A DNA stretch of 64,000 nucleotides from Segatella maculosa DSM 19339 = JCM 15638 (GTDB taxonomy: Bacteria; Bacteroidota; Bacteroidia; Bacteroidales; Bacteroidaceae), in contig NZ_KB908319.1 in the NCBI RefSeq assembly GCF_000382385.1, positions 1 through 64,000 of the forward strand. Reading direction: 5' to 3'. The notes under the pieces were generated by a model. The model ran no database searches and was not told the DNA's origin. It saw nothing but the letters and a program-made list of their open reading frames with translations. Positions 1-64,000 of this stretch are shown here, one piece after another (the first letter of the stretch is position 1; each line of letters opens with the position of its first letter). Both the position numbers and the translations under genes were made by a program.

Positions 1-8
1 CAAAGGTA
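1..8 (-). promoter_or_regulatory. possible -7 box of a gene left of the window
   Basis: CAAAGGTA is the reverse complement of TACCTTTG, which fits the Bacteroidota -7 pattern TAnnTTTG. It would serve a minus-strand gene lying outside the window. No clear -33 element is seen 20 bp to its right, so the call is weak. The rest of the gap up to 226 shows nothing I can name. Confidence 0.3.
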
Positions 9-226
9 GCAATTAAAAACGAGAATATCACTTCTTTCGGTGGAATTTACATCATTTCTTTGTGGCTTTTCATACTTCCCCATTGGTTTGGGTGGGGGAT
101 TTCATGACTATGCAAGAACCAAGAATCCTAGAAAATCCCCATATCAATGGATAAATTCCAAAAATGTCACTTCAATATATAAAAGTACCTCACAAGGAAT
201 AATGCTGCGGAATTGAGGAAAAAACC

Positions 227-1246
227 TTACTCCAGTAGCTTACGTGCATGCTCGATGATGGTATCAATTCCGTTATAGAAATCCACTACACCAAGACTCA
301 CATTTACGTCGGGCGCTATGCCGAACTCGGTACTTTCCTTGTTCTTGTCATAGATAGGGCAGGCCGAGAAGCGTACACCCCACCCGTTGGGAAGCTCACT
401 GCCAAAAGGCATTCCTGCACCACCGCCTGTCTTGTCGCCGACAATGCGGACGTTGGGACAACATTTCATGTACTTCACGAACTCATTGGCCGCACTATAG
501 ACACCACGGTTCGTAAGCACGACCACCGGTTTCTGCCAACGCAGGCCACGGCTCGGCTTGAGCCATTGTTCCCGCATGGCAGAAAAAGCATCGTGAGCCT
601 TTCCCGTCTTATGTTGAATATAGCCCACGAGAAGCTCCTCATTGGTAAAGCGGGCGGCCAGCTCTTCAGCACTCGAAATCAGTCCACCGCTGTTGTTGCG
701 GATATCGATGATTAATCCACGTGTAGGGAGCAGATAGGACAAGATGTTCGTCAGATTACCGCTTCCAAAGCTGTTCTCGAAAGTAGCGCAACGGATATAC
801 CCGACATTATCATCGAGAATACGATATTTCATACCGTTGGCAATACGATAGTTGGTACCCAGATATTTATTGAGAAGAGAGTCGTTCACGTTGCTTGGAT
901 AGTTCTCACGCCACGACCAATAGCGTGCCACATCAAAGCCCGAATACATGTTGACATGACCGTCACGCAGTTCTCCCAGCATGTTTCCCAACACCTCAAA
1001 GAGCTGTTCGTCGCTCATCTGGTCGCTTATCTGCTTGCTATACCGTACATGGACCTCGTTCCAATCGAGCTTGTATTGCCGGGCCTTATAGTCAAAGAAG
1101 CAATAATGCTCGTCGAGAATGCGCCACAAAGCCTCAAAGTTGCCACGGGGATTGTCGGCATATTCGTCTTCTTTCACACAGCTTGTAAACAACAGCGGAG
1201 CGAGAAGCAGCAACAATAATGGGAGAATACGTCGGAAGTGTCTCAT
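227..1246 (-). CDS. S41 family peptidase, lipoprotein
   Basis: A 339-aa exported protease of the C-terminal-processing/tricorn-like S41 group, expected in the periplasm or anchored to a membrane. The N-terminus is a signal peptide ending in a lipobox (LLFTSC). The S41 core is visible: a strand reading GLIIDIRNNSGG near residue 180, then VYSAANEF near 250 with the likely nucleophilic Ser, and a GGGAGMPFGS loop. I see no clear PDZ domain. Its start codon overlaps the stop of the DUF3316 gene by 4 bp, so it is the last gene of a parC-DUF3316-S41 operon. The natural substrate is unknown. The family call is firm, the biological role open. Confidence 0.88.
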   Translation of the reverse strand: MRHFRRILPLLLLLLAPLLFTSCVKEDEYADNPRGNFEALWRILDEHYCFFDYKARQYKLDWNEVHVRYSKQISDQMSDEQLFEVLGNMLGELRDGHVNMYSGFDVARYWSWRENYPSNVNDSLLNKYLGTNYRIANGMKYRILDDNVGYIRCATFENSFGSGNLTNILSYLLPTRGLIIDIRNNSGGLISSAEELAARFTNEELLVGYIQHKTGKAHDAFSAMREQWLKPSRGLRWQKPVVVLTNRGVYSAANEFVKYMKCCPNVRIVGDKTGGGAGMPFGSELPNGWGVRFSACPIYDKNKESTEFGIAPDVNVSLGVVDFYNGIDTIIEHARKLLE

Positions 1247-2091
1247 TTTCTGACTCGGATTAACTTAAAGGTCTTGGTCACACCCAGCAGCAGGGCATGC
1301 GTGTAGGCATGTTGTTTGAGGTTGTTGACCCGGGCCTGCAAATACTCTCCTTGATAGCCGACACGGAAAGTGGCACGGAAAAGCGGGAAGTCCAAGGTCA
1401 GGAAATGCCTCAACGAGGGTGCATTCCCCACATAGGTAGGCACAATATTATGGTCGTAATTATCTTTAGAGAATATTTCGTAATAAGACTGACCGTAGTT
1501 AGGCGAGAACATCAGTCCTGCCACGGGCACCCCCACTTCATAACGCAGCCGGAAGTCACGGTAATGGCTCTCGCAGAAAGGATTACGGAAAGTATAGGTC
1601 AGGGCTGCCGTAGGCAACACGTTCAGATAGGCACGGGCTTGAGCGGGATTGTTGCTGTTGCGTGTGTTATAGATGAAGCCCAGATTGAGCTCTGCATTGC
1701 CTCCGGCCTCCAATTGCAGCTCGTTACCACCGAAAGTCCATGTCCCACACACGACATGCAAGCCGTATTGGAAGTTGTAATTGCCGGCTATCTCGCGGCC
1801 GTCGCCCGACCGATTGTCTATGTAGGCAATGTTTCCCTGATGGATAAGCGCGTTGATGAGTCGACTACCCTCGCGCCAGCGCAGCGTGTGACTGATGTAA
1901 CGGAGGTCGGGCCCCGTATATTCTTCCGGACTAAGATAGGTGTCAAGCACTTTCGTTGCACCCCACCCAATCATTCTGCTGTTGGTGATTATGCGGTCGC
2001 CATCTCCCATCGTGCCTGTTTGCCCGGCACAATACAACGGTGACAAGACCATCAGCCCAGCTACAAGGATACTATTCAGATGTGGTTTCAT
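1243..2091 (-). CDS. DUF3316-type exported protein
   Basis: A 282-aa protein with a cleavable signal peptide (ending near CAGQT, residue 25) followed by a region rich in alternating polar and aromatic residues, as in outer-membrane beta-barrels. Motifs such as MIGWGATKVLDTYLSPEEY and the strand pattern match my recollection of DUF3316, a Bacteroidota family of unknown function. The gene overlaps the end of parC by 20 bp and the start of the S41 gene by 4 bp, so the three genes are probably translationally coupled. It may be a small outer-membrane protein. No catalytic motif is seen. Confidence 0.7.
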   Translation of the reverse strand: MKPHLNSILVAGLMVLSPLYCAGQTGTMGDGDRIITNSRMIGWGATKVLDTYLSPEEYTGPDLRYISHTLRWREGSRLINALIHQGNIAYIDNRSGDGREIAGNYNFQYGLHVVCGTWTFGGNELQLEAGGNAELNLGFIYNTRNSNNPAQARAYLNVLPTAALTYTFRNPFCESHYRDFRLRYEVGVPVAGLMFSPNYGQSYYEIFSKDNYDHNIVPTYVGNAPSLRHFLTLDFPLFRATFRVGYQGEYLQARVNNLKQHAYTHALLLGVTKTFKLIRVRK

Positions 2092-4783
2092 TTGTATCGG
2101 AGAATAAATTGAGTTGTCCGGTCATTTCATCAATCACCTGCTGCCGGCTTTTACCTGCATCGGGGGCAAGGTTCTCTTCCGCTTCCGTAGCATCTTCTTC
2201 TGCTTCGGACGTATCCGGTTCTGGGAAACGCACGGGCTCCAATTCTTCTATCTTCCCAATCTGCCACGTTGATATACGCTTACCTTTAGCCTTGAAACTC
2301 TTTTGTCCGATGAACTGTTCAGCATCAATCTCTTCCGGAGCACGCGAAGCGTCATGCCCACCATAAGTCACTTTGATGCGTGGGAATGCAACATCCGTCA
2401 GGATAACGAGCCTACTGTCAGCATTATCGCCGAGGAAGTTCTGCGGTCTTGCCGTTGCATCCATCGTAAACCGTTTCATATAAGGATAACCCTGATTGTC
2501 AGCATCGAAGAGAACTGCCGTCCACACCTTGTCAGGCTCCCATTTCTCTAAGCGCATGATATTGTCTGGATAGTGGTTGTTGACATCAAAGTTCGTTATA
2601 TAGAAGTCACTATTGTCGAGTATAACGAGAATACGGTCTTCATCAGAGAATTCGCCCAAGAAGCGTCCGTGCTCCTCATAGTTGATACGCTTCACATCGG
2701 CATCAAACCACACTTTCCGGCCACCCAACGTTGAATGGCCATGACTCTTCAAACCAATGCGATGCACACCTTGCTTGGACAACAAGACACCCTTGGCTGC
2801 ACGGTTCTTTATCAATATCTTACTGAAGTCGCGCTCCAAGAATATGTTCTGGCGTTTCTTCTTCGGGTCAAGGTCGAGCGTTATCTTGATGGTCTCGGCC
2901 TCACCGTTAGGATTGGCCGTGAAGTAAATCACCTTCGAGCCCGGTGTGCCCTGCGTCAGATCGTATTCGCGGTCACGCGTCATACTGGTCACATTAAAAC
3001 GCTTCATGTAATAGAAGCCCTGACGACCGTCGCGATAGACCGTATTGTAAATCGTACGCTTATCGTTCTTCTTAAACACCTGCACCCAAATGATGCCTTT
3101 GCCCACGAAGATTTTGTCGGCCACCTTGATAATCTTGTACTTCCCGTCCCTATAGAAGATGATGATATCGTCGATATCGGAGCAATTGCAAACGAACTCG
3201 TCTTTCTTCAGCCCCGTCCCGATGAAACCTTCCTGCCGGTTGATGTAGAGTTTTTGGTTAGCTTCCACCACCTTCGCACTGTCAATCGTATCAAAGCTAC
3301 GTATTTCAGTATGACGCGGATGGTCGGCGCCGTATTTGTTCTTGATGAACGTGAACCAGTTGATGGTGACATCGGTCATGTGAGCCAAGTCACGTTCTAT
3401 CTCTGCCACCTCAGCCTTGATGCGCGCAATGAGTTCATCGGCCTTGTCTTTATTGAACTTCAGGATGCGTTGCATCTTGATTTCCATGAGCCTGAGGATA
3501 TCATCACGCGTCACTTCGCGAATGAAGTCGGGCTTGAACGGTTCCAGCTTCTCATCGACGAAAGCAATGGCCTCGTCCATCGAAGCAGCCTGCTCAAACT
3601 TCTTTTCTTTATAGATGCGTTGCTCGATAAAGATGCGCTCAAGACTGGCGAAGAAGAGTTGCTCAAGCAATTCGCCACGACGAATCTCAAGTTCCTTGCG
3701 CAGCAACCCCATCGTGCGGTCAACACCGTGGCGCAACACGTCGCTAACCGTGAGGAAGCAAGGCTTATTATCCTCGATGACACAGCAATTCGGCGAAATA
3801 TTAATCTCACAATCGCTGAAGGCATAGAGCGCATCTATCGTCTTGTCAGGCGACACGCCGGGCGACAAATGCACCTGTATCTCCACCTCGGCAGCCGTAT
3901 TATCGTCTACACGCTTAGCTTTGATTTTTCCTTTGTCTATCGCTTTGAGAATACTGTCGATAAGCGTCGTCGTGGTCTTGCTGAACGGTATCTCGCGGAT
4001 AACGAGCGTCCGGTTGTCGAGCTTCTCTATCTTCGCCCTCACCTTCAGTCCGCCGCCCCGTTGCCCGTCATTATACTTGCTGACATCAATGGCGCCACCC
4101 GTGGGAAAGTCGGGATAAAGCGCGAACGCCTCTCCGCGCAGATACTTGATGGCCGCATCGCATATCTCATTGAGGTTATGCGGCAACAGTTTGCTGCTCA
4201 GCCCAACGGCAATACCCTCGGCCCCTTGTGCCAAGAGCAGCGGGAACTTCACCGGCAGCGTAATCGGTTCCTTGTTCCGTCCGTCATAACTCAACTGCCA
4301 GTCGGTGGTCTTCGGATTGAAAACCACGTCGAGGGCAAACTTTGACAGTCGTGCCTCAATGTAACGCGGAGCAGCCGCACGGTCGCCCGTCAAGATGTTT
4401 CCCCAGTTGCCCTGACAGTCAATGAGCAGGTCCTTCTGCCCCATCTGCACCAAGGCATCGCCGATAGAAGCGTCGCCATGCGGGTGGAACTGCATCGTGT
4501 GGCCCACGATATTGGCCACCTTATTATAACGTCCGTCGTCCATGCGCTTCATCGAATGCAAGATGCGCCGCTGCACGGGCTTCAGTCCGTCTTCGATATG
4601 CGGCACGGCCCGTTCCAGAATCACATAGCTGGCATAGTCCAAGAACCAGTTCTTGTACATGCCGCTCAAGTGATGCACGGCCGAAGCGTCGAACCGGTCG
4701 GCCGGACGGTAGTCCGAATGGGTGTCTTCGCCCAGCATTTCCTCTTCGTTGATATTCTCGCTGTCTTTGAATTCTTCGTCCAT
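2072..4783 (-). CDS. parC: DNA topoisomerase IV subunit A (GyrA/ParC family)
   Basis: Catalytic DNA-breakage subunit of topoisomerase IV, which decatenates daughter chromosomes together with ParE (not in the window). 903 aa. The N-terminal breakage-reunion domain holds the active-site Tyr in APRYIEARL (about Tyr141 from this start), a PHGDASIGDAL segment in the helix-turn-helix region, and a long coiled-coil stretch near 400-480. The C-terminal half has beta-propeller-like repeats. I chose the ATG at 4783 because the upstream ATG at 4816 lies in the promoter -7 box (4814-4821). The acidic tail ends in NLFSD, and the 3' end overlaps the DUF3316 gene. Bacteroidota ParC proteins are often annotated simply as DNA gyrase/topoisomerase IV subunit A. 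Confidence 0.93.
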   Translation of the reverse strand: MDEEFKDSENINEEEMLGEDTHSDYRPADRFDASAVHHLSGMYKNWFLDYASYVILERAVPHIEDGLKPVQRRILHSMKRMDDGRYNKVANIVGHTMQFHPHGDASIGDALVQMGQKDLLIDCQGNWGNILTGDRAAAPRYIEARLSKFALDVVFNPKTTDWQLSYDGRNKEPITLPVKFPLLLAQGAEGIAVGLSSKLLPHNLNEICDAAIKYLRGEAFALYPDFPTGGAIDVSKYNDGQRGGGLKVRAKIEKLDNRTLVIREIPFSKTTTTLIDSILKAIDKGKIKAKRVDDNTAAEVEIQVHLSPGVSPDKTIDALYAFSDCEINISPNCCVIEDNKPCFLTVSDVLRHGVDRTMGLLRKELEIRRGELLEQLFFASLERIFIEQRIYKEKKFEQAASMDEAIAFVDEKLEPFKPDFIREVTRDDILRLMEIKMQRILKFNKDKADELIARIKAEVAEIERDLAHMTDVTINWFTFIKNKYGADHPRHTEIRSFDTIDSAKVVEANQKLYINRQEGFIGTGLKKDEFVCNCSDIDDIIIFYRDGKYKIIKVADKIFVGKGIIWVQVFKKNDKRTIYNTVYRDGRQGFYYMKRFNVTSMTRDREYDLTQGTPGSKVIYFTANPNGEAETIKITLDLDPKKKRQNIFLERDFSKILIKNRAAKGVLLSKQGVHRIGLKSHGHSTLGGRKVWFDADVKRINYEEHGRFLGEFSDEDRILVILDNSDFYITNFDVNNHYPDNIMRLEKWEPDKVWTAVLFDADNQGYPYMKRFTMDATARPQNFLGDNADSRLVILTDVAFPRIKVTYGGHDASRAPEEIDAEQFIGQKSFKAKGKRISTWQIGKIEELEPVRFPEPDTSEAEEDATEAEENLAPDAGKSRQQVIDEMTGQLNLFSDTNETTSE

Positions 4784-4813
4784 GTGATGCTTATTTAATT
4801 TCTGCGATAGCCA

Positions 4814-4845
4814 CAAAATTACTACAAAAGGTTGAGATATGCAAA
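4814..4845 (-). promoter_or_regulatory. promoter of the parC operon
   Basis: On the minus strand TTTG (4842-4845) is followed after 20 bp by TAATTTTG (4814-4821), a full match to the Bacteroidota -33/-7 pattern. It sits about 30 bp before the parC ATG and excludes the longer ORF start. Confidence 0.75.
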
Positions 4846-4892
4846 TAAAAAGCCGCTTCTTGCCCCAAATCCGTCGCTCTCCGGGTCAAGAA

Positions 4893-4984
4893 CGGGTGCC
4901 GCGGCACCTACGGTAGGCATGCAACCGTCGTTATTATAGGCATGCGACCGTCGTTATTAAAGGAATACGACCCGACTGATACCG
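4893..4984. repeat. 23-bp-period array F (4 units)
   Basis: Units start at 4893, 4916, 4939 and 4962. The two middle units are nearly identical (GGCATGC then A or G, then ACCGTCGTTATTA). The first holds the perfect palindrome GGTGCCGCGGCACC (4895-4908). The outer units are diverged but keep the phase. It lies in the divergent region between parC and the small lipoprotein gene. Confidence 0.6.
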
Positions 4985-4996
4985 CATCTGTCATCG

Positions 4997-5144
4997 GACA
5001 TATATAAGACATATCGAATTATCTACCCGATGAGAAATATTTCTCACCGGGTAGAGAAATATTTATCACCGTGGTGAGACGAATTTCTCACCGGGTAGAG
5101 AAATATTTATCACCATGGTGATAATTCGATACTCCTTATATGTC
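4997..5144. repeat. 22-bp-period array H nested in an inverted repeat
   Basis: Five 22-bp units start at 5017, 5039, 5061, 5083 and 5105. The cores are dyads: TCTCACCGGGTAGAGA occurs twice, TCACCGTGGTGA once, and TTATCACCATGGTGATAA (5107-5124) is a perfect 18-bp palindrome. The array is flanked by inverted arms, ATCGAATTATC (5013-5023) against GATAATTCGAT (5120-5130), and GACATATATAAG (4997-5008) against CTTATATGTC (5135-5144). No ORF or transposase is present. It could be a small non-autonomous element or a set of protein sites. Confidence 0.65.
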
Positions 5145-5174
5145 TACGGGCAGACTTACGGTATAGAGACGGTC

Positions 5175-5266
5175 GTTATCCTTCCGTGAGTCCGGTTGCA
5201 CACCTTTCGTCAAGGCGATTGCACACCTTTCGTCAAGGCGATTGCACACCTATAACCAGACGAAGG
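5175..5266. repeat. 23-bp-period array G (4 units)
   Basis: Units start at 5175, 5198, 5221 and 5244. The units at 5198 and 5221 are identical. The core CCTTTCGTCAAGG has arms CCTT/AAGG. The first unit is diverged but matches at most positions, and the last keeps GCACACCT and then drifts. It ends about 25 bp before the -33 element of the lipoprotein promoter. Confidence 0.7.
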
Positions 5267-5290
5267 CAGATGAAAAAACAAGCCGAATAG

Positions 5291-5321
5291 TTGCAGGCGT
5301 GGGATTTATTGCTTACTTTTG
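5291..5321 (+). promoter_or_regulatory. promoter of the small lipoprotein gene
   Basis: TTG at 5291-5293 and TACTTTTG at 5314-5321, 20 bp apart, match the Bacteroidota promoter pattern. The expected transcript start is about 20 bp before the ATG at 5350. Confidence 0.7.
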
Positions 5322-5349
5322 CAACGTAAAACCATAAAATACAAGAGTT

Positions 5350-5703
5350 ATGAAAAAACATCTGCTACTCATGCTCGTCGTTGCGGGCATCACGTTCTCC
5401 TTCCTGAGTTGTTCGTCTGACGATGACGACGCACCGCTGACTTCGTTGAAAGGCACCGAATGGGTGAATAACGACGAGAAAGATATCACGAAGATGCTGA
5501 ACTTCACCACCGAAAAGGACTTTTATTACACCACGCGCGGAACCGAGAAAGGACAAACTGTCGAAAAGGGCACTTACACTTTCGAGCCTCCTTTCGTACA
5601 CTTTACCCTTACGGATGAAAAGACAAAGAAAACGGAAAAACTTACGGGAAGAGTCGATGGAAAGAAGCTCACCCTAAAAGAGATCGTTTATACAAGGAAA
5701 TAA
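5350..5703 (+). CDS. small hypothetical lipoprotein
   Basis: 117 aa with a signal peptide and lipobox (FLSCSSDDDD), so probably an acylated protein of the cell envelope; the acidic residues after the Cys are typical of exported Bacteroidota lipoproteins. The mature part alternates short strands (KGTEWVNND, KMLNFTTEKDFYYTT, GTYTFEPPFVHFTLT), as in small lipocalin-like or META-like beta-sandwich lipoproteins, but I do not recognise a named family. It is a single-gene unit with its own promoter and a strong terminator hairpin 47 bp downstream. Repeat arrays fill the region upstream. Confidence 0.75.
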   Translation: MKKHLLLMLVVAGITFSFLSCSSDDDDAPLTSLKGTEWVNNDEKDITKMLNFTTEKDFYYTTRGTEKGQTVEKGTYTFEPPFVHFTLTDEKTKKTEKLTGRVDGKKLTLKEIVYTRK

Positions 5704-5750
5704 CACCAGCCTTGTCGGCCTGTGGCAAGTCTGCAGGTTCAGCCAGACAA

Positions 5751-5780
5751 AAAGGGCAGCCCGAAGCGGGGCTGCCCTTT
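5751..5780. terminator. bidirectional terminator hairpin
   Basis: A perfect 12-bp stem, AAAGGGCAGCCC and GGGCTGCCCTTT with a 6-nt loop, has A-rich sequence on its left. It lies between the convergent lipoprotein and DUF3857 genes and could stop transcription from both. Confidence 0.8.
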
Positions 5781-5867
5781 GTCGTGTGCAATAGAATAGA
5801 GGTTAAGGCACGAAAGGCACGTCGTTCCCAACGTTTTGCTCCCCTTTTTCCTGCATCTGACGCACGT

Positions 5868-8000
5868 TTAATTCTTTTTCAGTATCACTTGGCGGCTCGT
5901 GAACGCATAAGCGCGGTCGAGCATATCGAGGACTTTGTTCCAATTGACCAGAGGTTCCTGCTGATGCTTGTATATCTTTTTGAAGTCGATGACCAGTTTC
6001 CCGTTGCTGACCTCGGCTCTTGTCATGAAAGAAACGGCATCGTTGTCGACGCTTTCATTGAGCTTCTGCAGGCTTTCGGGCGAGACGGAATAGCCCGAGG
6101 GAATGGTTAGAGCGAGCGTTACGGCGTAGGTGCGCGGATAGTCAAAGAAGATGGCGTCGCTGCGCTTGCGCTCTTTGCCCTCGATATGGGTCTGCTGGCC
6201 AAACAGCTGACCAACGGAGACGACGAGGTTTCGCCCGGCTTTCTTCACAAGGCCGTCCATTTGATAGTTCACAGTGTAGGAGAAAGGCAAGTTGTTCTCA
6301 CCGAAGTTAAGCACTTTCGTACTGTTGATTTTCACGGGAGCCTTGTCATGATAGGCCTTGACTTCCTTGGCGAAGTTCTCCGGAATATCTTTCTTGTCTC
6401 GCTCTGCCCGCTCTGCAGCCCGCGCTTTTGCCTCGCTTTCCTTATAGTTGTAAGCGTCGGCAAAGGTTGTATATTCATAGGGCTTGCCCCACGCCTTGAT
6501 GAGTTCTTCGGCCGTAGTATATACAGGAATGACACCTTCTTTCCTGCAGCCCGACATTGTGTTCTGGCGTCGGATATTCATCATTCCACCGTCGATTACC
6601 GCGTCTATGTCTACCGTTTCTATGTTGTCTGAAGCATCGCTGCCGGCAATTTTGAATGATGTGAACGGTCCTTTTGCAAACTTTTTAGGCTTATCGGTGC
6701 GTATGGCATCTCGGTTCTGATAGATCGACGGAATGATATTCGCGCCTACAGCCCGCTTCAAGGGGAAGTAACACTTGCCGTTCTTGAGTATGATGAAACG
6801 CGTTGCATCGCTGTAATTGATGAGCTGATCAAGCGGTTCATTGTACAAACTGGTTGTGATGCCGCGTCCATATTCCACTTTCAGACGGTCAAGAATGCTC
6901 GGGAAGAGCGTTGAGAAGTTATAGGCGTTTTCGTAAGGCTGCTTGAAAAGCAACGTCTGCATCACCATATAGTTATATACATAGTCAGCTTTCTCCTCAT
7001 CAGTTTTAAGCTTCTTGGCATCTTTTACCATTTTGGTCATCTTCTTGTAGAGTGTCCATTTCAGCTTATAGTCAGACCAAGGCTGCCATGCATCTTTTTG
7101 AATGACCTTGGCATCAGGGTTGGCCTGCAGTCCTTTCTGCTTTGCACTCTCGGGCGTATAGTACAGTCCGACGTTGGTGTTCGTCACATATAACAGCGTG
7201 AAAGGGGCCTGTGCGATGGCATTGAAAGCGTAATCAGGCAACGTCTTGTTAATGCTTTTCACGTGGGCATCCAAGGTGATGTTATCGCCACTCTTCCCCG
7301 ACTTGAAGTCGGGTGCACCGTTCATTGTGCGGTATTGCGTACAGAGATTCTTGTCAATGGCACAATGAATTTGATAGTCAAGTATCGGGTAGTCAGCACA
7401 GAAAATGAACAGCGTAGGATCGAGATTGTCCTCTTTAATCACGTCAAAGTCATAGATAAAGTAGTCTATCAAATCGCCGACTTGCAGGTCGGGCACAGCC
7501 AATTTAGTACGCTTCTCCTGTCCTTTCTTCCCCTCGTTTGCGTCTTGATAGTCGTCGGTGCTCACTTCTTTGACCGTCCCGTCGGGCTTAATGACCTTCA
7601 CACCAAGCACGGTCCGGTGGTCTTCGCGCAGCATAAGTTCGTTGAACGAGCGGTCATATGTGCGGAAATCAAAGGTGGAAAACTTATCAAGGGCAGCCTT
7701 GTCGTTGATTTTGATGAGATTGCGTTTGAGATGAGTAGCCGTGTTTTGCTTGAGGTTTCCAAAGGCGAAGATATTGAACTTCTTGCTTAAATCGACGGTT
7801 AGTTCCTCGTAGCGTGCCAGAATGACGGCCGATTCGTCCTTGTATTGAGCCGAGACCTTACGGTTGTTGAACTGCGGAAGATTCCTTCCCCATACGTCTT
7901 GCTTCACTTCTTTGACGAACTTTTGATAATCGTTGTCGTCAAAAGCCAATGTCGGGAGTGCTATAACGGCCAACAGCAGCATTGTAAATAGTTTCTTCAT
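5868..8000 (-). CDS. DUF3857-type exported protein with degenerate transglutaminase fold
   Basis: 710 aa with a cleavable signal peptide (ends near PTLAF). The architecture matches the upstream paralogue at 8051-9874: an N-terminal beta-rich DUF3857 part, a central transglutaminase-like part (about 330-430), and a C-terminal beta domain. In the central part the catalytic Cys position of the paralogue (YGDCKG) reads YGRGIT, and no His or Asp equivalents are evident, so it is probably a pseudo-enzyme. It starts 50 bp after its paralogue ends and is likely cotranscribed. It may be a binding or scaffold partner of the active protein. The exact function is unknown; the domain call rests on similarity of layout. 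Confidence 0.72.
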   Translation of the reverse strand: MKKLFTMLLLAVIALPTLAFDDNDYQKFVKEVKQDVWGRNLPQFNNRKVSAQYKDESAVILARYEELTVDLSKKFNIFAFGNLKQNTATHLKRNLIKINDKAALDKFSTFDFRTYDRSFNELMLREDHRTVLGVKVIKPDGTVKEVSTDDYQDANEGKKGQEKRTKLAVPDLQVGDLIDYFIYDFDVIKEDNLDPTLFIFCADYPILDYQIHCAIDKNLCTQYRTMNGAPDFKSGKSGDNITLDAHVKSINKTLPDYAFNAIAQAPFTLLYVTNTNVGLYYTPESAKQKGLQANPDAKVIQKDAWQPWSDYKLKWTLYKKMTKMVKDAKKLKTDEEKADYVYNYMVMQTLLFKQPYENAYNFSTLFPSILDRLKVEYGRGITTSLYNEPLDQLINYSDATRFIILKNGKCYFPLKRAVGANIIPSIYQNRDAIRTDKPKKFAKGPFTSFKIAGSDASDNIETVDIDAVIDGGMMNIRRQNTMSGCRKEGVIPVYTTAEELIKAWGKPYEYTTFADAYNYKESEAKARAAERAERDKKDIPENFAKEVKAYHDKAPVKINSTKVLNFGENNLPFSYTVNYQMDGLVKKAGRNLVVSVGQLFGQQTHIEGKERKRSDAIFFDYPRTYAVTLALTIPSGYSVSPESLQKLNESVDNDAVSFMTRAEVSNGKLVIDFKKIYKHQQEPLVNWNKVLDMLDRAYAFTSRQVILKKN

Positions 8001-8050
8001 AAATGTAGGTTTGTTTATTTGTTAGTGTTTCTTATTTTGCATTCTCTATG

Positions 8051-9874
8051 CTATTTCTTCAGCACCACCTGCTCGTTGCAGGCGTCTTTCCACTTGCTGA
8101 CCGCCTCATTCCATTTCGGAATGTTGGCAAGAGGAATGCGGCGGCGGTTGATTTGCATCTTCTGATGAAAGAGAACCGTGTTGCCTTGCCTACTGAAACG
8201 GCAGGTCAGCGTGCCTTCGGGCGTAGAGAATGTGGCCGAAGGTGGCAGATAATCCACCCTGTAACCAGCCGGAATGGTGAGCGAGGCCTGGCGGACAACG
8301 TTACAACGCACGGGGAAATAGAAGTCGTGAGTGCGCTGTGTGGTATCGATTCTGCCGTCGAAAAGGTTGTTGTGTGGGTTCAGTTCTATGTAAATCTCGC
8401 GGTCAGCTTGCTGCACGGCGGCCTTGTTGACGACGTTACCTCCAAAGCGTGCCCATTCATGTCGGGCGTCCTTGTCTGTCCATTTCACGTTGGTGACAGT
8501 CATACTGTGGGCATCCGAGTTGAGATTGTTGCCCAGAATGTCGTCCTGTTTCTTATTGCCTGCATCGTCGGCCATGCCCATGAACCATTCTTTCATGTCG
8601 CCCCTGATGTGGTAAGTTGCCTGCCCCACGAGCGCATTATCCTGCAGTTTGTATTGATAGGCAAGGCTGTCTATCGACGCATCTGCCTTCAATCGGGGCA
8701 CAATCTTCAGGAGCGGACGGTCTCCGTTTTCTATCATTGCCTCCGAACCTTGTATATGTTGTGGTGCATAAGTATATGGAATATGGTTGCAAGTTGCGTC
8801 TAAATAGCGTATTTTCCCATTGAGAAAGAGGGCGCAGACGACGTGGTTCGCACTCGCAAGTGACGGGACTTCACTCATCTTAAAGGGTATTTCGTCGGTG
8901 CCGATATCGGCCAATCGTGCGTCAAAACCTTGTGCCTTGAGCAGCGTTTTCAGCAACAAAGCCATGCCTTTACAGTCACCATAGCGTTTGCGGAGCACCT
9001 CTTTGGGTGTATCGGGCCTGTGCCCTGCGATGCCGGCCTCAAAGGCTACGTAGCGAATATGGTCTTGAACCCAGCGGAAGGTGTTGCTGATGCGGTCTTC
9101 ATCTGTTTTGCTTTGTGCATTGATTTCCTGCAACAAGGCTTTCAAATCGGGTATCGTGCAGTCCACGTTTGCCATTTCCTTCGACCAAGTATAAAGCGCA
9201 TTGACATCTTGGAACGCTCCCGTGATGAGCAAATAGGGGTAGACATTCGACGCAGGAGGCATATGTTTGTCTTCCGTCATGCGGTCTGCTTGGGTAATTT
9301 GGTAGGTATATGTTTCGCCGCCGGCCGTCGTTTCGTGCTTGGATTGAATAGGATAGCCCTTGAAGTTCATTTCTTTGATGCGATAACCTGACATTTCCTT
9401 GGGGATTGTAATGGTCAAAGTCTTGTTGCGGATAAAATAGTCTTCGAGCAAATAAATACGGGTGAAGTACTTCGGGTCTTTGAATGTACGTTCGAAAGCA
9501 GCCGTGCAAGTCTTACCTTTCTTGTCGATATAACCCCTAAGAATGCAGGCTTTGGTGTCATCATAGAACACGTTTTCGGGCGTGATGTTCTTATATTGCT
9601 TGGCACCCCGGCCCGAAACATCGTCCAAGGAGATGTATTCACCGTAGAGAACATCCGTTTCGGGATAGACCGTAACGCTTGAATTCGACTCATAAGTGAT
9701 TTTCTTCGTGTTCTTGACAACGGGCTTTTCGTGGTCGAACATCAGCGAATAGCGGTCGTTGCATTGCTGAATGAGGATTTTGTCGTCCCATTTCTGGGCA
9801 TGGGTTGCCGTGGAAAACAAGGCAAGAAATAATATTCCGGCCAGTTGACAAATCGGTTTTTTGTAGTTATTCAT
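8051..9874 (-). CDS. transglutaminase-like DUF3857 protein
   Basis: 607 aa, with a signal peptide ending near THAQK. An N-terminal DUF3857 domain (about 40-230) precedes a transglutaminase-like core with a visible triad: Cys301 in RYGDCKGMA, His344 in SANHVV, Asp359 in YLDATC. A C-terminal beta domain follows. Such proteins act outside the cytoplasm, possibly as proteases or cross-linking enzymes; the substrate is not known. It is the first gene of a two-gene minus-strand operon with its catalytically degenerate paralogue. The start codon lies inside the first unit of a 22-bp repeat array (9864-9951) that forms most of the 5' leader. Confidence 0.82.
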   Translation of the reverse strand: MNNYKKPICQLAGILFLALFSTATHAQKWDDKILIQQCNDRYSLMFDHEKPVVKNTKKITYESNSSVTVYPETDVLYGEYISLDDVSGRGAKQYKNITPENVFYDDTKACILRGYIDKKGKTCTAAFERTFKDPKYFTRIYLLEDYFIRNKTLTITIPKEMSGYRIKEMNFKGYPIQSKHETTAGGETYTYQITQADRMTEDKHMPPASNVYPYLLITGAFQDVNALYTWSKEMANVDCTIPDLKALLQEINAQSKTDEDRISNTFRWVQDHIRYVAFEAGIAGHRPDTPKEVLRKRYGDCKGMALLLKTLLKAQGFDARLADIGTDEIPFKMSEVPSLASANHVVCALFLNGKIRYLDATCNHIPYTYAPQHIQGSEAMIENGDRPLLKIVPRLKADASIDSLAYQYKLQDNALVGQATYHIRGDMKEWFMGMADDAGNKKQDDILGNNLNSDAHSMTVTNVKWTDKDARHEWARFGGNVVNKAAVQQADREIYIELNPHNNLFDGRIDTTQRTHDFYFPVRCNVVRQASLTIPAGYRVDYLPPSATFSTPEGTLTCRFSRQGNTVLFHQKMQINRRRIPLANIPKWNEAVSKWKDACNEQVVLKK

Positions 9875-9951
9875 GTCGTTTGTTGTGTATAAACGTGTGG
9901 TTTGTCATGTACAAGTGGGCCGTTTTTCGTGCGAAAGTGGTCCGCCTACGA
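9864..9951. repeat. 22-bp-period array I in a 5' leader
   Basis: Units start at 9864, 9886, 9908 and 9930. The clearest core is AAACGTGTGGTTT (arms AAAC/GTTT). The others share the TGTA...AA..GTGG frame. The first unit overlaps the start codon of the transglutaminase-like gene, and the rest sits between that ATG and the presumed promoter, so it would be transcribed. Confidence 0.5.
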
Positions 9952-9970
9952 TATAAAGACAATAGCTTCA

Positions 9971-9978
9971 CAAAGATA
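9971..9978 (-). promoter_or_regulatory. -7 box for the DUF3857 operon
   Basis: TATCTTTG on the minus strand matches TAnnTTTG. No convincing -33 is seen 20 bp upstream. If used, the leader would be roughly 90 nt and contain the 22-bp array. Confidence 0.45.
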
Positions 9979-10072
9979 AGTAAAATTTTCTTTCGTTGTT
10001 CTTTCATCTACCCGGAAAATGAAGGAAAGTTTGATTTAAGTTTAATTTTTTCGATTTTCCAAGATAAAATAT

Positions 10073-10080
10073 TACTTTTG
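10073..10080 (+). promoter_or_regulatory. -7 box for the subtilase-xse operon
   Basis: TACTTTTG matches the Bacteroidota -7 element, 26 bp before the ATG of the subtilase gene. A T-rich stretch (TTTC, 10049-10052) is at the right distance for a weak -33. Confidence 0.55.
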
Positions 10081-10105
10081 TAAGTCTGAAACCAAATGGA
10101 TAGCA

Positions 10106-11515
10106 ATGAACAAGCAACTGATACTGTTCATCATAACACTGCTCTCTTGTCCGGCTTTGGCCGTCGCGGGTGTAAACAGCACCGAGATGATTTCCTATCC
10201 CGGCGGAAAATGCTATATGTTCCGCGTGACATTGAAGGATAAGAAACACTCTCGCTATTCCCTGAATGCCCCATCTGAATATCTTTCCCAACGTGCCATT
10301 GAACGTCGAAAGCGGCAACATATCGCCATCGATTCTACCGATTTGCCCATCAACGAGACCTATATAGAAGCCATTCAAGCCTTGAAAGACGTTCGGATTG
10401 TGGGTAAAAGCAAGTGGAACAACACGCTTTTAGTGAGATGTAGTAATGTAGGTAAGGTCTTTAATCTGCTGAAACTACCTTTTGTGAAGAGCGTCTTCAA
10501 AGTCTTTTCTTCACCGGATTCCATCAGCGGGTCGGCCAGAGTGAACTTTAAAAAAGAGTTTAATCGTTGGGACACCTTGTCGGAAGATAACCGTTATGGC
10601 GTTGCCAAAGACCAGATAGCCCAGTTGAATGGCATCCGAATGCATGCTGCGGGGTATCGCGGAAAGGGCAAGATGATTGCCGTGCTCGACGCTGGTTTTA
10701 TGAATGTAGACCGCATTCCGTGTCTTCAGAGCATCAGGATTGCGGGTCAGAACGACTTCGTTGTACCCAAAGCCAAGAGCATTTTCTCCGAGATGGAGCA
10801 TGGAACAATGGTGCTTTCTTCCATGGCTACCGACCTTCCCGGAGTGTTTATAGGAACTGCCCCCGATGCTTCTTACCTGTTGATACGCTGTGAAGACCGG
10901 CAAACGGAGAGCGTTGCAGAGGAGGATTATTGGGCCGAAGCGGTGGAATATGCCGACTCCATGGGCGTCGATGTCATCAATTCGTCGCTCGGTTACCATG
11001 ATTTCGACGACAAATCCACCAACCATCGCTATGCCGACATGGACGGAGAATCGACGCTTATCTCCCATACGGCCTCCATGTTAGCAGGAAAAGGCATCGT
11101 ATTGGTGAACAGTGCGGGCAACGACGGCATGGGAACTTGGAAGAAAATCAACTTTCCTGCCGATGCAAAACGTATCATCACGGTGGGCTCGGTCACCCCT
11201 ATGGGTGTCAATGCAGCCTTTTGTGGCGTCGGACCTACGCAGGACGGACGCATCAAACCCGATGTGATGGCCTACGGAAGTCCCACATCTGTCATCTCAG
11301 GACGGGGCACTATCGTCGACGAAATGGGCACTTCCTTCTCGGCACCTTTAGTGGCCGGGCTTGTTGCCTGCCTGTGGCAGGCATTGCCAAACAAGTCGGC
11401 AAGCGAGCTAATCGACCTTGTCATAGCGAGCGGAAATAATGTGGCTACACCTAATAATATATATGGTTACGGCGTCCCCGACTTTTGGAAAGCCTATAAT
11501 GCAGGCCGGAAATGA
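10106..11515 (+). CDS. S8 family serine peptidase (subtilase)
   Basis: 469-aa exported subtilisin-like protease. A signal peptide (to about residue 22) and an N-terminal propeptide-like region (to about 160) precede the S8 catalytic domain. The triad is visible: Asp195 in AVLDAGF, His232 in EHGTMV, Ser410 in GTSFSAP, with Asn339 (SAGND) for the oxyanion hole. There is no C-terminal sorting domain. The stop codon overlaps the xseA start by 4 bp (ATGA), so a secreted protease is cotranscribed with exonuclease VII, probably for historical rather than functional reasons. Catalytic activity is likely; the substrate is unknown. Confidence 0.9.
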   Translation: MNKQLILFIITLLSCPALAVAGVNSTEMISYPGGKCYMFRVTLKDKKHSRYSLNAPSEYLSQRAIERRKRQHIAIDSTDLPINETYIEAIQALKDVRIVGKSKWNNTLLVRCSNVGKVFNLLKLPFVKSVFKVFSSPDSISGSARVNFKKEFNRWDTLSEDNRYGVAKDQIAQLNGIRMHAAGYRGKGKMIAVLDAGFMNVDRIPCLQSIRIAGQNDFVVPKAKSIFSEMEHGTMVLSSMATDLPGVFIGTAPDASYLLIRCEDRQTESVAEEDYWAEAVEYADSMGVDVINSSLGYHDFDDKSTNHRYADMDGESTLISHTASMLAGKGIVLVNSAGNDGMGTWKKINFPADAKRIITVGSVTPMGVNAAFCGVGPTQDGRIKPDVMAYGSPTSVISGRGTIVDEMGTSFSAPLVAGLVACLWQALPNKSASELIDLVIASGNNVATPNNIYGYGVPDFWKAYNAGRK

Positions 11516-12804
11516 ATACACTCTCGCTCTTCGAACTGAACAATCTGGTCAGAGAGGCCATCTCGGTCACGCTTACCGACGAGTATTGGGTGGAGGCCGA
11601 GCTGTCGGAAGTGCGCGAAGTGCGCGGCCATTGCTACATGGAACTGATACAAAAAGAACTGTTCGGTAACACGCCCGTGGCCAAAGCATCGGCCAAATGC
11701 TGGAAAACCAAGTGGCAACGGCTATGCCCCAAGTTTGAAAGCGTAACGGGACAAAGCTTCAAAGCGGGTTTGAAGGTGTTGCTGAAGGTCTATCCCGACT
11801 TCCATGAAGCCTACGGGTTCTCGTGGATTGTGACCGATATCAACCCCGAATTCACCATGGGCGACATGGCCCGAAAGCGCATGGAAATTATCAACCGTCT
11901 GAAGATGGAGGGCGTTTTCGACTTGCAAAAGGAACTCACGCTGCCGCTTTTCGCCCAGCGCATCGCTGTGATTTCGAGTGAAAATGCGGCAGGCTACGGT
12001 GACTTCTGTCGACAGTTGGGCGACAATCCCAGCGGGTTGAAGTTCTATCCTCGGCTCTTTTCGGCCGTCATGCAAGGTGAAGAAGTTGAGAAAAGCATTG
12101 TTGCTGCGTTGGATAAAATCAATATCCAAGCCGACGATTTCGATGTGGTTGTCATCATACGTGGCGGAGGTGCAACGAGCGACATGACCGGTTTCGATAC
12201 ACTTTTGCTTGCCGAGAACGTGGCAAACTTCCCACTTCCCATCATAACGGGCATCGGACACGACCGCGACGAGTCTATCCTTGACATGGTTTCCCACATG
12301 CGTGTGAAGACTCCCACGGCCGCTGCGGCCTTCCTCGTGGACCATTTGGAACGGGTGTATGAGCGCGTTTTGGACGCAGAAAACGAGATTTTGACGGGTG
12401 TCCGACATCGGATTGAGATGGAAAAAGCACGCCTTCAGCGGTTGGGCGAGAAGGTTCCGATGCTCTTTTCGCTGTTTAAAGACCGTCAGGAAGCCCGCCT
12501 CGACCGCATGCTCAATCATGTTTCGACGGCCATCGGGGTCCGTTTGGAACGGGAGAACCGTCGTCTTGCCGACCTGTCACGGCGCATGCAACCTGCCATG
12601 GCGCGTCGTTTGCTTTGCGAAAACCATCGGGTAGACCTGCTTGCACAGCGTGCTAAGGCAGCAGACCCGGCCTTGTTGCTGAGGCGGGGTTACAGTATGA
12701 CAACGCTCGGTGGCAAGATCGTGAGAGATGCCGCAGCGTTGAAGGCGGGCGACGAGATTGTGACGAGACTCGAAAAAGGTAGTGTTTCATCAATCATAAA
12801 ATAA
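11512..12804 (+). CDS. xseA: exodeoxyribonuclease VII large subunit
   Basis: 430 aa, the usual length for XseA, the catalytic subunit of exonuclease VII, which degrades single-stranded DNA from both ends in repair and recombination. The N-terminal OB fold (about 1-105, DEYWVEAELSEVREVRGHCYMEL) and the nuclease core (RIAVISSENAAGYGDF, DVVVIIRGGGATSDM, GIGHDRDESILDMVSH) are all present, followed by a coiled-coil region. It overlaps the subtilase gene by 4 bp and is followed after 5 bp by xseB, the small subunit. Confidence 0.96.
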   Translation: MNTLSLFELNNLVREAISVTLTDEYWVEAELSEVREVRGHCYMELIQKELFGNTPVAKASAKCWKTKWQRLCPKFESVTGQSFKAGLKVLLKVYPDFHEAYGFSWIVTDINPEFTMGDMARKRMEIINRLKMEGVFDLQKELTLPLFAQRIAVISSENAAGYGDFCRQLGDNPSGLKFYPRLFSAVMQGEEVEKSIVAALDKINIQADDFDVVVIIRGGGATSDMTGFDTLLLAENVANFPLPIITGIGHDRDESILDMVSHMRVKTPTAAAAFLVDHLERVYERVLDAENEILTGVRHRIEMEKARLQRLGEKVPMLFSLFKDRQEARLDRMLNHVSTAIGVRLERENRRLADLSRRMQPAMARRLLCENHRVDLLAQRAKAADPALLLRRGYSMTTLGGKIVRDAAALKAGDEIVTRLEKGSVSSIIK

Positions 12805-12809
12805 GGATT

Positions 12810-13007
12810 ATGGCAAAAGAAGAAATAAAGTACGAAGAAGCCCTCGATCGGTTGGAACGTATTGTAAAGCAGATGGAGAATGATGAGCTGGATATTGATG
12901 TCATGGGTGAACAGTTGAAGCAGGCACAAAAGCTCATCAAACTCTGTAAAGACAAGCTCACCAAGGCAGATAACGAGATAAAGAAGATTTTGGAAAAGAT
13001 AGATTGA
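12810..13007 (+). CDS. xseB: exodeoxyribonuclease VII small subunit
   Basis: 65 aa and almost fully helical, with the family signature near the N-terminus (YEEALDRLERIVKQMENDEL) and a second helix with KLCKDKLTKAD. It binds the XseA C-terminal region to form the holoenzyme. It starts 5 bp after xseA, which fixes the operon and the start. A 22-bp repeat array begins 8 bp after its stop codon. Confidence 0.95.
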   Translation: MAKEEIKYEEALDRLERIVKQMENDELDIDVMGEQLKQAQKLIKLCKDKLTKADNEIKKILEKID

Positions 13008-13015
13008 TGGAATCC

Positions 13016-13103
13016 TATTGTTTTTAGTTGGCAAAGTGACTGATTTTACAGGCCTAAAAGAGTGATTTCAGACCGTAAAATGAGGCTAACTGACTTTCAA
13101 GAC
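13016..13103. repeat. 22-bp-period array E (4 units)
   Basis: Units start at 13016, 13038, 13060 and 13082, immediately downstream of xseB. The frame is GACTGATTTCA, a variable part, then AAAA. The last unit (GAGGCTAACTGACTTTCA) is nearly the same as the last unit of array D at 19060. Similarity to the region after array D may continue for about 60 bp (to about 13165), so D and E look like two copies of one element. Confidence 0.65.
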
Positions 13104-13238
13104 AATTCACATCACCTGCCGGAACAACTTGTCTTTTCAAATTAAACGTAGAATTTATTCAGGCATTCCAGCCTACCAAATACTCGGTTATGCCCAAGTC
13201 GTCAGCCAGCCTCCTTGCTATCGAAAGAGACTATCGGC

Positions 13239-13388
13239 CTATTCGCTGATGAGTCCCTTGGTCAGCATATCGTAATATAAGGCTTCGAGTTCGCCTTGTG
13301 TCAGTTGTTCCACGGCATGTTCAATCGTTCTGATGAGTTCATCACGCCGATAGGTACCCGAAGCATTGAAATGTGAGAAATCAACCAT
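13239..13388 (-). CDS. 49-aa hypothetical protein
   Basis: A short ORF reading MVDFSHFNASGTYRRDELIR at the start, then a helix with EHAVEQLTQGELEALYYDML, and ending KGLISE. The acidic and hydrophobic spacing is typical of a folded helical protein rather than random translation. It starts 25 bp after the end of the GH28-GH105 gene, so it is probably the third gene of the minus-strand pectin operon. I know no family for it. Confidence 0.6.
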   Translation of the reverse strand: MVDFSHFNASGTYRRDELIRTIEHAVEQLTQGELEALYYDMLTKGLISE

Positions 13389-13412
13389 CTTTTATTTCGT
13401 TTTAATTTCGTG

Positions 13413-15974
13413 TCAATTACGCTCCATTTCGAGCGAAGCCCAAAGGAAAGGACCTATACCTTTGGGGTCATTATCACGTATCGGCTCGCTCATATAGTAT
13501 TCAAAACTGCCGTCACGACGGTAATTTTCCTTGCCCGGTTTAACGTATTTACTTTTTCCGGGACCAAGTCCGCTCACCACACAACAGTCGGTTAACGAGA
13601 TGGTACGGTCATCATTCACGCGAATGAAGCGTTTCAAGATACCATCATAGGCTTTTCGGCCGGCAATGGCATAAGATTCATCGAGCCATCCCATGCGTGC
13701 ACCTTTCAACAACACGTAGGCAAACATGCAGGAGGCCGTGCTCTCAAGATAATTCTTGGGATTTTTCACGTCCATCACATCATACCACACGCCCGACTGC
13801 TTGTCTTGATAGCGCACAACGGCTTTCATGGCTTTTTGCAACAGTGCTTTTAGCTCCGATTTCCGGGCATAGTCATCGGGCATTACGTCGAGACACTCTG
13901 CCATCGCCATGACATACCAGCCCAATGCGCGTGCCCATGTGTGCTTACTTCGGCCGGTTTGCGGGTCAGCCCAGAACTGTGAACGGGTTTCATCCCATGC
14001 ATGTTTCCATAAACCTGAGGCTTCGTCATAGGTTCGTTTATCGGTTTTGACGATTTGATCCACTGCATCATCGAGCACACGGCGTGCTTTTTTTGCCGGA
14101 TAATGGCCCATCGCATAGGCACAATAGAATGGAAGTCCCATGAAAATACCATCAAGCCACACCTGATTTGCATAGATTGCCTTATGCCAAAACACGCCTT
14201 CATGCGTGCGAGGTTGGTGATGTAGCTGCTTCATCATTGTGGCCAAGGCCTTATCATTGCCTGTTCGCGGGTCGATTTGCTGCATTCTGAGAATGAATTT
14301 GGCCGTGCGGACGTTGTCAAGATTGAATGCTTTGTAGTCATATCCTGTTACTTCGCCGCTGTCATCAATCATCTTGCGCGGATAAGCCTTCAGATAATTC
14401 AGAATACCATCGCCTCCGTAGGCTTGATAAGTGTCGAGCATACCCTCAAGTTCTATGCCCATGACATAACTCCAGCGGGGTTTCGGTGCAAAGTCGAGCA
14501 GATAGGGCTGCGGGGTGCGTTTCATTTCTGAAAAAGTCATCCATTGTGCCATGCTTTTGAAGGGAAGTTCTTCGGGAGCAAGCACGAGTTGGCCGTCCAT
14601 CTTCACGTTGTCGAAAGTGATATGACGTGTCTTGCCCGTAATCTTGACGTTTTCCTTGCTGATACCATTGAAACTGCAGTTCTTCAAACGTATGTCTGTC
14701 ACGTTCTCCACGCTGTCTCGTCCCACAATAAGCACGCCGTAAGCACTCTTCTGGCACGTAACGTCCTCCACATTCACGTTTCTCACCACCGGTTCAAAGC
14801 CGCGATAGCAAGGCTCTTTGGGCTCGTAATCGAGGTTAATCTTCACTACGGACTCCTTACATTGACCCACTTTGACGCGTCGCATGTTGATATTTTCGAT
14901 CAAACCGCCGCGACAATTGTTGGTTTTTATGCGTAAAACGCGATCCAATTCGGGTGAATCCATCTCACAATCTTCGGCATATACGTTCTGACATCCCCCC
15001 GAAATCTCACTCCCGATGACCACACCTCCGTGTCCATCTTCCATCACACAGTTGCGAATAATGATATTTTTTGAGGGTTGATTCCAGAAACGTCCGTCGT
15101 TGTTTCGGCCGCTTTTGATGGCAATACAATCGTCTCCGGTATGGAAAAGCGTGTTTTGTATCAATACTTTTTCACAGCCTTCAGGGTCGCAACCGTCTCC
15201 GTTTGGCCCCTCATTCCATATCTTTACCCCATCAACCGTGACGTTTTTACACAGCAAAGGATGGATAACCCAGAAGGGAGAAAGCAGTAATGTGACGCCC
15301 GAAATGCGTATTCTGTTTCCTTTAACGAAGTTGATGAGCTGCGGACGCAAGCCATATCCCTTGCCAAAACGGCGCTCATCCCATGGCACATCGGCTTCGG
15401 CCATCTTCTGAAGTCGTGCGCGTGAGCCCAGAACTTGTGCCTCTTTGGTGACGCCTTTCACGTATCCGAAGTTGGCTTTTCCGTTCATCGGCCACCAAGT
15501 TTCATTGGAACCGCCTCCGTCAATCGTGCCTTCTCCCGACACAACAACGTCATTTGCCTCATAAGAATAGATGCATGGACTGTAATTCCAGCACATCATT
15601 CCCTCCCAAGATGTCTTTACCAAGGGGTAAAGGTCACGGTCGAATACGAATTGAAGATGGGCATCTTTGCTCACAACAAGCTCGATCCCGGACTGCAATC
15701 TCAGTGCTCCGGTGTTCCATTTCCCTGCAGGCACGATGACTTTTCCACCGCCTTGTTTGGCCAAAACGGCTATGGCACGAAGAATGGCCTTTTGATTTTG
15801 GGCCGCAGAAGCAGAAGTCTTGGCACCGAATTTCGTAATGACAACCGAGCGATTGGCTATCTTCGGCGACTCAATCGAGCGTTCTATCGCCCGATATTCA
15901 GCCTCGTTCCAACCGTCGGCCAGCGAAAGCAACGGGAAGAACAGCGCTAAAAGCAATACAGATAATTTGTTCAT
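13413..15974 (-). CDS. GH28 polygalacturonase - GH105 unsaturated rhamnogalacturonyl hydrolase fusion
   Basis: 853-aa exported two-domain pectinase with a signal peptide to about residue 19. The N-terminal right-handed beta-helix GH28 domain (about 45-480) has all hallmark motifs: NGDGCD (258-263), GDDCIAIK with DD at 281-282, GHGG (314-317) and RIK (348-350). It would hydrolyse galacturonic-acid linkages in pectin. The C-terminal (alpha/alpha)6 domain (about 500-850) matches GH105, with Asp608 in VWLDGIFMG as the likely general acid-base, and would remove unsaturated uronyl residues left by lyases. It starts 19 bp after the GH43 gene ends, in the same operon. The usual separate enzymes are joined here in one chain. 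Confidence 0.9.
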   Translation of the reverse strand: MNKLSVLLLALFFPLLSLADGWNEAEYRAIERSIESPKIANRSVVITKFGAKTSASAAQNQKAILRAIAVLAKQGGGKVIVPAGKWNTGALRLQSGIELVVSKDAHLQFVFDRDLYPLVKTSWEGMMCWNYSPCIYSYEANDVVVSGEGTIDGGGSNETWWPMNGKANFGYVKGVTKEAQVLGSRARLQKMAEADVPWDERRFGKGYGLRPQLINFVKGNRIRISGVTLLLSPFWVIHPLLCKNVTVDGVKIWNEGPNGDGCDPEGCEKVLIQNTLFHTGDDCIAIKSGRNNDGRFWNQPSKNIIIRNCVMEDGHGGVVIGSEISGGCQNVYAEDCEMDSPELDRVLRIKTNNCRGGLIENINMRRVKVGQCKESVVKINLDYEPKEPCYRGFEPVVRNVNVEDVTCQKSAYGVLIVGRDSVENVTDIRLKNCSFNGISKENVKITGKTRHITFDNVKMDGQLVLAPEELPFKSMAQWMTFSEMKRTPQPYLLDFAPKPRWSYVMGIELEGMLDTYQAYGGDGILNYLKAYPRKMIDDSGEVTGYDYKAFNLDNVRTAKFILRMQQIDPRTGNDKALATMMKQLHHQPRTHEGVFWHKAIYANQVWLDGIFMGLPFYCAYAMGHYPAKKARRVLDDAVDQIVKTDKRTYDEASGLWKHAWDETRSQFWADPQTGRSKHTWARALGWYVMAMAECLDVMPDDYARKSELKALLQKAMKAVVRYQDKQSGVWYDVMDVKNPKNYLESTASCMFAYVLLKGARMGWLDESYAIAGRKAYDGILKRFIRVNDDRTISLTDCCVVSGLGPGKSKYVKPGKENYRRDGSFEYYMSEPIRDNDPKGIGPFLWASLEMERN

Positions 15975-15993
15975 AGGTTTTAAAGTGATTTGT

Positions 15994-17634
15994 TTATGGA
16001 TTATTCGTTATGTCAAAGCGGTCGATATCCAGCCACCCGCGATTGGAATTTCCTTGAGGTTCCTGTGCAACAAAGCCTATCTTGGCTCCTATCCACTTGC
16101 CTTCGCGCATGGTAAAAGGCGTTCCTGTCTCGGTGAATTGCTTGCCGTTACGACTGAAAGCGAACCGAACAATGCCCTTATCTACCCTCATTCTGAGATA
16201 TATTTCTTCGTGAATAGCAAACTGATAATCGTTATCATCCTGACCTGTTTTGGGCAAATCAGCCAACAAAGTGACGGTAGCTGCGTGGCCTTTATCGGCA
16301 TCTTTGCAGGTCATTTGCTGCAAAACAAACCCTTCACCTACCCTTTTTACGACCAAAGCCGTATAGTCTTTTCCCATCATAATGAGGCCACCTAACTGGT
16401 TATTTTTCTTACTTATAAGCTTTAATTTGGCCGTAGCTGTGAAACTATCTGATGGCGTTTTCTGCAATAAAAGGTTGGGGGTAAACCAAAAGTTGTCGTT
16501 ACCTTTGAAGGTAAAAAGGCGGAAGAAGCCCAGTGAAGTGGGCATTCCGAACCATGGTTCATAGTTGGATTGCCACTGCCACTGCAGTCCTAAACGCGGT
16601 AAATCGAACGCATCACTCTCTTCAGGTGTCACGATTTGACTGCTTACAGACTTCGGTTTGCGATACGAAAGATAAGGTTCGCCGCAATAACCCTGCCGAG
16701 GCACACGTCCAATCACGGGCCAATTATCCTTCCAAGTGACCGGTTGCAGATGAACAACTCGCCCATACGCGCCCTTATCCTGAAAGTGCAAGAACCAATC
16801 TTCGCCGTATTTTGTGTGCACCCATGCGCCTTGATGCGGGCCGTTTACAGTCGTATTGCCCTGCGCCAACACCTTTTTTGCCTCGTAAGGACCGTAAGGT
16901 GAGCGTGCTCGAAGCGCCAGTTGAAACCCTGTAGCCACGCCTCCTGCGGGACACCATATCCAATACCAGCCGTCTCGTTTGTAGAATTTAGGACCTTCGC
17001 AGGTTCGGTTTTCCGTGCCGTTTCCGTCGAACACGATGACAGGATCGCTGATAGCACGCGTTCCATCGGCATTCATTTCGCGCACAGTGATGACACTTGC
17101 GAAGCGACTTCGGCTGTTTGCCCATCCGTTTACCATGTAACAACGGCCGTCATCGTCCCATAACGGGGTGGTATCTATAATGCCTTTCCCGCGAATAACA
17201 AGCACAGGTGGCTCCCAAGGTCCGCGTGGGTCTTTTGCTCTTACCATGAAAACACCTTGGTCGGGGTCGCCCCAATAGATGCGATATTCGCCTTTATGAT
17301 ACCTGATACTGGGTGCCCAGACTCCTTTTCCATGCGCAGGAGCTCCCGAAAACAAGCTATCGGGCCACACGCGATCAAGCGCATGACCGATGAGTTCCCA
17401 GTTAACCAAGTCGCGAGAATGCAGGATTGGCAGGCCGGGAACGCAGTTAAACGAACTTGAAGTGAGGTAGTAATCATCGCCAACAGCCACGACATCGGGG
17501 TCGCTATAATCCGCATTGAGCACCGGATTGACGTAAGTTCCGTCGCCATTGTCGGCACACCACACCTTAGAACGGTATTGTCCGGCCGCCGGAACGGTGC
17601 ACATCAAGAGCAAGGCGCAAAGGATTTTGTTCAT
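15994..17634 (-). CDS. glycoside hydrolase family 43 (arabinofuranosidase/xylosidase type)
   Basis: 546 aa with a signal peptide (to about AAGQY). The five-bladed propeller GH43 domain has the catalytic base Asp in ADYSDPDV, the pKa-modulating Asp in IIDTTPLW and the acid Glu in CEGPKFY. A C-terminal beta-sandwich (about 340-546, DUF1349/concanavalin-like) is typical of the longer GH43 subfamilies; I think subfamily 12 or a neighbour. It probably releases arabinose or xylose from pectic side chains. First gene of the minus-strand operon with the GH28-GH105 fusion. Substrate preference cannot be settled from motifs. Confidence 0.87.
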   Translation of the reverse strand: MNKILCALLLMCTVPAAGQYRSKVWCADNGDGTYVNPVLNADYSDPDVVAVGDDYYLTSSSFNCVPGLPILHSRDLVNWELIGHALDRVWPDSLFSGAPAHGKGVWAPSIRYHKGEYRIYWGDPDQGVFMVRAKDPRGPWEPPVLVIRGKGIIDTTPLWDDDGRCYMVNGWANSRSRFASVITVREMNADGTRAISDPVIVFDGNGTENRTCEGPKFYKRDGWYWIWCPAGGVATGFQLALRARSPYGPYEAKKVLAQGNTTVNGPHQGAWVHTKYGEDWFLHFQDKGAYGRVVHLQPVTWKDNWPVIGRVPRQGYCGEPYLSYRKPKSVSSQIVTPEESDAFDLPRLGLQWQWQSNYEPWFGMPTSLGFFRLFTFKGNDNFWFTPNLLLQKTPSDSFTATAKLKLISKKNNQLGGLIMMGKDYTALVVKRVGEGFVLQQMTCKDADKGHAATVTLLADLPKTGQDDNDYQFAIHEEIYLRMRVDKGIVRFAFSRNGKQFTETGTPFTMREGKWIGAKIGFVAQEPQGNSNRGWLDIDRFDITNNP

Positions 17635-17721
17635 GTTTTAGTCAGATTAGCGTTTGATAGGTATTTAAATAGATTGTCACAGCGTTTGTTTCGGGCTCGG
17701 CCTCAAGGCTTTCCCTGTCGG

Positions 17722-17754
17722 CAAAGATAAGGAAAAAGCCCGAGAATCATACAA
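17722..17754 (-). promoter_or_regulatory. promoter candidate for the pectin operon
   Basis: TATCTTTG on the minus strand (17722-17729) fits the -7 element. A TTG lies about 22 bp upstream (17752-17754), slightly further than usual. The leader would be about 80 nt. Confidence 0.45.
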
Positions 17755-17784
17755 GTCGGGTTGTTAAAAAAGTCATATAAATGA

Positions 17785-17815
17785 TTGGCGCAGTCTGTTT
17801 ATTTTGCTATCTTTG
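17785..17815 (+). promoter_or_regulatory. promoter of the 297-aa lipoprotein gene
   Basis: TTG (17785-17787), 20 bp, TATCTTTG (17808-17815). This places the transcript start downstream of the longest ORF start and supports the ATG at 17839. Confidence 0.7.
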
Positions 17816-17838
17816 CCAAAAATCAGCAAAAAACCGCT

Positions 17839-18732
17839 ATGAACAGACGCCTGTTTCAATCATGCTGCATGGCAATGCTCGCGATTTCGGCTCTTGGTTT
17901 GATGCCGACAGCCTGCACAAAGACCCAACATGCCACGCAAACTGCCTCGACCAAGCCCTCGAAACCGCTGCCCCAACCGCAGAAACCTACTAAAACCTAC
18001 AAGAACCTGCGGCTTATTGGCGACACCACCTGTGCCGGTTGGCGCGTCATTCTTGCCTCGGCAGACGGCCCAACCAAGGTAAAAGGCGAGAAGTACTACG
18101 ACAAACTCTTCTTGATTACACTCTATAAAGACGGCCGATTGCTGTTCGACAAGAAGGAAATTTCAACCGAAAAGCTGCATGGAAAGCCCCGTCCCGAACT
18201 GCAACTCACGCCGGGTTACATTGAACTCATCACGCGAACAACGGTCTATATCGATGTGGCAACCTTCTATCCTGAAACAGATGACGGCTGGCTTTTCTCG
18301 CTTTTGTTCGACAAAAACGGTCGGTTGAGCGTCAGACCGTTTATAATAGAAATGTCGGAGGCTGACAATGTGGCATCATTTTATAGGGCTTGGCTGAACG
18401 AATGCAGGCAGAAACCCATCGATAAGGCTTCACTTCAAATGGTGGCCAACCGATATTGCACGCCGAGCTTTGCCAAACAATTGCTCCGCGAAGCCCCGTT
18501 GAGCCTCTTGCCCGCAAAGGTTGTGGGGAAATATCGGTTTGATGTGGACGTCATGGCAGAGCTAACGCACAATTCGGAAGACTATCTTGAACAGCGCGGA
18601 ACGGTATATTTTTGCACAAAAGACTACGAACAACAGATTGATTCGCTGGCGTATGAACTCCGAAATGAGCAAGATGAAAACGGATATACGTCGTTTGGGG
18701 GCATCACAGGGCTGAAGAAATTCCACCCATAG
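17839..18732 (+). CDS. hypothetical lipoprotein (DUF4738-like)
   Basis: 297 aa. Starting at MNRRLF gives a signal peptide with lipobox (LMPTAC), then a Pro/Lys/Gln linker, so it should be a membrane-anchored envelope protein. The longer ORF start at 17785 lies inside the promoter and is rejected. The first part (IGDTTCAGWRVILAS ... LFDKKEI) reminds me of DUF4738, and the second (FYRAWLNECRQKP ... YCTPSFAKQLL) of DUF3828-like domains, but neither is certain. It stands alone, divergent from the pectin operon. Function unknown. Confidence 0.75.
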   Translation: MNRRLFQSCCMAMLAISALGLMPTACTKTQHATQTASTKPSKPLPQPQKPTKTYKNLRLIGDTTCAGWRVILASADGPTKVKGEKYYDKLFLITLYKDGRLLFDKKEISTEKLHGKPRPELQLTPGYIELITRTTVYIDVATFYPETDDGWLFSLLFDKNGRLSVRPFIIEMSEADNVASFYRAWLNECRQKPIDKASLQMVANRYCTPSFAKQLLREAPLSLLPAKVVGKYRFDVDVMAELTHNSEDYLEQRGTVYFCTKDYEQQIDSLAYELRNEQDENGYTSFGGITGLKKFHP

Positions 18733-18853
18733 GGCGAAGTTAAGCCCGTGGATGGGGCGTTTTGCTGCTTGATATGACGAAGATGAAAAAGAATCGGCGT
18801 GAAATTGATTTTCAGGAAGCGCTATTTCTTTTGTCAATTTATTTCAAATTTGA

Positions 18854-18885
18854 TTTGCAATCGGCCGGAAAATGTTGTATTTTTG
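18854..18885 (+). promoter_or_regulatory. promoter directly in front of a terminator hairpin
   Basis: TTTG (18854-18857), 20 bp, TATTTTTG (18878-18885) is a full match to the Bacteroidota promoter. A hairpin with a T run starts about 5 bp later, so any transcript would be a short hairpin RNA unless it reads through. Confidence 0.5.
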
Positions 18886-18890
18886 TGTCG

Positions 18891-18920
18891 GGGAAAGCAT
18901 GAAGCGGCTTTCCCTTTTTT
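18891..18920 (+). terminator. rho-independent terminator
   Basis: GGGAAAGC (18891-18898) pairs with GCTTTCCC (18907-18914), followed by a T run. It could terminate the 297-aa lipoprotein transcript or the promoter just upstream. Confidence 0.65.
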
Positions 18921-18949
18921 GTTGTTTGATTTGAACAGGCAGGCAATAT

Positions 18950-19081
18950 AGATGAAATCAGCGTGTAAAAAGACTGAAATCACACTTTAATCACAGTCAT
19001 TTTGCGATGTAAAGTGACTGAGTTCACCCGTTTAAAAGACTGATTTCAGATTGCAAAATGAGGCTAACCGACTTTTAGAAC
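18950..19081. repeat. 22-bp-period array D (6 units)
   Basis: Units start at 18950, 18972, 18994, 19016, 19038 and 19060. The frame is GACTGATTTCA or GACTGAAATCA followed by a variable A-ending spacer. The unit at 18994 looks inverted but keeps the phase. The last units match array E at 13016-13103. It lies in the 547-bp gap between the lipoprotein and the small membrane protein gene. Confidence 0.65.
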
Positions 19082-19217
19082 AATCTATCTTGCTTGTCAG
19101 ACCAACTCTTTTTGTAAAATCTATCGACTTTTTTCAAGGATTTTTCTCGGCTGGATTTTCAAGGAAAGTATAGCGTATGGTTTACATTTCTCCTTGTTAT
19201 ATGCAGTGCAAGCGTGG

Positions 19218-19245
19218 TTGTTTTCGCACTTTTTTGCTAACTTTG
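19218..19245 (+). promoter_or_regulatory. promoter candidate for the small membrane protein gene
   Basis: TAACTTTG (19238-19245) is a clean -7 element 34 bp before the ATG. A TTG at 19218-19220 is 17 bp upstream, somewhat close for a -33. Confidence 0.5.
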
Positions 19246-19279
19246 CAACATTATTATTGGTCTGATTAAAGAAAAAAGA

Positions 19280-19615
19280 ATGACAATTATCCTTTTATTG
19301 CATATGATTTTCATTTGTATCTTCCTGAAACGTAATGGAGATACGCCTGCTTGGCTGAAGTTGTTTGCGTTGAGTCCGCTGCTGATGGCACCGTGGCTGA
19401 TGTTCATGAGCATCTTTTTCTTTGATGCACCCGGCTATTCTTGGCAACCTTTGGCCTTGTTTATATCGGTCAATACCTATCCTTTATTGATTTATGTAGG
19501 GGCATTTTTGGCTTGCAGACTCTATCGGAAAGGGCATAAGCGTTGGGCACTTGTGCCGCCGTCCTTGTTTACGTTGATTAATCTTTTGGCCATTTTGGCC
19601 GTCATCTTGGCGTAA
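19280..19615 (+). CDS. small integral membrane protein
   Basis: 111 aa with about four hydrophobic segments: 2-17, 26-48, 55-78 and 90-110, joined by short loops rich in Lys and Arg (FLKRNGD, CRLYRKGHKRW). There are no charged residues inside the helices and no recognisable motif. It has its own promoter and is convergent with the psd-pssA-DUF4834 operon, ending 24 bp from it. Function unknown. Confidence 0.7.
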   Translation: MTIILLLHMIFICIFLKRNGDTPAWLKLFALSPLLMAPWLMFMSIFFFDAPGYSWQPLALFISVNTYPLLIYVGAFLACRLYRKGHKRWALVPPSLFTLINLLAILAVILA

Positions 19616-19639
19616 GAAGCGGGCCGCAACGACGTTCGT

Positions 19640-19909
19640 TTATGGCTCTTCTTCGTAGTCTACGTATTCGCCCTCGTCCTTTTTAAAAATCTTTTTGCCC
19701 GCTTCTTCAGGGTCACGCGTGTCGATTACGCGCTCATCGTCACCGTAAGTGCGACGGTGTTGCCCCCATTGTTGCCGGCCGAAATCTCCAGAACGGCGGT
19801 TGAATTTATTGATGTTGTCGCGGAACGTGCTGATGAAGCGGAACGCCATCAGCAGAATGAATATGAAGAGTGCGATGAATAGCAGGAAAATGAACTTCAA
19901 TAAAACCAT
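19640..19909 (-). CDS. DUF4834 family membrane protein
   Basis: 89 aa: one N-terminal transmembrane helix (about 3-25), a basic middle part, and an acidic tail with KKDEGEYVDYEEEP, as in the Bacteroidota DUF4834 family. It follows pssA by 49 bp on the same strand, so it is probably the third gene of the phospholipid operon. The topology predicts a short periplasmic end and a cytoplasmic tail. Role unknown. Confidence 0.75.
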   Translation of the reverse strand: MVLLKFIFLLFIALFIFILLMAFRFISTFRDNINKFNRRSGDFGRQQWGQHRRTYGDDERVIDTRDPEEAGKKIFKKDEGEYVDYEEEP

Positions 19910-19958
19910 TTTTGGTTCTCCTTATTTATATAGGTGACTTAGAATGCGTGGCCACATG

Positions 19959-20666
19959 TCACGCTTTGGCCCTCAACCAAAGCAAAACAGAGCCCAACAG
20001 ATAGAGCGTAATGATGACCCACCAAGCATTCAATGGTCCTAAAAAGGCGAGACATGCAACGGAAAGTGCGGCAAAACCGTATTTCACTTCATTGCCTTTC
20101 CACCCCCAATGCTTGAATTTCAGAGCGAACATCGGCAGTTCCGACACCAATAGCGCACAGCTCAAGCCAAGCAATAGAAGCACGATGAAGACGGAATATG
20201 CTGAACTTTCGAGCCACGAAGGATTGCAAACGATGAGCGAAGCCCAGAACAAAGCGTTGGCTGGAGTGGGCAAACCGATGAACGAAGTGGCCTGTCTTTC
20301 GTCGAGATTGAACTTTGCTAAGCGCAAAGCTGAAAAGGCTGAGACGAGGAAAGCAGCGTAAGGAAGATAGTTACGCAAGGGCTCTAAGAAGGCAGGATAC
20401 TCCAAAACGGACAGCTCGGAGAACAAGATTGTGGCCGGAGCTACGCCGAATGTGACGACATCGGCCAAGGAATCGAGTTCCTTACCTATGGGAGATGACA
20501 CCCCAAGCAAACGTGCACTCATGCCGTCAAAGAAGTCGAATACGGCCCCAATGATAATCCAAATGAGTGCCAATTCAGCGTCTCCAGCGAATGCAAAAGC
20601 TGTAGCTATGCAGCCGGAAACAAGGTTACAGCAGGTGATGCTATTGGGAATATGTTTCTTTATCAT
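19959..20666 (-). CDS. pssA: CDP-diacylglycerol-serine O-phosphatidyltransferase
   Basis: 235-aa integral membrane enzyme that joins CDP-diacylglycerol and serine to make phosphatidylserine, the precursor of phosphatidylethanolamine. The CDP-alcohol phosphatidyltransferase motif is spread over FDFFDGMSARLLGVSSPIGKELDSLADVV (about 42-70), with the conserved DG, AR, G and D residues. About seven hydrophobic helices follow. The start codon shares one base with the psd stop codon (TAATG), so the pair is translationally coupled. Confidence 0.93.
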   Translation of the reverse strand: MIKKHIPNSITCCNLVSGCIATAFAFAGDAELALIWIIIGAVFDFFDGMSARLLGVSSPIGKELDSLADVVTFGVAPATILFSELSVLEYPAFLEPLRNYLPYAAFLVSAFSALRLAKFNLDERQATSFIGLPTPANALFWASLIVCNPSWLESSAYSVFIVLLLLGLSCALLVSELPMFALKFKHWGWKGNEVKYGFAALSVACLAFLGPLNAWWVIITLYLLGSVLLWLRAKA

Positions 20667-21364
20667 TATTTCAGCTTTGCAATAATCGTCTGGTCACCGG
20701 TCGTTGCCTGCCCCATTTTCACGCAAACCTCGCTGTCAACGGGCAGGAAAACGTCTACACGGCTTCCCAATTTGATGAACCCAAGATGCTCATCGATATA
20801 GCAGTCTTCTCCTTCCTTGGCGTAAGTGACGATGCGACGTGCCATGGCTCCGGCGATTTGTCGGCAAAGTATGTCCCTGCCATCGGGCGTTGTAATCATC
20901 GTATCGGCCCGTTCGTTCTCCTCACTTGCCTTGGGCAGCCATGCTTTATGGAAGTTTCCGTTTTGATGGCGCACGAATTTCACCTTGCCTTCAACAGGGA
21001 ACCAGTTGGCATGGACATTGAAAAGGCTCATGAAGATGCTGATCATCAGGCGACGATCGTGGAAATATTCGTTCTCTTCGACCTCTTCAATGACGACAAT
21101 CTTGCCGTCGGCTGGTGCTACGACCACCTTTTCGGTATCATCGGTACCGGAGAATCGGCGGGCAGGACAGCGGTAAAAATTGACTACGATGCCGTATATC
21201 GTGCCGCAAAAGAGCGTAAATAACCAAAAATAAAGCTTGTTTTCAAATCGGAACAAGAGTAAGGCTATTACTGCATAAATCATGAAACCGTAAACCAATG
21301 TGCGGGTTCCTTCGCGGTGTATACGTATATCTTTGAACTTTTGAATATTTTTAATCATAGTCAA
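20666..21364 (-). CDS. psd: phosphatidylserine decarboxylase
   Basis: 232 aa, the short form of the enzyme that decarboxylates phosphatidylserine to phosphatidylethanolamine. Two N-terminal hydrophobic stretches anchor it. The catalytic part holds [19 protein letters not shown] and the self-cleavage site [10 protein letters not shown], where the Ser becomes the pyruvoyl group. First gene of the psd-pssA-DUF4834 operon and divergent from dnaE. The start lies 23 bp after a good -7 box. Confidence 0.93.
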
Positions 21365-21386
21365 TAGGATAGGTGCTAATCGCAGA

Positions 21387-21418
21387 CAAAGGTAATTATT
21401 TTTTGTTGCATGAGCAAA
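21387..21418 (-). promoter_or_regulatory. promoter of the psd-pssA operon
   Basis: Minus-strand TTTG (21415-21418), 20 bp, TACCTTTG (21387-21394): a full consensus match. Confidence 0.75.
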
Positions 21419-21445
21419 TATATAAAATAAAAAACCATGTTTTAT

Positions 21446-21476
21446 TTTGCTTTTCTCTTTTTTTGCCGTAACTTAG
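21446..21476 (+). promoter_or_regulatory. promoter of dnaE
   Basis: TTTG (21446-21449), 19 bp, TAACTTAG (21469-21476), one mismatch to the -7 pattern. It leaves a very short leader before the ATG at 21496. Confidence 0.55.
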
Positions 21477-21495
21477 CGGTCCAAAATCATTGAGT

Positions 21496-24400
21496 ATGCA
21501 AGACTTTATTCACCTTCATGTTCACACTTTTTATTCCATTCTTGATGGGCAATCCAAGATATCTAACTTGGTGGACAAAGCCATTGCCAATGGAATGCGT
21601 GGCATGGCGATAACAGATCACGGCGTGATGTTCGGCATCAAGGAGTTTGCCGACTATTGTGCAGGTATCAACAAAAGGCGGAAAGCCGAGGGAAAAGAGC
21701 CTTTCAAACCTATCCTCGGCTGCGAGATGTATGTGGCACATCACCGCTTGCAGGACAAGATAAAGGAGAACGGTGACAACTCGGGCTACCACCTTATCGT
21801 GTTGGCCAAGAACTATAACGGTTATAAAAACCTGATAAAGCTGGTCAGTAAGTCGTGGGTGGACGGCTATTATTACCGTCCTCGCACAGACAGGGTGGAG
21901 CTTGAGAAATATCATGAAGACCTGATTGTGTGCTCGGCTTGTATTGCCGGCGAAGTGCCTTCAAAGATTCTACATGGTGATTTGGCCGGAGCACGCGAGG
22001 CATGCGAGTGGTATCATCGTGTCTTCGGCGATGATTATTACTTGGAATTGCAGCGTCATGAGGTGAAAGACCCGACGATTTTGGCCAACCGTGAAGCCTA
22101 TCCTTTGCAGCAGAAAGCCAATAAAGTGCTGTTGGAATTTGCCAAAGAATATGGCATCAAGGTCATCTGTACCAACGACGTGCACTTTGAAGACAAGGAA
22201 ACGGCCGAGGCTCACGACCACTTGCTCTGCCTTTCTACGGGTAAGGACCTTGACGATCCAAACCGAATGCGATACAGTAAGCAGGAATGGTTCAAGACAC
22301 GAGAGGAGATGAATGAGGTGTTTTCGGACATTCCCGAAGCCTTGGCGAATACGCTCGAGATATTGGATAAGGTCGAAACCTACAGCATCGAGCATGGCCC
22401 GATCATGCCTTTCTTCCCCATACCCGAGGAGTTCGGCACGGAAGAAAAATGGCGGAAGAAGTTCAGTGAGGCCGACCTTTACAAAGAATTCACGTCAGAC
22501 GAGAACGGAGAAAACCAACTCTCGCAGGAAGAAGGGCAGAAAGTTATCGACCGATTGGGCGGATATAACAAGATTTACCGCATCAAATTCGAGGCCGATT
22601 ACTTGGCGAAATTGGCTTATGACGGCGCAAAGAAAGTCTATGGTGAACTGTCGGAGGAGGTGAAAGAGCGGATCAACTTCGAGCTTCACGTGATGAAGAC
22701 GATGGGTTTTCCGGGATATTTCCTCATCGTTCAGGACTTTATCAATGCCGCCCGCACCGAGTTGGGCGTCATGGTGGGGCCTGGTCGTGGTTCGGCAGCA
22801 GGCTCTGTGGTAGCCTACTGCTTGGGAATTACACAGATAGACCCCTTGAAATACGACCTCCTGTTTGAGCGTTTTCTGAACCCAGACCGCGTGAATCTCC
22901 CCGATATCGATACTGATTTCGACGACGACGGACGCGGAAAAGTGTTACGATGGGTGATGGATAAGTACGGACATGAGAACTGTGCACACATCATTACCTA
23001 TGCCAGTATGGCTACAAAGAACTCGCTCAAGGACGTTGCCCGCGTGGAAAGGCTTCCTTTGGATAAGTCGAACGCACTCTGTAAGGCCATTCCCGACCGG
23101 CTCCCCGAAGGCTTGAAGATGAACCTCACGAATGCCATCAAGTGCACACCTGAGCTCCGTGAGGCCGAAGTGTCGCAAGACCCGCGCGAGCGAAACACCA
23201 TCAAATATGCCAAGATGCTTGAGGGTACGGTGCGTGGAACGGGTATCCATGCCTGCGGTTTCATTATCTGCCGCAACCCGATCAGCGATTGGGTGCCGGT
23301 CTCAACGGCCGATGACCCCGACTTTCCCGGTCTGAAAACTGCCGTGACCCAATACGATGGGCACGTCATTGAGTCAACCGGACTCATCAAGATGGACTTC
23401 CTCGGTCTGAAGACCCTATCGGAGTTGAAGGAAGCCTGCAAGGTTGTGAAGCAGACAACCGGCGATGTCGTCGACCTTGACCATATCCCGCTCGATGACG
23501 AACTGACCTATCAACTCTTTCAACAAGGCCGCACCATCGGTACGTTCCAGTTTGAATCGCCCGGCATGCAGAAGCATCTTCGCGAGCTTCACCCTACGGT
23601 TTTCGAAGACCTTATCGCCATGAATGCGCTCTATAGGCCCGGACCTATGGACTATATTCCCGACTTCATCAAGCGCAAGAACGACCCCTCGCAGGTGTCA
23701 TACGACATACCTTGCATGGAGAAATATCTCAAAGACACCTATGGCATCACGGTTTATCAAGAGCAGGTGATGTTACTTTCGCGCCAATTGGCCGGTTTTA
23801 CGCGCGGCGAAAGCGATGCCCTTCGCAAGGCAATGGGTAAAAAGAAGAAAGCCATCGTAGATGCCATGAAGCCGAAGTTCATCAAGCAGGGACAAGAAAA
23901 CGGCCACGACCCAAAGGTGTTGGAGAAGATTTGGGGCGACTGGGAGAAGTTTGCCTCTTATGCGTTCAATAAGTCACACGCCACCTGCTACTCATGGGTG
24001 GCTTACCAGACAGCCTATATGAAGGCGCACTACCCTGCCGAATACATGGCTGCCTTGATGACCCGACGCTTCAGCCAGATAACCGAAATCACCAAGCTGA
24101 TGGAAGAATGCCAAAGCATGAAGATTGCCACGCTCGGCCCCGACGTCAATGAAAGCTACTCGGAATTCGGTGTCAACAAGAAAGGAGAGATACGTTTCGG
24201 ACTCTCGGCCATCAAAGGCATGGGCGAAGCCGCGGCCTTGGCCATCGTGAAAGAGCGCGAAGCAAACGGACCCTATCAAAGCATCTACGACTTTGCAGAG
24301 CGCATCGACTTCGGTAGCGTCAACCGAAAGGCTTTCGAGTCGCTGGCATTAAGCGGCGGGTTCGACGGCTTTGAGTTCCGTCGCGAACAGTATTTTGCTG

Positions 24401-25200
24401 TCGGTCCGAAGGGCGACATGTTCCTCGACACGCTGGTCCGCTACGGTCAGCTCTACCAGCAAGAGCAACAGGAAGCCCGTAACTCACTCTTCGGAGGCGA
24501 CAGTGCGGTGGAGATTGCACGCCCCGTTCCGGCGAAAGCCGAGGAATGGAGCACGATAGAAAGGCTCAACCACGAGCGCGACTTGGTGGGCATCTATCTC
24601 AGTGCCCACCCGCTCGACGAGTACGGCGTCATCTTGAAGTCGATGTGCAACACGCACTGTGTGGAGATAGAAAAGAAAGAAGAACTTGCAAAGAAAGAGG
24701 AAATCATCATCGGAGGCATCGTCACGAGCGTGAAGTCCAAGTTCACCAAGACCGGCAAGCCCTGCGGCTTCGTCACCATCGAAGACTTCGAAGGCAGCGG
24801 AGAAATGGCATTCTTCGGCGAGGAATGGGGGCGTTGGCGCGGCATGCTGACCGAGGGTTGCATCGTGTATATCATGGCCAAATGCCAGAAACGCCATCGC
24901 GACAGTGACTACTACGAACTCCGCGTGCAAGACATTCAGTACATGCAGACCATCAAAGACACGCGTTTAGAGAAGATAACCCTATCGATTGACAGCACGG
25001 AGCTGACGGAAGCCGTGGTCACGGACCTCAGTACGCTGGTCGAAAAGGCCCCGGGCAAGGTGCAGCTCTACGTGCAGGTGGTCGACAGCGTCCATAATGT
25101 CAGCCTGATGTTGCGCTCGCGCAGCCACACCGTCGACGTCACCAACGAGCTCCTGAACTATGTCGATGCCCACCCCGCCATGTCCTATCACATCAATTAA
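21496..25200 (+). CDS. dnaE: DNA polymerase III subunit alpha
   Basis: 1234-aa replicative polymerase of the DnaE1 type. An N-terminal PHP domain begins with FIHLHVHTFYS (HxH motif). The polymerase core has GPGRGSAAGSVVAYCLGIT and the catalytic aspartates in LPDIDTDFDDDGRGKV (about 470). Helix-hairpin-helix elements (IKGMGEAAALAIV) and a C-terminal OB fold (IIIGGIVTSVKSKFTKTGK) follow. I chose ATG 21496 over TTG 21490 because it begins the conserved HLHVHT region directly. There is no PolC-type exonuclease insertion. It is followed by trx, which has its own promoter. Confidence 0.97.
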   Translation: MQDFIHLHVHTFYSILDGQSKISNLVDKAIANGMRGMAITDHGVMFGIKEFADYCAGINKRRKAEGKEPFKPILGCEMYVAHHRLQDKIKENGDNSGYHLIVLAKNYNGYKNLIKLVSKSWVDGYYYRPRTDRVELEKYHEDLIVCSACIAGEVPSKILHGDLAGAREACEWYHRVFGDDYYLELQRHEVKDPTILANREAYPLQQKANKVLLEFAKEYGIKVICTNDVHFEDKETAEAHDHLLCLSTGKDLDDPNRMRYSKQEWFKTREEMNEVFSDIPEALANTLEILDKVETYSIEHGPIMPFFPIPEEFGTEEKWRKKFSEADLYKEFTSDENGENQLSQEEGQKVIDRLGGYNKIYRIKFEADYLAKLAYDGAKKVYGELSEEVKERINFELHVMKTMGFPGYFLIVQDFINAARTELGVMVGPGRGSAAGSVVAYCLGITQIDPLKYDLLFERFLNPDRVNLPDIDTDFDDDGRGKVLRWVMDKYGHENCAHIITYASMATKNSLKDVARVERLPLDKSNALCKAIPDRLPEGLKMNLTNAIKCTPELREAEVSQDPRERNTIKYAKMLEGTVRGTGIHACGFIICRNPISDWVPVSTADDPDFPGLKTAVTQYDGHVIESTGLIKMDFLGLKTLSELKEACKVVKQTTGDVVDLDHIPLDDELTYQLFQQGRTIGTFQFESPGMQKHLRELHPTVFEDLIAMNALYRPGPMDYIPDFIKRKNDPSQVSYDIPCMEKYLKDTYGITVYQEQVMLLSRQLAGFTRGESDALRKAMGKKKKAIVDAMKPKFIKQGQENGHDPKVLEKIWGDWEKFASYAFNKSHATCYSWVAYQTAYMKAHYPAEYMAALMTRRFSQITEITKLMEECQSMKIATLGPDVNESYSEFGVNKKGEIRFGLSAIKGMGEAAALAIVKEREANGPYQSIYDFAERIDFGSVNRKAFESLALSGGFDGFEFRREQYFAVGPKGDMFLDTLVRYGQLYQQEQQEARNSLFGGDSAVEIARPVPAKAEEWSTIERLNHERDLVGIYLSAHPLDEYGVILKSMCNTHCVEIEKKEELAKKEEIIIGGIVTSVKSKFTKTGKPCGFVTIEDFEGSGEMAFFGEEWGRWRGMLTEGCIVYIMAKCQKRHRDSDYYELRVQDIQYMQTIKDTRLEKITLSIDSTELTEAVVTDLSTLVEKAPGKVQLYVQVVDSVHNVSLMLRSRSHTVDVTNELLNYVDAHPAMSYHIN

Positions 25201-25221
25201 ACGCGTTTTGTAGGCTCGGCA

Positions 25222-25253
25222 TTTGCCGTTATGAAACCAATTCATTACCTTTG
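25222..25253 (+). promoter_or_regulatory. promoter of trx
   Basis: TTTG (25222-25225), 20 bp, TACCTTTG (25246-25253): a full match, with a leader of about 30 nt. Confidence 0.75.
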
Positions 25254-25290
25254 CAGACGCAAACAAGATTATTAACAAAAGAAAATAAAA

Positions 25291-25605
25291 ATGGAAGTAG
25301 AAATCACAACTGAGAACATCGAGCGTTACAAGAATGGCGAATTGCCATTGGTAGTAGACCTTTGGGCAACATGGTGCGGTCCGTGCCGCATGGTGGGCCC
25401 CATCATTTCGGAGCTTGCCGAGGAGTACGACGGCAAAATCGTCGTCGGCAAGTGCGATGTAGAAGAGAACGACGACGTGGCAGCCGACTACGGCGTGCGC
25501 AACATTCCCACCATTCTGTTCTTTAAGAATGGTGAACTGGTCGATAAGTTCGTCGGTGCGGCAAGCAAGGCGACTATCGAAGAAAAGTTCAAAGCGCTAT
25601 TGTAG
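25291..25605 (+). CDS. trxA: thioredoxin
   Basis: 104-aa cytoplasmic thioredoxin with the redox site WCGPC (residues 29-33, in DLWATWCGPCRMVGP), the buried Asp in LPLVVDLWA, and the cis-proline segment NIPTILFFKNGE. It reduces disulfides using thioredoxin reductase, which is not in this window. No signal peptide. It stands alone behind its own promoter, and GC-rich palindromes start right after its stop. Confidence 0.95.
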   Translation: MEVEITTENIERYKNGELPLVVDLWATWCGPCRMVGPIISELAEEYDGKIVVGKCDVEENDDVAADYGVRNIPTILFFKNGELVDKFVGAASKATIEEKFKALL

Positions 25606-26108
25606 AAGCCTCCCCCAAAAGCCTCTCCCCCAGCCCCTCTCCCAAGGAGAGGGGAGAAGCCCACCCCTACCCCCTCCCGAGGGAGGGGAAAATATGCAAA
25701 TAAACCTTGCGAACACTTTAGTTCACAAGGTCTATTTTGTTTATCATGTATTATTCATCATTGCCTGCAAGCTCGGTCTCCCCTCCTTTGGAGGGGCCGG
25801 GGGAGGCTTTTGGGAGAGGCTTTTTGGGTGTGTATTAAAACGGGGAGGGCACACAGACAAGCGAGTTAATCATAAGGTGAATTTTGATTTTGATTAAATA
25901 CAGGTAAGTCGTGCGCCCTCCCCAATAACCTCCCCCAACCCCCGGAAACCTCCCCCGACCCCTCCGAAGGAGGGGAGCACAAACAGCGTGCAAACTAATT
26001 CCTCGCAAGCTCGCAGCTCCCCCTCCTTCGGAGGGGGTTGGGGGGAGGCTCTCCTCCCCTCCCTTCGGGAGGGGCCGGGGGTGGGTGTCAGGGGTGGGTT
26101 TGTGGGCT
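25606..26108. repeat. GC-rich REP-like palindrome cluster (family 2)
   Basis: This 503-bp gap is filled with imperfect copies of a palindrome of the type CCCTCC-TT-GGAGGG followed by GGCCGGGGGAGG. Clear copies lie near 25634-25654, 25669-25688, 25780-25830, 25930-25978 and 26018-26090. The ORFs read from it are low-complexity and not credible. Related copies lie at 28612-28757. The hairpins could also act as terminators for trx and the HU-like gene. I see no gene. Confidence 0.7.
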
Positions 26109-26558
26109 CTAATTCCCGTGCTGCCCTATTCCCCCTTCCTCTTTTTTCTTCTTCTTCTTTTCTTCCTTCCGCTTCGGGTTATTCACGCTCACCTCGGCCG
26201 TCTTGGCAGCCTCGCGCATCTTGGCTTTCGGCGTGAACACAACCTTCGGAGTCTTGAGCGAGGCGGCCGTCACGTCGGTTTCCTTCTCGCTCATCTTCGA
26301 GGGGAAGTAGACGCGGAAGGAGCCGAGGTCGCCCAAGTCGACGTTGAAGCCCATCTTCAGCCCGCGGCACACGAGGCGCCCCAGCGTGATGAGCGCGTTC
26401 ATCACGTCGCCGTAGGAGAGCGACGTCTCGTCTACGATTTGTTGGCACACCATGTCGAGCGTCATGTAGTTCTTGTTCTTCGCCATGGCGTAATACACTG
26501 TTTTTCCTTTCAACGGACCCACGGTCTGTTTCTTCGATTTGATTTCAAACTCGATCAT
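26109..26558 (-). CDS. HU-related DNA-binding protein
   Basis: 149 aa. The first 100 residues follow the Bacteroidota histone-like HU-related family (TIGR01201 type): KTVYYAMAKNKNYMTLDMVCQQIV, SLSYGDVMNALITLGRLV, then GFNVDLGDLGSFRVYFPSK, the stretch that leads into the DNA-binding arms. The C-terminal tail (about 120-149) is very rich in Lys and Glu, which probably adds non-specific DNA binding. The protein would bend or compact DNA. It lies just downstream of 23-bp array A and next to GC-rich palindromes; whether it binds these repeats is an open question. Confidence 0.85.
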   Translation of the reverse strand: MIEFEIKSKKQTVGPLKGKTVYYAMAKNKNYMTLDMVCQQIVDETSLSYGDVMNALITLGRLVCRGLKMGFNVDLGDLGSFRVYFPSKMSEKETDVTAASLKTPKVVFTPKAKMREAAKTAEVSVNNPKRKEEKKKKKKEEGGIGQHGN

Positions 26559-26623
26559 AATCGTTTCCTTTCTTTTAAGTTAATAAATATGTTTAGTGAA
26601 TAAAAAAAATAGTCGTTTTCATG

Positions 26624-26784
26624 GGTGTATCGTACCCTTTACCATCGGTGTACCGTACCGACCACCATCGGTACGCCGTACCGACCTCCGTAGGTGTACC
26701 GTACCTCTTGTCGTAGGTGTACCGTACCCATCTTGGTCGGTACGGTACACCTTTCTCTGTCGGTACGCCGTACCCTTTCTCATT
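26624..26784. repeat. 23-bp-period array A (7 units, 13-bp core + 10-bp spacer)
   Basis: Seven exact 23-bp units start at 26624, 26647, 26670, 26693, 26716, 26739 and 26762. Each has a 13-bp dyad core (GGTGTACCGTACC, or GGTACGCCGTACC, which is a palindrome around its central base) followed by a 10-bp spacer that differs in every unit. Unit 6 carries the core in reverse (GGTACGGTACACC) without breaking the phase. The last unit overlaps the stop codon of the fimbrillin gene. No cas genes are near. Confidence 0.9.
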
Positions 26785-28573
26785 CGTCATAGATGATGAA
26801 CGGGCGGACGGTATAACCTTGATTAAGTTCTTTCACCGCTTCGTAACGGCCTCTGCCAAAATAGCCCAACAATGCAGTGGGTTTTGAAAGATCTAAAACG
26901 GTGGCTCCCCAACAACAAGTCGGTTTTGGGAGGTATCTCAGTTCCGTACTTGACCAGTAAATCTTTTTAGCTATTATAGATGTGCCGCCCACTTGAGTAA
27001 AGGCTGCGTGAGCCAAGGTACCTTGCCATCTGCACATATTTTTTTTCGTTAGCAGGTCGGCTGTTTCCCCGAATCCTAAGGCCGAACACACATATTTCCA
27101 TTCGCCAAGGGCTGCGAGATACCATTTCTTACCCACCATCTTCCCCGTTAGGTTGACACCCGTAGGGAGTGTCGGCGTATAGTGCCCGGCCGCATAAAAG
27201 GCGGGGAAACGGGTATCATTACCTTTGATGGTGGTATTGTTCGTACTCTCCGCGGCATCCCAAGTAACAGAATTCCCATTTTCTAAAACATAAAACGATA
27301 TATCGTAGTCATGATTGATTACCGTCTTATTGTGAAGATCCCAAAGCTGCGTAATGCTCGGCCAAGTGCCATATGACGTTTGATGAGGTATGGATGTCCA
27401 TACGTATGTTGCATTGGCCCCTCCTGCATTCTCCAAGGCCACGGCCATGTGCCTGCTTTGGCTCACCACCACAGCGATGGGGGTCTTCGTTCCGCCACCG
27501 AAGGTGGTCTTGTCGATGAACCCTCTGGTTCCGTCGCTCATGAGGTAGAGGAAGCGATACATCAGGTCGACGTTGAGCACGTAGGAGCCGTTCTGGTCTA
27601 ACTGTAGCGGTGTTTTTGGCGCGAAGGTCAGGTTTGCCCCTGTCATGTTCTGATTGTAGATGGTGCCGGCAGTAAAAGTAAGCTTCAGCTTCGACACATC
27701 TGTGGAGGGCATGAAGAAAGCGTCTTCACTACTTGCAGCTATGAATGAAGTGCGTCCGAGGCCGGGTGTTATGGCGCCGGGCTGACTTGAACCGTAGGTA
27801 AGATTGTCTGTCGTGGCTGCGCCTGTGCCGAGTGACCATGTGCCCGTTGAAGCATCATAAATCGAGGTAGAAGGTACGTCGGTAGCGTTCACCGAAGCGA
27901 GTGTAGCAGCGATTCCGGCAGAGAAGCGCATGTAGCCCGTGAGCTGCACTTTCACCTTGGCGGCGACGTGCTTCATGGTGAAAGTCACCAATTGGTTGTA
28001 GGGCGAGGAAGGGATCACTTTCCCCGTGGTGCGCCCGATGAGTGCGTCGCCGGCGTTGGCCCGCGTCACGGTGAGCAGGTTGCCGCTGCGGCTGACCTTG
28101 CTGTTGAAGAGCACGAAGTCGTAGGTGCCCGCGGGGATTTCTATCGCACCGAAGCTCGAATAGCGGAACACGCCGCCCACGACGTTGCCGATGAGCTCGC
28201 CTCGGAGCGTGTGGGTGGCGACGTCGTAGGCCAGCATGGTGTAGGTGTCGTCGGGCAGGGCACGCGTGGCGATGGTCTTCAGCTGCTTCGTCGTGTCGCG
28301 CTGCAGTGTGCACTGCGCCAAGATGCCGTTGCCAAGGCCTATGACCTGCCGACCTATCTTCTCTTCTTGGTTGCCGGCACGCGTCACGCCTACTTCCTGC
28401 TCGGCGTTATAGTCGGCAAAGTCCACCTTGAACGTCACGGCCTTTGCGATGTTCACTTTCTTGCCGTCGTCCGTTCCGTTGTTCTCTTTGTTGTCATCGT
28501 TGCTGCTGCAAGCGGTCAAGAGCACTGCCGCCATGAACAGCAGTCCCGTTCTTATCAATGTCTTTCTTTTCAT
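26780..28573 (-). CDS. fimbrillin family lipoprotein
   Basis: 597 aa. Starting at MKRKTLIR gives a signal peptide with lipobox (LLTACSSND); the ORF extends 37 residues upstream through repeat DNA and that part is rejected. The body resembles FimA/Mfa-like fimbrillins: VTFKVDFADY, an early Arg-containing site (VGVTRAG) like the gingipain-type maturation sites, and FTMKHVAAKVKVQLTG. The C-terminal 130 residues look like a DUF1566/Lcl-type domain (WYLAALGEWKYVC, YWSSTE, GYTVRPF). Likely a surface-exposed adhesin or pilus-tip lipoprotein. It follows a 78-aa gene on the same strand and shares its long leader. Array A begins at its stop codon. Confidence 0.8.
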   Translation of the reverse strand: MKRKTLIRTGLLFMAAVLLTACSSNDDNKENNGTDDGKKVNIAKAVTFKVDFADYNAEQEVGVTRAGNQEEKIGRQVIGLGNGILAQCTLQRDTTKQLKTIATRALPDDTYTMLAYDVATHTLRGELIGNVVGGVFRYSSFGAIEIPAGTYDFVLFNSKVSRSGNLLTVTRANAGDALIGRTTGKVIPSSPYNQLVTFTMKHVAAKVKVQLTGYMRFSAGIAATLASVNATDVPSTSIYDASTGTWSLGTGAATTDNLTYGSSQPGAITPGLGRTSFIAASSEDAFFMPSTDVSKLKLTFTAGTIYNQNMTGANLTFAPKTPLQLDQNGSYVLNVDLMYRFLYLMSDGTRGFIDKTTFGGGTKTPIAVVVSQSRHMAVALENAGGANATYVWTSIPHQTSYGTWPSITQLWDLHNKTVINHDYDISFYVLENGNSVTWDAAESTNNTTIKGNDTRFPAFYAAGHYTPTLPTGVNLTGKMVGKKWYLAALGEWKYVCSALGFGETADLLTKKNMCRWQGTLAHAAFTQVGGTSIIAKKIYWSSTELRYLPKPTCCWGATVLDLSKPTALLGYFGRGRYEAVKELNQGYTVRPFIIYDE

Positions 28574-28611
28574 TTCTTCTAAATCTTTATAGTTAATAAT
28601 AAACCTAACAC

Positions 28612-28757
28612 CCACCCCGGCCCTCCCAAAGGGAGGGAGCCCTAACGTGTGGGCTTTCTGGGAGTCTTTCTCAAGCGTGGGCACCCTCCCTTCGGGAGGG
28701 GTTGGGGGTGGGCTTTCTCCCCTCCTTTGGAGGGGCCGGGGGAGGCTCTACTCTTCT
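28612..28757. repeat. GC-rich REP-like palindromes (family 2), second cluster
   Basis: Three copies of the CCCTCC/GGAGGG palindrome, with GGGGTTGGGGGTGGG or GGGGCCGGGGGAGG extensions, lie between the fimbrillin gene and the 78-aa gene and run into the 3' end of the latter. They match the cluster at 25606-26108, on both sides of the fimbrillin region. Confidence 0.7.
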
Positions 28758-28984
28758 TCTTCCTCCCACAAGCTATTGTTCTTCTTCGCCGGCGCGACGG
28801 TGCTCTCGTCTCCGAAGTACACGCTTCCCATGTCGTGTTCGCCCTTGTCGTCGTAGTTGGTCTCTGTGGTCGAGCCCGCAGGGTCGAACCGTGGCGACAC
28901 ACAGATGAAACCTTCCTCCTCCACGGGTACGACGGTGCACCGAGGGGTAACGTAAAGTAGTCTTTCTTTCTGTTCTCTGTTCAT
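28748..28984 (-). CDS. 78-aa hypothetical protein of the fimbrillin operon
   Basis: 78 aa from MNREQKERLL; the longer ORF start lies in repeat DNA. It has no signal peptide. The segment YVTPRCTVVPVEEEGFICVSP is of a kind found in many short Bacteroidota proteins encoded beside surface lipoproteins. The C-terminus is a run of Glu (SLWEEEEE) encoded where a GC-rich palindrome begins. It is the first gene after the long leader and precedes the fimbrillin gene. Function unknown. Confidence 0.55.
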   Translation of the reverse strand: MNREQKERLLYVTPRCTVVPVEEEGFICVSPRFDPAGSTTETNYDDKGEHDMGSVYFGDESTVAPAKKNNSLWEEEEE

Positions 28985-29044
28985 AATCTCTAATTTATAG
29001 GGTGAATATTGTTTTGCTCTCCTTGTCTCGTTGCACGCATGGTG

Positions 29045-29072
29045 CATGTAGGGACGCACGGCTCGTGCGTCC
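29045..29072 (+). repeat. REP-like palindrome family 1, copy 1
   Basis: CATGTAGGGACGCACG followed by GCTCGTGCGTCC. The inner part is a dyad (GGACGCAC...GTGCGTCC). Copy 2 at 29117-29144 is its exact 28-bp reverse complement, so the pair forms a REPIN-like inverted repeat. Confidence 0.8.
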
Positions 29073-29116
29073 GTTCCAATGGCCCGCTAACTGCCAACTC
29101 GTCAACCGTGGCGAAT

Positions 29117-29144
29117 GGACGCACGAGCCGTGCGTCCCTACATG
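29117..29144 (-). repeat. REP-like palindrome family 1, copy 2 (inverted)
   Basis: Exact reverse complement of copy 1 over 28 bp, 44 bp away. Confidence 0.8.
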
Positions 29145-29194
29145 CTCTTGCGTCTTTTCGTTTGCTTCCTTTTGCGTCTTTTTGTTTGCGAATG

Positions 29195-29222
29195 TATGTA
29201 GGGACGCACGGTTCGTGCGTCC
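29195..29222 (+). repeat. REP-like palindrome family 1, copy 3
   Basis: TATGTAGGGACGCACG then GTTCGTGCGTCC; two differences from copy 1. Same orientation as copy 1. Confidence 0.8.
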
Positions 29223-29371
29223 GCATATTTTGCGACGTTATTTCGTTCATTTTTTGCTCATAAAGGGACACGAATATTCGAACAAAGGGAACTCCGAGAA
29301 GCCCTTTGTTTATTAGTGTTACACGCGCTTCGCGCGCGCGTACGTGAAGACGTTTAAACGCCAGGTGCGCT

Positions 29372-29407
<36 letters not shown>

Positions 29408-29412
29408 GCAAA

Positions 29413-29475
29413 TTATTTGGATTAACCAAATAATAAGCGTTAAAAGATGCAGAGAAATCAAAGTTTCTTTGCATC
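29413..29475. promoter_or_regulatory. two dyads in the fimbrillin leader
   Basis: TTATTTGG (29413-29420) and CCAAATAA (29426-29433) form a perfect 8-bp-arm dyad. A second imperfect hairpin spans 29446-29475, with GATGCA and TGCATC as its outer arms. Both lie between the fimbrillin promoter and the GT repeat and could be RNA structures or protein sites. Confidence 0.5.
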
Positions 29476-29519
29476 GGCTTCACACCTTTATATATATGAT
29501 TACTTTTTATCATCGCGTG

Positions 29520-29551
29520 CAAAGGTAAGGCTTTCTTTTGGAACTGCCAAA
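29520..29551 (-). promoter_or_regulatory. promoter of the fimbrillin operon
   Basis: Minus-strand TTTG (29548-29551), 20 bp, TACCTTTG (29520-29527), a full match. The leader to the 78-aa gene would be about 530 nt. Confidence 0.65.
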
Positions 29552-29610
29552 CTTATCATAAAAAAACTCCCCTCACTCGTTTATATATATGCTTATCTTC
29601 TCCATATTCC

Positions 29611-29672
29611 TCTTTTGTCCACCTAATAATTTCTTTTGTCCACCTTACGTCAGCTGACAATCCTTAAATTTG
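29611..29672 (+). promoter_or_regulatory. direct-repeat activator site and -7 box of the SusC/D operon
   Basis: TCTTTTGTCCACCT occurs twice (29611-29624 and 29632-29645), 21 bp apart, and is followed by the -7 element TAAATTTG (29665-29672). There is no TTTG at the usual -33 place; the second repeat sits there instead. This suggests an activator-dependent promoter with the activator binding the direct repeat. Confidence 0.6.
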
Positions 29673-29768
29673 CGCACAGCAGTTTAACTAAAAACCAACG
29701 ACAGTCATCTTCCCGTGAGAACACGAGAACAGCATAGAACTTTATTCATAACCTAAATATAACTAAAG

Positions 29769-32700
29769 ATGAGAAAACAATTATTCTCTGTGATGCTATG
29801 CCTGAGCGCAGTGGGTGGGCTTGCTGTCTACCCGACAACATTGCTTGCTTCGGTTACGCAGTCACAGACAATCAAAGTCCAAGGTAAGGTGGTTGACGAG
29901 CAAGGTGAACCTCTTATCGGTGTGAATGTGGCATTGAAGGGATTGAAAGGTGGTTCGGTGACAGACCTTGACGGTAACTTTCATGTAGAAGCACCCGCCA
30001 ATGCTACGCTTGTCGTGAGCTATGTGGGCTACAAAACGCGTGAGGTTGCTGTTCGCGGACGCGCTGTGATAGAAGCCATTCAGCTGGAGCCCGACAACAG
30101 AATGCTCGACCAAGTGGTCGTAGTGGGCTATGGAACGCAGAAGAAAGCCGACCTTACGGGCTCGGTGTCTATTGTGAATGCCGAGGATTTGAAAAAGGTT
30201 TCTAATTCGAATATATCAACAATGCTTGAGGGAAAAGTGCCTGGAGTGCAAATCACTACAGACGGACAACCGGGTGCCGACCCTATGGTTAGAATTCGAG
30301 GCATCGGTTCTTTTGGCAGCACTGCACCTCTATATGTGGTTGATGGTGTGCCCGTTGGCACGACGATTCGCGATTTCTCACCTAATGATATAGCCTCCAT
30401 TCAAGTGTTGAAAGACGCTGCAGCTGGTGCAATCTATGGTTCGAGAGCTGCTAACGGCGTGATTATCATCACGACAAAGAACGGTCAGAAAGACCAACCT
30501 TTGAAGGTTGATTATTCTGGTTACATGGGTATTGATAAAATCTCGAGTGGTGTTTACGATGTGATGAATGCTGACCAATATAGTCAATATGTGGGACAGG
30601 CATGTGTAAACTCGGGCACTCCTATCCCCAGGGGCTATAAGTTGAACCCCGAAACTGGACGTTACCAGTTTATGGATAACACCAATACAGATTGGTTTAA
30701 CGAGGTGTTTAAGACAGGTATAAGGCAGAACCACAATGTAAACCTCAGCGGTGGTGGTGCACACAACACCTATAATATTGCGCTTGACTATTTCCAACAG
30801 AAAGGAACTCTTGAGGGTGCAGGTCCCAACTACAAGCGTTATACGGCTCGTGTGAACAACACTATGGAAACGAAGTTCATCAAGTTCCGCACGAGTTTCG
30901 TCTATTCGCATTCTGATCAAGACAACATGGGGCTCTCTAATGCCTCTGAATATGTGCAGGGACTTTATGGAGATGTGAGCAATGTGTTGCGTGGAACGCT
31001 GTTGATGCAGCCTACAATCAAGGCATACGACCCTTCAACGTGGGTGCTTGACGACAAAGTGGGCTTGGCAAATGGTTATAAATACGATGCATACGGTTAT
31101 GGAGTATATTATGATAACATTCATGGTGACATCTCGGCTTCCAATCCTTTGCTCGTAAATCACCTCTTGCAGCGCAACACTTTGGTAGACCGGTTCGTGG
31201 GGAATGGCTCTGCTGACGTTGATTTGTTCAAGATGTTGGGCCTTAACAACAAGAACCACAGCTTGCATTACAATCTGAACCTCTCTTACAGTAAGACGCA
31301 TGCGAAGGATTTTACGTGGATTTCGGCATGGGCACAAAGCAACCGTGTGTACTTGGATAAGAGCAATGAGCGACTTACGAAAGGCAGTCGTGACTATACA
31401 GATGCCTTGATTGAGAACACACTGACTTATGATGGGCATGTCGGTAAGCACAACATCAACCTCGTGTTGGGTCAGACCTACGAGGAAGAGCATACCGATT
31501 TGTTGACAGGGCAGGGCATTAATATGAACGAGCCCTATTTCCTACAGCTGCAAAACAGTAAGAAACAATATGCCGAGTCCTTTGAATTTACCCATGCGTT
31601 GAGTTCTTTCATTGGTCGCTTGAACTACAACTACGATGAGAAATATCTGCTTTCATTGGTCGTTCGACGTGACGGCAGCTCTCGTCTGACGCATGCTATC
31701 CGTTGGGGGACGTTCCCTTCAGTGTCATTAGGTTGGCGTTTCGACAAGGAAAAGTTCTTTCCTATCAGTCGAGATGTGGTCAATATGTTCAAGGTTCGTG
31801 CCAGTTATGGTGTGCTTGGCAATGAGAATATCGGCGAATATCAATACATGGCAACCATGGCACGCAACAATATGACCTACAGTTTCAATAATAAACCGGT
31901 GTCGGGTTCGGCAGTTTCAACCTTTGTCAATCAGAACATAGCTTGGGAAAAGAAGAAAACGACGAACGTTGGAATTGATGTTGCCATGTTCAACAACCGC
32001 TTGGAGTTCACTGCCGAATGGTATAAGAACCGCTCGGAAGACTTGCTCTATGGTGTTCCTGTACCCGAACAAGCTGGCGTTTCCAATACGTCGGTGACGA
32101 TGAATGCGGCTTCTATGGATAACAGTGGCTTTGAATTCTCGGCTACTTACCGAAATCGCGACCACGCGTTGAAGTATGAAATCGGTGCCAACTTGAGCAC
32201 ATTGAAGAATAAGGTCACTTCTTTGGGATTTGGAAATAAGTATATCACGGGCGCATATGCTACATATGTGGGACGCGAAATTGGCAAATTCTATGGTTGG
32301 GTATATGAAGGTATTGCCCGTACGCAGGCAGATTTAGACAATCATGCTACGCAGCAAGGAGCCAATATTGGTGATTGCCTGTATAAAGATGTAAGTGGGC
32401 CGAACGGAGTTCCTGACGGTAAGATTGATGAAAACGACCAAGTGGTTTTGGGAAGCGGACTTCCCAAGGTGAACTTTGGTGTGAATGTTAGGTTGGAATA
32501 CAAGAACTTTGACTTGAATATTTCTACCTATGGTGCGCTCAACTATCATGTGTCTGATGATATCTACAATAGTCTGAACTCATGCTATGGCTGGGGAAAC
32601 AAATCGGTGGACATGCTTGATGCCAACCGTTATTCGGAAGATGGGGCAACCTATCTGTCGGATGTGCCCCGCACCTATGTGACTAATAATGCAACTTTGG

Positions 32701-32972
32701 GGTGGAACGACCTCTTCAGTTCGCGCAAAATACAGAATGCAGCCTATTGGAAGATTGCTAATGTAGAGTTGGGTTACAATTTCCCTAATAAGTGGTTTGG
32801 TGGTCTTGTCAGTGGTGTGCGTGCCTATATCTCGGCACAAAACCTCTATACTTTCACCAAATACCATGGTTATAACGTTGACTATGCAGGTGGAACCTTT
32901 ACTCCAGGCTATAATTTCTGTTCTTTCCCAAGTGCACGCAGTGTGATGTTTGGCCTTCACTTTACATTCTAA
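29769..32972 (+). CDS. SusC-like TonB-dependent outer membrane receptor
   Basis: 1067 aa. A signal peptide (to about 28) is followed by the carboxypeptidase-regulatory-like domain (IKVQGKVVDEQGEPLIGVNV, SYVGYKTREV), the TonB-box/plug start (DQVVVVGYGTQKKADLTGSV), and a 22-strand-type barrel ending in an aromatic (HFTF). With TonB energy it imports oligosaccharides bound by its SusD partner, encoded 53 bp downstream. The neighbouring GH43 enzymes suggest arabinan oligosaccharides. It is the first gene of the locus behind a direct-repeat promoter. No regulator (hybrid two-component or ECF) lies beside it. Confidence 0.95.
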   Translation: MRKQLFSVMLCLSAVGGLAVYPTTLLASVTQSQTIKVQGKVVDEQGEPLIGVNVALKGLKGGSVTDLDGNFHVEAPANATLVVSYVGYKTREVAVRGRAVIEAIQLEPDNRMLDQVVVVGYGTQKKADLTGSVSIVNAEDLKKVSNSNISTMLEGKVPGVQITTDGQPGADPMVRIRGIGSFGSTAPLYVVDGVPVGTTIRDFSPNDIASIQVLKDAAAGAIYGSRAANGVIIITTKNGQKDQPLKVDYSGYMGIDKISSGVYDVMNADQYSQYVGQACVNSGTPIPRGYKLNPETGRYQFMDNTNTDWFNEVFKTGIRQNHNVNLSGGGAHNTYNIALDYFQQKGTLEGAGPNYKRYTARVNNTMETKFIKFRTSFVYSHSDQDNMGLSNASEYVQGLYGDVSNVLRGTLLMQPTIKAYDPSTWVLDDKVGLANGYKYDAYGYGVYYDNIHGDISASNPLLVNHLLQRNTLVDRFVGNGSADVDLFKMLGLNNKNHSLHYNLNLSYSKTHAKDFTWISAWAQSNRVYLDKSNERLTKGSRDYTDALIENTLTYDGHVGKHNINLVLGQTYEEEHTDLLTGQGINMNEPYFLQLQNSKKQYAESFEFTHALSSFIGRLNYNYDEKYLLSLVVRRDGSSRLTHAIRWGTFPSVSLGWRFDKEKFFPISRDVVNMFKVRASYGVLGNENIGEYQYMATMARNNMTYSFNNKPVSGSAVSTFVNQNIAWEKKKTTNVGIDVAMFNNRLEFTAEWYKNRSEDLLYGVPVPEQAGVSNTSVTMNAASMDNSGFEFSATYRNRDHALKYEIGANLSTLKNKVTSLGFGNKYITGAYATYVGREIGKFYGWVYEGIARTQADLDNHATQQGANIGDCLYKDVSGPNGVPDGKIDENDQVVLGSGLPKVNFGVNVRLEYKNFDLNISTYGALNYHVSDDIYNSLNSCYGWGNKSVDMLDANRYSEDGATYLSDVPRTYVTNNATLGWNDLFSSRKIQNAAYWKIANVELGYNFPNKWFGGLVSGVRAYISAQNLYTFTKYHGYNVDYAGGTFTPGYNFCSFPSARSVMFGLHFTF

Positions 32973-33025
32973 TGGCTTGCAGATATATCCAATTCATCAT
33001 GTAAAACATTAATAGATTATACAAA

Positions 33026-34777
33026 ATGAAACTATATAAACTATCTCTTGCCCTTGTGTTGGGGCTTGGCATGCTTGCTTCTTGTGGCGATAAATTAGAG
33101 TTGGTGAACCCCAATCAGCAGACAACGGGAACCTTTGGCTTTAATGCAGACGACTTGGAAGAGAGCGTCATAGCGGCTTATAACCATATTCGTATGGAAG
33201 GCTCTTATGCTCGTGTGGGATATATGATTGATGTATGCCGAGGTGATGAGGCATGGAACTCATCACAGGTTTGGTATCTTCCATTCGACGATTTGAATGC
33301 ACCAGTGACGCATGACATTTCGTTTTGGCCTTGGCGTGAATGGTATTACACCATTAATGTGTGTAATTTCGGCATCTCGCGTTGTGGGGATAATGATGCG
33401 GTTTTAAGTGAGAGAATGCGCCGTATCAAGGGGCAGATACTTTTCCTTCGTGCATTGTCTTATTACAACCTTGTCGGATATTATCAGAATCCACCGTTGA
33501 TTACCGACTATGCCGGCTATTCTACGTTGGATGGTCTTTATGGAAAGAACAGTTCGTATGACGAGGTCTTGGACCAAGTGGAAAAGGATTTCCAAGAGGC
33601 TATGACTTTACTTCCGTCACGTGATGCCGGTGGAGAGTGGGCCGGTGGACGTGCTACGAGTGGTGCAGCAGCCGGATATTACGCCCGCACTTTGATGCAA
33701 CGCCATAAGTATAGCGAGGCTCTTGCGGTGCTGAAAGATATCATTGGTAGGAAATATGGCACTTACAAGCTGATGCCCAACTATGGAGATAATTTCCGGG
33801 AAGGCTCGCAATATGAGAACAATGCCGAGAGTTTGTTTGAAGTTCAGTTCTTGGATAAAGACTCACAGGGAACGGATGATGAGTGGACGCCTGTTAATAC
33901 GAGTGTCAATGCCACACAAGGCTCAGCGATAGAAAGCAACTTTGCTCCTGGTGTTTATGGTGGTTGGGCAGATGTTTCGGCCTCACCTTGGCTCTATCAA
34001 CTGTTTAAGCAGGAGCGAACAATCAAGGGTAAGCTTGATCCTCGCCTTTATTGGACTATCGGAACGTATGAAACTGATTGGGAAGGATTTGAGAATGGCA
34101 ATGTAGGCTATACCAAACCAATGACTGCAACAGATACAGTGGTGACCAATAATAATAATGGTGGACTGCCAATCGCAAAGAATACCAATATGCGTACAGG
34201 GCTTTATGATAAGGTTGTGACTGGCTTGCACGATGGTATTAACTTACGCTTGATGCGCTATTCTGATGTGCTCTTGCGTGCTGCCGAATGTGAGAACGAG
34301 GTGAATGGACCTACGCAACAGGCGATTGATTGGATTAACCAAGTACGTCAACGTGTAGGATTAGTAGGTCTGAAATTAGCCGATTTCCCCACAGCGGATA
34401 AGTTGTTTGAGCAGATTGCCAACGTAGAACGCCCGAAAGAATTCGGCTGTGAGTTCGGTCGTGGCTTTGATTTGATACGCTGGGGCTTCTTCTATAGCGC
34501 AGACAGATTACTGCAATTGAAAGAACACGGCACGTTCCGTCGCTCCGTTCATCATGCTAAAGATGCCGTCAGTTATACGCAAGTGGGCATTGATCCAGAA
34601 CTGAAAAGCTCTTACGATACCTATGCTCAAGGGCATGAGTTCTTGCCAATAGTTCAGTCATTGACAAATAAGAATCCAAATTTGGATGGTAATTCGGCCA
34701 ATTATGGCAGTAATAACGCCACTTATTTCCAGGGAAAGGGCTGGACAGTTCGTCCTGTTGTAAGTCTTGGCCATTAA
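33026..34777 (+). CDS. SusD-like surface glycan-binding lipoprotein
   Basis: 583 aa, with signal peptide and lipobox (GMLASCGDK). It has the SusD/RagB layout: an N-terminal TPR-like helical part (FLRALSYYNLVGYYQNPPLI near 140), central variable loops, and C-terminal motifs LRLMRYSDVLLRAAECENE and RPKEFGCEFGRGFDLIRWG. It forms the lid over the SusC channel and captures glycans at the cell surface. Located between susC and a third surface lipoprotein gene. Confidence 0.94.
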   Translation: MKLYKLSLALVLGLGMLASCGDKLELVNPNQQTTGTFGFNADDLEESVIAAYNHIRMEGSYARVGYMIDVCRGDEAWNSSQVWYLPFDDLNAPVTHDISFWPWREWYYTINVCNFGISRCGDNDAVLSERMRRIKGQILFLRALSYYNLVGYYQNPPLITDYAGYSTLDGLYGKNSSYDEVLDQVEKDFQEAMTLLPSRDAGGEWAGGRATSGAAAGYYARTLMQRHKYSEALAVLKDIIGRKYGTYKLMPNYGDNFREGSQYENNAESLFEVQFLDKDSQGTDDEWTPVNTSVNATQGSAIESNFAPGVYGGWADVSASPWLYQLFKQERTIKGKLDPRLYWTIGTYETDWEGFENGNVGYTKPMTATDTVVTNNNNGGLPIAKNTNMRTGLYDKVVTGLHDGINLRLMRYSDVLLRAAECENEVNGPTQQAIDWINQVRQRVGLVGLKLADFPTADKLFEQIANVERPKEFGCEFGRGFDLIRWGFFYSADRLLQLKEHGTFRRSVHHAKDAVSYTQVGIDPELKSSYDTYAQGHEFLPIVQSLTNKNPNLDGNSANYGSNNATYFQGKGWTVRPVVSLGH

Positions 34778-34814
34778 GTTGTTAGCTATTCATTCATTTC
34801 AAAAAACCAAACGT

Positions 34815-36587
34815 ATGAAATATATTCATCAAATAAAGTCAGTCATATTTCTGGCTGTTATGGGCTTGCTGACATTGACAGGTTGCGAGGGTGGCGACCT
34901 TTATAATGTTAATGCACCCGATTGGATTTCCCAGAAAATAGATTCTATCAATAAGTCTAAGCAGAACACGGGAGAGGAAGTACTCGTTGGAATGCAGGAA
35001 GATGTGTATTCTATTGGGGCAAAAGACTTCACTTCGGGCTTTTGGCAACAGTTCTCAAAGTATTATGTTATACCCGAAAATACGAAGTGGAACGCTGTGT
35101 TTAATTTGAACATAAACCCTAATGACAATACCTATTACAAGAACTTCGCTTTGATCATCACAAATGATGTTGACCGCGGAGGAACAGGCTATTCGGAGTA
35201 TGGTGCCATTCGCTTCGATGCCACGGGCGACTCGGCTAAGTTCAACTCGCAGTGGGGCGGACTCTATTTCAAGTACACCAAGAGCACGCTACTGCTTTCG
35301 CCCGTTGACAACAAAGACGAGAAAGTACAGCAATTAGGTGGAAAGATTACGCTGACAGTAGACCGTTCACGCCCCGACACGTTCTTGGTGAAGCTCACCA
35401 ACGGCACCGTCACGAAGACATTCACCCAGCCTTACAAATTGGCTAATCGCAATGCTGATGCCTCTAATCATAACATACGGTGCTTCTTGTGTCCTGAAGG
35501 CTCTTATATCGACTTCCTACAAACGAATGTCGTTCCTATCGGTGGCTTGACTTCTGCCAAGGATAAGGCACCCCTTTCGATGACATTGCAGAACGTGCCC
35601 GACGAGGTTGACGAGGGAACGACACTCAATGCCGCCATGGCCAACGTTTCGGCCACGGTGACGTATGAGGAAGGCGTGACCAAGGTTGTGCCGGCTTCCG
35701 AACTCTATTTCTCAGCTATTCCCGACATGACGACACTCGGCGAGAAGCAACTCGTCGCGATTTACAACAAGACTCTCAAAGGCGAGAATGCCGCACGGCC
35801 CATCGTCGCCAACGCAAAGTTCAATGTAGTTGAAAAGGTCAACGCCATCACTGTGACCCGGCAGCCGACGCGCACGCACTACTACTTCTACAATGTACCC
35901 GACATCAGCGGTCTTGCCACCCGCACGCTGGCTTTCGACAAAACCGGCCTCGAGGTTACGGCCACTTATGGTAACGGGCGGACGGCCGTTATGGCCAACG
36001 ACAAACTGACATTCTCGGCCATTCCCGCAAAGGTAGGTAGCCACACCGTGACCATCAAGACAGACAATGGTAAGACGGCCACCGTGGTCATTCGTGTCTC
36101 GGCCGCCATGCCCACTGCTACCGCCATTACGCCCGCCGTACTCGGCGCCACAGACAACTCCGGCGCATGGTGGTCGGTGCACACCGACAAGGTGAACGTC
36201 GGCGTGGGCCAAACGCGCATGGCCACCTTCACCAATCACAGCAGCAAGGCCAATAATTGGAATAACTTCGTCATTGTGCTTCGCGCAAGTGACAATTCCG
36301 AATATGCCGTGCTCCGTTCCGACAACTACGGCTGGGGAAATGGCTATGCCGCTTGTGCTCACGAGGGAACGCAGGGTGATTGGACTACATGGCGGACTGC
36401 GATGGACGGAGCGCGCGTCACGGTCTATGTGACCAATGTCAACAACGGCACGGCCGACGTGCAGGCCGTGATGCGAGGAACCGATGGGAAAACCTACACG
36501 CAATACTACTTCGGCGTGAACACCGTGAACCCTTCCGACCTCAACTTCGGTTTCACGATTGACAGTTGTCACTTGGTGTTCAATTAA
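34815..36587 (+). CDS. putative surface glycan-binding lipoprotein with Ig-like domains
   Basis: 590 aa. The ATG at 34815 gives a signal peptide with lipobox (TLTGCEGGD); the ORF start at 34767 lies inside the end of the SusD gene. An N-terminal beta domain (about 50-200) and the C-terminal domain (about 450-590) look alike (NFALIITND ... EYGAIRFD against NFVIVLRASDNSEYAVLRSD) and may be duplicated carbohydrate-binding modules. Two bacterial Ig-like domains sit between them (ATVTYEEGVTKVV, EVTATYGNGRTAV). The position after SusD is typical of a SusE/SGBP that binds glycan at the surface. No enzyme motif is seen. Confidence 0.82.
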   Translation: MKYIHQIKSVIFLAVMGLLTLTGCEGGDLYNVNAPDWISQKIDSINKSKQNTGEEVLVGMQEDVYSIGAKDFTSGFWQQFSKYYVIPENTKWNAVFNLNINPNDNTYYKNFALIITNDVDRGGTGYSEYGAIRFDATGDSAKFNSQWGGLYFKYTKSTLLLSPVDNKDEKVQQLGGKITLTVDRSRPDTFLVKLTNGTVTKTFTQPYKLANRNADASNHNIRCFLCPEGSYIDFLQTNVVPIGGLTSAKDKAPLSMTLQNVPDEVDEGTTLNAAMANVSATVTYEEGVTKVVPASELYFSAIPDMTTLGEKQLVAIYNKTLKGENAARPIVANAKFNVVEKVNAITVTRQPTRTHYYFYNVPDISGLATRTLAFDKTGLEVTATYGNGRTAVMANDKLTFSAIPAKVGSHTVTIKTDNGKTATVVIRVSAAMPTATAITPAVLGATDNSGAWWSVHTDKVNVGVGQTRMATFTNHSSKANNWNNFVIVLRASDNSEYAVLRSDNYGWGNGYAACAHEGTQGDWTTWRTAMDGARVTVYVTNVNNGTADVQAVMRGTDGKTYTQYYFGVNTVNPSDLNFGFTIDSCHLVFN

Positions 36588-36643
36588 ATCGAAACTTAAG
36601 CCGGAGCAGTTGTGCTACCCCTCGCGTCCCCCACTGATTTCAG

Positions 36644-36681
36644 AAACATCCCCATCTTTCTGAAAAAAGATCAGGATGTTT
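36644..36681 (+). terminator. terminator-like hairpin after the surface lipoprotein gene
   Basis: AAACATCC (36644-36651) pairs with GGATGTTT (36674-36681) with an inner ATCTTT/AAAGAT stem, followed by TTTAAAAAG. It probably ends or attenuates the susC-D-lipoprotein transcript. Confidence 0.55.
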
Positions 36682-36683
36682 TT

Positions 36684-36707
36684 AAAAAGAGACATAGCTC
36701 TCTTTTT
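36684..36707. terminator. second hairpin, in phase with array C
   Basis: A perfect stem, AAAAAGAGA and TCTCTTTTT, encloses CATAGC. The T run makes it a terminator candidate on both strands. It coincides with an array C unit. Confidence 0.6.
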
Positions 36708-36990
36708 AATCAGAGGCGGGTCTCGTTAAAATGAGAGGGGGATGTCACGAGTGCGAGACCCGGGTCTCAGCGACGTAAGACCCGGGTCTCACAGAATTCC
36801 GAGGCGGCACTCAATAAATTTCGACATAGCTCGGAACAAATTCCGAGGCGGCACGGAACGATTTTCGAGGCGGCACGGAACGATTTCCGACACGGCACGG
36901 AATTTTGCGAGAAGCGGCACGGAACGAAAAGCAATACGTGACGGACGTGGCGCAGGTGCTCCGCACAATCATCACATAACAGGAAAAAAT

Positions 36991-38622
36991 ATGAAAACAA
37001 ACAGCATGGTATGGATTTCCTTCCTCGCGGCCATGGCTTTCGCAGGCTGCAAGGAAGACGACAACATCGAGTATGAAAACCCCGGCAGCAAGGTCCAGAC
37101 CGACGTCACCGTGACCGACGGGCAGAATATGGCCGACGACTACACGCCGATTGCCGACTGGGGCAACCGCTTCAGGTGGAACTTGGCCAACGTGCACGAC
37201 CCGAGCGTGGTGCGGGCCGACGATGGTTATTATTACATGTATCAGACTGATGCCAGCTATGGCAATGCTCATGCAGGCGAAGGGCAGTCGCGCGGTCACT
37301 TCTACTGCCGCCGCTCGAAGGATCTTATCAATTGGGAGTTCATGGGACCGACGCTGCATGGCGTTCCGACCTGGGTGAAGTCGAAACTCAATAAGATACG
37401 GAAAGACATGGGACTTGCGCCTTCTTCGATAGATTTCCACAACCAAACGCAGTTCGGCTTCTGGGCACCTTGCGTGCGCCGCATCCGCCGAGACCTCTAT
37501 CGCATGTACTATGTCGTGACGCTTCCCGGGACAATCAATGGCGCAGGAACATGGAGCGAGCGTTGCTTTATTGGCCTGATGGAGACGTCAAATCCTGCCG
37601 ACATCGACACGTGGACAGACAAAGGCTACGTCATCACGAACTATTCCGACCGCGGGCTCGACTTTAAAGTCAATGCAACCGACTATGCTCGGTGTTATTT
37701 CAAGTATAATGCCATCGATCCGTCGCTGCTCATCAACGAGAAAGGCGAGCATTGGCTGATCTACGGTTCGTGGCACAGCGGCTTCGCAGCCCTGCAGCTC
37801 AATCCCGCAACGGGCAAGCCCTTGCATGCTTTGGGCAACCCTTGGGGCACGGAGAATGAGACGGCTTATGGCAAATTGATTTATACGCGTAAGTTTGGAG
37901 ACCGCTGGCAGGCAAGCGAAGCACCCGAGGTGGTCTGGCACGAGGGCTACTATTATCTCTTCATGGCCTACGATGAGTTATCCGTGGCCTATAATACTCG
38001 GGTGGTGCGTTCACGGAATATCGATGGTCCTTACTATGATATCACGGGGCGAGACGTCACTAATAGGGGCGGAGACGCCTATCCCATTCTGACACATCCG
38101 TATCGGTTCGGCAGCGACCACGGCTGGGTAGGCATCAGTCACTGCACCGTGTTCAACGATGGCAAGGGCAACTGGTATTATGCTTCACAGCAGCGGTTCC
38201 CCGAAAACTATAAGGGCAATGCGGGTAGCAACGCCTTAATGGTAGGCGGCGTGCGTGCCATCGTGTGGACGCCCGACGGTTGGCCGCTTGTACTTCCGGA
38301 GCGTTATGCCGGTATCGCACAGAAGACAATCACCGAGAGTGAGCTCCTTGGCGATTGGCAGCACATCAATCTGGTTTACAATTACAAGCGGCAAGACGCT
38401 TCCGTCAGTATGACTTTGGCTGCCAATCATACGGTGAAATCGGGTTGGAAGACCGGCAAGGCATGGCGTTTTGATGCTTCAAAGAATGTGCTGACAATAG
38501 ACAATGAACAATTCTACCTGCGGCGCGAACTCGACTGGGAGGCTAATCCGCGCAAGGCGACCATCGTGTATGTGGGACTGAGTTCGAATGGAAAGGCCAC
38601 CTATTGGGGAAAGAAAGTCTGA
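36991..38622 (+). CDS. GH43 endo-arabinanase-like lipoprotein
   Basis: 543 aa from ATG 36991, with a signal peptide and lipobox (MAFAGCKED). The ORF extends upstream into array C, and that part is spurious. The GH43 propeller has the catalytic base in NVHDPSVV, the second Asp in NAIDPSLL and the acid Glu in ASEAPEVV. It resembles arabinan endo-1,5-alpha-L-arabinosidases. A C-terminal domain (about 440-543, LLGDWQHINLVYNYKR) is lipocalin-like. Probably surface-anchored, cutting arabinan chains for SusC/D uptake. The next GH43 gene starts 4 bp after its stop. Confidence 0.87.
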   Translation: MKTNSMVWISFLAAMAFAGCKEDDNIEYENPGSKVQTDVTVTDGQNMADDYTPIADWGNRFRWNLANVHDPSVVRADDGYYYMYQTDASYGNAHAGEGQSRGHFYCRRSKDLINWEFMGPTLHGVPTWVKSKLNKIRKDMGLAPSSIDFHNQTQFGFWAPCVRRIRRDLYRMYYVVTLPGTINGAGTWSERCFIGLMETSNPADIDTWTDKGYVITNYSDRGLDFKVNATDYARCYFKYNAIDPSLLINEKGEHWLIYGSWHSGFAALQLNPATGKPLHALGNPWGTENETAYGKLIYTRKFGDRWQASEAPEVVWHEGYYYLFMAYDELSVAYNTRVVRSRNIDGPYYDITGRDVTNRGGDAYPILTHPYRFGSDHGWVGISHCTVFNDGKGNWYYASQQRFPENYKGNAGSNALMVGGVRAIVWTPDGWPLVLPERYAGIAQKTITESELLGDWQHINLVYNYKRQDASVSMTLAANHTVKSGWKTGKAWRFDASKNVLTIDNEQFYLRRELDWEANPRKATIVYVGLSSNGKATYWGKKV

Positions 38623-38626
38623 CGGA

Positions 38627-39658
38627 ATGGAAATCCGGACGAAACACATGTTTGCTATCGCAACCGCAAGGCTCGGAACGCTGTTTCGGGCCTGCATATT
38701 GCTTTATTCTACAGTGGCCTTCGGGCAGCAGTCTCCTGATGTTTTTACCGTTGATACACCGTTTGTGCACGACCCCGTGATGGCCGTCGAGGACGGAATC
38801 TACTACCTTTACGGCACAGGGAACGGCATCAGCCGGTACACTTCTCGTGATTTTAAGCACTGGACGGGCTACCGTAGCGGTGTGATGACAGTTATTCCGC
38901 AGTGGACACGCGACTCCGTTCCCGGCTTTACGCAGCACGTTTGGGCTCCCGATATCATCCAGTTCAACGGCCGTTGGTACATGACTTATTCGTGCTCCAC
39001 ATTCGGAAAGAACACGTCGGCTATCGGGTTGCTCTCTAAGTCATTGCTCGCCGCCGATGAACCGTGGCGCGATGAAGGCTGCGTCATCGCATCTCGCGTG
39101 GGCCGCGACAATTGGAACGCCATCGATCCCAATATCGTTATAGACGAGCAGAGCAGGCCTTGGCTCGCGTTCGGTTCCTTTTGGGATGGCATTCAGCTCG
39201 TTCGCCTTGATAGTTCACTCCATGTTGCTCATGGAGCACGTCCATTCACGATTGCTCGCCGCTATGCTCCAACCGACCAAAATGTCGCAGATAATCCTAC
39301 TTCACGCGATGCCGGACCGAACGCTATCGAGGCCCCTTTCATCTATTATCATCGGGGTTGGTATTATCTTTTCGTGAGTTGGGATTATTGTTGTCAAGGT
39401 ATGAAGAGCACCTATCGCATTGCCGTGGGCCGAAGTCGGCAAACCATAGGGCCTTATCTCGACCGTAGTGGGCGTGATATGCTCAAAGGTGGTGGCGACA
39501 TTGTGCTCGAAGGCGACAAAAAAACGTATGAGGCCGTGGGGCATTGTGCCGTCTACACGGTCAAAGGCAAACCTATCATGATTTGCCATGGCTATAGCAT
39601 AGAGAAAGAAGGTGCGTCGGTATTGGTGAAAAAAAAGTTGCTCCCCCTCATCCCCTAA
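38627..39658 (+). CDS. GH43 arabinan endo-1,5-alpha-L-arabinosidase
   Basis: 343 aa from ATG 38627 (MEIRTKHMF); an inner ATG at 38648 is an alternative. It has an uncleaved or cleavable hydrophobic N-terminus ending near AFGQQ. It is a compact single-domain GH43 with FVHDPVMA, NAIDPNIV and NAIEAPFI holding the three acidic catalytic residues, and HVWAPDII. The length and motifs match bacterial arabinanases. Probably periplasmic, processing imported arabino-oligosaccharides made by the lipoprotein encoded just upstream. Last gene of the locus. Confidence 0.88.
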   Translation: MEIRTKHMFAIATARLGTLFRACILLYSTVAFGQQSPDVFTVDTPFVHDPVMAVEDGIYYLYGTGNGISRYTSRDFKHWTGYRSGVMTVIPQWTRDSVPGFTQHVWAPDIIQFNGRWYMTYSCSTFGKNTSAIGLLSKSLLAADEPWRDEGCVIASRVGRDNWNAIDPNIVIDEQSRPWLAFGSFWDGIQLVRLDSSLHVAHGARPFTIARRYAPTDQNVADNPTSRDAGPNAIEAPFIYYHRGWYYLFVSWDYCCQGMKSTYRIAVGRSRQTIGPYLDRSGRDMLKGGGDIVLEGDKKTYEAVGHCAVYTVKGKPIMICHGYSIEKEGASVLVKKKLLPLIP

Positions 39659-39777
39659 CGCGCTCTCCGCCCCTACAAAAGAATGGAAGTAACTGCTTCT
39701 CCCAGGTCTTCTTCCTCAAGGAGACTGCAGAAGGAACTAACGCTTTCATCAGCTGTAAGCTAAAGACTGCTCTTTGC

Positions 39778-39789
39778 GCAAACGTTTGC
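39778..39789. promoter_or_regulatory. LacI-type operator candidate
   Basis: GCAAACGTTTGC is a perfect 12-bp palindrome with the central CG typical of LacI-family operators. It lies about 55 bp before the -7 element of the starch operon, a position suited to an activator or roadblock. No LacI-family gene is in the window. Confidence 0.6.
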
Positions 39790-39844
39790 ATCATTATTTC
39801 GTGTTTTTATCATATTCGTGGGAACCAACTTACTACTAAATTGC

Positions 39845-39852
39845 TATCTTTA
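39845..39852 (+). promoter_or_regulatory. -7 box of the starch operon
   Basis: TATCTTTA differs from TAnnTTTG at the last base. It is 21 bp before the malQ ATG. No clear -33 is seen, which would fit regulated transcription. Confidence 0.5.
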
Positions 39853-39873
39853 CCGGGAATAACTAAACACCGT

Positions 39874-42573
39874 ATGAAACTGACTTTTAATATAAACTAC
39901 GACACTGTATTCGGCGAAGAAGTATTGCTGAATATCGTAGAGACTGACAGTAAAGGAACAAAGAAGACCTCCCAGTTCAGAATGAATAACCGCGATGGCA
40001 AGCACTGGTGGTATGAGTTGAACCGCAAAGAGGCGCCCCTCAACACCTCGCTCGACTATTATTACAGCGTCGACTGCGATTGGGCAGACAGCCGTCACGA
40101 GTGGCTTACCGAGACACATCGCTTGGAACTCAGTGCCGTTAAGGGCAGGGAATATACTGTTTACGACCATTGGGCCGACGTTCCCGAGGATTCCTATCTC
40201 TACAGTTCGGCTTTTACGGAGTGTGTAAATCGCCGTCCTTTGCCTTCCATTCGCCCTTCGGCTTACGACAAGACGGTGCGCCTCATCGTGCGTGCACCGC
40301 AGCTTCGCACATTCGAACAGCTTGCTGTGGTCGGTAAACCCAAGTCAATGGGTGCATGGGATGTGTTCAAGGCACTGCCCATGTATGAGCATAATTACAA
40401 TGAGTGGATTGTAGATCTCAACGTTGAAACCTTGGATGGCGAGGTTCTTGAATTCAAGTTTGCTGCGCTCAACACGGCAGACAAACAACATCCACTGTGG
40501 GAAACAGGCATGAACCGAGAGATACATCTGCCCGAAATCAAGAATGGTGAGGTGGTTGTCTACGAACTTTCGCAGGCTTTCTTCGATATCTGCAATCGCA
40601 AATTGGCCGGAACGTTAGTGCCTGTCTTCTCACTTCGTTCAAAGACAAGCTATGGTATCGGCGACTTTGGCGACCTGAAACAGATGATAGATTGGGTGGC
40701 TGTGACCCATCAACGCGTGCTCCAGGTGTTGCCTATCAACGACACAACGACCACACATACATGGACAGATTCCTATCCATACAGCTGTATCAGCATCTTT
40801 GCTCTGCATCCGCAGTATGCAGATCTGAGGCAGCTGCCACCATTGAAAGACGGAAAGAAAAGCAATGATTTTGAGGCTTTACGCCAGGAACTCAATGCTT
40901 TGAAGCAGATAGATTATGAGCGTGTGAACGATGCCAAGCAGAAATATCTGCATGAAATCTATCAGCAGGAGGGTAAAGAGATGCTCAAGAGCAGGGCTTT
41001 CAAACAGTTCTTTGCCGACAGCGAGCAGTGGCTTGTGCCCTATGCGCAGTATTGTTATTTGCGAGATAAATACGGTAAGGCCGACTTTTCAACGTGGCCT
41101 GACCACCAAGTGTGGAACGAAAAAGAACGCAAACAGCTCTCCACGCCGTCGTCAAAAGAATATAAAGAAGTGGAATTCTTCTATTTCGTGCAGTTTGTTT
41201 TGAACCAGCAAATGGAGGCTGTTCATGCCTATGCGCGTGAGAAAGGCGTCATTCTGAAGGGCGATATCCCTATTGGCGTCAATCGAAATGGCTGCGATGT
41301 GTGGATGGAACCGAAGTATTTCAACCTCAACGGACAGGCCGGTGCACCGCCTGATGACTTCTCTGTGAACGGACAAAACTGGGGATTTCCCACGTATAAC
41401 TGGGATGAAATGGTGAAAGACGGCTGTAAGTGGTGGGTACGTCGCTTCCAGAACATGAATAAGTACTTTGATGCTTACCGCATAGACCATGTGCTTGGCT
41501 TCTTCCGTATATGGGAAATTCCGTCTGATGCCGTGCATGGTTTGCTCGGACAGTTTGCCCCATCGCTTGGCATGTCGCGTGAAGAAATCGAAGGTTATGG
41601 CCTGCATTTCCTTGAAGATCAGTTCACCAAGCCGTTTATCAGCGATTGGATTATTGACCGTGTATTCCATGAACGCGCTGCAGAAGTGAAGCAGCGGTTC
41701 CTCAACCACACACATGACGACATCTATGAGCTGAAGCCCGAGTTCAGCACCCAACGCAAAGTGGAAGCTGCCTTTGAGGGAAAGACCTCGGATGCCGATA
41801 TCTGGTTGCGCGACGGTCTTTATGCCTTGATCAGCAATGTGCTCTTCGTGCGCGACCGTAAAGACCCGAATAAGTTCCACCCACGCATCAGTGCGCAGTT
41901 CGACTTCACGTATGAAGCACTCTATGACAGCGATAAGGCAGTCTTCAACCGCATATATAATGACTACTATTATCGTCGCAATAACCAGTTCTGGTATCGT
42001 GAGGCCATGAAGAAATTGCCTAAGCTTGTGCAGGCAACGCGCATGCTTGTGTGTGCTGAAGACCTTGGTATGGTGCCCGATTGTGTGCCATGGGTGATGA
42101 ACAATCTCAAGATATTGAGCCTCGAGCTGCAGAGTATGCCGAAGGATCCTCATGTGAGATTTGGTTACTTGGGCAGCAATCCTTATCGTTCGGTATGCAC
42201 CATTTCAAGCCATGACATGCCTACACTGCGTCAGTGGTGGGACGAGGATTTCGAGCGTACACAGGCTTATTACAACAGCATGCTCTATCGGGGTGGGGCA
42301 GCTCCTCACCCACTTCCGGGCTGGTTGGCACGTGATATTGTCGGCCGTCACCTGATGTCTCCGAGCATGCTTTGCATCCTTTCCGTGCAGGATTGGTTGG
42401 CAATTGACGAGAAACTGCGCCTTGCCGACCAGAATGCGGAGCGCATTAACATCCCTGCAAACCCTAAACATTACTGGCGTTATCGCATGCATGTGAGCAT
42501 TGAAGACCTCATGCAGAATACTGATTTCCGCGAGAATGTGACCGAACTTGTGTGTCAGTCGGGCAGGGAATAG
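39874..42573 (+). CDS. malQ: 4-alpha-glucanotransferase, DPE2-like
   Basis: 899-aa cytoplasmic amylomaltase of GH77. The ATG at 39874 follows a -7 box; the TTG start of the ORF is rejected. Two N-terminal starch-binding CBM20-like domains (about 1-120 and 125-250; RLIVRAPQLRTFEQLAVVGKPKSMGAWD) precede a GH77 barrel with an insertion, the layout of plant DPE2. Catalytic residues are in FDAYRIDHVLGFFR (nucleophile Asp), CAEDLGMVP (acid-base Glu) and SSHDMPTLRQWW. It transfers maltosyl or glucosyl units between maltodextrins. First gene of the starch operon. Confidence 0.94.
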   Translation: MKLTFNINYDTVFGEEVLLNIVETDSKGTKKTSQFRMNNRDGKHWWYELNRKEAPLNTSLDYYYSVDCDWADSRHEWLTETHRLELSAVKGREYTVYDHWADVPEDSYLYSSAFTECVNRRPLPSIRPSAYDKTVRLIVRAPQLRTFEQLAVVGKPKSMGAWDVFKALPMYEHNYNEWIVDLNVETLDGEVLEFKFAALNTADKQHPLWETGMNREIHLPEIKNGEVVVYELSQAFFDICNRKLAGTLVPVFSLRSKTSYGIGDFGDLKQMIDWVAVTHQRVLQVLPINDTTTTHTWTDSYPYSCISIFALHPQYADLRQLPPLKDGKKSNDFEALRQELNALKQIDYERVNDAKQKYLHEIYQQEGKEMLKSRAFKQFFADSEQWLVPYAQYCYLRDKYGKADFSTWPDHQVWNEKERKQLSTPSSKEYKEVEFFYFVQFVLNQQMEAVHAYAREKGVILKGDIPIGVNRNGCDVWMEPKYFNLNGQAGAPPDDFSVNGQNWGFPTYNWDEMVKDGCKWWVRRFQNMNKYFDAYRIDHVLGFFRIWEIPSDAVHGLLGQFAPSLGMSREEIEGYGLHFLEDQFTKPFISDWIIDRVFHERAAEVKQRFLNHTHDDIYELKPEFSTQRKVEAAFEGKTSDADIWLRDGLYALISNVLFVRDRKDPNKFHPRISAQFDFTYEALYDSDKAVFNRIYNDYYYRRNNQFWYREAMKKLPKLVQATRMLVCAEDLGMVPDCVPWVMNNLKILSLELQSMPKDPHVRFGYLGSNPYRSVCTISSHDMPTLRQWWDEDFERTQAYYNSMLYRGGAAPHPLPGWLARDIVGRHLMSPSMLCILSVQDWLAIDEKLRLADQNAERINIPANPKHYWRYRMHVSIEDLMQNTDFRENVTELVCQSGRE

Positions 42574-42605
42574 GCCTTTTGAATGGTAATCCTACGATAT
42601 CGACG

Positions 42606-42634
42606 GTGAGAGTCTGACACGAGTTGGCTCTCAC
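42606..42634 (+). terminator. hairpin between malQ and the GH97 gene
   Basis: GTGAGAG pairs with CTCTCAC around a 15-nt loop. No strong T run follows at once, so it may be an RNA processing or attenuation element rather than a full terminator. Confidence 0.35.
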
Positions 42635-42642
42635 TGCCTTGA

Positions 42643-44844
<2,202 letters not shown>

Positions 44845-44874
44845 GTAATTTTGATTTAACTGCACACCTAAACA

Positions 44875-46776
44875 ATGAAAATCAGAATGTTCTGTATGAC
44901 TGCATTAGCAGCCGCTATGATACAAACTGTTCGGGCACAGGATGTCTTCAACGAGATGTCTTACAGTCCCAAGCAAACCGTTTTCAAACTGAATGCCCCA
45001 ACATGCCCTGTCGTTCGGCTGTATAACGACGGCATGAAAGGTAAGGCTGTGAAGACACAGAAAATGAAACGCGTGGGAAAAGACCTTTGGACATTATATG
45101 TAAAAGGTGATTTGCGTGGCAAGTTCTATACTTTCGACCTCGGAAAGGGCGAGACGCCGGGCGTCTTTGCCAAGGCCGTTGGGGTGAATGGAAATAGAGG
45201 TGCTGTCATCAATCTACGCTCCACAGACCCCGAAGGCTGGCAGAACGACCGTCGGCCCGCTTTGCATTCGGCTGCCGATCAAGTGATTTACGAGATGCAC
45301 GTGCGTGATTTCACGCATTCAGCTCCCGGTATATCCCATCCCGATAAGTTCTTGGGCGTGGGCGAACCAGGGTCAACAGACTATTTGAAACGGCTTGGTG
45401 TGACCGCTGTCCACTTGCTCCCTTCGTTCGATTATGCCTCTGTTGACGAAACGATACAGCATAATCCACCTTACAATTGGGGCTATGACCCGAAAAACTA
45501 TAACGTGCCTGAAGGCAGCTATTCCACTGATCCTTATCGCCCGGACGTGCGCATTCGTGAGTTCAAACAAATGGTCCAAGCGCTTCATAAGGCAGGAATA
45601 CGCGTGGTTCTCGATGTGGTTTATAATCACACTTTTGATATCGAACACAGCAATTTCCAGTTGACTTATCCCGATTACTACTATCGCAAGAATGCCGATG
45701 GAACTTTTTCCAACGGTTCGGGCTGTGGCAATGAAACGGCTTCTGAAAAGCCATTGATGCGCAAGTTCATGCTCGAAAGTGTGAAATATTGGATAAACGA
45801 GTATCACATCGACGGCTTTCGCTTCGACTTAATGGGCATTCATGATATCGAAACCATGAATGAAATCCGTGCCGAAGTCAACAAAATAGATCCCACCATC
45901 TATATCTATGGTGAGGGATGGAGTGCAGGTAGCTGTGCTTATCCTTTGGAGAAATTGGCTGTCAAGGCGCATACGGCTCAATTACATGGTATTGCTGCTT
46001 TCAGTGATGACATGCGGGATGCCCTCCGCGGCCCTTTCAGCGATGATAGGAAAGGGGCTTTTCTTGCAGGTGTTCCCGGTGAAGAAGAGAGTTTGAAGTT
46101 TGGCATTGTAGGCGCAATTGCCCACCCTGATGTCGATATGTCAAAGGTAAACTATAGCAAGGAGCCGTGGGCCGTACAGCCTACCCAACAGATTAGCTAT
46201 GTCAGCTGTCATGATGATATGTGCTTGGTTGACCGTCTTCGCACCTCTATCCCCAGCATTCAAGACAATGAACTCATTCGTCTCGACTTGCTTGCAGAGA
46301 CTGCAGTGTTCACTTCGCAAGGTGTCCCGTTCATCTTGAGCGGTGAAGAAATGCTGCGTAATAAGCAAGGTGTGCACAACAGTTTTAACTCCCCGATAGA
46401 CATCAACGCCCTGAATTGGGCACAACTCAAGGAATATCCGCAGGTGTTTGCTTATTATCAGAAACTGATTCGGCTACGCAAGAACCACCCTGCATTCCGA
46501 CTTGGCGATGCCGCGCTCGCCAGAAAGCATCTTCATTTCCTGCCCGTGAAGCCCTGTCTCGTGGGTTTCGTGCTTAAAAATCATGCGGGTGGCGATACAT
46601 GGAACAATATTATCGTCATTTTGAATGCCAACCGTGAACCGCGTGAAGTAGCCATTCCGGCAGGCAACTATACCGTAGTGGTCTGTGACGAGAGGATTGA
46701 TGAGCAGGGATTGGGACAGATGCAGGGCGGCATGGTGACCGTTGATGCGCAGAGTGCACTTATCCTTCACGATTAA
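44875..46776 (+). CDS. pulA: type I pullulanase (GH13)
   Basis: 633 aa with a signal peptide (to about VRAQD). An N-terminal CBM48-like domain (about 25-110) precedes the GH13 barrel. The type I pullulanase signature YNWGYDP is present (about 200), with VVLDVVYNHT, GFRFDLMGIHD (nucleophile Asp), IYGEGWSAG (acid Glu) and YVSCHDD. It debranches alpha-1,6 linkages in starch and pullulan fragments, probably in the periplasm. It sits between GH97 and SusA genes with short gaps, so one transcript is likely. Confidence 0.94.
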   Translation: MKIRMFCMTALAAAMIQTVRAQDVFNEMSYSPKQTVFKLNAPTCPVVRLYNDGMKGKAVKTQKMKRVGKDLWTLYVKGDLRGKFYTFDLGKGETPGVFAKAVGVNGNRGAVINLRSTDPEGWQNDRRPALHSAADQVIYEMHVRDFTHSAPGISHPDKFLGVGEPGSTDYLKRLGVTAVHLLPSFDYASVDETIQHNPPYNWGYDPKNYNVPEGSYSTDPYRPDVRIREFKQMVQALHKAGIRVVLDVVYNHTFDIEHSNFQLTYPDYYYRKNADGTFSNGSGCGNETASEKPLMRKFMLESVKYWINEYHIDGFRFDLMGIHDIETMNEIRAEVNKIDPTIYIYGEGWSAGSCAYPLEKLAVKAHTAQLHGIAAFSDDMRDALRGPFSDDRKGAFLAGVPGEEESLKFGIVGAIAHPDVDMSKVNYSKEPWAVQPTQQISYVSCHDDMCLVDRLRTSIPSIQDNELIRLDLLAETAVFTSQGVPFILSGEEMLRNKQGVHNSFNSPIDINALNWAQLKEYPQVFAYYQKLIRLRKNHPAFRLGDAALARKHLHFLPVKPCLVGFVLKNHAGGDTWNNIIVILNANREPREVAIPAGNYTVVVCDERIDEQGLGQMQGGMVTVDAQSALILHD

Positions 46777-46789
46777 AATGTCATGTAAC

Positions 46790-48643
46790 ATGAAGAAAAC
46801 AGCTTTTGTCTTAGGTTTACTTTTGGTGGCGATGATGATACAGGCTGCAACAAAAATTGACCGCATAGAGCCTGCCAACTGGTTTGTGGGCATGAAAAAC
46901 AGCTCGCTTCAGCTGATGGTTTATGGCAAGAATATCCGCAATTCGCGTGTCAGTGTAGACTATCCCGGAGTGAAAATCGACTCTCTTGTGCGCCTCGATT
47001 CGCCCGACTATCTGCTCGTTTATCTGAATATTGGCGGAGCAAAGCCCGGAGAAATGATGCTTAACTTTGATGGAAAGAAGATAAAATATCCCTTGAAAGC
47101 ACGCGAAATGAGCGGCGATAAGCGTATGGGGTTCACCAATGCTGATGTGCTCTACATGCTCATGCCCGACCGTTTTGCCTCGGGGCGTGGCATCACGAAA
47201 CCTTTGAAGGGCATGAACCCCTATGTCGTAGACCGTTCAAAGCCGAGCCTTCGTCATGGTGGAGACCTTGAAGGCATTCGTCAACACCTTGATTATTTTA
47301 CGCAACTCGGCGTCACAGCCCTGTGGTTTACGCCCATTTTGGAGAACGATGCGCCCGATATTAATGATTACAACAACTATCATGGCTATGATACCACAGA
47401 CTATTATCGCGTTGATCCGCGCTTCGGAACGAACGAAGAGTATCGTCGTCTCATCGAAGAAGCGCACGCCAAGGGACTGAAAGTGGTCATGGATATGATT
47501 TTTAATCATTGTGGTTTCGACCATCCTTGGGTGAAAAACATGCCATCGAAGGATTGGTTTAATGCGCCGGAGTGGCTGAAAACGGGCGGAACCTATCTGC
47601 AAACGAGTTACAAACTCACGCCTGTGCTCGACCCCTATGCCTCGGAAGTGGATAAAAGAGAGACCGTTGACGGTTGGTTTGTAAAGACCAAACCCGATTT
47701 GAACCAGCGAAATCCTCACGTGATGACCTATCTTGTCCAGAACAGTATATGGTGGATAGAGACCGTTGGCATTGACGGCATCCGCATGGACACATATCCT
47801 TATGCCGACAGAAAGGCCATGTCGCAGTGGATGAAAGCCCTTGATGAGGAATATCCCAACTTCAATACCGTCGGAGAAATATGGGTTACGGAGCCTGCCT
47901 ACACCGCAGCATGGCAGAAAGACTCGCGACTTTCAACTGTCAACAGCTATCTTAAGACTGTCATGGACTTTAGCTTTTACGACAAGATCAACCTTGCCAA
48001 GAACGAGGAAACCGATGATTGGTGGAAGGGATTGAACCGCATTTACAACAGTCTTTGCTATGATTACCTCTACGAAGACCCGTCAAGCGTGATGGCTTTC
48101 ATTGAAAATCACGACACCGACCGCTTCTTGGGCGAGGGTAAAGACACCCTTGCATTGAAACAAGCCTTGGCACTTTTGCTCACTATCAACCGCATTCCGC
48201 AACTCTATTACGGTACGGAAGTGCTGATGAATGGTACGAAAACAAAGACCGATGGAGACGTTCGACGTGACTTTCCCGGCGGTTTTGCCGGCGATACCCA
48301 CGATGCTTTCACAGCCGAAGGCCGTACGAAAGCCGAGCAATCCATGTTCGATTGGCTGAGCAAACTACTGCATTGGCGTCGCAATAATACCGTTATCAGC
48401 CGTGGGCGTCAGGTGCAGTTCATACCTTATAAAGGTGTTTACGTCATCGCTCGTCAATTGGATAACAAGACCGTCCTCACCATCTTGAACGGCAAGCGCA
48501 CACCCGTAGAACTTCCTCTCGACCGTTATACCGAGGTAATTGGAAGCCACCAAGAGGCCAAAGACGTTATCACGGATTGCAAAGTAAGGCTCGATAAGAC
48601 ATTAAAACTCAAGGCTCGAGAGACAAAAGTCCTTGAATTCTAA
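46790..48643 (+). CDS. susA: SusA-like neopullulanase / cyclomaltodextrinase (GH13)
   Basis: 617 aa from MKKTAFVLG with a signal peptide (to about IQAAT); ATG 46778 is an alternative four codons upstream. An N-terminal cyclomaltodextrinase-type domain (WFVGMKNSSLQLMVYGKNI) is followed by the GH13 barrel with KVVMDMIFNHCG, GIRMDTYPYADRK (nucleophile Asp), VGEIWVTEP (acid Glu) and FIENHDTDR, then a C-terminal beta domain. It would cut maltodextrins and pullulan in the periplasm. Last gene of the starch operon. A 22-bp array begins 2 bp after its stop codon. Confidence 0.92.
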   Translation: MKKTAFVLGLLLVAMMIQAATKIDRIEPANWFVGMKNSSLQLMVYGKNIRNSRVSVDYPGVKIDSLVRLDSPDYLLVYLNIGGAKPGEMMLNFDGKKIKYPLKAREMSGDKRMGFTNADVLYMLMPDRFASGRGITKPLKGMNPYVVDRSKPSLRHGGDLEGIRQHLDYFTQLGVTALWFTPILENDAPDINDYNNYHGYDTTDYYRVDPRFGTNEEYRRLIEEAHAKGLKVVMDMIFNHCGFDHPWVKNMPSKDWFNAPEWLKTGGTYLQTSYKLTPVLDPYASEVDKRETVDGWFVKTKPDLNQRNPHVMTYLVQNSIWWIETVGIDGIRMDTYPYADRKAMSQWMKALDEEYPNFNTVGEIWVTEPAYTAAWQKDSRLSTVNSYLKTVMDFSFYDKINLAKNEETDDWWKGLNRIYNSLCYDYLYEDPSSVMAFIENHDTDRFLGEGKDTLALKQALALLLTINRIPQLYYGTEVLMNGTKTKTDGDVRRDFPGGFAGDTHDAFTAEGRTKAEQSMFDWLSKLLHWRRNNTVISRGRQVQFIPYKGVYVIARQLDNKTVLTILNGKRTPVELPLDRYTEVIGSHQEAKDVITDCKVRLDKTLKLKARETKVLEF

Positions 48644-48644
48644 T

Positions 48645-48930
48645 TACTCCCAAGCGTTTCTAATTAGCGTTTCAAGCGTTGGAACTGTGCGTTCCAAGCT
48701 TTGGAACTGTGAATTCCATGCTTTGGAACTGTGCGTTCCAAGCGTTGGAACTGTGTGTTCCAAACGATGAAACTGTGAATTCCAGGCTTTGGAACTGTGC
48801 GTTCCAAACGTTGAAACTGTGAATTCCAAGCGGTGGAACTGTGCGTTCCAAGCGTTGGAACTCTGATTACTGTGTATAGAATGAGTGTTTCTCACGTATA
48901 GAAAAACTGTTTATCTGTACAGAATAAAGA
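48645..48930. repeat. 22-bp-period array B (13 units)
   Basis: Units start every 22 bp from 48645 to 48909. Nine central units (48667-48864) are close to one another, with the core TTCCAAGCGTTGGAA (arms TTCCAA/TTGGAA, a 3-nt centre that varies) and a short spacer CTGTG plus CG or AA. The last three units have different cores (for example TTCTCACGTATAGAA) but keep the period and the TT...GAA frame. It lies between convergent susA and terC, and would be transcribed as the susA 3' UTR. The remainder of the gap to 49003 shows no gene. Confidence 0.9.
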
Positions 48931-49003
48931 CATTATCGTGTGCGGCGGAGTTCGCTGCACACTTGTTCTGTAACGAAAAAAGGTGTATTGGAATGGGGAT
49001 TTG

Positions 49004-50083
49004 CTAAGCTTTCTTCTCCTTGATGAGCAGTGAGGCGGCAATGCTGACAGCGAGTACGGCCACGATGACGCCGAGCGACCACACGGCATCAATCTCTATG
49101 TAGTCGTGAATGAGCAATTTCACGCCGATGAAGAGCAGTAACACGCTGACGCCGGGCTTCAGATAGCGGAACTTGTCGGCTATGGCAGCCAGCAGAAAGA
49201 ACATGGCCCGCAAGCCGAGAATGGCGAAAATGTTGGAGAAGAAGACTACGTAGGGGTCGAGCGTCACTGAGAATACGGCGGGGATACTGTCAAATGCGAA
49301 TATCAAATCGCTGAATTCTATTACGAGCACCGTGACAAACAGCGGCGTCATGCAAAGCAATCCCTTTGTTCCTTTGCCCACCAAGGTATAGTCGTTGCCT
49401 CTCTTGATGGCGCGAACAAAGAAGTTGTCGCCCGCAAAATGGGGGTAAACGCGGAAATGTTTCGAGAGGAAGCGCACCATCGGGTGCTGCTGCACGTCGA
49501 TTTCCTCTTGCTTATTGCGGTCGCGGAACATCTTATACGCACTGTAAATCAACACGACTCCGAAGACAATCAGCACCCAATCGAAGCGGTTGATGATGGC
49601 AGCTCCGGCAAAGATAAAGACAAATCGCAGCACGATGGCGCCCAAAATGCCCCAGTTCAACACGTGCTGATACTCTGTATTCTTGACGCCGAAGGAAGTG
49701 AATATCATCATCATCACGAAGAGATTGTCTACGGAAAGCGTCTTTTCTATCAGGTAACCGGAGATATAGGCAATGGTCATATAGTGGCGATAACGCTCTA
49801 AACTGCCCTCGAAATCATTGGGGTCGAGCTTGAGATGGGCGGCATATCGCGAGGCGACTTCCTGCAAATCGGCGAAATTGTGAATGCCGTGTACCATATC
49901 GCCATAGTACCAAAGGAAAGCAGAAAAGGCCAAAGCGAGGGTTATCCAGACTGCCGTCCACGTACCGGCTTCCTTGATAGACACGGCATGGGCCTTGCGG
50001 TCGATGACCAACATGTCGAGAATGAGAATGGCGGCAATGAAGATGATGAAGCCGACCAAAAAGAATATTTCCGTAGAATGCAT
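49004..50083 (-). CDS. TerC family membrane protein
   Basis: 359 aa with about nine transmembrane helices. The two TerC/Alx hallmarks are visible: EKTLSVDNLFVMMMIF near 115 and EFSDLIFAFDSIPAVF near 240, each with an acidic pair inside the membrane. A cytoplasmic loop (RNKQEEIDVQQHP) separates the halves. Family members export metals such as manganese and help metalation of exported enzymes. It follows wzz by 36 bp on the same strand, so it may be cotranscribed with the export genes, though a functional link is unclear. The terE-type partners are absent here. Confidence 0.9.
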   Translation of the reverse strand: MHSTEIFFLVGFIIFIAAILILDMLVIDRKAHAVSIKEAGTWTAVWITLALAFSAFLWYYGDMVHGIHNFADLQEVASRYAAHLKLDPNDFEGSLERYRHYMTIAYISGYLIEKTLSVDNLFVMMMIFTSFGVKNTEYQHVLNWGILGAIVLRFVFIFAGAAIINRFDWVLIVFGVVLIYSAYKMFRDRNKQEEIDVQQHPMVRFLSKHFRVYPHFAGDNFFVRAIKRGNDYTLVGKGTKGLLCMTPLFVTVLVIEFSDLIFAFDSIPAVFSVTLDPYVVFFSNIFAILGLRAMFFLLAAIADKFRYLKPGVSVLLLFIGVKLLIHDYIEIDAVWSLGVIVAVLAVSIAASLLIKEKKA

Positions 50084-50119
50084 TTCCTATTGAGTGATTA
50101 ATGTCTTGTTGCGATGATA

Positions 50120-51190
50120 TTATAAACCAAACAGTGCTTTCAGCTGCTTTTCTTTCCACAACGCATGTATGGTTACGCCGAGGAAAGCAACAAAGAGAAA
50201 TGCCAGAACGATGCGACTGCCATGCGGACCAGACTTCTTCAGAGGCACGGTCGCGCTCTGAAGCGTCGTGAAGGCAGGCGTTACCTCCTGCACTTTCGCG
50301 TAGGCCGACTGCAAATTGGCAGCCAAAGAGTTGTAAGCATTGAACTGTAATTGCATGTCGTTCTCCAAATCTTGCTGCTTGCTGCGCACGCTTTCAAGTA
50401 TCAAATCCTGATTACTGTCGCTGAAAGCCCCGTAAAGTTGGCGCGCTTTCTCATAGCGTTGCTTGGCCTCCATACAGAGTCTTTTGGTGCTTTCCAAGTC
50501 ATGTCGTGCCTTGTTCGTGCGGTATTTCGTGATGAATTCCTGCAAGCGTGACTGCACGGAATCAGCCATAGTGGCTGCTATCAACGGGTCTTGGTCGGTC
50601 ACACTGATGCTGATTACTCCCGTCTTACTGTCCACATCGCAAGTCACATTCTGCTGGATAGCCCTCATGACGGCCGCCTGTTGCTTGGTCAACATGAACG
50701 TATTAAGCTTCTCTGCCCTGATAGTATCCGTGCCTGCAAACAGTCTATTCCACCACGGTGTCTGCTGATAATAGCGCAGATAGTCGTAATAAGTCATCAC
50801 TTTATTGCTGTTTTTGCGGTGCACTTTGATGTCGAACAGACTGCCTTTGAAGTCGACTGAGTTCATCAAATCGGGATATAAGTTGGGCGTAATTGCGTCC
50901 ATGTCCTTCCCCGAGCTGCTGCCAATCTTCACTCCGAACGAGGAAGCAAGCGAGTTTAACGAGCCACTTGAACTCCCGGCCGAGGACAGTTCGGGGGCCA
51001 ATGTCACCTGACATTCGTAGTATGCAGGCAACGACTTCGCATAGACCACGCCGATAATGAGAGCCACAGGTAGCCCTATCGCATAACTTTTCCAATGCTT
51101 TTTCAGGGCTCCAAACATAGCTTTGAAGTCGATGGAAGCCTCTTCCGCGTCGGTCAGTGGATTATCTTGTAGACGATTTTCTTCGTTCAT
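50120..51190 (-). CDS. Wzz-type polysaccharide chain-length determinant
   Basis: 356-aa inner-membrane protein with one helix near each end (about 36-54 and 332-350) and a long periplasmic coiled coil between them (KRLCMEAKQRYEKARQLYGAF). This is the Wzz/polysaccharide co-polymerase layout without a kinase domain. It controls the length or export of surface polysaccharide together with the Wza-type protein encoded 37 bp upstream. No glycosyltransferases or flippase are in the window. Confidence 0.88.
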   Translation of the reverse strand: MNEENRLQDNPLTDAEEASIDFKAMFGALKKHWKSYAIGLPVALIIGVVYAKSLPAYYECQVTLAPELSSAGSSSGSLNSLASSFGVKIGSSSGKDMDAITPNLYPDLMNSVDFKGSLFDIKVHRKNSNKVMTYYDYLRYYQQTPWWNRLFAGTDTIRAEKLNTFMLTKQQAAVMRAIQQNVTCDVDSKTGVISISVTDQDPLIAATMADSVQSRLQEFITKYRTNKARHDLESTKRLCMEAKQRYEKARQLYGAFSDSNQDLILESVRSKQQDLENDMQLQFNAYNSLAANLQSAYAKVQEVTPAFTTLQSATVPLKKSGPHGSRIVLAFLFVAFLGVTIHALWKEKQLKALFGL

Positions 51191-51227
51191 GCTTTGTGTT
51201 TTTATAATATAAAAGTGTAATCGCAGC

Positions 51228-53663
51228 TTATTTTATAAGATTTCCTATCGTAGCAATCATCGTTGCCAATGAAGCAAGGCTCGTCCCGATGCCGAGAACG
51301 CCGGCAAGACCATTACCCGTAGACTTCGGTTTACTTGGGACGATAATCTCACAGCCGGGCTCTATCTTACGCTTCCCGGCCATACTGACGGTTCCGTTCT
51401 GGTAAACAACGAAAGCTTTTGACTTCTTTGCGCGTGTTCCGAAGCCTCCCGCTTGATTGATATAATACTTATATGACCTGCCATCTTCGTAAGCTACCGT
51501 GTTAGGATACATGACATCGCCACTGATTTTCACGGTTCCATTATATTCAGGAACTATTAGTTTGTCACCTTCACGCAGCACAATATCATAATTGGAACCG
51601 GGATTTTGTAACGCTTTATCCAGTTCTATGCCCACGTAATAGGTCTCTGCCGAGTCGAGAAGCGCCGTATTTATAGAATCTTTTTCACCTTGATTGTTGA
51701 CCACGCGCATGACGGATTTCATGCGAATACGCTCCTCGTCGTTGATCCGGCGTTCTATTCTTGCCCCGCGAACATAGGCTTCAGGTGATAGGCCTCCGGC
51801 CATCTTGACAAGTGCACTCAGCCGCATGTTCTTATTATTTAAGGTATAAGAGCCTCCGAAAACGACCTCTCCGACAACCGAAACATTGCGTTGTGGCTTA
51901 TAGCCAGGGCTTCTTCTGACATAAACTTCATCATAAGGCTGGAGCTTAAACCCTGCACTTCCGTCAATAACGAAGCCTTCTTTCAACGTGAAACTGAACG
52001 TTTTTGCAATCTCTTTCGGCGAAGTTGTGGCCGCAGGATCAATGATACGACGAGCCACATCCACCTTTACCGTAGACGCGGCATCGGTCAATCCGCCCGC
52101 TTGCATAATGAAATCCTCAATCGTTTCGTTGTCTGCAAACTGATAAATCCCAGGATATTGCACCTCTCCATGAATGGTAATGGTACGCGAAATGGTGCGA
52201 TCGCTCTGCGTAGGAACAAAGAGTACATCCTCATTTTGCAATGGAATATCGGCCACGGTGCCGTTCATGATGCCCGCAATGTCAACGGCAATGACCTCCA
52301 ATGTGCGGTCTTTTTTCAAGCGATGCAGCACAGCATGAGCAGTAAAAGCATCTTCCGTGACCCCCTCGGCGTGCTGAATCAGCGACCGAACACTGTTGAT
52401 CTCTCTACCCAATTGATATAATCCCGGACGGAAAACGGCCCCTTTCACCTCCACCATATTGGCGTAACGGTCGAGTATAGAGTCCACAGAAAGCACATCA
52501 CCATCGGCCACATGGAAGTTGTTCATGTCGAATTCTCCGATGTTATATACCGACTTTTCGCGACCCGTTGAGCGCAACAAGCGTACCGATTTCTTGTAAG
52601 CATTACCCGCAAATCCACCAGCATAGCGGATAACAGAAGCCACACTCTCGTTCTTTCTCATCTCATATGTCATCGGACGCTTCACAGAACCGCTCACATC
52701 TACAAGGCAATCGTAAGGCCCAACCACGATAACATCGTTGTCTTGCAGGCGGATATTACCCGTCAATCTGCCGTTGAGAATGTAGTCATACACATCAACC
52801 ACCGTCGCCAAACGGCCACTACGGAACACCTTGATGTTGCGCAACGTGCCCAAACCATTGATGCCTCCAGCCATATAAAGGGCGTGGAAGACACTCGCAA
52901 ACGCACTAACCGTGTAGGTACCCGGCACTTTCACCTCCCCCATCACATTGACAATGATGGTCCGTGTCTGTCCTACCGAGGCCTTGATGCGGCTACTATT
53001 GTAGCGAGAACCAAGCGTTCGCCGTATCTTTTCATTGGCCGCTGCCACCGACATGCCGCTGATAGCAATCGGACCATAGCCCGGAACGGTCACCGTTCCT
53101 TCTGGCGAAACGGTCAATGTCTCGGTCTTTTGCGAGGCACCATAAATCTCGATGACCACCTGATCGCCTGCCCCTATGGTGTAATTCGTGGGAGTTGCGA
53201 TGTTCATATTGGGCTCAAAGCTCAGCAGTTTGTTGTTGAATATATCGCGACCGAACACTTTCTTGCCTCCGGGAGAGAGCACCTCCTCAGCACGTCCATC
53301 AATGTTGGGCTGCACTTCCACGTATTGTTGCTGTGTCGTTTCCTGCGAAGTCTTGTCCAATGCCATGTTCCCCGACGTCAAATCCTGCTTGTTTGTGCTG
53401 TTATTATTGCGCAAAACACCGGTCGAAGAAGTCTGAGTTGTATTACCAGCTATTGTTTGATTTTGGCTTTGGTATTGGTTTCTGATGCGCCGTATCTGGT
53501 CTATCTGCACGCCACGCTGCATGAGTTTGGTCACAATCTGACCGTTGGAGGTCCCTGCTTTGTGTTCTCTCTGATAGAATTGCATCACTTGGCTGTCTGT
53601 CATTTGGGCAAAACTGCCGAGCGAAATCATGGAGAAAAGCAAACAAAAGAGCGTTCTTTTCAT
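51228..53663 (-). CDS. Wza-like polysaccharide export protein with SLBB repeats
   Basis: 811 aa from MKRTLFCL, with a signal peptide ending near SFAQM. The polysaccharide export (Poly_export) domain starts near 165 (YTIGAGDQVVIEIYGA) and is followed by five or so SLBB domains (VNVMGEVKVPGTYTV, VDVSGSVKRPMTYEM, VEVKGAVFRPGLYQL, ITIHGEVQYPGIYQF, VSVVGEVVFGGSYTL, VKISGDVMYPNTVAY). A hydrophobic C-terminal helix ends the chain. It forms the outer-membrane channel for capsule or exopolysaccharide. The ATG upstream of 53663 lacks a signal peptide start and was rejected. Confidence 0.92.
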   Translation of the reverse strand: MKRTLFCLLFSMISLGSFAQMTDSQVMQFYQREHKAGTSNGQIVTKLMQRGVQIDQIRRIRNQYQSQNQTIAGNTTQTSSTGVLRNNNSTNKQDLTSGNMALDKTSQETTQQQYVEVQPNIDGRAEEVLSPGGKKVFGRDIFNNKLLSFEPNMNIATPTNYTIGAGDQVVIEIYGASQKTETLTVSPEGTVTVPGYGPIAISGMSVAAANEKIRRTLGSRYNSSRIKASVGQTRTIIVNVMGEVKVPGTYTVSAFASVFHALYMAGGINGLGTLRNIKVFRSGRLATVVDVYDYILNGRLTGNIRLQDNDVIVVGPYDCLVDVSGSVKRPMTYEMRKNESVASVIRYAGGFAGNAYKKSVRLLRSTGREKSVYNIGEFDMNNFHVADGDVLSVDSILDRYANMVEVKGAVFRPGLYQLGREINSVRSLIQHAEGVTEDAFTAHAVLHRLKKDRTLEVIAVDIAGIMNGTVADIPLQNEDVLFVPTQSDRTISRTITIHGEVQYPGIYQFADNETIEDFIMQAGGLTDAASTVKVDVARRIIDPAATTSPKEIAKTFSFTLKEGFVIDGSAGFKLQPYDEVYVRRSPGYKPQRNVSVVGEVVFGGSYTLNNKNMRLSALVKMAGGLSPEAYVRGARIERRINDEERIRMKSVMRVVNNQGEKDSINTALLDSAETYYVGIELDKALQNPGSNYDIVLREGDKLIVPEYNGTVKISGDVMYPNTVAYEDGRSYKYYINQAGGFGTRAKKSKAFVVYQNGTVSMAGKRKIEPGCEIIVPSKPKSTGNGLAGVLGIGTSLASLATMIATIGNLIK

Positions 53664-53829
53664 AAATTTATCTTGTCTCAATAGGTTCAACCTTGCGAAA
53701 GTTTGAAGGAGGTTCGGGCAAGACCGACTGCCAAACCGGCATCTCTTTCCGCCGTATCTGCCGATGATTATTCCTTGATAACGTGCTCACCGACAGCCTT
53801 CTGGCCATAACTCTCCAATATATATGGTG

Positions 53830-53837
53830 CAAATTTA
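53830..53837 (-). promoter_or_regulatory. -7 box of the wza-wzz operon
   Basis: Minus-strand TAAATTTG matches TAnnTTTG. The -33 region is weak (TTCG). The leader would be about 160 nt. Apart from this and the hairpin at 53969-54001, the 363-bp gap 53664-54026 shows nothing. Confidence 0.45.
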
Positions 53838-53968
53838 TAAAAAATACCGCTTGATGACGAATTTATTGCTTATAAAATGCAATCTGAAGGCATTGTTTTC
53901 CGTTTTTGCTCCTATTCGCTTCGCTTTCAAATCAAACTATTGTGCTTTTCAATCTCAGCCAAACAAAA

Positions 53969-54001
53969 CGCCTTGCGGGAAGACTAAAAACCCGCAAGGC
54001 G
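53969..54001 (-). terminator. terminator of the ECF sigma operon
   Basis: CGCCTTGCGGG pairs with CCCGCAAGGCG over 11 bp. On the minus strand it is followed by TTTTGTTT. It lies 25 bp after the stop of the plug-repeat gene. Confidence 0.8.
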
Positions 54002-54026
54002 CACGTCATGGTCACTACCATGCACT

Positions 54027-54683
54027 TTATTTTAATTCTATGGAAATATAATCATGCTGATTTCCTTGCTTTTCACCGCCCAGTTTTACGGCTTCTTTTG
54101 AGCCTTTCTTAGCGACTACGATATTTTTAATGCGGTCGGATGAAAGTTTTTTTGCCTCTTCTTCCGACATCATCTTGCCGGCCACAACATAAACGGGGAC
54201 TGCTTTCTCTCCCGTAGTGACAACAACCACAGTGTTCTTTCCATCGTTTCCGTAGTCCAATGCCACCTTTGAACCGGGCTTATGCACCGTTACCGATACG
54301 ATATGATCAGGGCTGATGCCCACCAATCCGTCTTTTTTCACGACACCATCTACCACGTATATCGGCGTACCGACATAGGGATTCTTGATTTGAAACTTAC
54401 CATTGAATTGCTTGCCCGGCTTCTTTTGAACGTAAAAATTCCAATGTCGGGCCTTGTCAATGTCGTTTTTCAACCCGTCACTCGTTTTGATTTGATGCAC
54501 AACACCAGTGAGTGTGGAATCCAAATTGTAGTTTAAGATTATCTTACCTTTGAGTTGCGAACCGTCGAAATGGGTCACTTCCTTACCGTCAACAATATAT
54601 TTATCGGCGGTTTTTGTCGTCTGTGCACTGCCCACCGAAACCAATAAGACAGCAAAAATGGCTGTTAAAATCAATCGTTTCAT
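54027..54683 (-). CDS. secreted protein with repeated TonB-plug-like domains
   Basis: 218 aa with a cleavable signal peptide (SVGSAQT). Three short segments look alike: KYIVDGKEVTHFDGSQLKG, PIYVVDGVVKKDGLVGISP and PVYVVAGKMMSEEEAKKLSS, each followed by strands such as IVSVTVHKPGSKVALDYG or IKNIVVAKKGSKEAVKLG. This is the pattern of the SusC/TonB-receptor plug, here without any barrel. It is the last gene of an operon with an ECF sigma factor and a putative anti-sigma factor, so a role in envelope signalling is plausible. Exact family and role unknown. Confidence 0.72.
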   Translation of the reverse strand: MKRLILTAIFAVLLVSVGSAQTTKTADKYIVDGKEVTHFDGSQLKGKIILNYNLDSTLTGVVHQIKTSDGLKNDIDKARHWNFYVQKKPGKQFNGKFQIKNPYVGTPIYVVDGVVKKDGLVGISPDHIVSVTVHKPGSKVALDYGNDGKNTVVVVTTGEKAVPVYVVAGKMMSEEEAKKLSSDRIKNIVVAKKGSKEAVKLGGEKQGNQHDYISIELK

Positions 54684-54701
54684 ATTTTTTGTGTTTAAGG
54701 G

Positions 54702-55430
54702 TTATTCGTTTTCAAATGCCAACAGTTCCATATTGCCCTCGTCGTCAAGCGGAAACGCGAGGTAAATCCGGCCTGCCGGTTCGGCCGTCGACGACACCAA
54801 AGCCGCCTTTCCAATGGGTCTTATCTCAATGCTTTCATCATCTTGCAACGCAATCTCGGCCAAATAGCGTATCTGCCCAATCATTTCAGGCGTTGTCAAG
54901 TGTCGTTCGATGGCCTTTTCACACTTCTCTTGTTCCTTTTCCTGTAGGGTCTTCCGCGCCTTTCGGGACCTTATTGGCATCGCAACCGAGTCTTTTTCAG
55001 CGATAGGTTGCATCACGGAATCCCGCGATGACGGTGTTGTCGCGTTCGAAACCGACCGTATCTGCATGGCCAACGGCTTGATTTCATCCCTATTTTCCAT
55101 GTCCATGGCATGCCGTTCAAGCACAAACACCAACAAAACAGCGGCTGCAACGCCCGTCAACCACAGCCACATTGTCCGCCGATGGTCCTTCCGCCGGCTG
55201 CTAACCACGGCTTCATACGCGCTTTCAAGGTCTTCTTCCGCACTCGTTTCAAAACCATGAACGTTGCTAAACGTATGCAACAGCAAGGCCACGTCACGCT
55301 CGTCATCGTCCGGTTCGTGCCGTTTAAAATAGTCGGCAAGCATGCTTTCCTCCGCAACCGTGGTCTCCGTGTCGCGGAACCGCTGCAGCAATGCCATACG
55401 TTGTTGTTTGTTATGAATATCAATCTGCAT
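54702..55430 (-). CDS. putative anti-sigma factor (membrane protein)
   Basis: 242 aa with one transmembrane helix (about 86-104, MWLWLTGVAAAVLLVFVL). The N-terminal 85 residues are helical and acidic and would be cytoplasmic. The C-terminal part would be periplasmic, with a basic/acidic helix (RKARKTLQEKEQEKCEKA). It overlaps the ECF sigma gene by 11 bp, the usual arrangement for an anti-sigma factor, but no zinc-binding or FecR motif is seen, so the role is inferred from context. Confidence 0.65.
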   Translation of the reverse strand: MQIDIHNKQQRMALLQRFRDTETTVAEESMLADYFKRHEPDDDERDVALLLHTFSNVHGFETSAEEDLESAYEAVVSSRRKDHRRTMWLWLTGVAAAVLLVFVLERHAMDMENRDEIKPLAMQIRSVSNATTPSSRDSVMQPIAEKDSVAMPIRSRKARKTLQEKEQEKCEKAIERHLTTPEMIGQIRYLAEIALQDDESIEIRPIGKAALVSSTAEPAGRIYLAFPLDDEGNMELLAFENE

Positions 55431-55929
55431 TATCTTGTTTCTTTAATTGTGTTATAAGTTGTCGTTTCGCCGCTGTTATTGACGATTTGATGCTTGTTTT
55501 CGGACGATTGCACACCGTGGCAATCTCGTCTAACGTCATGCCTTCAACATTCCTGAGATAGAGAATTCGCCGGGTAGCCTTAGGCAGACGGTTGAACAGA
55601 AGCCTTACCGTTCGTAGCCGTTCTTTGTCTTCTATGCCGGCCGAAGCAGTGTCGGTTGCCATGAAATGGTCGTTCAGCGCCACCCTTTCATGCCTTTTGA
55701 GTTGTCGAAAGCGTGTAACACATTGGTTACGTGCAACGCGATTGACCCACGCTTCCACGTTTTTAAGCTCTCCAATTTGGCCGCAATGACGCCACAACAC
55801 GATAAGAACTTCCTGCACAACGTCGTCAATCTCGTCCTCCATCTGCAAGGAAACGAAGAACCGCCGCGCTATACTTTCAATGCCGGGCCGCACATGTCGG
55901 ACTGTCTCTTCAAATGCTTTTTCGTCCAT
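55420..55929 (-). CDS. ECF-type RNA polymerase sigma factor
   Basis: 169 aa with region 2 (EVLIVLWRHCGQIGELKNVEAWVNRVARNQCVTRFRQ, about 40-78) and region 4 with its helix-turn-helix (LPKATRRILYLRNVEGMTLDEIATVCNRPKTSIKSSI, about 115-152). Region 3 is lacking, as expected for ECF factors. It directs transcription of an unknown regulon, probably in response to an envelope signal. First gene of a three-gene operon. Confidence 0.92.
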   Translation of the reverse strand: MDEKAFEETVRHVRPGIESIARRFFVSLQMEDEIDDVVQEVLIVLWRHCGQIGELKNVEAWVNRVARNQCVTRFRQLKRHERVALNDHFMATDTASAGIEDKERLRTVRLLFNRLPKATRRILYLRNVEGMTLDEIATVCNRPKTSIKSSITAAKRQLITQLKKQDNAD

Positions 55930-55968
55930 TTTTTAGGGTCTGTTCACTTTATTGACGCTGAAACGACC

Positions 55969-55976
55969 CAAAAGTA
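55969..55976 (-). promoter_or_regulatory. -7 box of the ECF operon
   Basis: Minus-strand TACTTTTG matches the pattern; no -33 TTTG is seen at the usual distance. Leader about 35 nt. Confidence 0.4.
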
Positions 55977-55993
55977 AAGATGATTGATGAAAA

Positions 55994-56038
55994 AATAAAA
56001 CCGAAAGGCAAGATGCTTTCGGGCATTTCGGTTTTATT
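55994..56038 (-). terminator. terminator of the STM3941-like gene
   Basis: A perfect 13-bp stem, AATAAAACCGAAA and TTTCGGTTTTATT, with A/T-rich flanks. It lies 33 bp after the stop of the gene to its right. Confidence 0.75.
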
Positions 56039-56071
56039 GTACTATGAAAAAGGGAAGAAAGAAAAGTCAAA

Positions 56072-56575
56072 TCAATTGGTCTGTCGCCTGTCTAACTCAC
56101 GACAACAATAGGCAAACAGTTCGTCTTTCGTAAAGTTTGTGTTGATCACTGCTATCGAATAAACCATACCGAAATGCTTATAGTTCACCTTCATCAGCCA
56201 CCGTTTCCATGGTTTTTGACAGCGATTGATAACCGTTTCGGGGGATTTCAAGACTACAGCGATAATATCCGAACCTTTGATCTTCAACAATTGAAAGCCT
56301 TGTATGTCGTTCCATGCTACCTTATCTCCTGCTATCACCAAGGCCTCATCCGTGAATTGAAGATGTTGTTCGTGGGTAAAAAGCGAGCGAATGTCCCTGT
56401 AAAGCATCACCAAACTACCCAAGCCGAAGAATAAAAGTGTAAGAATACCGATGCAAATGGGCTGTATCACACCGTATTTCTCATGCACTTGAACATCAAA
56501 AATCAGCCAGATACCGATGGCAATGAAAGCAACAAGTAGGACATAAACAATTATTTTACGTAAGAACAACCGCAT
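56072..56575 (-). CDS. STM3941-like membrane protein
   Basis: 167 aa with two N-terminal transmembrane helices (about 8-28 and 38-60) joined by a short loop, then a soluble beta-rich domain (LQFTDEALVIAGDKVAWNDIQGFQLLKIKGSDIIAVVL) of the PH-like kind found in the STM3941 family. No catalytic residue pattern is seen. It stands alone between the ECF operon and rsgA, with its own terminator. Function unknown. Confidence 0.7.
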   Translation of the reverse strand: MRLFLRKIIVYVLLVAFIAIGIWLIFDVQVHEKYGVIQPICIGILTLLFFGLGSLVMLYRDIRSLFTHEQHLQFTDEALVIAGDKVAWNDIQGFQLLKIKGSDIIAVVLKSPETVINRCQKPWKRWLMKVNYKHFGMVYSIAVINTNFTKDELFAYCCRELDRRQTN

Positions 56576-56659
56576 GATTTAGTGATATTTTATTGGATTA
56601 AACAGAATATATTACAATTTCTAAGATAAGTTGCTATAGAATAACCCGAGCCTTGGCTT

Positions 56660-57592
56660 TCAATAGGCCTCCCGATACTTTCGTTCATCTTTGTCTTCGA
56701 GCATGCCCAAGTAACTTTGATAGCGGCTTTGAGCAATGTAATGCTCGGAGAGTGCTTTCAAAACTGCGCAACCCGGCTCGTGCGTATGCGTACAATTGTT
56801 GAACCGACAGCCTTTGGAAAAGTGGAAAATCTCGCGGAAATAGCTCGTCAACTCTTCGGGTTCGATGTCGAAAGTGCCGAAACCTTTGATGCCGGGTGTA
56901 TCAATCAGATAGCCGCCTTCGGGCAGTTCGAGCATCTCACTGAACGTCGTTGTGTGCATACCCGTGTTGTGTGCGTCGCTGATTTCGGCTGTTTTGAGAT
57001 CGGCTTCGGGAAGGATTAGGTTGATAAGCGTGCTCTTCCCCACCCCACTGTTACCGCTTAAGAGTGTTATTCTGCCCTGCAACAAAGGCCGAAGTATATC
57101 AATTCCTTCGCCCGTGGCAGCCGAAACCTCGTGGCATTCATAGCCAATGGTCTCGTAAAGACGTACCATCTGCCGCTGATAATGCCGTTCGTCGGCCGAC
57201 AATATGTCGCATTTATTGAACACAAGTACGACAGGTACGCCGTAAGCCTCAGCCGAAGCGAGGAACCGATCGATGAAGGTTGTGCCGGTTTGTGGGTAAT
57301 TCACAGTGACAATAAGGAGTGCTTGGTCCACGTTGGCAGCAAGGATATGACTCTGTTTGCTAAGGTTTTGCGACTTCCGGACAATGTAATTGCGACGATC
57401 TTCTATATGGGTTATGAATGCTGTCTCAGCCTGATTAAGGGCAATTTCCACCCGGTCTCCCACGGCAACCGGGTTGGTGCTGCGGATACCTTTCAGGCGG
57501 AAATTGCCCTTAATCTTGCATTCGACAACCTTACCGTCGTCACCTTTGACGGTATACCAGCTGCCGGTGTTCTTGATGACTAAGCCTTTCAA
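56660..57592 (-). CDS. rsgA: ribosome small subunit-dependent GTPase A
   Basis: 310 aa. An N-terminal OB fold (about 1-70) is followed by a circularly permuted GTPase: NKCD (G4, about 127-130) comes before GNSGVGKST (G1, about 180) and DTPG (G3). A C-terminal zinc knuckle ([14 protein letters not shown]) completes the family signature. It acts in late 30S subunit maturation. It follows frr by 8 bp on the same strand, a ribosome-related pair. Confidence 0.96.
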
Positions 57593-57600
57593 ATCACTAT

Positions 57601-58161
57601 TTACACGGTCATGATTTCCTTTTGCTTCTCGGTAAGCAAGTCATCTATCCTTTTGATGTACTTGTCATGAACCTTTTGGAGGTCGTTTTCGGCGTCTTTC
57701 TCGAGGTCTTCTGACAGTCCGTCCTTGATGGCCTTCTTGAGTTTTTCCTTCAATTCGCCACGAACGTTGCGCACTTCTACCTTTGTTCGCTCACCAATCT
57801 TGTTACATTGCTTCACAAGTTCCTTGCGACGCTCTTCCGTCGGCTGCGGAATTCCAAGGCGAATCACCTCACCATTGTTCTCAGGAGTGATGCCCACGTC
57901 GCTGTCCATGATGGCTTTTTCAATGTCTTTGATGGCTTTCTTGTCCCAAGGACGAATGGCAATGGTGCGTGCATCGGGCGTAGAAATGTTGGCTACTTGG
58001 TTCAATGGCACCTTACTTCCATAGGAATCGACCCGCACTCCATCAAGGATTGCGGTGTTGGCACGGCCTGCCCGAATGTGTGAAAGCTCTTCGGCAAGAT
58101 ACATTGCGGCCATTTCCATGCGCTCTTGCGCGTCATTTAATGTTGCTTTAACGTCTATCAT
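57601..58161 (-). CDS. frr: ribosome recycling factor
   Basis: 186 aa, the normal length. It contains the conserved stretches [54 protein letters not shown] and the helical tail. With EF-G it splits post-termination ribosomes. Own promoter at 58188-58219, cotranscribed with rsgA downstream. Confidence 0.97.
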
Positions 58162-58187
58162 ATTGGTTCATATTAATTTCTTTCCGA

Positions 58188-58219
58188 CAAAATTAGGTAT
58201 TAATTTTCATTCTTCCAAC
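58188..58219 (-). promoter_or_regulatory. promoter of frr-rsgA
   Basis: Minus-strand TTG (58216-58218), 20 bp, TAATTTTG (58188-58195). It lies inside the 45-bp gap and runs into the end of the GAF gene. Confidence 0.65.
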
Positions 58220-58683
58220 TGTTTATTCAAAATTATTGCAATCTTTTCAAGATAGCAAGCATCGGTGTTATCGAAGGCAGAATGAGCCTTGCTGTCGATA
58301 TCTATGACGCCCCAAACGCTGACATCCGACCTACGAAGCGGGACAACAATCTCTGAATGGGAAAGCGAAGAGCAGGCGATATGGCCCGGAAAGCGTTCGA
58401 CATCGTCGACAACAAGCGTACGGTTTTCGGCCCAAGCCGTGCCGCACACGCCGCGACCACGGCCGATATGCATGCAAGCCACAGGGCCTTGAAAGGGTCC
58501 GAGCTGCAATTCAGCGTCACGAACCAAGTAGAATCCCGTCCAGAAGAAGCGGTCGGGAAAGGCAAAATGCAGGGCCGAAGCAACATTGGAAAGTATGCTT
58601 ATCAGGTTGTTTTCGCCCTCGATGAGAGACGATATCTGCCTGCAAAGGGTCTCGTAAGCCTGTTCTTTATCGCTCATTTGCAT
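58207..58683 (-). CDS. msrC: GAF-domain free methionine-R-sulfoxide reductase
   Basis: 158 aa, a single GAF domain. The three family cysteines are visible: CMHIGRGRGVCGTAW (two Cys, about 88 and 98) and HIACSSLSHSEIV (one Cys, about 122). It reduces free methionine-R-sulfoxide, a cytoplasmic oxidative-damage repair step. The start (MQMSDK or MSDK) overlaps the rsmA 3' end by 10 bp, so it is translationally linked to rsmA. Confidence 0.88.
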   Translation of the reverse strand: MQMSDKEQAYETLCRQISSLIEGENNLISILSNVASALHFAFPDRFFWTGFYLVRDAELQLGPFQGPVACMHIGRGRGVCGTAWAENRTLVVDDVERFPGHIACSSLSHSEIVVPLRRSDVSVWGVIDIDSKAHSAFDNTDACYLEKIAIILNKQLEE

Positions 58684-59477
58684 GTCGTCAGTTCTTTTTC
58701 TACAAGATTTGTCAGCTCCACAAACTGTTCGATGCCGAGCTGTTCGGGCCGTTTGGTCATGATATCAAGCGTGAAGAAAGCTTCGCTCGCAGGCTTTTCT
58801 TTCGAGAACATCTGCTTGATGCTGACGCGAAGCATCTTTCTTCGCTGGTTGAAAACAGTTTTTACGAGTCGCTTAAAAAGCTTTTCATCGCAACCAAGTT
58901 CGGTTACTTGGTTGCGTGTCATGCGGATAACGGCGCTCTTAACCTTTGGAGGGGGATTGAAAACCGACTCATCCACCGTGAAAAGATACTTCACATCATA
59001 CCACGCTTGCATCAGAACAGACAGGATACCGTAGGCCTTATTGCCCGGAGCCGAGGCCATACGGAGGGCCACTTCACGCTGTATCATACCCGTACAGCAA
59101 GGTATCAAGTCCTTATAATCAAGCATCTTGAAGAATATCTGCGACGAAATATCATAGGGATAATTGCCCGTTAAGACGAACGGTTTGCCCGAAAATAGTT
59201 CGGAAAGATCCATACGTAAGAAGTCTTCGCCAATGATATTGTCATGCAGTTTCGGGAAATTCTTGTGTAGAAAAGCAACCGATTCCCTGTCTATTTCCAC
59301 TGCTTTTACCTCGCGATCTTTCTCAACTAAATACTGAGTTAGCACGCCCATACCGGGCCCGATTTCAAGTATTGGAAGCTTGGGGCAAGCATCTACGGTG
59401 TCAGCAATGCGTCGCGCAATGTTCAAATCCGTGAGAAAATGCTGTCCGAGATGCTTCTTCGGTCTTACTGATTTCAT
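58674..59477 (-). CDS. rsmA: 16S rRNA adenine dimethyltransferase
   Basis: 267 aa (KsgA). S-adenosylmethionine-binding motifs LEIGPGMGVLTQYL and VEIDRESV, then the catalytic NYPYDISSQIFF (the usual NLPY is NYPY here). It dimethylates two adenines near the 3' end of 16S rRNA during 30S assembly, which matches the neighbouring rsgA and frr. It begins KPKKHLGQHFLTDLNIARRI-like (VRPKKHLGQHFLTD). Own promoter upstream. Confidence 0.95.
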   Translation of the reverse strand: MKSVRPKKHLGQHFLTDLNIARRIADTVDACPKLPILEIGPGMGVLTQYLVEKDREVKAVEIDRESVAFLHKNFPKLHDNIIGEDFLRMDLSELFSGKPFVLTGNYPYDISSQIFFKMLDYKDLIPCCTGMIQREVALRMASAPGNKAYGILSVLMQAWYDVKYLFTVDESVFNPPPKVKSAVIRMTRNQVTELGCDEKLFKRLVKTVFNQRRKMLRVSIKQMFSKEKPASEAFFTLDIMTKRPEQLGIEQFVELTNLVEKELTTCK

Positions 59478-59501
59478 TGGTTTATACTGTGTTATGGGTC
59501 A

Positions 59502-59532
59502 CAAAATTAAACAATATCGGGCAACTTCCAAA
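59502..59532 (-). promoter_or_regulatory. promoter of rsmA
   Basis: Minus-strand TTTG (59529-59532), 19 bp, TAATTTTG (59502-59509). It starts 17 bp after the terminator of the small peptide gene. Confidence 0.7.
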
Positions 59533-59548
59533 ATAAAACACGAAAAAA

Positions 59549-59580
59549 TGGCATATCAAGGAACTTTCCTTGATATGCCA
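59549..59580 (-). terminator. terminator of the 25-aa peptide gene
   Basis: A perfect 15-bp stem, TGGCATATCAAGGAA and TTCCTTGATATGCCA, with a 2-nt loop; on the minus strand it is followed by TTTTTT. It is 50 bp after the peptide stop codon. Confidence 0.85.
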
Positions 59581-59630
59581 TTCACTATGTTTAACCAATT
59601 AATTTTTCGTTTTCAATGCGGTCTTCGCTA

Positions 59631-59708
59631 TTAGCGAAGCTTACCGCCTAAGTTAATTGCCTGTGCAATCATCACTGCAACAACGGCGAATACCATTAAT
59701 GTTACCAT
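59631..59708 (-). CDS. 25-aa hydrophobic peptide
   Basis: A 25-codon ORF reading MVTLMVFAVVAVMIAQAI, then NLGGKLR, i.e. one short transmembrane helix with a basic C-terminus. It is too short for normal gene callers. It has a consensus promoter (59754-59785), a leader of about 40 nt with AAGAAAGG before the ATG, and a strong terminator 50 bp after the stop. That makes a complete mini-gene of roughly 200 nt. It may encode a membrane microprotein or be an sRNA with an incidental ORF. No family known to me. Confidence 0.6.
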   Translation of the reverse strand: MVTLMVFAVVAVMIAQAINLGGKLR

Positions 59709-59753
59709 AATCTTTTACCTTTCTTAAATTGTTATCCTTAAATTTTTACGATG

Positions 59754-59785
59754 CAAAGGTAATCAGATTATGTTGTGCCCGCAAA
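59754..59785 (-). promoter_or_regulatory. promoter of the 25-aa peptide gene
   Basis: Minus-strand TTTG (59782-59785), 20 bp, TACCTTTG (59754-59761): an exact consensus match. Confidence 0.75.
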
Positions 59786-59826
59786 CAAATCGGACTTTAA
59801 ACGCTAATATCTCGCGTTTTATTGAC

Positions 59827-61173
59827 CTAAATCAAACAGGCCTCCTTGTGCAAAGTTCGTCTGAAACAGAGCCAATAAAGCACGCCGGCCACGGTGAGAC
59901 CGAAGGGGAATGCGCTCCAAATGCCCACCAAACCTGCATCAAGATAGATGCCAAGAAAATAACCCAAGGGTAGCGTAATGACGAAATAAGACAAGAAAGC
60001 CACATAAACCAACGGCTTGACATTCGACAAACCGCGCAACGCATTGGCATAGTTGGACTGCATACCGTCGCCGAACTGATAGACGACAAATGGGATAATG
60101 GTCATGGAAACCATGCTGATGACATCGCCGGAGTCTGTGAATAAGCTGCCAATGACATGACGGAAAGCAAAGACAGGCACGCTGATTGCCACGCCTAACA
60201 GCAGGATTAACTGAAAGCCGGCACTTGCAGTTGTGTCGGCACATGCGTAATCTTGCCGGCCATGATAGTTGCTTACGCGAATGGCAACGGCTGCCGCCAT
60301 ACCGTAATATAGCATATATCCGAGTTGACTAATGGTCAACATCACTTGGTGGGCGGCTAAGGCTGTAGTGCCTATCCAGCCTACCATAACGCTCGAAAGA
60401 CTGAAAGCGGCAGTCTCCATACCCATCTGCAGGGCCAAAGGCCAGCCTTGTTTGTTCTGATAAACAAAGTCTTCGCGACCTACTTTCGCCTGCATGAAGC
60501 CTGTTCTGTAGGCTGTTCGACGCCTGAAGAACAGCACAACGAGCACCAAACACATGAAAAGGCGTGAAAGCATGGTCGAAACACCGGCTCCGAAGAGCCC
60601 CCATTCGGGCATTCCCAGCTTACCATAGATGAGCAAATAGTTGCCGATGATGTTCAAAAGATTGCCCGTAAGCATCACGACCATAGGCACTTGGGTCCTC
60701 GAAATGCCATCGAAGAACTGCTTGAAGGTATTGAATCCGATGACAAAAGGAATGGAAACGAGGTTCACTATGAAGTAGGGACGCATCAAAGACAGCAGCT
60801 CTTCGGGTTGTCCGAGGTTGCTTAAGTTCAACAAAAGCAGGCTCATCACGGCGATAAGTGCCAGTGTCAACACGGCTCCTGCAGCCAAACCGGTCTTCAA
60901 AGCCACGCCGATTTCATGTGCTTTTCCCTGTCCGTAGAGTCGTCCGATGATAGGAGTAAGCCCGTAAGAGAAGCCAAGTCCGAAGAGAAGGGCAAGCGTA
61001 AACATATTCGTAACGAAGCTCGCAGCCGCCAATTCCTGCAAAGAATGGTGGCCGATCATCAGCGTGTCGGCAAACCCAAGGACTATCGTTCCCAACTGCC
61101 CCACGGTGATGGGCACGCCAAGACGCACCAAATGAGGATATTGTGCAGCGTACTTTCCAAAAGAATTCATCAT
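59827..61173 (-). CDS. MATE family efflux transporter
   Basis: 448-aa inner-membrane protein with about twelve helices in two similar halves, as in multidrug and toxin extrusion transporters of the NorM/DinF type (LGVPITVGQLGTIVLGFADTLMIGHHSLQELAAASF; second half PLALQMGMETAAFSLSSVMVGWIGTTALAAHQV). It exports cationic drugs or metabolites using a Na+ or H+ gradient. The start may be at either of the first two Met codons. Divergent from the YbhN-like gene, with consensus promoters for both. Confidence 0.93.
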   Translation of the reverse strand: MMNSFGKYAAQYPHLVRLGVPITVGQLGTIVLGFADTLMIGHHSLQELAAASFVTNMFTLALLFGLGFSYGLTPIIGRLYGQGKAHEIGVALKTGLAAGAVLTLALIAVMSLLLLNLSNLGQPEELLSLMRPYFIVNLVSIPFVIGFNTFKQFFDGISRTQVPMVVMLTGNLLNIIGNYLLIYGKLGMPEWGLFGAGVSTMLSRLFMCLVLVVLFFRRRTAYRTGFMQAKVGREDFVYQNKQGWPLALQMGMETAAFSLSSVMVGWIGTTALAAHQVMLTISQLGYMLYYGMAAAVAIRVSNYHGRQDYACADTTASAGFQLILLLGVAISVPVFAFRHVIGSLFTDSGDVISMVSMTIIPFVVYQFGDGMQSNYANALRGLSNVKPLVYVAFLSYFVITLPLGYFLGIYLDAGLVGIWSAFPFGLTVAGVLYWLCFRRTLHKEACLI

Positions 61174-61272
61174 GTTTTGTTTGTTCCTACATTAATAATA
61201 GCTGTCATAGACGGCTATTTCGGTAGCCGGTAGAAACGTCTGACCTGTTTCAGACCTATATGACAACGGCTG

Positions 61273-61304
61273 CAAAATTACGCTTTAATTACTGAAACTG
61301 CAAA
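61273..61304 (-). promoter_or_regulatory. promoter of the MATE gene
   Basis: Minus-strand TTTG (61301-61304), 20 bp, TAATTTTG (61273-61280). The leader is about 100 nt. Confidence 0.7.
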
Positions 61305-61322
61305 TAATTGCCGATAAATAAT

Positions 61323-61353
61323 TTTGTTATTCCGCGCGATTTACCTAATTTTG
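61323..61353 (+). promoter_or_regulatory. promoter of the YbhN-like gene
   Basis: TTTG (61323-61326), 19 bp, TAATTTTG (61346-61353), ending 19 bp before the GTG start at 61373. Confidence 0.7.
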
Positions 61354-61372
61354 TAACGTTAAACCATAGAAA

Positions 61373-62371
61373 GTGAAAACGCTATCTGCCAAATTCATCA
61401 AGATTGTTCTGCCGTTATTGCTTGGCGGAACCATTCTTTATTGGATGTATCGTGGCTTTGATTTCAACCGTATCAGCGACGTTCTCTTTCACCAAATAAA
61501 CTGGTTTTGGATGCTATTGTCGTTTCCTTTCGGCATATTGGCACAGACTTTCCGCGGTTGGAGATGGAGACAAACGCTCGAACCTCTTGGCGAAAAGCCT
61601 CGCACTTCGACTGCCGTTTATTCCATATTCCTATCTTATGCCGTCAGTCTTTTGGTTCCTCGAATGGGCGAATTTGCCCGTTGTGGCGTACTGAAGCACT
61701 ATGATGGCGTCTCATTCCCCAAGGCCATAGGCACCGTTGTGACCGAACGAGCCATCGACTCGCTGCTCGTTTTGCTCATCACCCTACTCACTTTTCTCTC
61801 TCAAATCCCCGTTTTCACACGCTTTTTTGCCAAGACCGGCACCCGCATCGACACCCTTTTCACGAGCTTTTCTACAGCAGGTTGGCTCGTAACCGCGGTC
61901 TGTGGCGCCGCCGTTCTCATTCTTCTCTACGTTCTTTTCCGCCGACTGAGTATCATCGACAAGGTGCGCGGAACAATAAAAGGCATTTGGCAAGGCATCG
62001 TATCCTTAAAAGATGTGCACCATGTTCCACTGTTTATCTTCTACACTTTGGCCATTTGGGGCAGCTATTTCCTGCACTATTACCTCACCTTTTTCTGCTT
62101 TTCGGCCACCTCAAGTCTATCACTTTCGTGTGCACTTGTAACGTTTATTGTGGGCAGTATAGCTGTGATTGTGCCCACACCTAACGGTGCTGGGCCGTGG
62201 CATTTCGCTGTAAAAACAATGCTAATCCTATACGGTGTGGCCGAAACACAGGCGCTTTTCTTTGTGCTTATCGTCCATAGTGTACAGACTCTTCTTGTCG
62301 TTTTGCTGGGCCTTTACGCATGGATTATGCTGGCATTCACCCGACGTAGCACCGCTATCCAACGAACATAA
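61373..62371 (+). CDS. lysylphosphatidylglycerol synthase-type membrane protein (YbhN/UPF0104)
   Basis: 332 aa with about eight transmembrane helices, matching the flippase-like domain of the YbhN/AglD/MprF group: FPFGILAQTFRGWRWRQTL, SLLVPRMGEFARCGVLKHYDGVSFPKAIGTVVTERAIDSL and GSIAVIVPTPNGAGPWHFAV. The start is GTG, set by the nearby promoter. The aminoacyl-transferase domain of MprF is missing. Possible role in lipid transport. Followed after 20 bp by pepD. Confidence 0.87.
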   Translation: MKTLSAKFIKIVLPLLLGGTILYWMYRGFDFNRISDVLFHQINWFWMLLSFPFGILAQTFRGWRWRQTLEPLGEKPRTSTAVYSIFLSYAVSLLVPRMGEFARCGVLKHYDGVSFPKAIGTVVTERAIDSLLVLLITLLTFLSQIPVFTRFFAKTGTRIDTLFTSFSTAGWLVTAVCGAAVLILLYVLFRRLSIIDKVRGTIKGIWQGIVSLKDVHHVPLFIFYTLAIWGSYFLHYYLTFFCFSATSSLSLSCALVTFIVGSIAVIVPTPNGAGPWHFAVKTMLILYGVAETQALFFVLIVHSVQTLLVVLLGLYAWIMLAFTRRSTAIQRT

Positions 62372-62391
62372 TCAACCAATTAAACCATAAT

Positions 62392-63855
62392 ATGATGAGT
62401 GAAATCGCAAATCTACAGCCAACGTGCATCTGGCGAAACTTCGATGCACTGACGAAAGTGCCGCGTCCATCGGGACATTTGGAGAAAGTACAGCAGTTCT
62501 TACTCGACTTTGCACGTCAAATAGGTGTCGAAGCTTATGTAGACAAGGGCAACAACGTCGTGATGCGCAAGCCTGCAACGGCTGGAATGGAGAACCGAAA
62601 GACCATACTTATGCAGGCTCACATGGACATGGTGCCACAGAAATCGCCCGAAAGTAAGCACAATTTCGAGACAGATCCCATTGAAACCTACGTTGATGAA
62701 GAAGGCTGGGTGCGTGCAAAAGGCACCACACTTGGGGCAGATGACGGCATGGGAGTAGCTGCTATCATGGCCGTTATGGAGGCAACCGACTTGCAACATG
62801 GCCCGATTGAGGCCCTCATTACAGCCGATGAAGAAACCGGAATGTATGGAGCTAACGACCTTCCCACAGGCGAATTGAACGCCGATATCCTGCTCAATCT
62901 CGACTCAGAAACGTGGGGTAAGTTCGTAATTGGCAGTGCCGGAGGCATCAATATCACTGCAACTCTCGACTATAAAGAGGTGGAAACAGACCCTGAAGAC
63001 GCTGCTTTGAGGGTCATACTCAAAGGATTAAGGGGTGGCCATTCGGGCTTGGAAATACACGAAGGACGCGCAAATGCCAACAAACTCATGGTGCGTTTCG
63101 TGCGCGAAGCCGTTGAAACATGCGAAGCCCGGCTGGCTTCTTGGAGCGGAGGAAACATGCGTAACGCCATTCCTTTCAAGGCCGAAGTGGTGCTGACCGT
63201 GCCGAAAGAGAATGTTGAAGCCGTGAAAGCGCTCGTCAATGACTGGCAGGCCGACTTCGAAGATGAATACAAGAACATCGAGGAAGGCATCGAATTCTTT
63301 ACCGAAACGGTTGAAACACCGAAGCAAGAAGTGCCCGTTGAGATCCAAGACAACCTCATTGATGCCATCTATGCCTGCCATGATGGCGTCGTTCGCATGA
63401 TACCTTCCTACCCCGACGTGGTGGAAACGTCGAGCAATCTGGCCATCATCAACATCAAAGATGGCAAGGCTGTGCTTCAAGTTTTGGCTCGTTCGTCGCG
63501 CGAAGACATGAAAGACTACATCACGAAAACGCTCGAAAGCTGCTTCAATATGGCTGGAATGAAAGTGGAAACCAGTGCCAGCTACGGCGGTTGGGACCCC
63601 AATCCGGACAGCGAAATCCTCCATTTGCTGAAGAAAATCTACAAAGAACAGAACGGAGAAGAGGCTATTGTGCAGGTGGATCATGCCGGGCTTGAATGCT
63701 CAATTATCCTCGGTAAGTACCCCAACATGGACGTTGTGAGCCTCGGACCCACCATTCGGAGTCCGCATACTGCAGGCGAACGCTGTCAAATCTCGTCCAT
63801 CGAACCATTCTGGAAGCTGCTTAAACAGGTGCTCATTGAGGCTCCTGAGAAGTAA
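62392..63855 (+). CDS. pepD: aminoacyl-histidine dipeptidase (M20 family)
   Basis: 487 aa, the usual PepD length. Zinc ligands and catalytic residues are visible: LMQAHMDMVPQ, TLGADDGMGVAA, ADEETGMYGA and VDHAGLECSIIL, with the lid domain in between (LRGGHSGLEIHEGRANANKLMV). A cytoplasmic dipeptidase that cleaves Xaa-His and other dipeptides. The start may be either of the first two Met codons. Probably cotranscribed with the YbhN-like gene. Confidence 0.95.
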   Translation: MMSEIANLQPTCIWRNFDALTKVPRPSGHLEKVQQFLLDFARQIGVEAYVDKGNNVVMRKPATAGMENRKTILMQAHMDMVPQKSPESKHNFETDPIETYVDEEGWVRAKGTTLGADDGMGVAAIMAVMEATDLQHGPIEALITADEETGMYGANDLPTGELNADILLNLDSETWGKFVIGSAGGINITATLDYKEVETDPEDAALRVILKGLRGGHSGLEIHEGRANANKLMVRFVREAVETCEARLASWSGGNMRNAIPFKAEVVLTVPKENVEAVKALVNDWQADFEDEYKNIEEGIEFFTETVETPKQEVPVEIQDNLIDAIYACHDGVVRMIPSYPDVVETSSNLAIINIKDGKAVLQVLARSSREDMKDYITKTLESCFNMAGMKVETSASYGGWDPNPDSEILHLLKKIYKEQNGEEAIVQVDHAGLECSIILGKYPNMDVVSLGPTIRSPHTAGERCQISSIEPFWKLLKQVLIEAPEK

Positions 63856-63940
63856 CGGTCCCCAAACAGCAGTCCCCAAAAGGCCCCATGACCGCTCCAC
63901 CCCATATATATAATAAGGTGGAAACGGCAGGGTAGATAAA

Positions 63941-63963
63941 TAGGGACGCACGGATTGTACGTC
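63941..63963 (+). repeat. REP-like palindrome family 1, diverged copy 4
   Basis: TAGGGACGCACGG followed by ATTGTACGTC is a diverged copy of the palindrome at 29045-29222. It lies downstream of pepD near the window edge. The rest of the gap 63856-64000 shows no gene. Confidence 0.65.
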
Positions 63964-64000
63964 TGCTCCATTGGAAATAAAAGCATATATGCATGATTGT

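Follow-up and report, generated by a model that had tools for sequence, protein, structure and literature searches.

Known small membrane proteins and regulated short transcripts

ORFs of about 25 codons are rarely annotated. CydX, CydH, AcrZ and KdpF are small single-span accessory proteins, several of them under anaerobic control, and FnrS is an FNR-regulated small RNA of enterobacteria. Genes of Bacteroidetes are transcribed from promoters with a consensus of their own, consisting of a -33 and a -7 element. In Bacteroidales, Crp/Fnr-type regulons such as those of Cur (BT4338) and HcpR have been described. Cur activates the sRNA MasB (PMC10994844) and has the motif wwwTATGTTnTAnAACATAwww (PMC6989115), HcpR2 in most Bacteroides has the motif GTAACnnnnGTTAC, and DNR/FNR and most delta-proteobacterial HcpR have a box of the type TTGAYnnnnRTCAA (both PMC1274295). 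FopS, another short RNA, does not code for protein and represses translation of SusC (PMC11697453).

Here we describe a small transcription unit in a stretch of 64,000 nucleotides (the window) from Segatella maculosa DSM 19339 = JCM 15638 (contig NZ_KB908319.1, positions 1 to 64,000 of the forward strand). Its product is similar to CydX, CydH, AcrZ and KdpF in that all are proteins of 25-40 aa with one helix, but 12 members of its family have no Pfam match to such families, and, except for the MATE gene, no oxidase, pump operon or Kdp gene is found next to the window copy. With FnrS the unit shares a short transcript from a promoter with an FNR-type box, while FnrS belongs to another phylum, has another promoter type and is non-coding. 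With FopS (RF04319) and GibS of Bacteroides it shares shortness and an own terminator, and FopS is even preceded by the same fixed-spacing box promoter at L117 in the own genome and at L227 and L245 in two other Prevotella genomes; FopS, however, is non-coding (PMC11697453), whereas the window transcript looks coding. In a search of the window against Rfam only a purine riboswitch reached the gathering score and RF04319 was unmatched, and locus L001, which holds the window unit, gave no match to RF04319 at E up to 0.5. Resemblance of the window leader to the 5′ part of FopS suggests that it may pair with SusC mRNAs. Cur-MasB is a precedent for Crp/Fnr-family control of a small RNA (PMC10994844), but the motifs differ: those given for Cur and for Bacteroides HcpR2 do not match the window box, which is of the DNR/FNR type as given in PMC1274295, so that neither identity was adopted. 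By reading, the Cur site TATGTTnTAnAACATA is absent from the window promoter.

Layout of the unit

The original prediction had placed a complete mini-gene, with a consensus promoter, a 25-codon ORF for a single hydrophobic helix and a perfect-stem terminator, between rsmA and a MATE transporter gene. The ORF is indeed there on the minus strand, as are all other elements of the unit: it runs from 59708 to 59631, stop codon included, encodes MVTLMVFAVVAVMIAQAINLGGKLR, and has one hydrophobic helix with a hydropathy maximum over 17 residues of 2.6. The terminator was also found (59583-59546), with a perfect stem of 16-17 bp followed by a T run, and it has the most pairs among 17 terminator-like sites in the 8 kb scanned. 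The promoter exists too, but it is not of the E. coli type; a sigma-70 scan did not return it, and that reading was abandoned for the Bacteroidetes type, which fits with the -7 element TACCTTTG (59754-59761) and, by direct reading, a -33 element TTTG (59782-59785) 20 bp from it. Overlapping the -33 element is an imperfect palindrome, TTGTTTGCGGGCACAA (59773-59788), in which 10 of 16 positions are symmetric. Further upstream lies a candidate FNR/Crp-type activator box, TTGATTTAGGTCAA (59822-59835), whose centre is 67 bp upstream of the TA in the -7 element.

The leader of 44 nt carries the motif AAGGATAACA (59730-59739) and is predicted to be unstructured (MFE 0.0), while the stop codon is enclosed in a hairpin (59618-59647) with outer GCGGT/ACCGC and inner CTTCGC/GCGAAG stems. 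When the unit is folded, none of 200 shuffles equals its stability (z = -5.9). The full unit begins with the activator box at 59835, ends with the terminator at 59546 and slightly exceeds the interval originally proposed. Downstream and outside of it is rsmA (ksgA; 58674-59477, minus; TIGR00755, 262.5 bits, cut-off 171), which has an own -7-like sequence, TAATTTTG, at 59502-59509, and upstream of the peptide gene is the MATE gene (TIGR00797, 258.9 bits, cut-off 147.4). The idea of an independently expressed membrane microprotein gene stands. Three features had escaped the original prediction: the class of the promoter, its activator box and the hairpin that encloses the stop codon.

Conservation of the peptide

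How can such a short ORF be recognized as a gene? Because 130 ORFs of at least 20 aa overlap the 8 kb examined, a 25-aa ORF is by itself uninformative, and conservation is the evidence. A first protein search covered 60 genomes (the own one, 35 of the same genus and 24 of other genera) and gave matches in nine including the own; eight of the 59 others matched, of which seven stand, since the match in G035 sits inside another reading frame and was discarded as a family copy. A pattern search of named records confirmed 15 loci among 117 pattern hits. With a 12-row profile, whose own 12 rows match by construction, 45 of 149 genomes of the genus matched at E<=0.1 and 32 at E<=1e-3; 13 of the 45 reached no better than E 0.002-0.06, and these were checked in part; among the high-quality genomes of the genus the figure is 44 of 143. 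The family is therefore patchy in Prevotella sensu lato, where its peptides have 25-31 aa. Named carriers are Segatella paludivivens, with two copies, S. buccae, S. baroniae, Hoylesella oralis, H. nanceiensis, Prevotella illustrans, P. cerevisiae and other Prevotella. Beyond the window, another copy is present in the own genome (contig C1, 264994-265077), and genome G061 has five copies. In the latter (L053, L054, L055), near-identical peptides of 29 aa stand in tandem, with the same intergenic repeat between them and the same box promoter.

An extension of the family beyond the genus was rejected: an order-wide profile matched five of 148 genomes including the own, and the other four matches, all weak (E 0.015-0.07), lie inside open frames of 119-651 aa and were taken as chance. 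A phage origin was likewise dropped, as 46 pattern hits in viral contigs contained no confirmed relative. The following comparisons mostly rest on a table of 48 copies, made of 46 of the 60 places listed by the profile plus two from the first protein search, and leaving aside the 12 weakest places, the two found in G182 and G148, and that in G035; these copies are not independent, because there are near-identical genome pairs and because G061e uses the promoter of G061d.

Selection at the protein level is apparent. In eight copies compared over 20 core codons, pS (0.07-0.59) exceeds pN (0-0.15) in all 28 pairs, although the pairs depend on one another and the protein search that yielded the copies favours intact frames. 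The comparison of G016a with G024a shows eight synonymous and no non-synonymous changes in 20 codons. None of the eight frames is broken, which favours coding over a conserved RNA with a decaying frame, with the same bias of protein-search copies toward intact frames. Among 12 members, A8 and A17 are invariant, and V10, A11, A15 and K23 are nearly so. The original prediction had pointed out that membrane microproteins of this size are seldom annotated, and no curated family contains this one in Pfam, NCBIfam or PHROG: Pfam gave no family for the window peptide and, for the 12 members, a sole match of one member to PF25682 at E 0.15; the best NCBIfam match was NF048001 (13.2 bits against a cut-off of 50); and PHROG gave no clear E-value, the best being phrog_17204 at E 0.066 for one of the 12 members. 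With a short conserved ORF and one hydrophobic helix, as in small single-pass membrane proteins, this is, judging by its sequence, a real and conserved gene for a small membrane protein; no curated family covers it, but its kind is an ordinary one.

The hairpin around the stop codon

Protein coding does not seem to be the whole story of the 3′ part. In nine sequences of the window clade, from which the structure was itself derived and whose relatedness also favours it, 87.2% of the cells of the stop hairpin are paired and the covariation score is 0.265 against 0.178 in shuffled alignments, each value being reached by one of 500 shuffles. Sliding the partner by 1-3 columns lowers the pairing to 21-56%. 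Two of the five covariation measures are not exceptional: four pairs are changed on both sides, which 37 of 500 shuffles equal, and the number of further pair types is unremarkable (119 of 500). In 14 of 14 copies (z -1.6 to -7.5), the stop region also folds more stably than null sequences with unchanged protein and unchanged base composition of the UTR, the UTR part being shuffled base by base, and in 10 of the 14 no null folds as low as the real sequence; these 14 were chosen from 27 folded copies, and one of those unused, L287, has no clear stop hairpin. Thus, some of the C-terminal codons seem to be constrained by RNA structure, and the hairpin may serve mRNA protection or an RNA function.

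The activator box and the promoter class

The promoter of the window gene is not an isolated case. TAnnTTTGC is found upstream of 47 of the 48 copies, and a box TTGAYnnnnR[TG]CAA is centred 67-69 bp before the TA of the -7 element in 42 of them (67 bp in 27, 68 bp in 14, 69 bp in one). Six copies, the second copy of the own genome included, have no box at 66-69 bp. Further boxes within 330 nt of the 48 copies occur only at 86 bp (five) or 98-100 bp (four). The promoter thus shows the arrangement of a Crp/Fnr-activated promoter, namely a palindromic box that keeps a constant distance to the core promoter downstream, and a class-I Crp/Fnr activator would require phasing of this kind. The palindrome at -33 reaches at least 12 symmetric positions in 20 of 47 copies, as the best of 24 positions and counted without a null; it is nearer to perfect in several relatives and is perhaps a second operator.

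The same geometry extends to whole genomes. All of 100 Prevotella genomes contain the pattern TTGAYnnnnRTCAA-N58-62-TAnnTTTGC, with 3-15 sites each, while the reversed pattern, the only genome-wide control for the spacing, gave no site. Across the family, 101 of 151 genomes have it, which represent 18 of 22 genera, and the control gave a single hit. The own genome has nine sites of the box-promoter pattern, and the bare box occurs there 34 times against 11 for the reversed word.

Leaders downstream of these promoters also have features in common. GGATAA[CT] is found in 38 of the 48 copies, and exact AAGGATAACA occurs 12 times in the own genome, two of them in box-driven leaders, against six for the reversed word. 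Hairpins are predicted in 19 of 44 distinct leaders, where base-by-base shuffles give 0.7, and seven of the 19 have the loop AAAGG on mostly different stems. At the flippase/rsmA locus described below, 6 of 22 distinct leaders have a hairpin, so that such hairpins are mainly a trait of the dispersed copies.

Other products of the promoter class

By reading, the box sites of the own genome precede the window peptide, an amphipathic peptide of 39 codons, a protein of 120 aa that looks secreted, a membrane unit of two ORFs which resembles LysO, and four RNAs of ~190-270 nt with no convincing ORF, one of them ahead of a further MATE gene. The remaining product is FopS, an RNA of 65 nt that is followed by a second FopS copy (RF04319, 78.6 and 75.9 bits). 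Seven of these nine sites have a terminator within 330 nt. Over 30 box sites in 29 genomes, in tool-chosen loci with the own genome included (of 30 loci, one was too short and one gave two sites), 19 have a terminator within that distance, against 10 of 110 generic promoters in rsmA loci; for other TAnnTTTGC in the same loci as the box sites it is 4 of 48. The remaining genera of the family show a weak excess (6/32 versus 3/34). A few box sites (L219, L230) drive long genes or look like chance.

In several loci, the box promoter is followed by similar 34-aa cationic peptides (MRKMVKRIV...YCVNVLRMYN.GRVN.PV) in L222, L228, L232, L239 and L240, and by a recurring RNA of ~200 nt with repeated TTAGGTT in L218, L223, L224, L233, L244, L246 and L099, the last being own contig C2 near 352719. 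An Rfam scan of six of these seven loci (all but L246) gave for this RNA only a weak GibS match in L233, 35.7 bits against a gathering score of 115; a stray hit to a microRNA family in L218 lies away from it. At L236 (1615-1899, plus), a box-promoter site stands directly before three tandem tRNA-Arg (acg) genes.

The promoter class seems to serve short RNAs and micropeptides for the most part. It is conceivable, although we would not call it probable, that Prevotella has a Crp/Fnr-type regulon of mostly short transcripts, namely FopS, sRNAs without an Rfam match and several families, unrelated to one another, of membrane or cationic peptides with 25-40 aa, all with one rigid box distance and often a GGATAACA leader, in which the window gene would be a dual-function member whose peptide and stop-hairpin RNA are both under selection. 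Since one promoter geometry points to a set of short transcripts, it can serve as a search rule, that is, to look downstream of TTGAYnnnnRTCAA-N58-62-TAnnTTTGC, in a genus dominant in gut, mouth and rumen. The Crp/Fnr factor behind the FopS sRNAs and micropeptides of Prevotella, and the signal that controls them, also become open to testing in this way. A limited literature search found no small-protein or start-site map of Prevotella, though one may exist.

Genomic neighbourhood

Is the gene bound to its neighbours? The slices of 23 of the 48 copies contain rsmA and/or a flippase-like LPG_synthase_TM gene. The flippase gene is in 21 of these 23, the remaining two slices ending before they would reach it; it is divergent and starts at most ~460 nt upstream in 15 copies, and in the window it lies beyond the MATE gene. 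rsmA is in 14 of the 23, starting at most 360 nt from the ORF start in 12 of these. None of the four tested neighbour genes shows up in the slices of the remaining 25 of the 48 copies.

Regulation of a membrane partner such as the adjacent MATE transporter had been suggested. Of the 23 copies with this flippase/rsmA neighbourhood, only 6, in five genomes, adjoin the MATE gene of the window, which is therefore a neighbour in one group only; a partnership with it was rejected on synteny, as it is missing from the other 17, in 15 of which the flippase gene starts within ~460 nt upstream and leaves no space for it. Remote MATE-like matches (25-38% identity) at four other rsmA loci, one of which (L136) also has the peptide, do not restore the link. 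A purine riboswitch aptamer (RF00167, 61188-61283, minus, 50.9 bits, gathering 37) lies directly upstream of the window MATE gene and suggests purine control of this transporter.

When 90 rsmA-upstream regions were collected, 30 from loci returned by the searches and 60 picked by hand from listed matches, 19 had a box-promoter unit within 700 nt, a figure which is no estimate of prevalence because many known carrier genomes were left out. All 19 have a short hydrophobic ORF after the unit, as read by eye. Several of the diverged peptides at the rsmA locus score poorly with the profile (E 0.005 to 9), so that common ancestry of all is not established, and some are too diverged for it: conservation concerns the slot more than the sequence.

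Possible function of the peptide and its transcript

The reading that we favour, and consider probable, is that the gene encodes a single-span inner-membrane protein which a Crp/Fnr-type activator induces and which acts on a membrane partner. Coding follows from conservation; activation, partner, topology and function we infer from the sequence. An activator of the Crp/Fnr family would bind the box in class-I geometry at about -80 and induce a ~200-nt mRNA. The peptide would then insert so that its basic C-terminus lies on the cytoplasmic side, and a conserved face of small residues (A8, A11, A15, A17) could pack against a helix of an integral membrane protein, with a contribution of Q16, a polar helix residue in the window's clade, so as to adjust the activity or stability of the partner, while the stop-codon hairpin might stabilise or tune the transcript. 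The partner is probably not the neighbouring MATE; because 25 of the 48 copies show none of the four tested neighbour genes, it is probably encoded elsewhere.

The strongest rival is a dual-function transcript, in which the ~200-nt RNA would encode the peptide and also act as a base-pairing or protein-binding small RNA. The covarying stop hairpin, its advantage over synonymous-codon nulls in all copies examined, and the frequency of short terminator-bounded transcripts in the promoter class, some of them lacking a convincing ORF or matching FopS, speak for it; but a 3′ hairpin may merely protect the mRNA, not all covariation measures are exceptional, and conservation at the peptide level suffices to explain the ORF, and we regard a second role as possible but less likely than the favoured reading. 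If the RNA role were everything and the ORF were there by chance, a structured RNA with its own promoter and terminator would be expected just as observed, but pS would not exceed pN throughout, nor would protein similarity persist across copies with unlike leaders, so that a purely non-coding sRNA is hardly credible.

Could the peptide instead be harmful? Type I toxins and antimicrobial peptides are of similar size and hydrophobicity and have a similar basic C-terminus, and a type I toxin or a membrane-active peptide acting on its own cell would agree with the multicopy and tandem arrangement in some genomes and with the excess of hairpins in the family leaders. A type I system, however, has a cis antisense promoter overlapping the gene, and no canonical one is present, as there is no plus-strand TAnnTTTG between 57785 and 61319, though a non-canonical one may exist. 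The lack of a canonical antisense promoter and the predicted open leader of the window copy make a toxin less likely; moreover, no Pfam toxin family matches and the promoter geometry is common to other kinds of product, so we hold this to be unlikely. Far less likely still, if slightly less remote than the chance ORF, is regulation of the adjacent MATE: adjacency is seen in the window and five other copies, but against this stand the synteny at the same locus and the riboswitch match, which points to separate control of the transporter. The single-span protein under Crp/Fnr-type control remains our preferred reading.

Candidate regulators

Which factor might bind the box? The own genome encodes four candidate Crp/Fnr-type HTH proteins over the cut-off, none of which is tied to the box. 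The C1 regulator protein is nearest to PDB 9day and 5v30/6np6, the last two being P. gingivalis HcpR, and the C3 regulator protein to 2gau, called CrpPg in PMC12040651. In L250, L256 and L258 (genus g26, probably Bacteroides), a Cur-like site of the TATGTTATAAAACATA type lies over the -33 region at box promoters, which suggests joint control by two Crp-family factors there. The FopS tandem of the own genome (L117, contig C29, 3096-3161 and 3275-3341, minus), whose upstream copy is behind a fixed-spacing FNR-type box, lies ~1 kb from a gene for a Crp/Fnr-type regulator.
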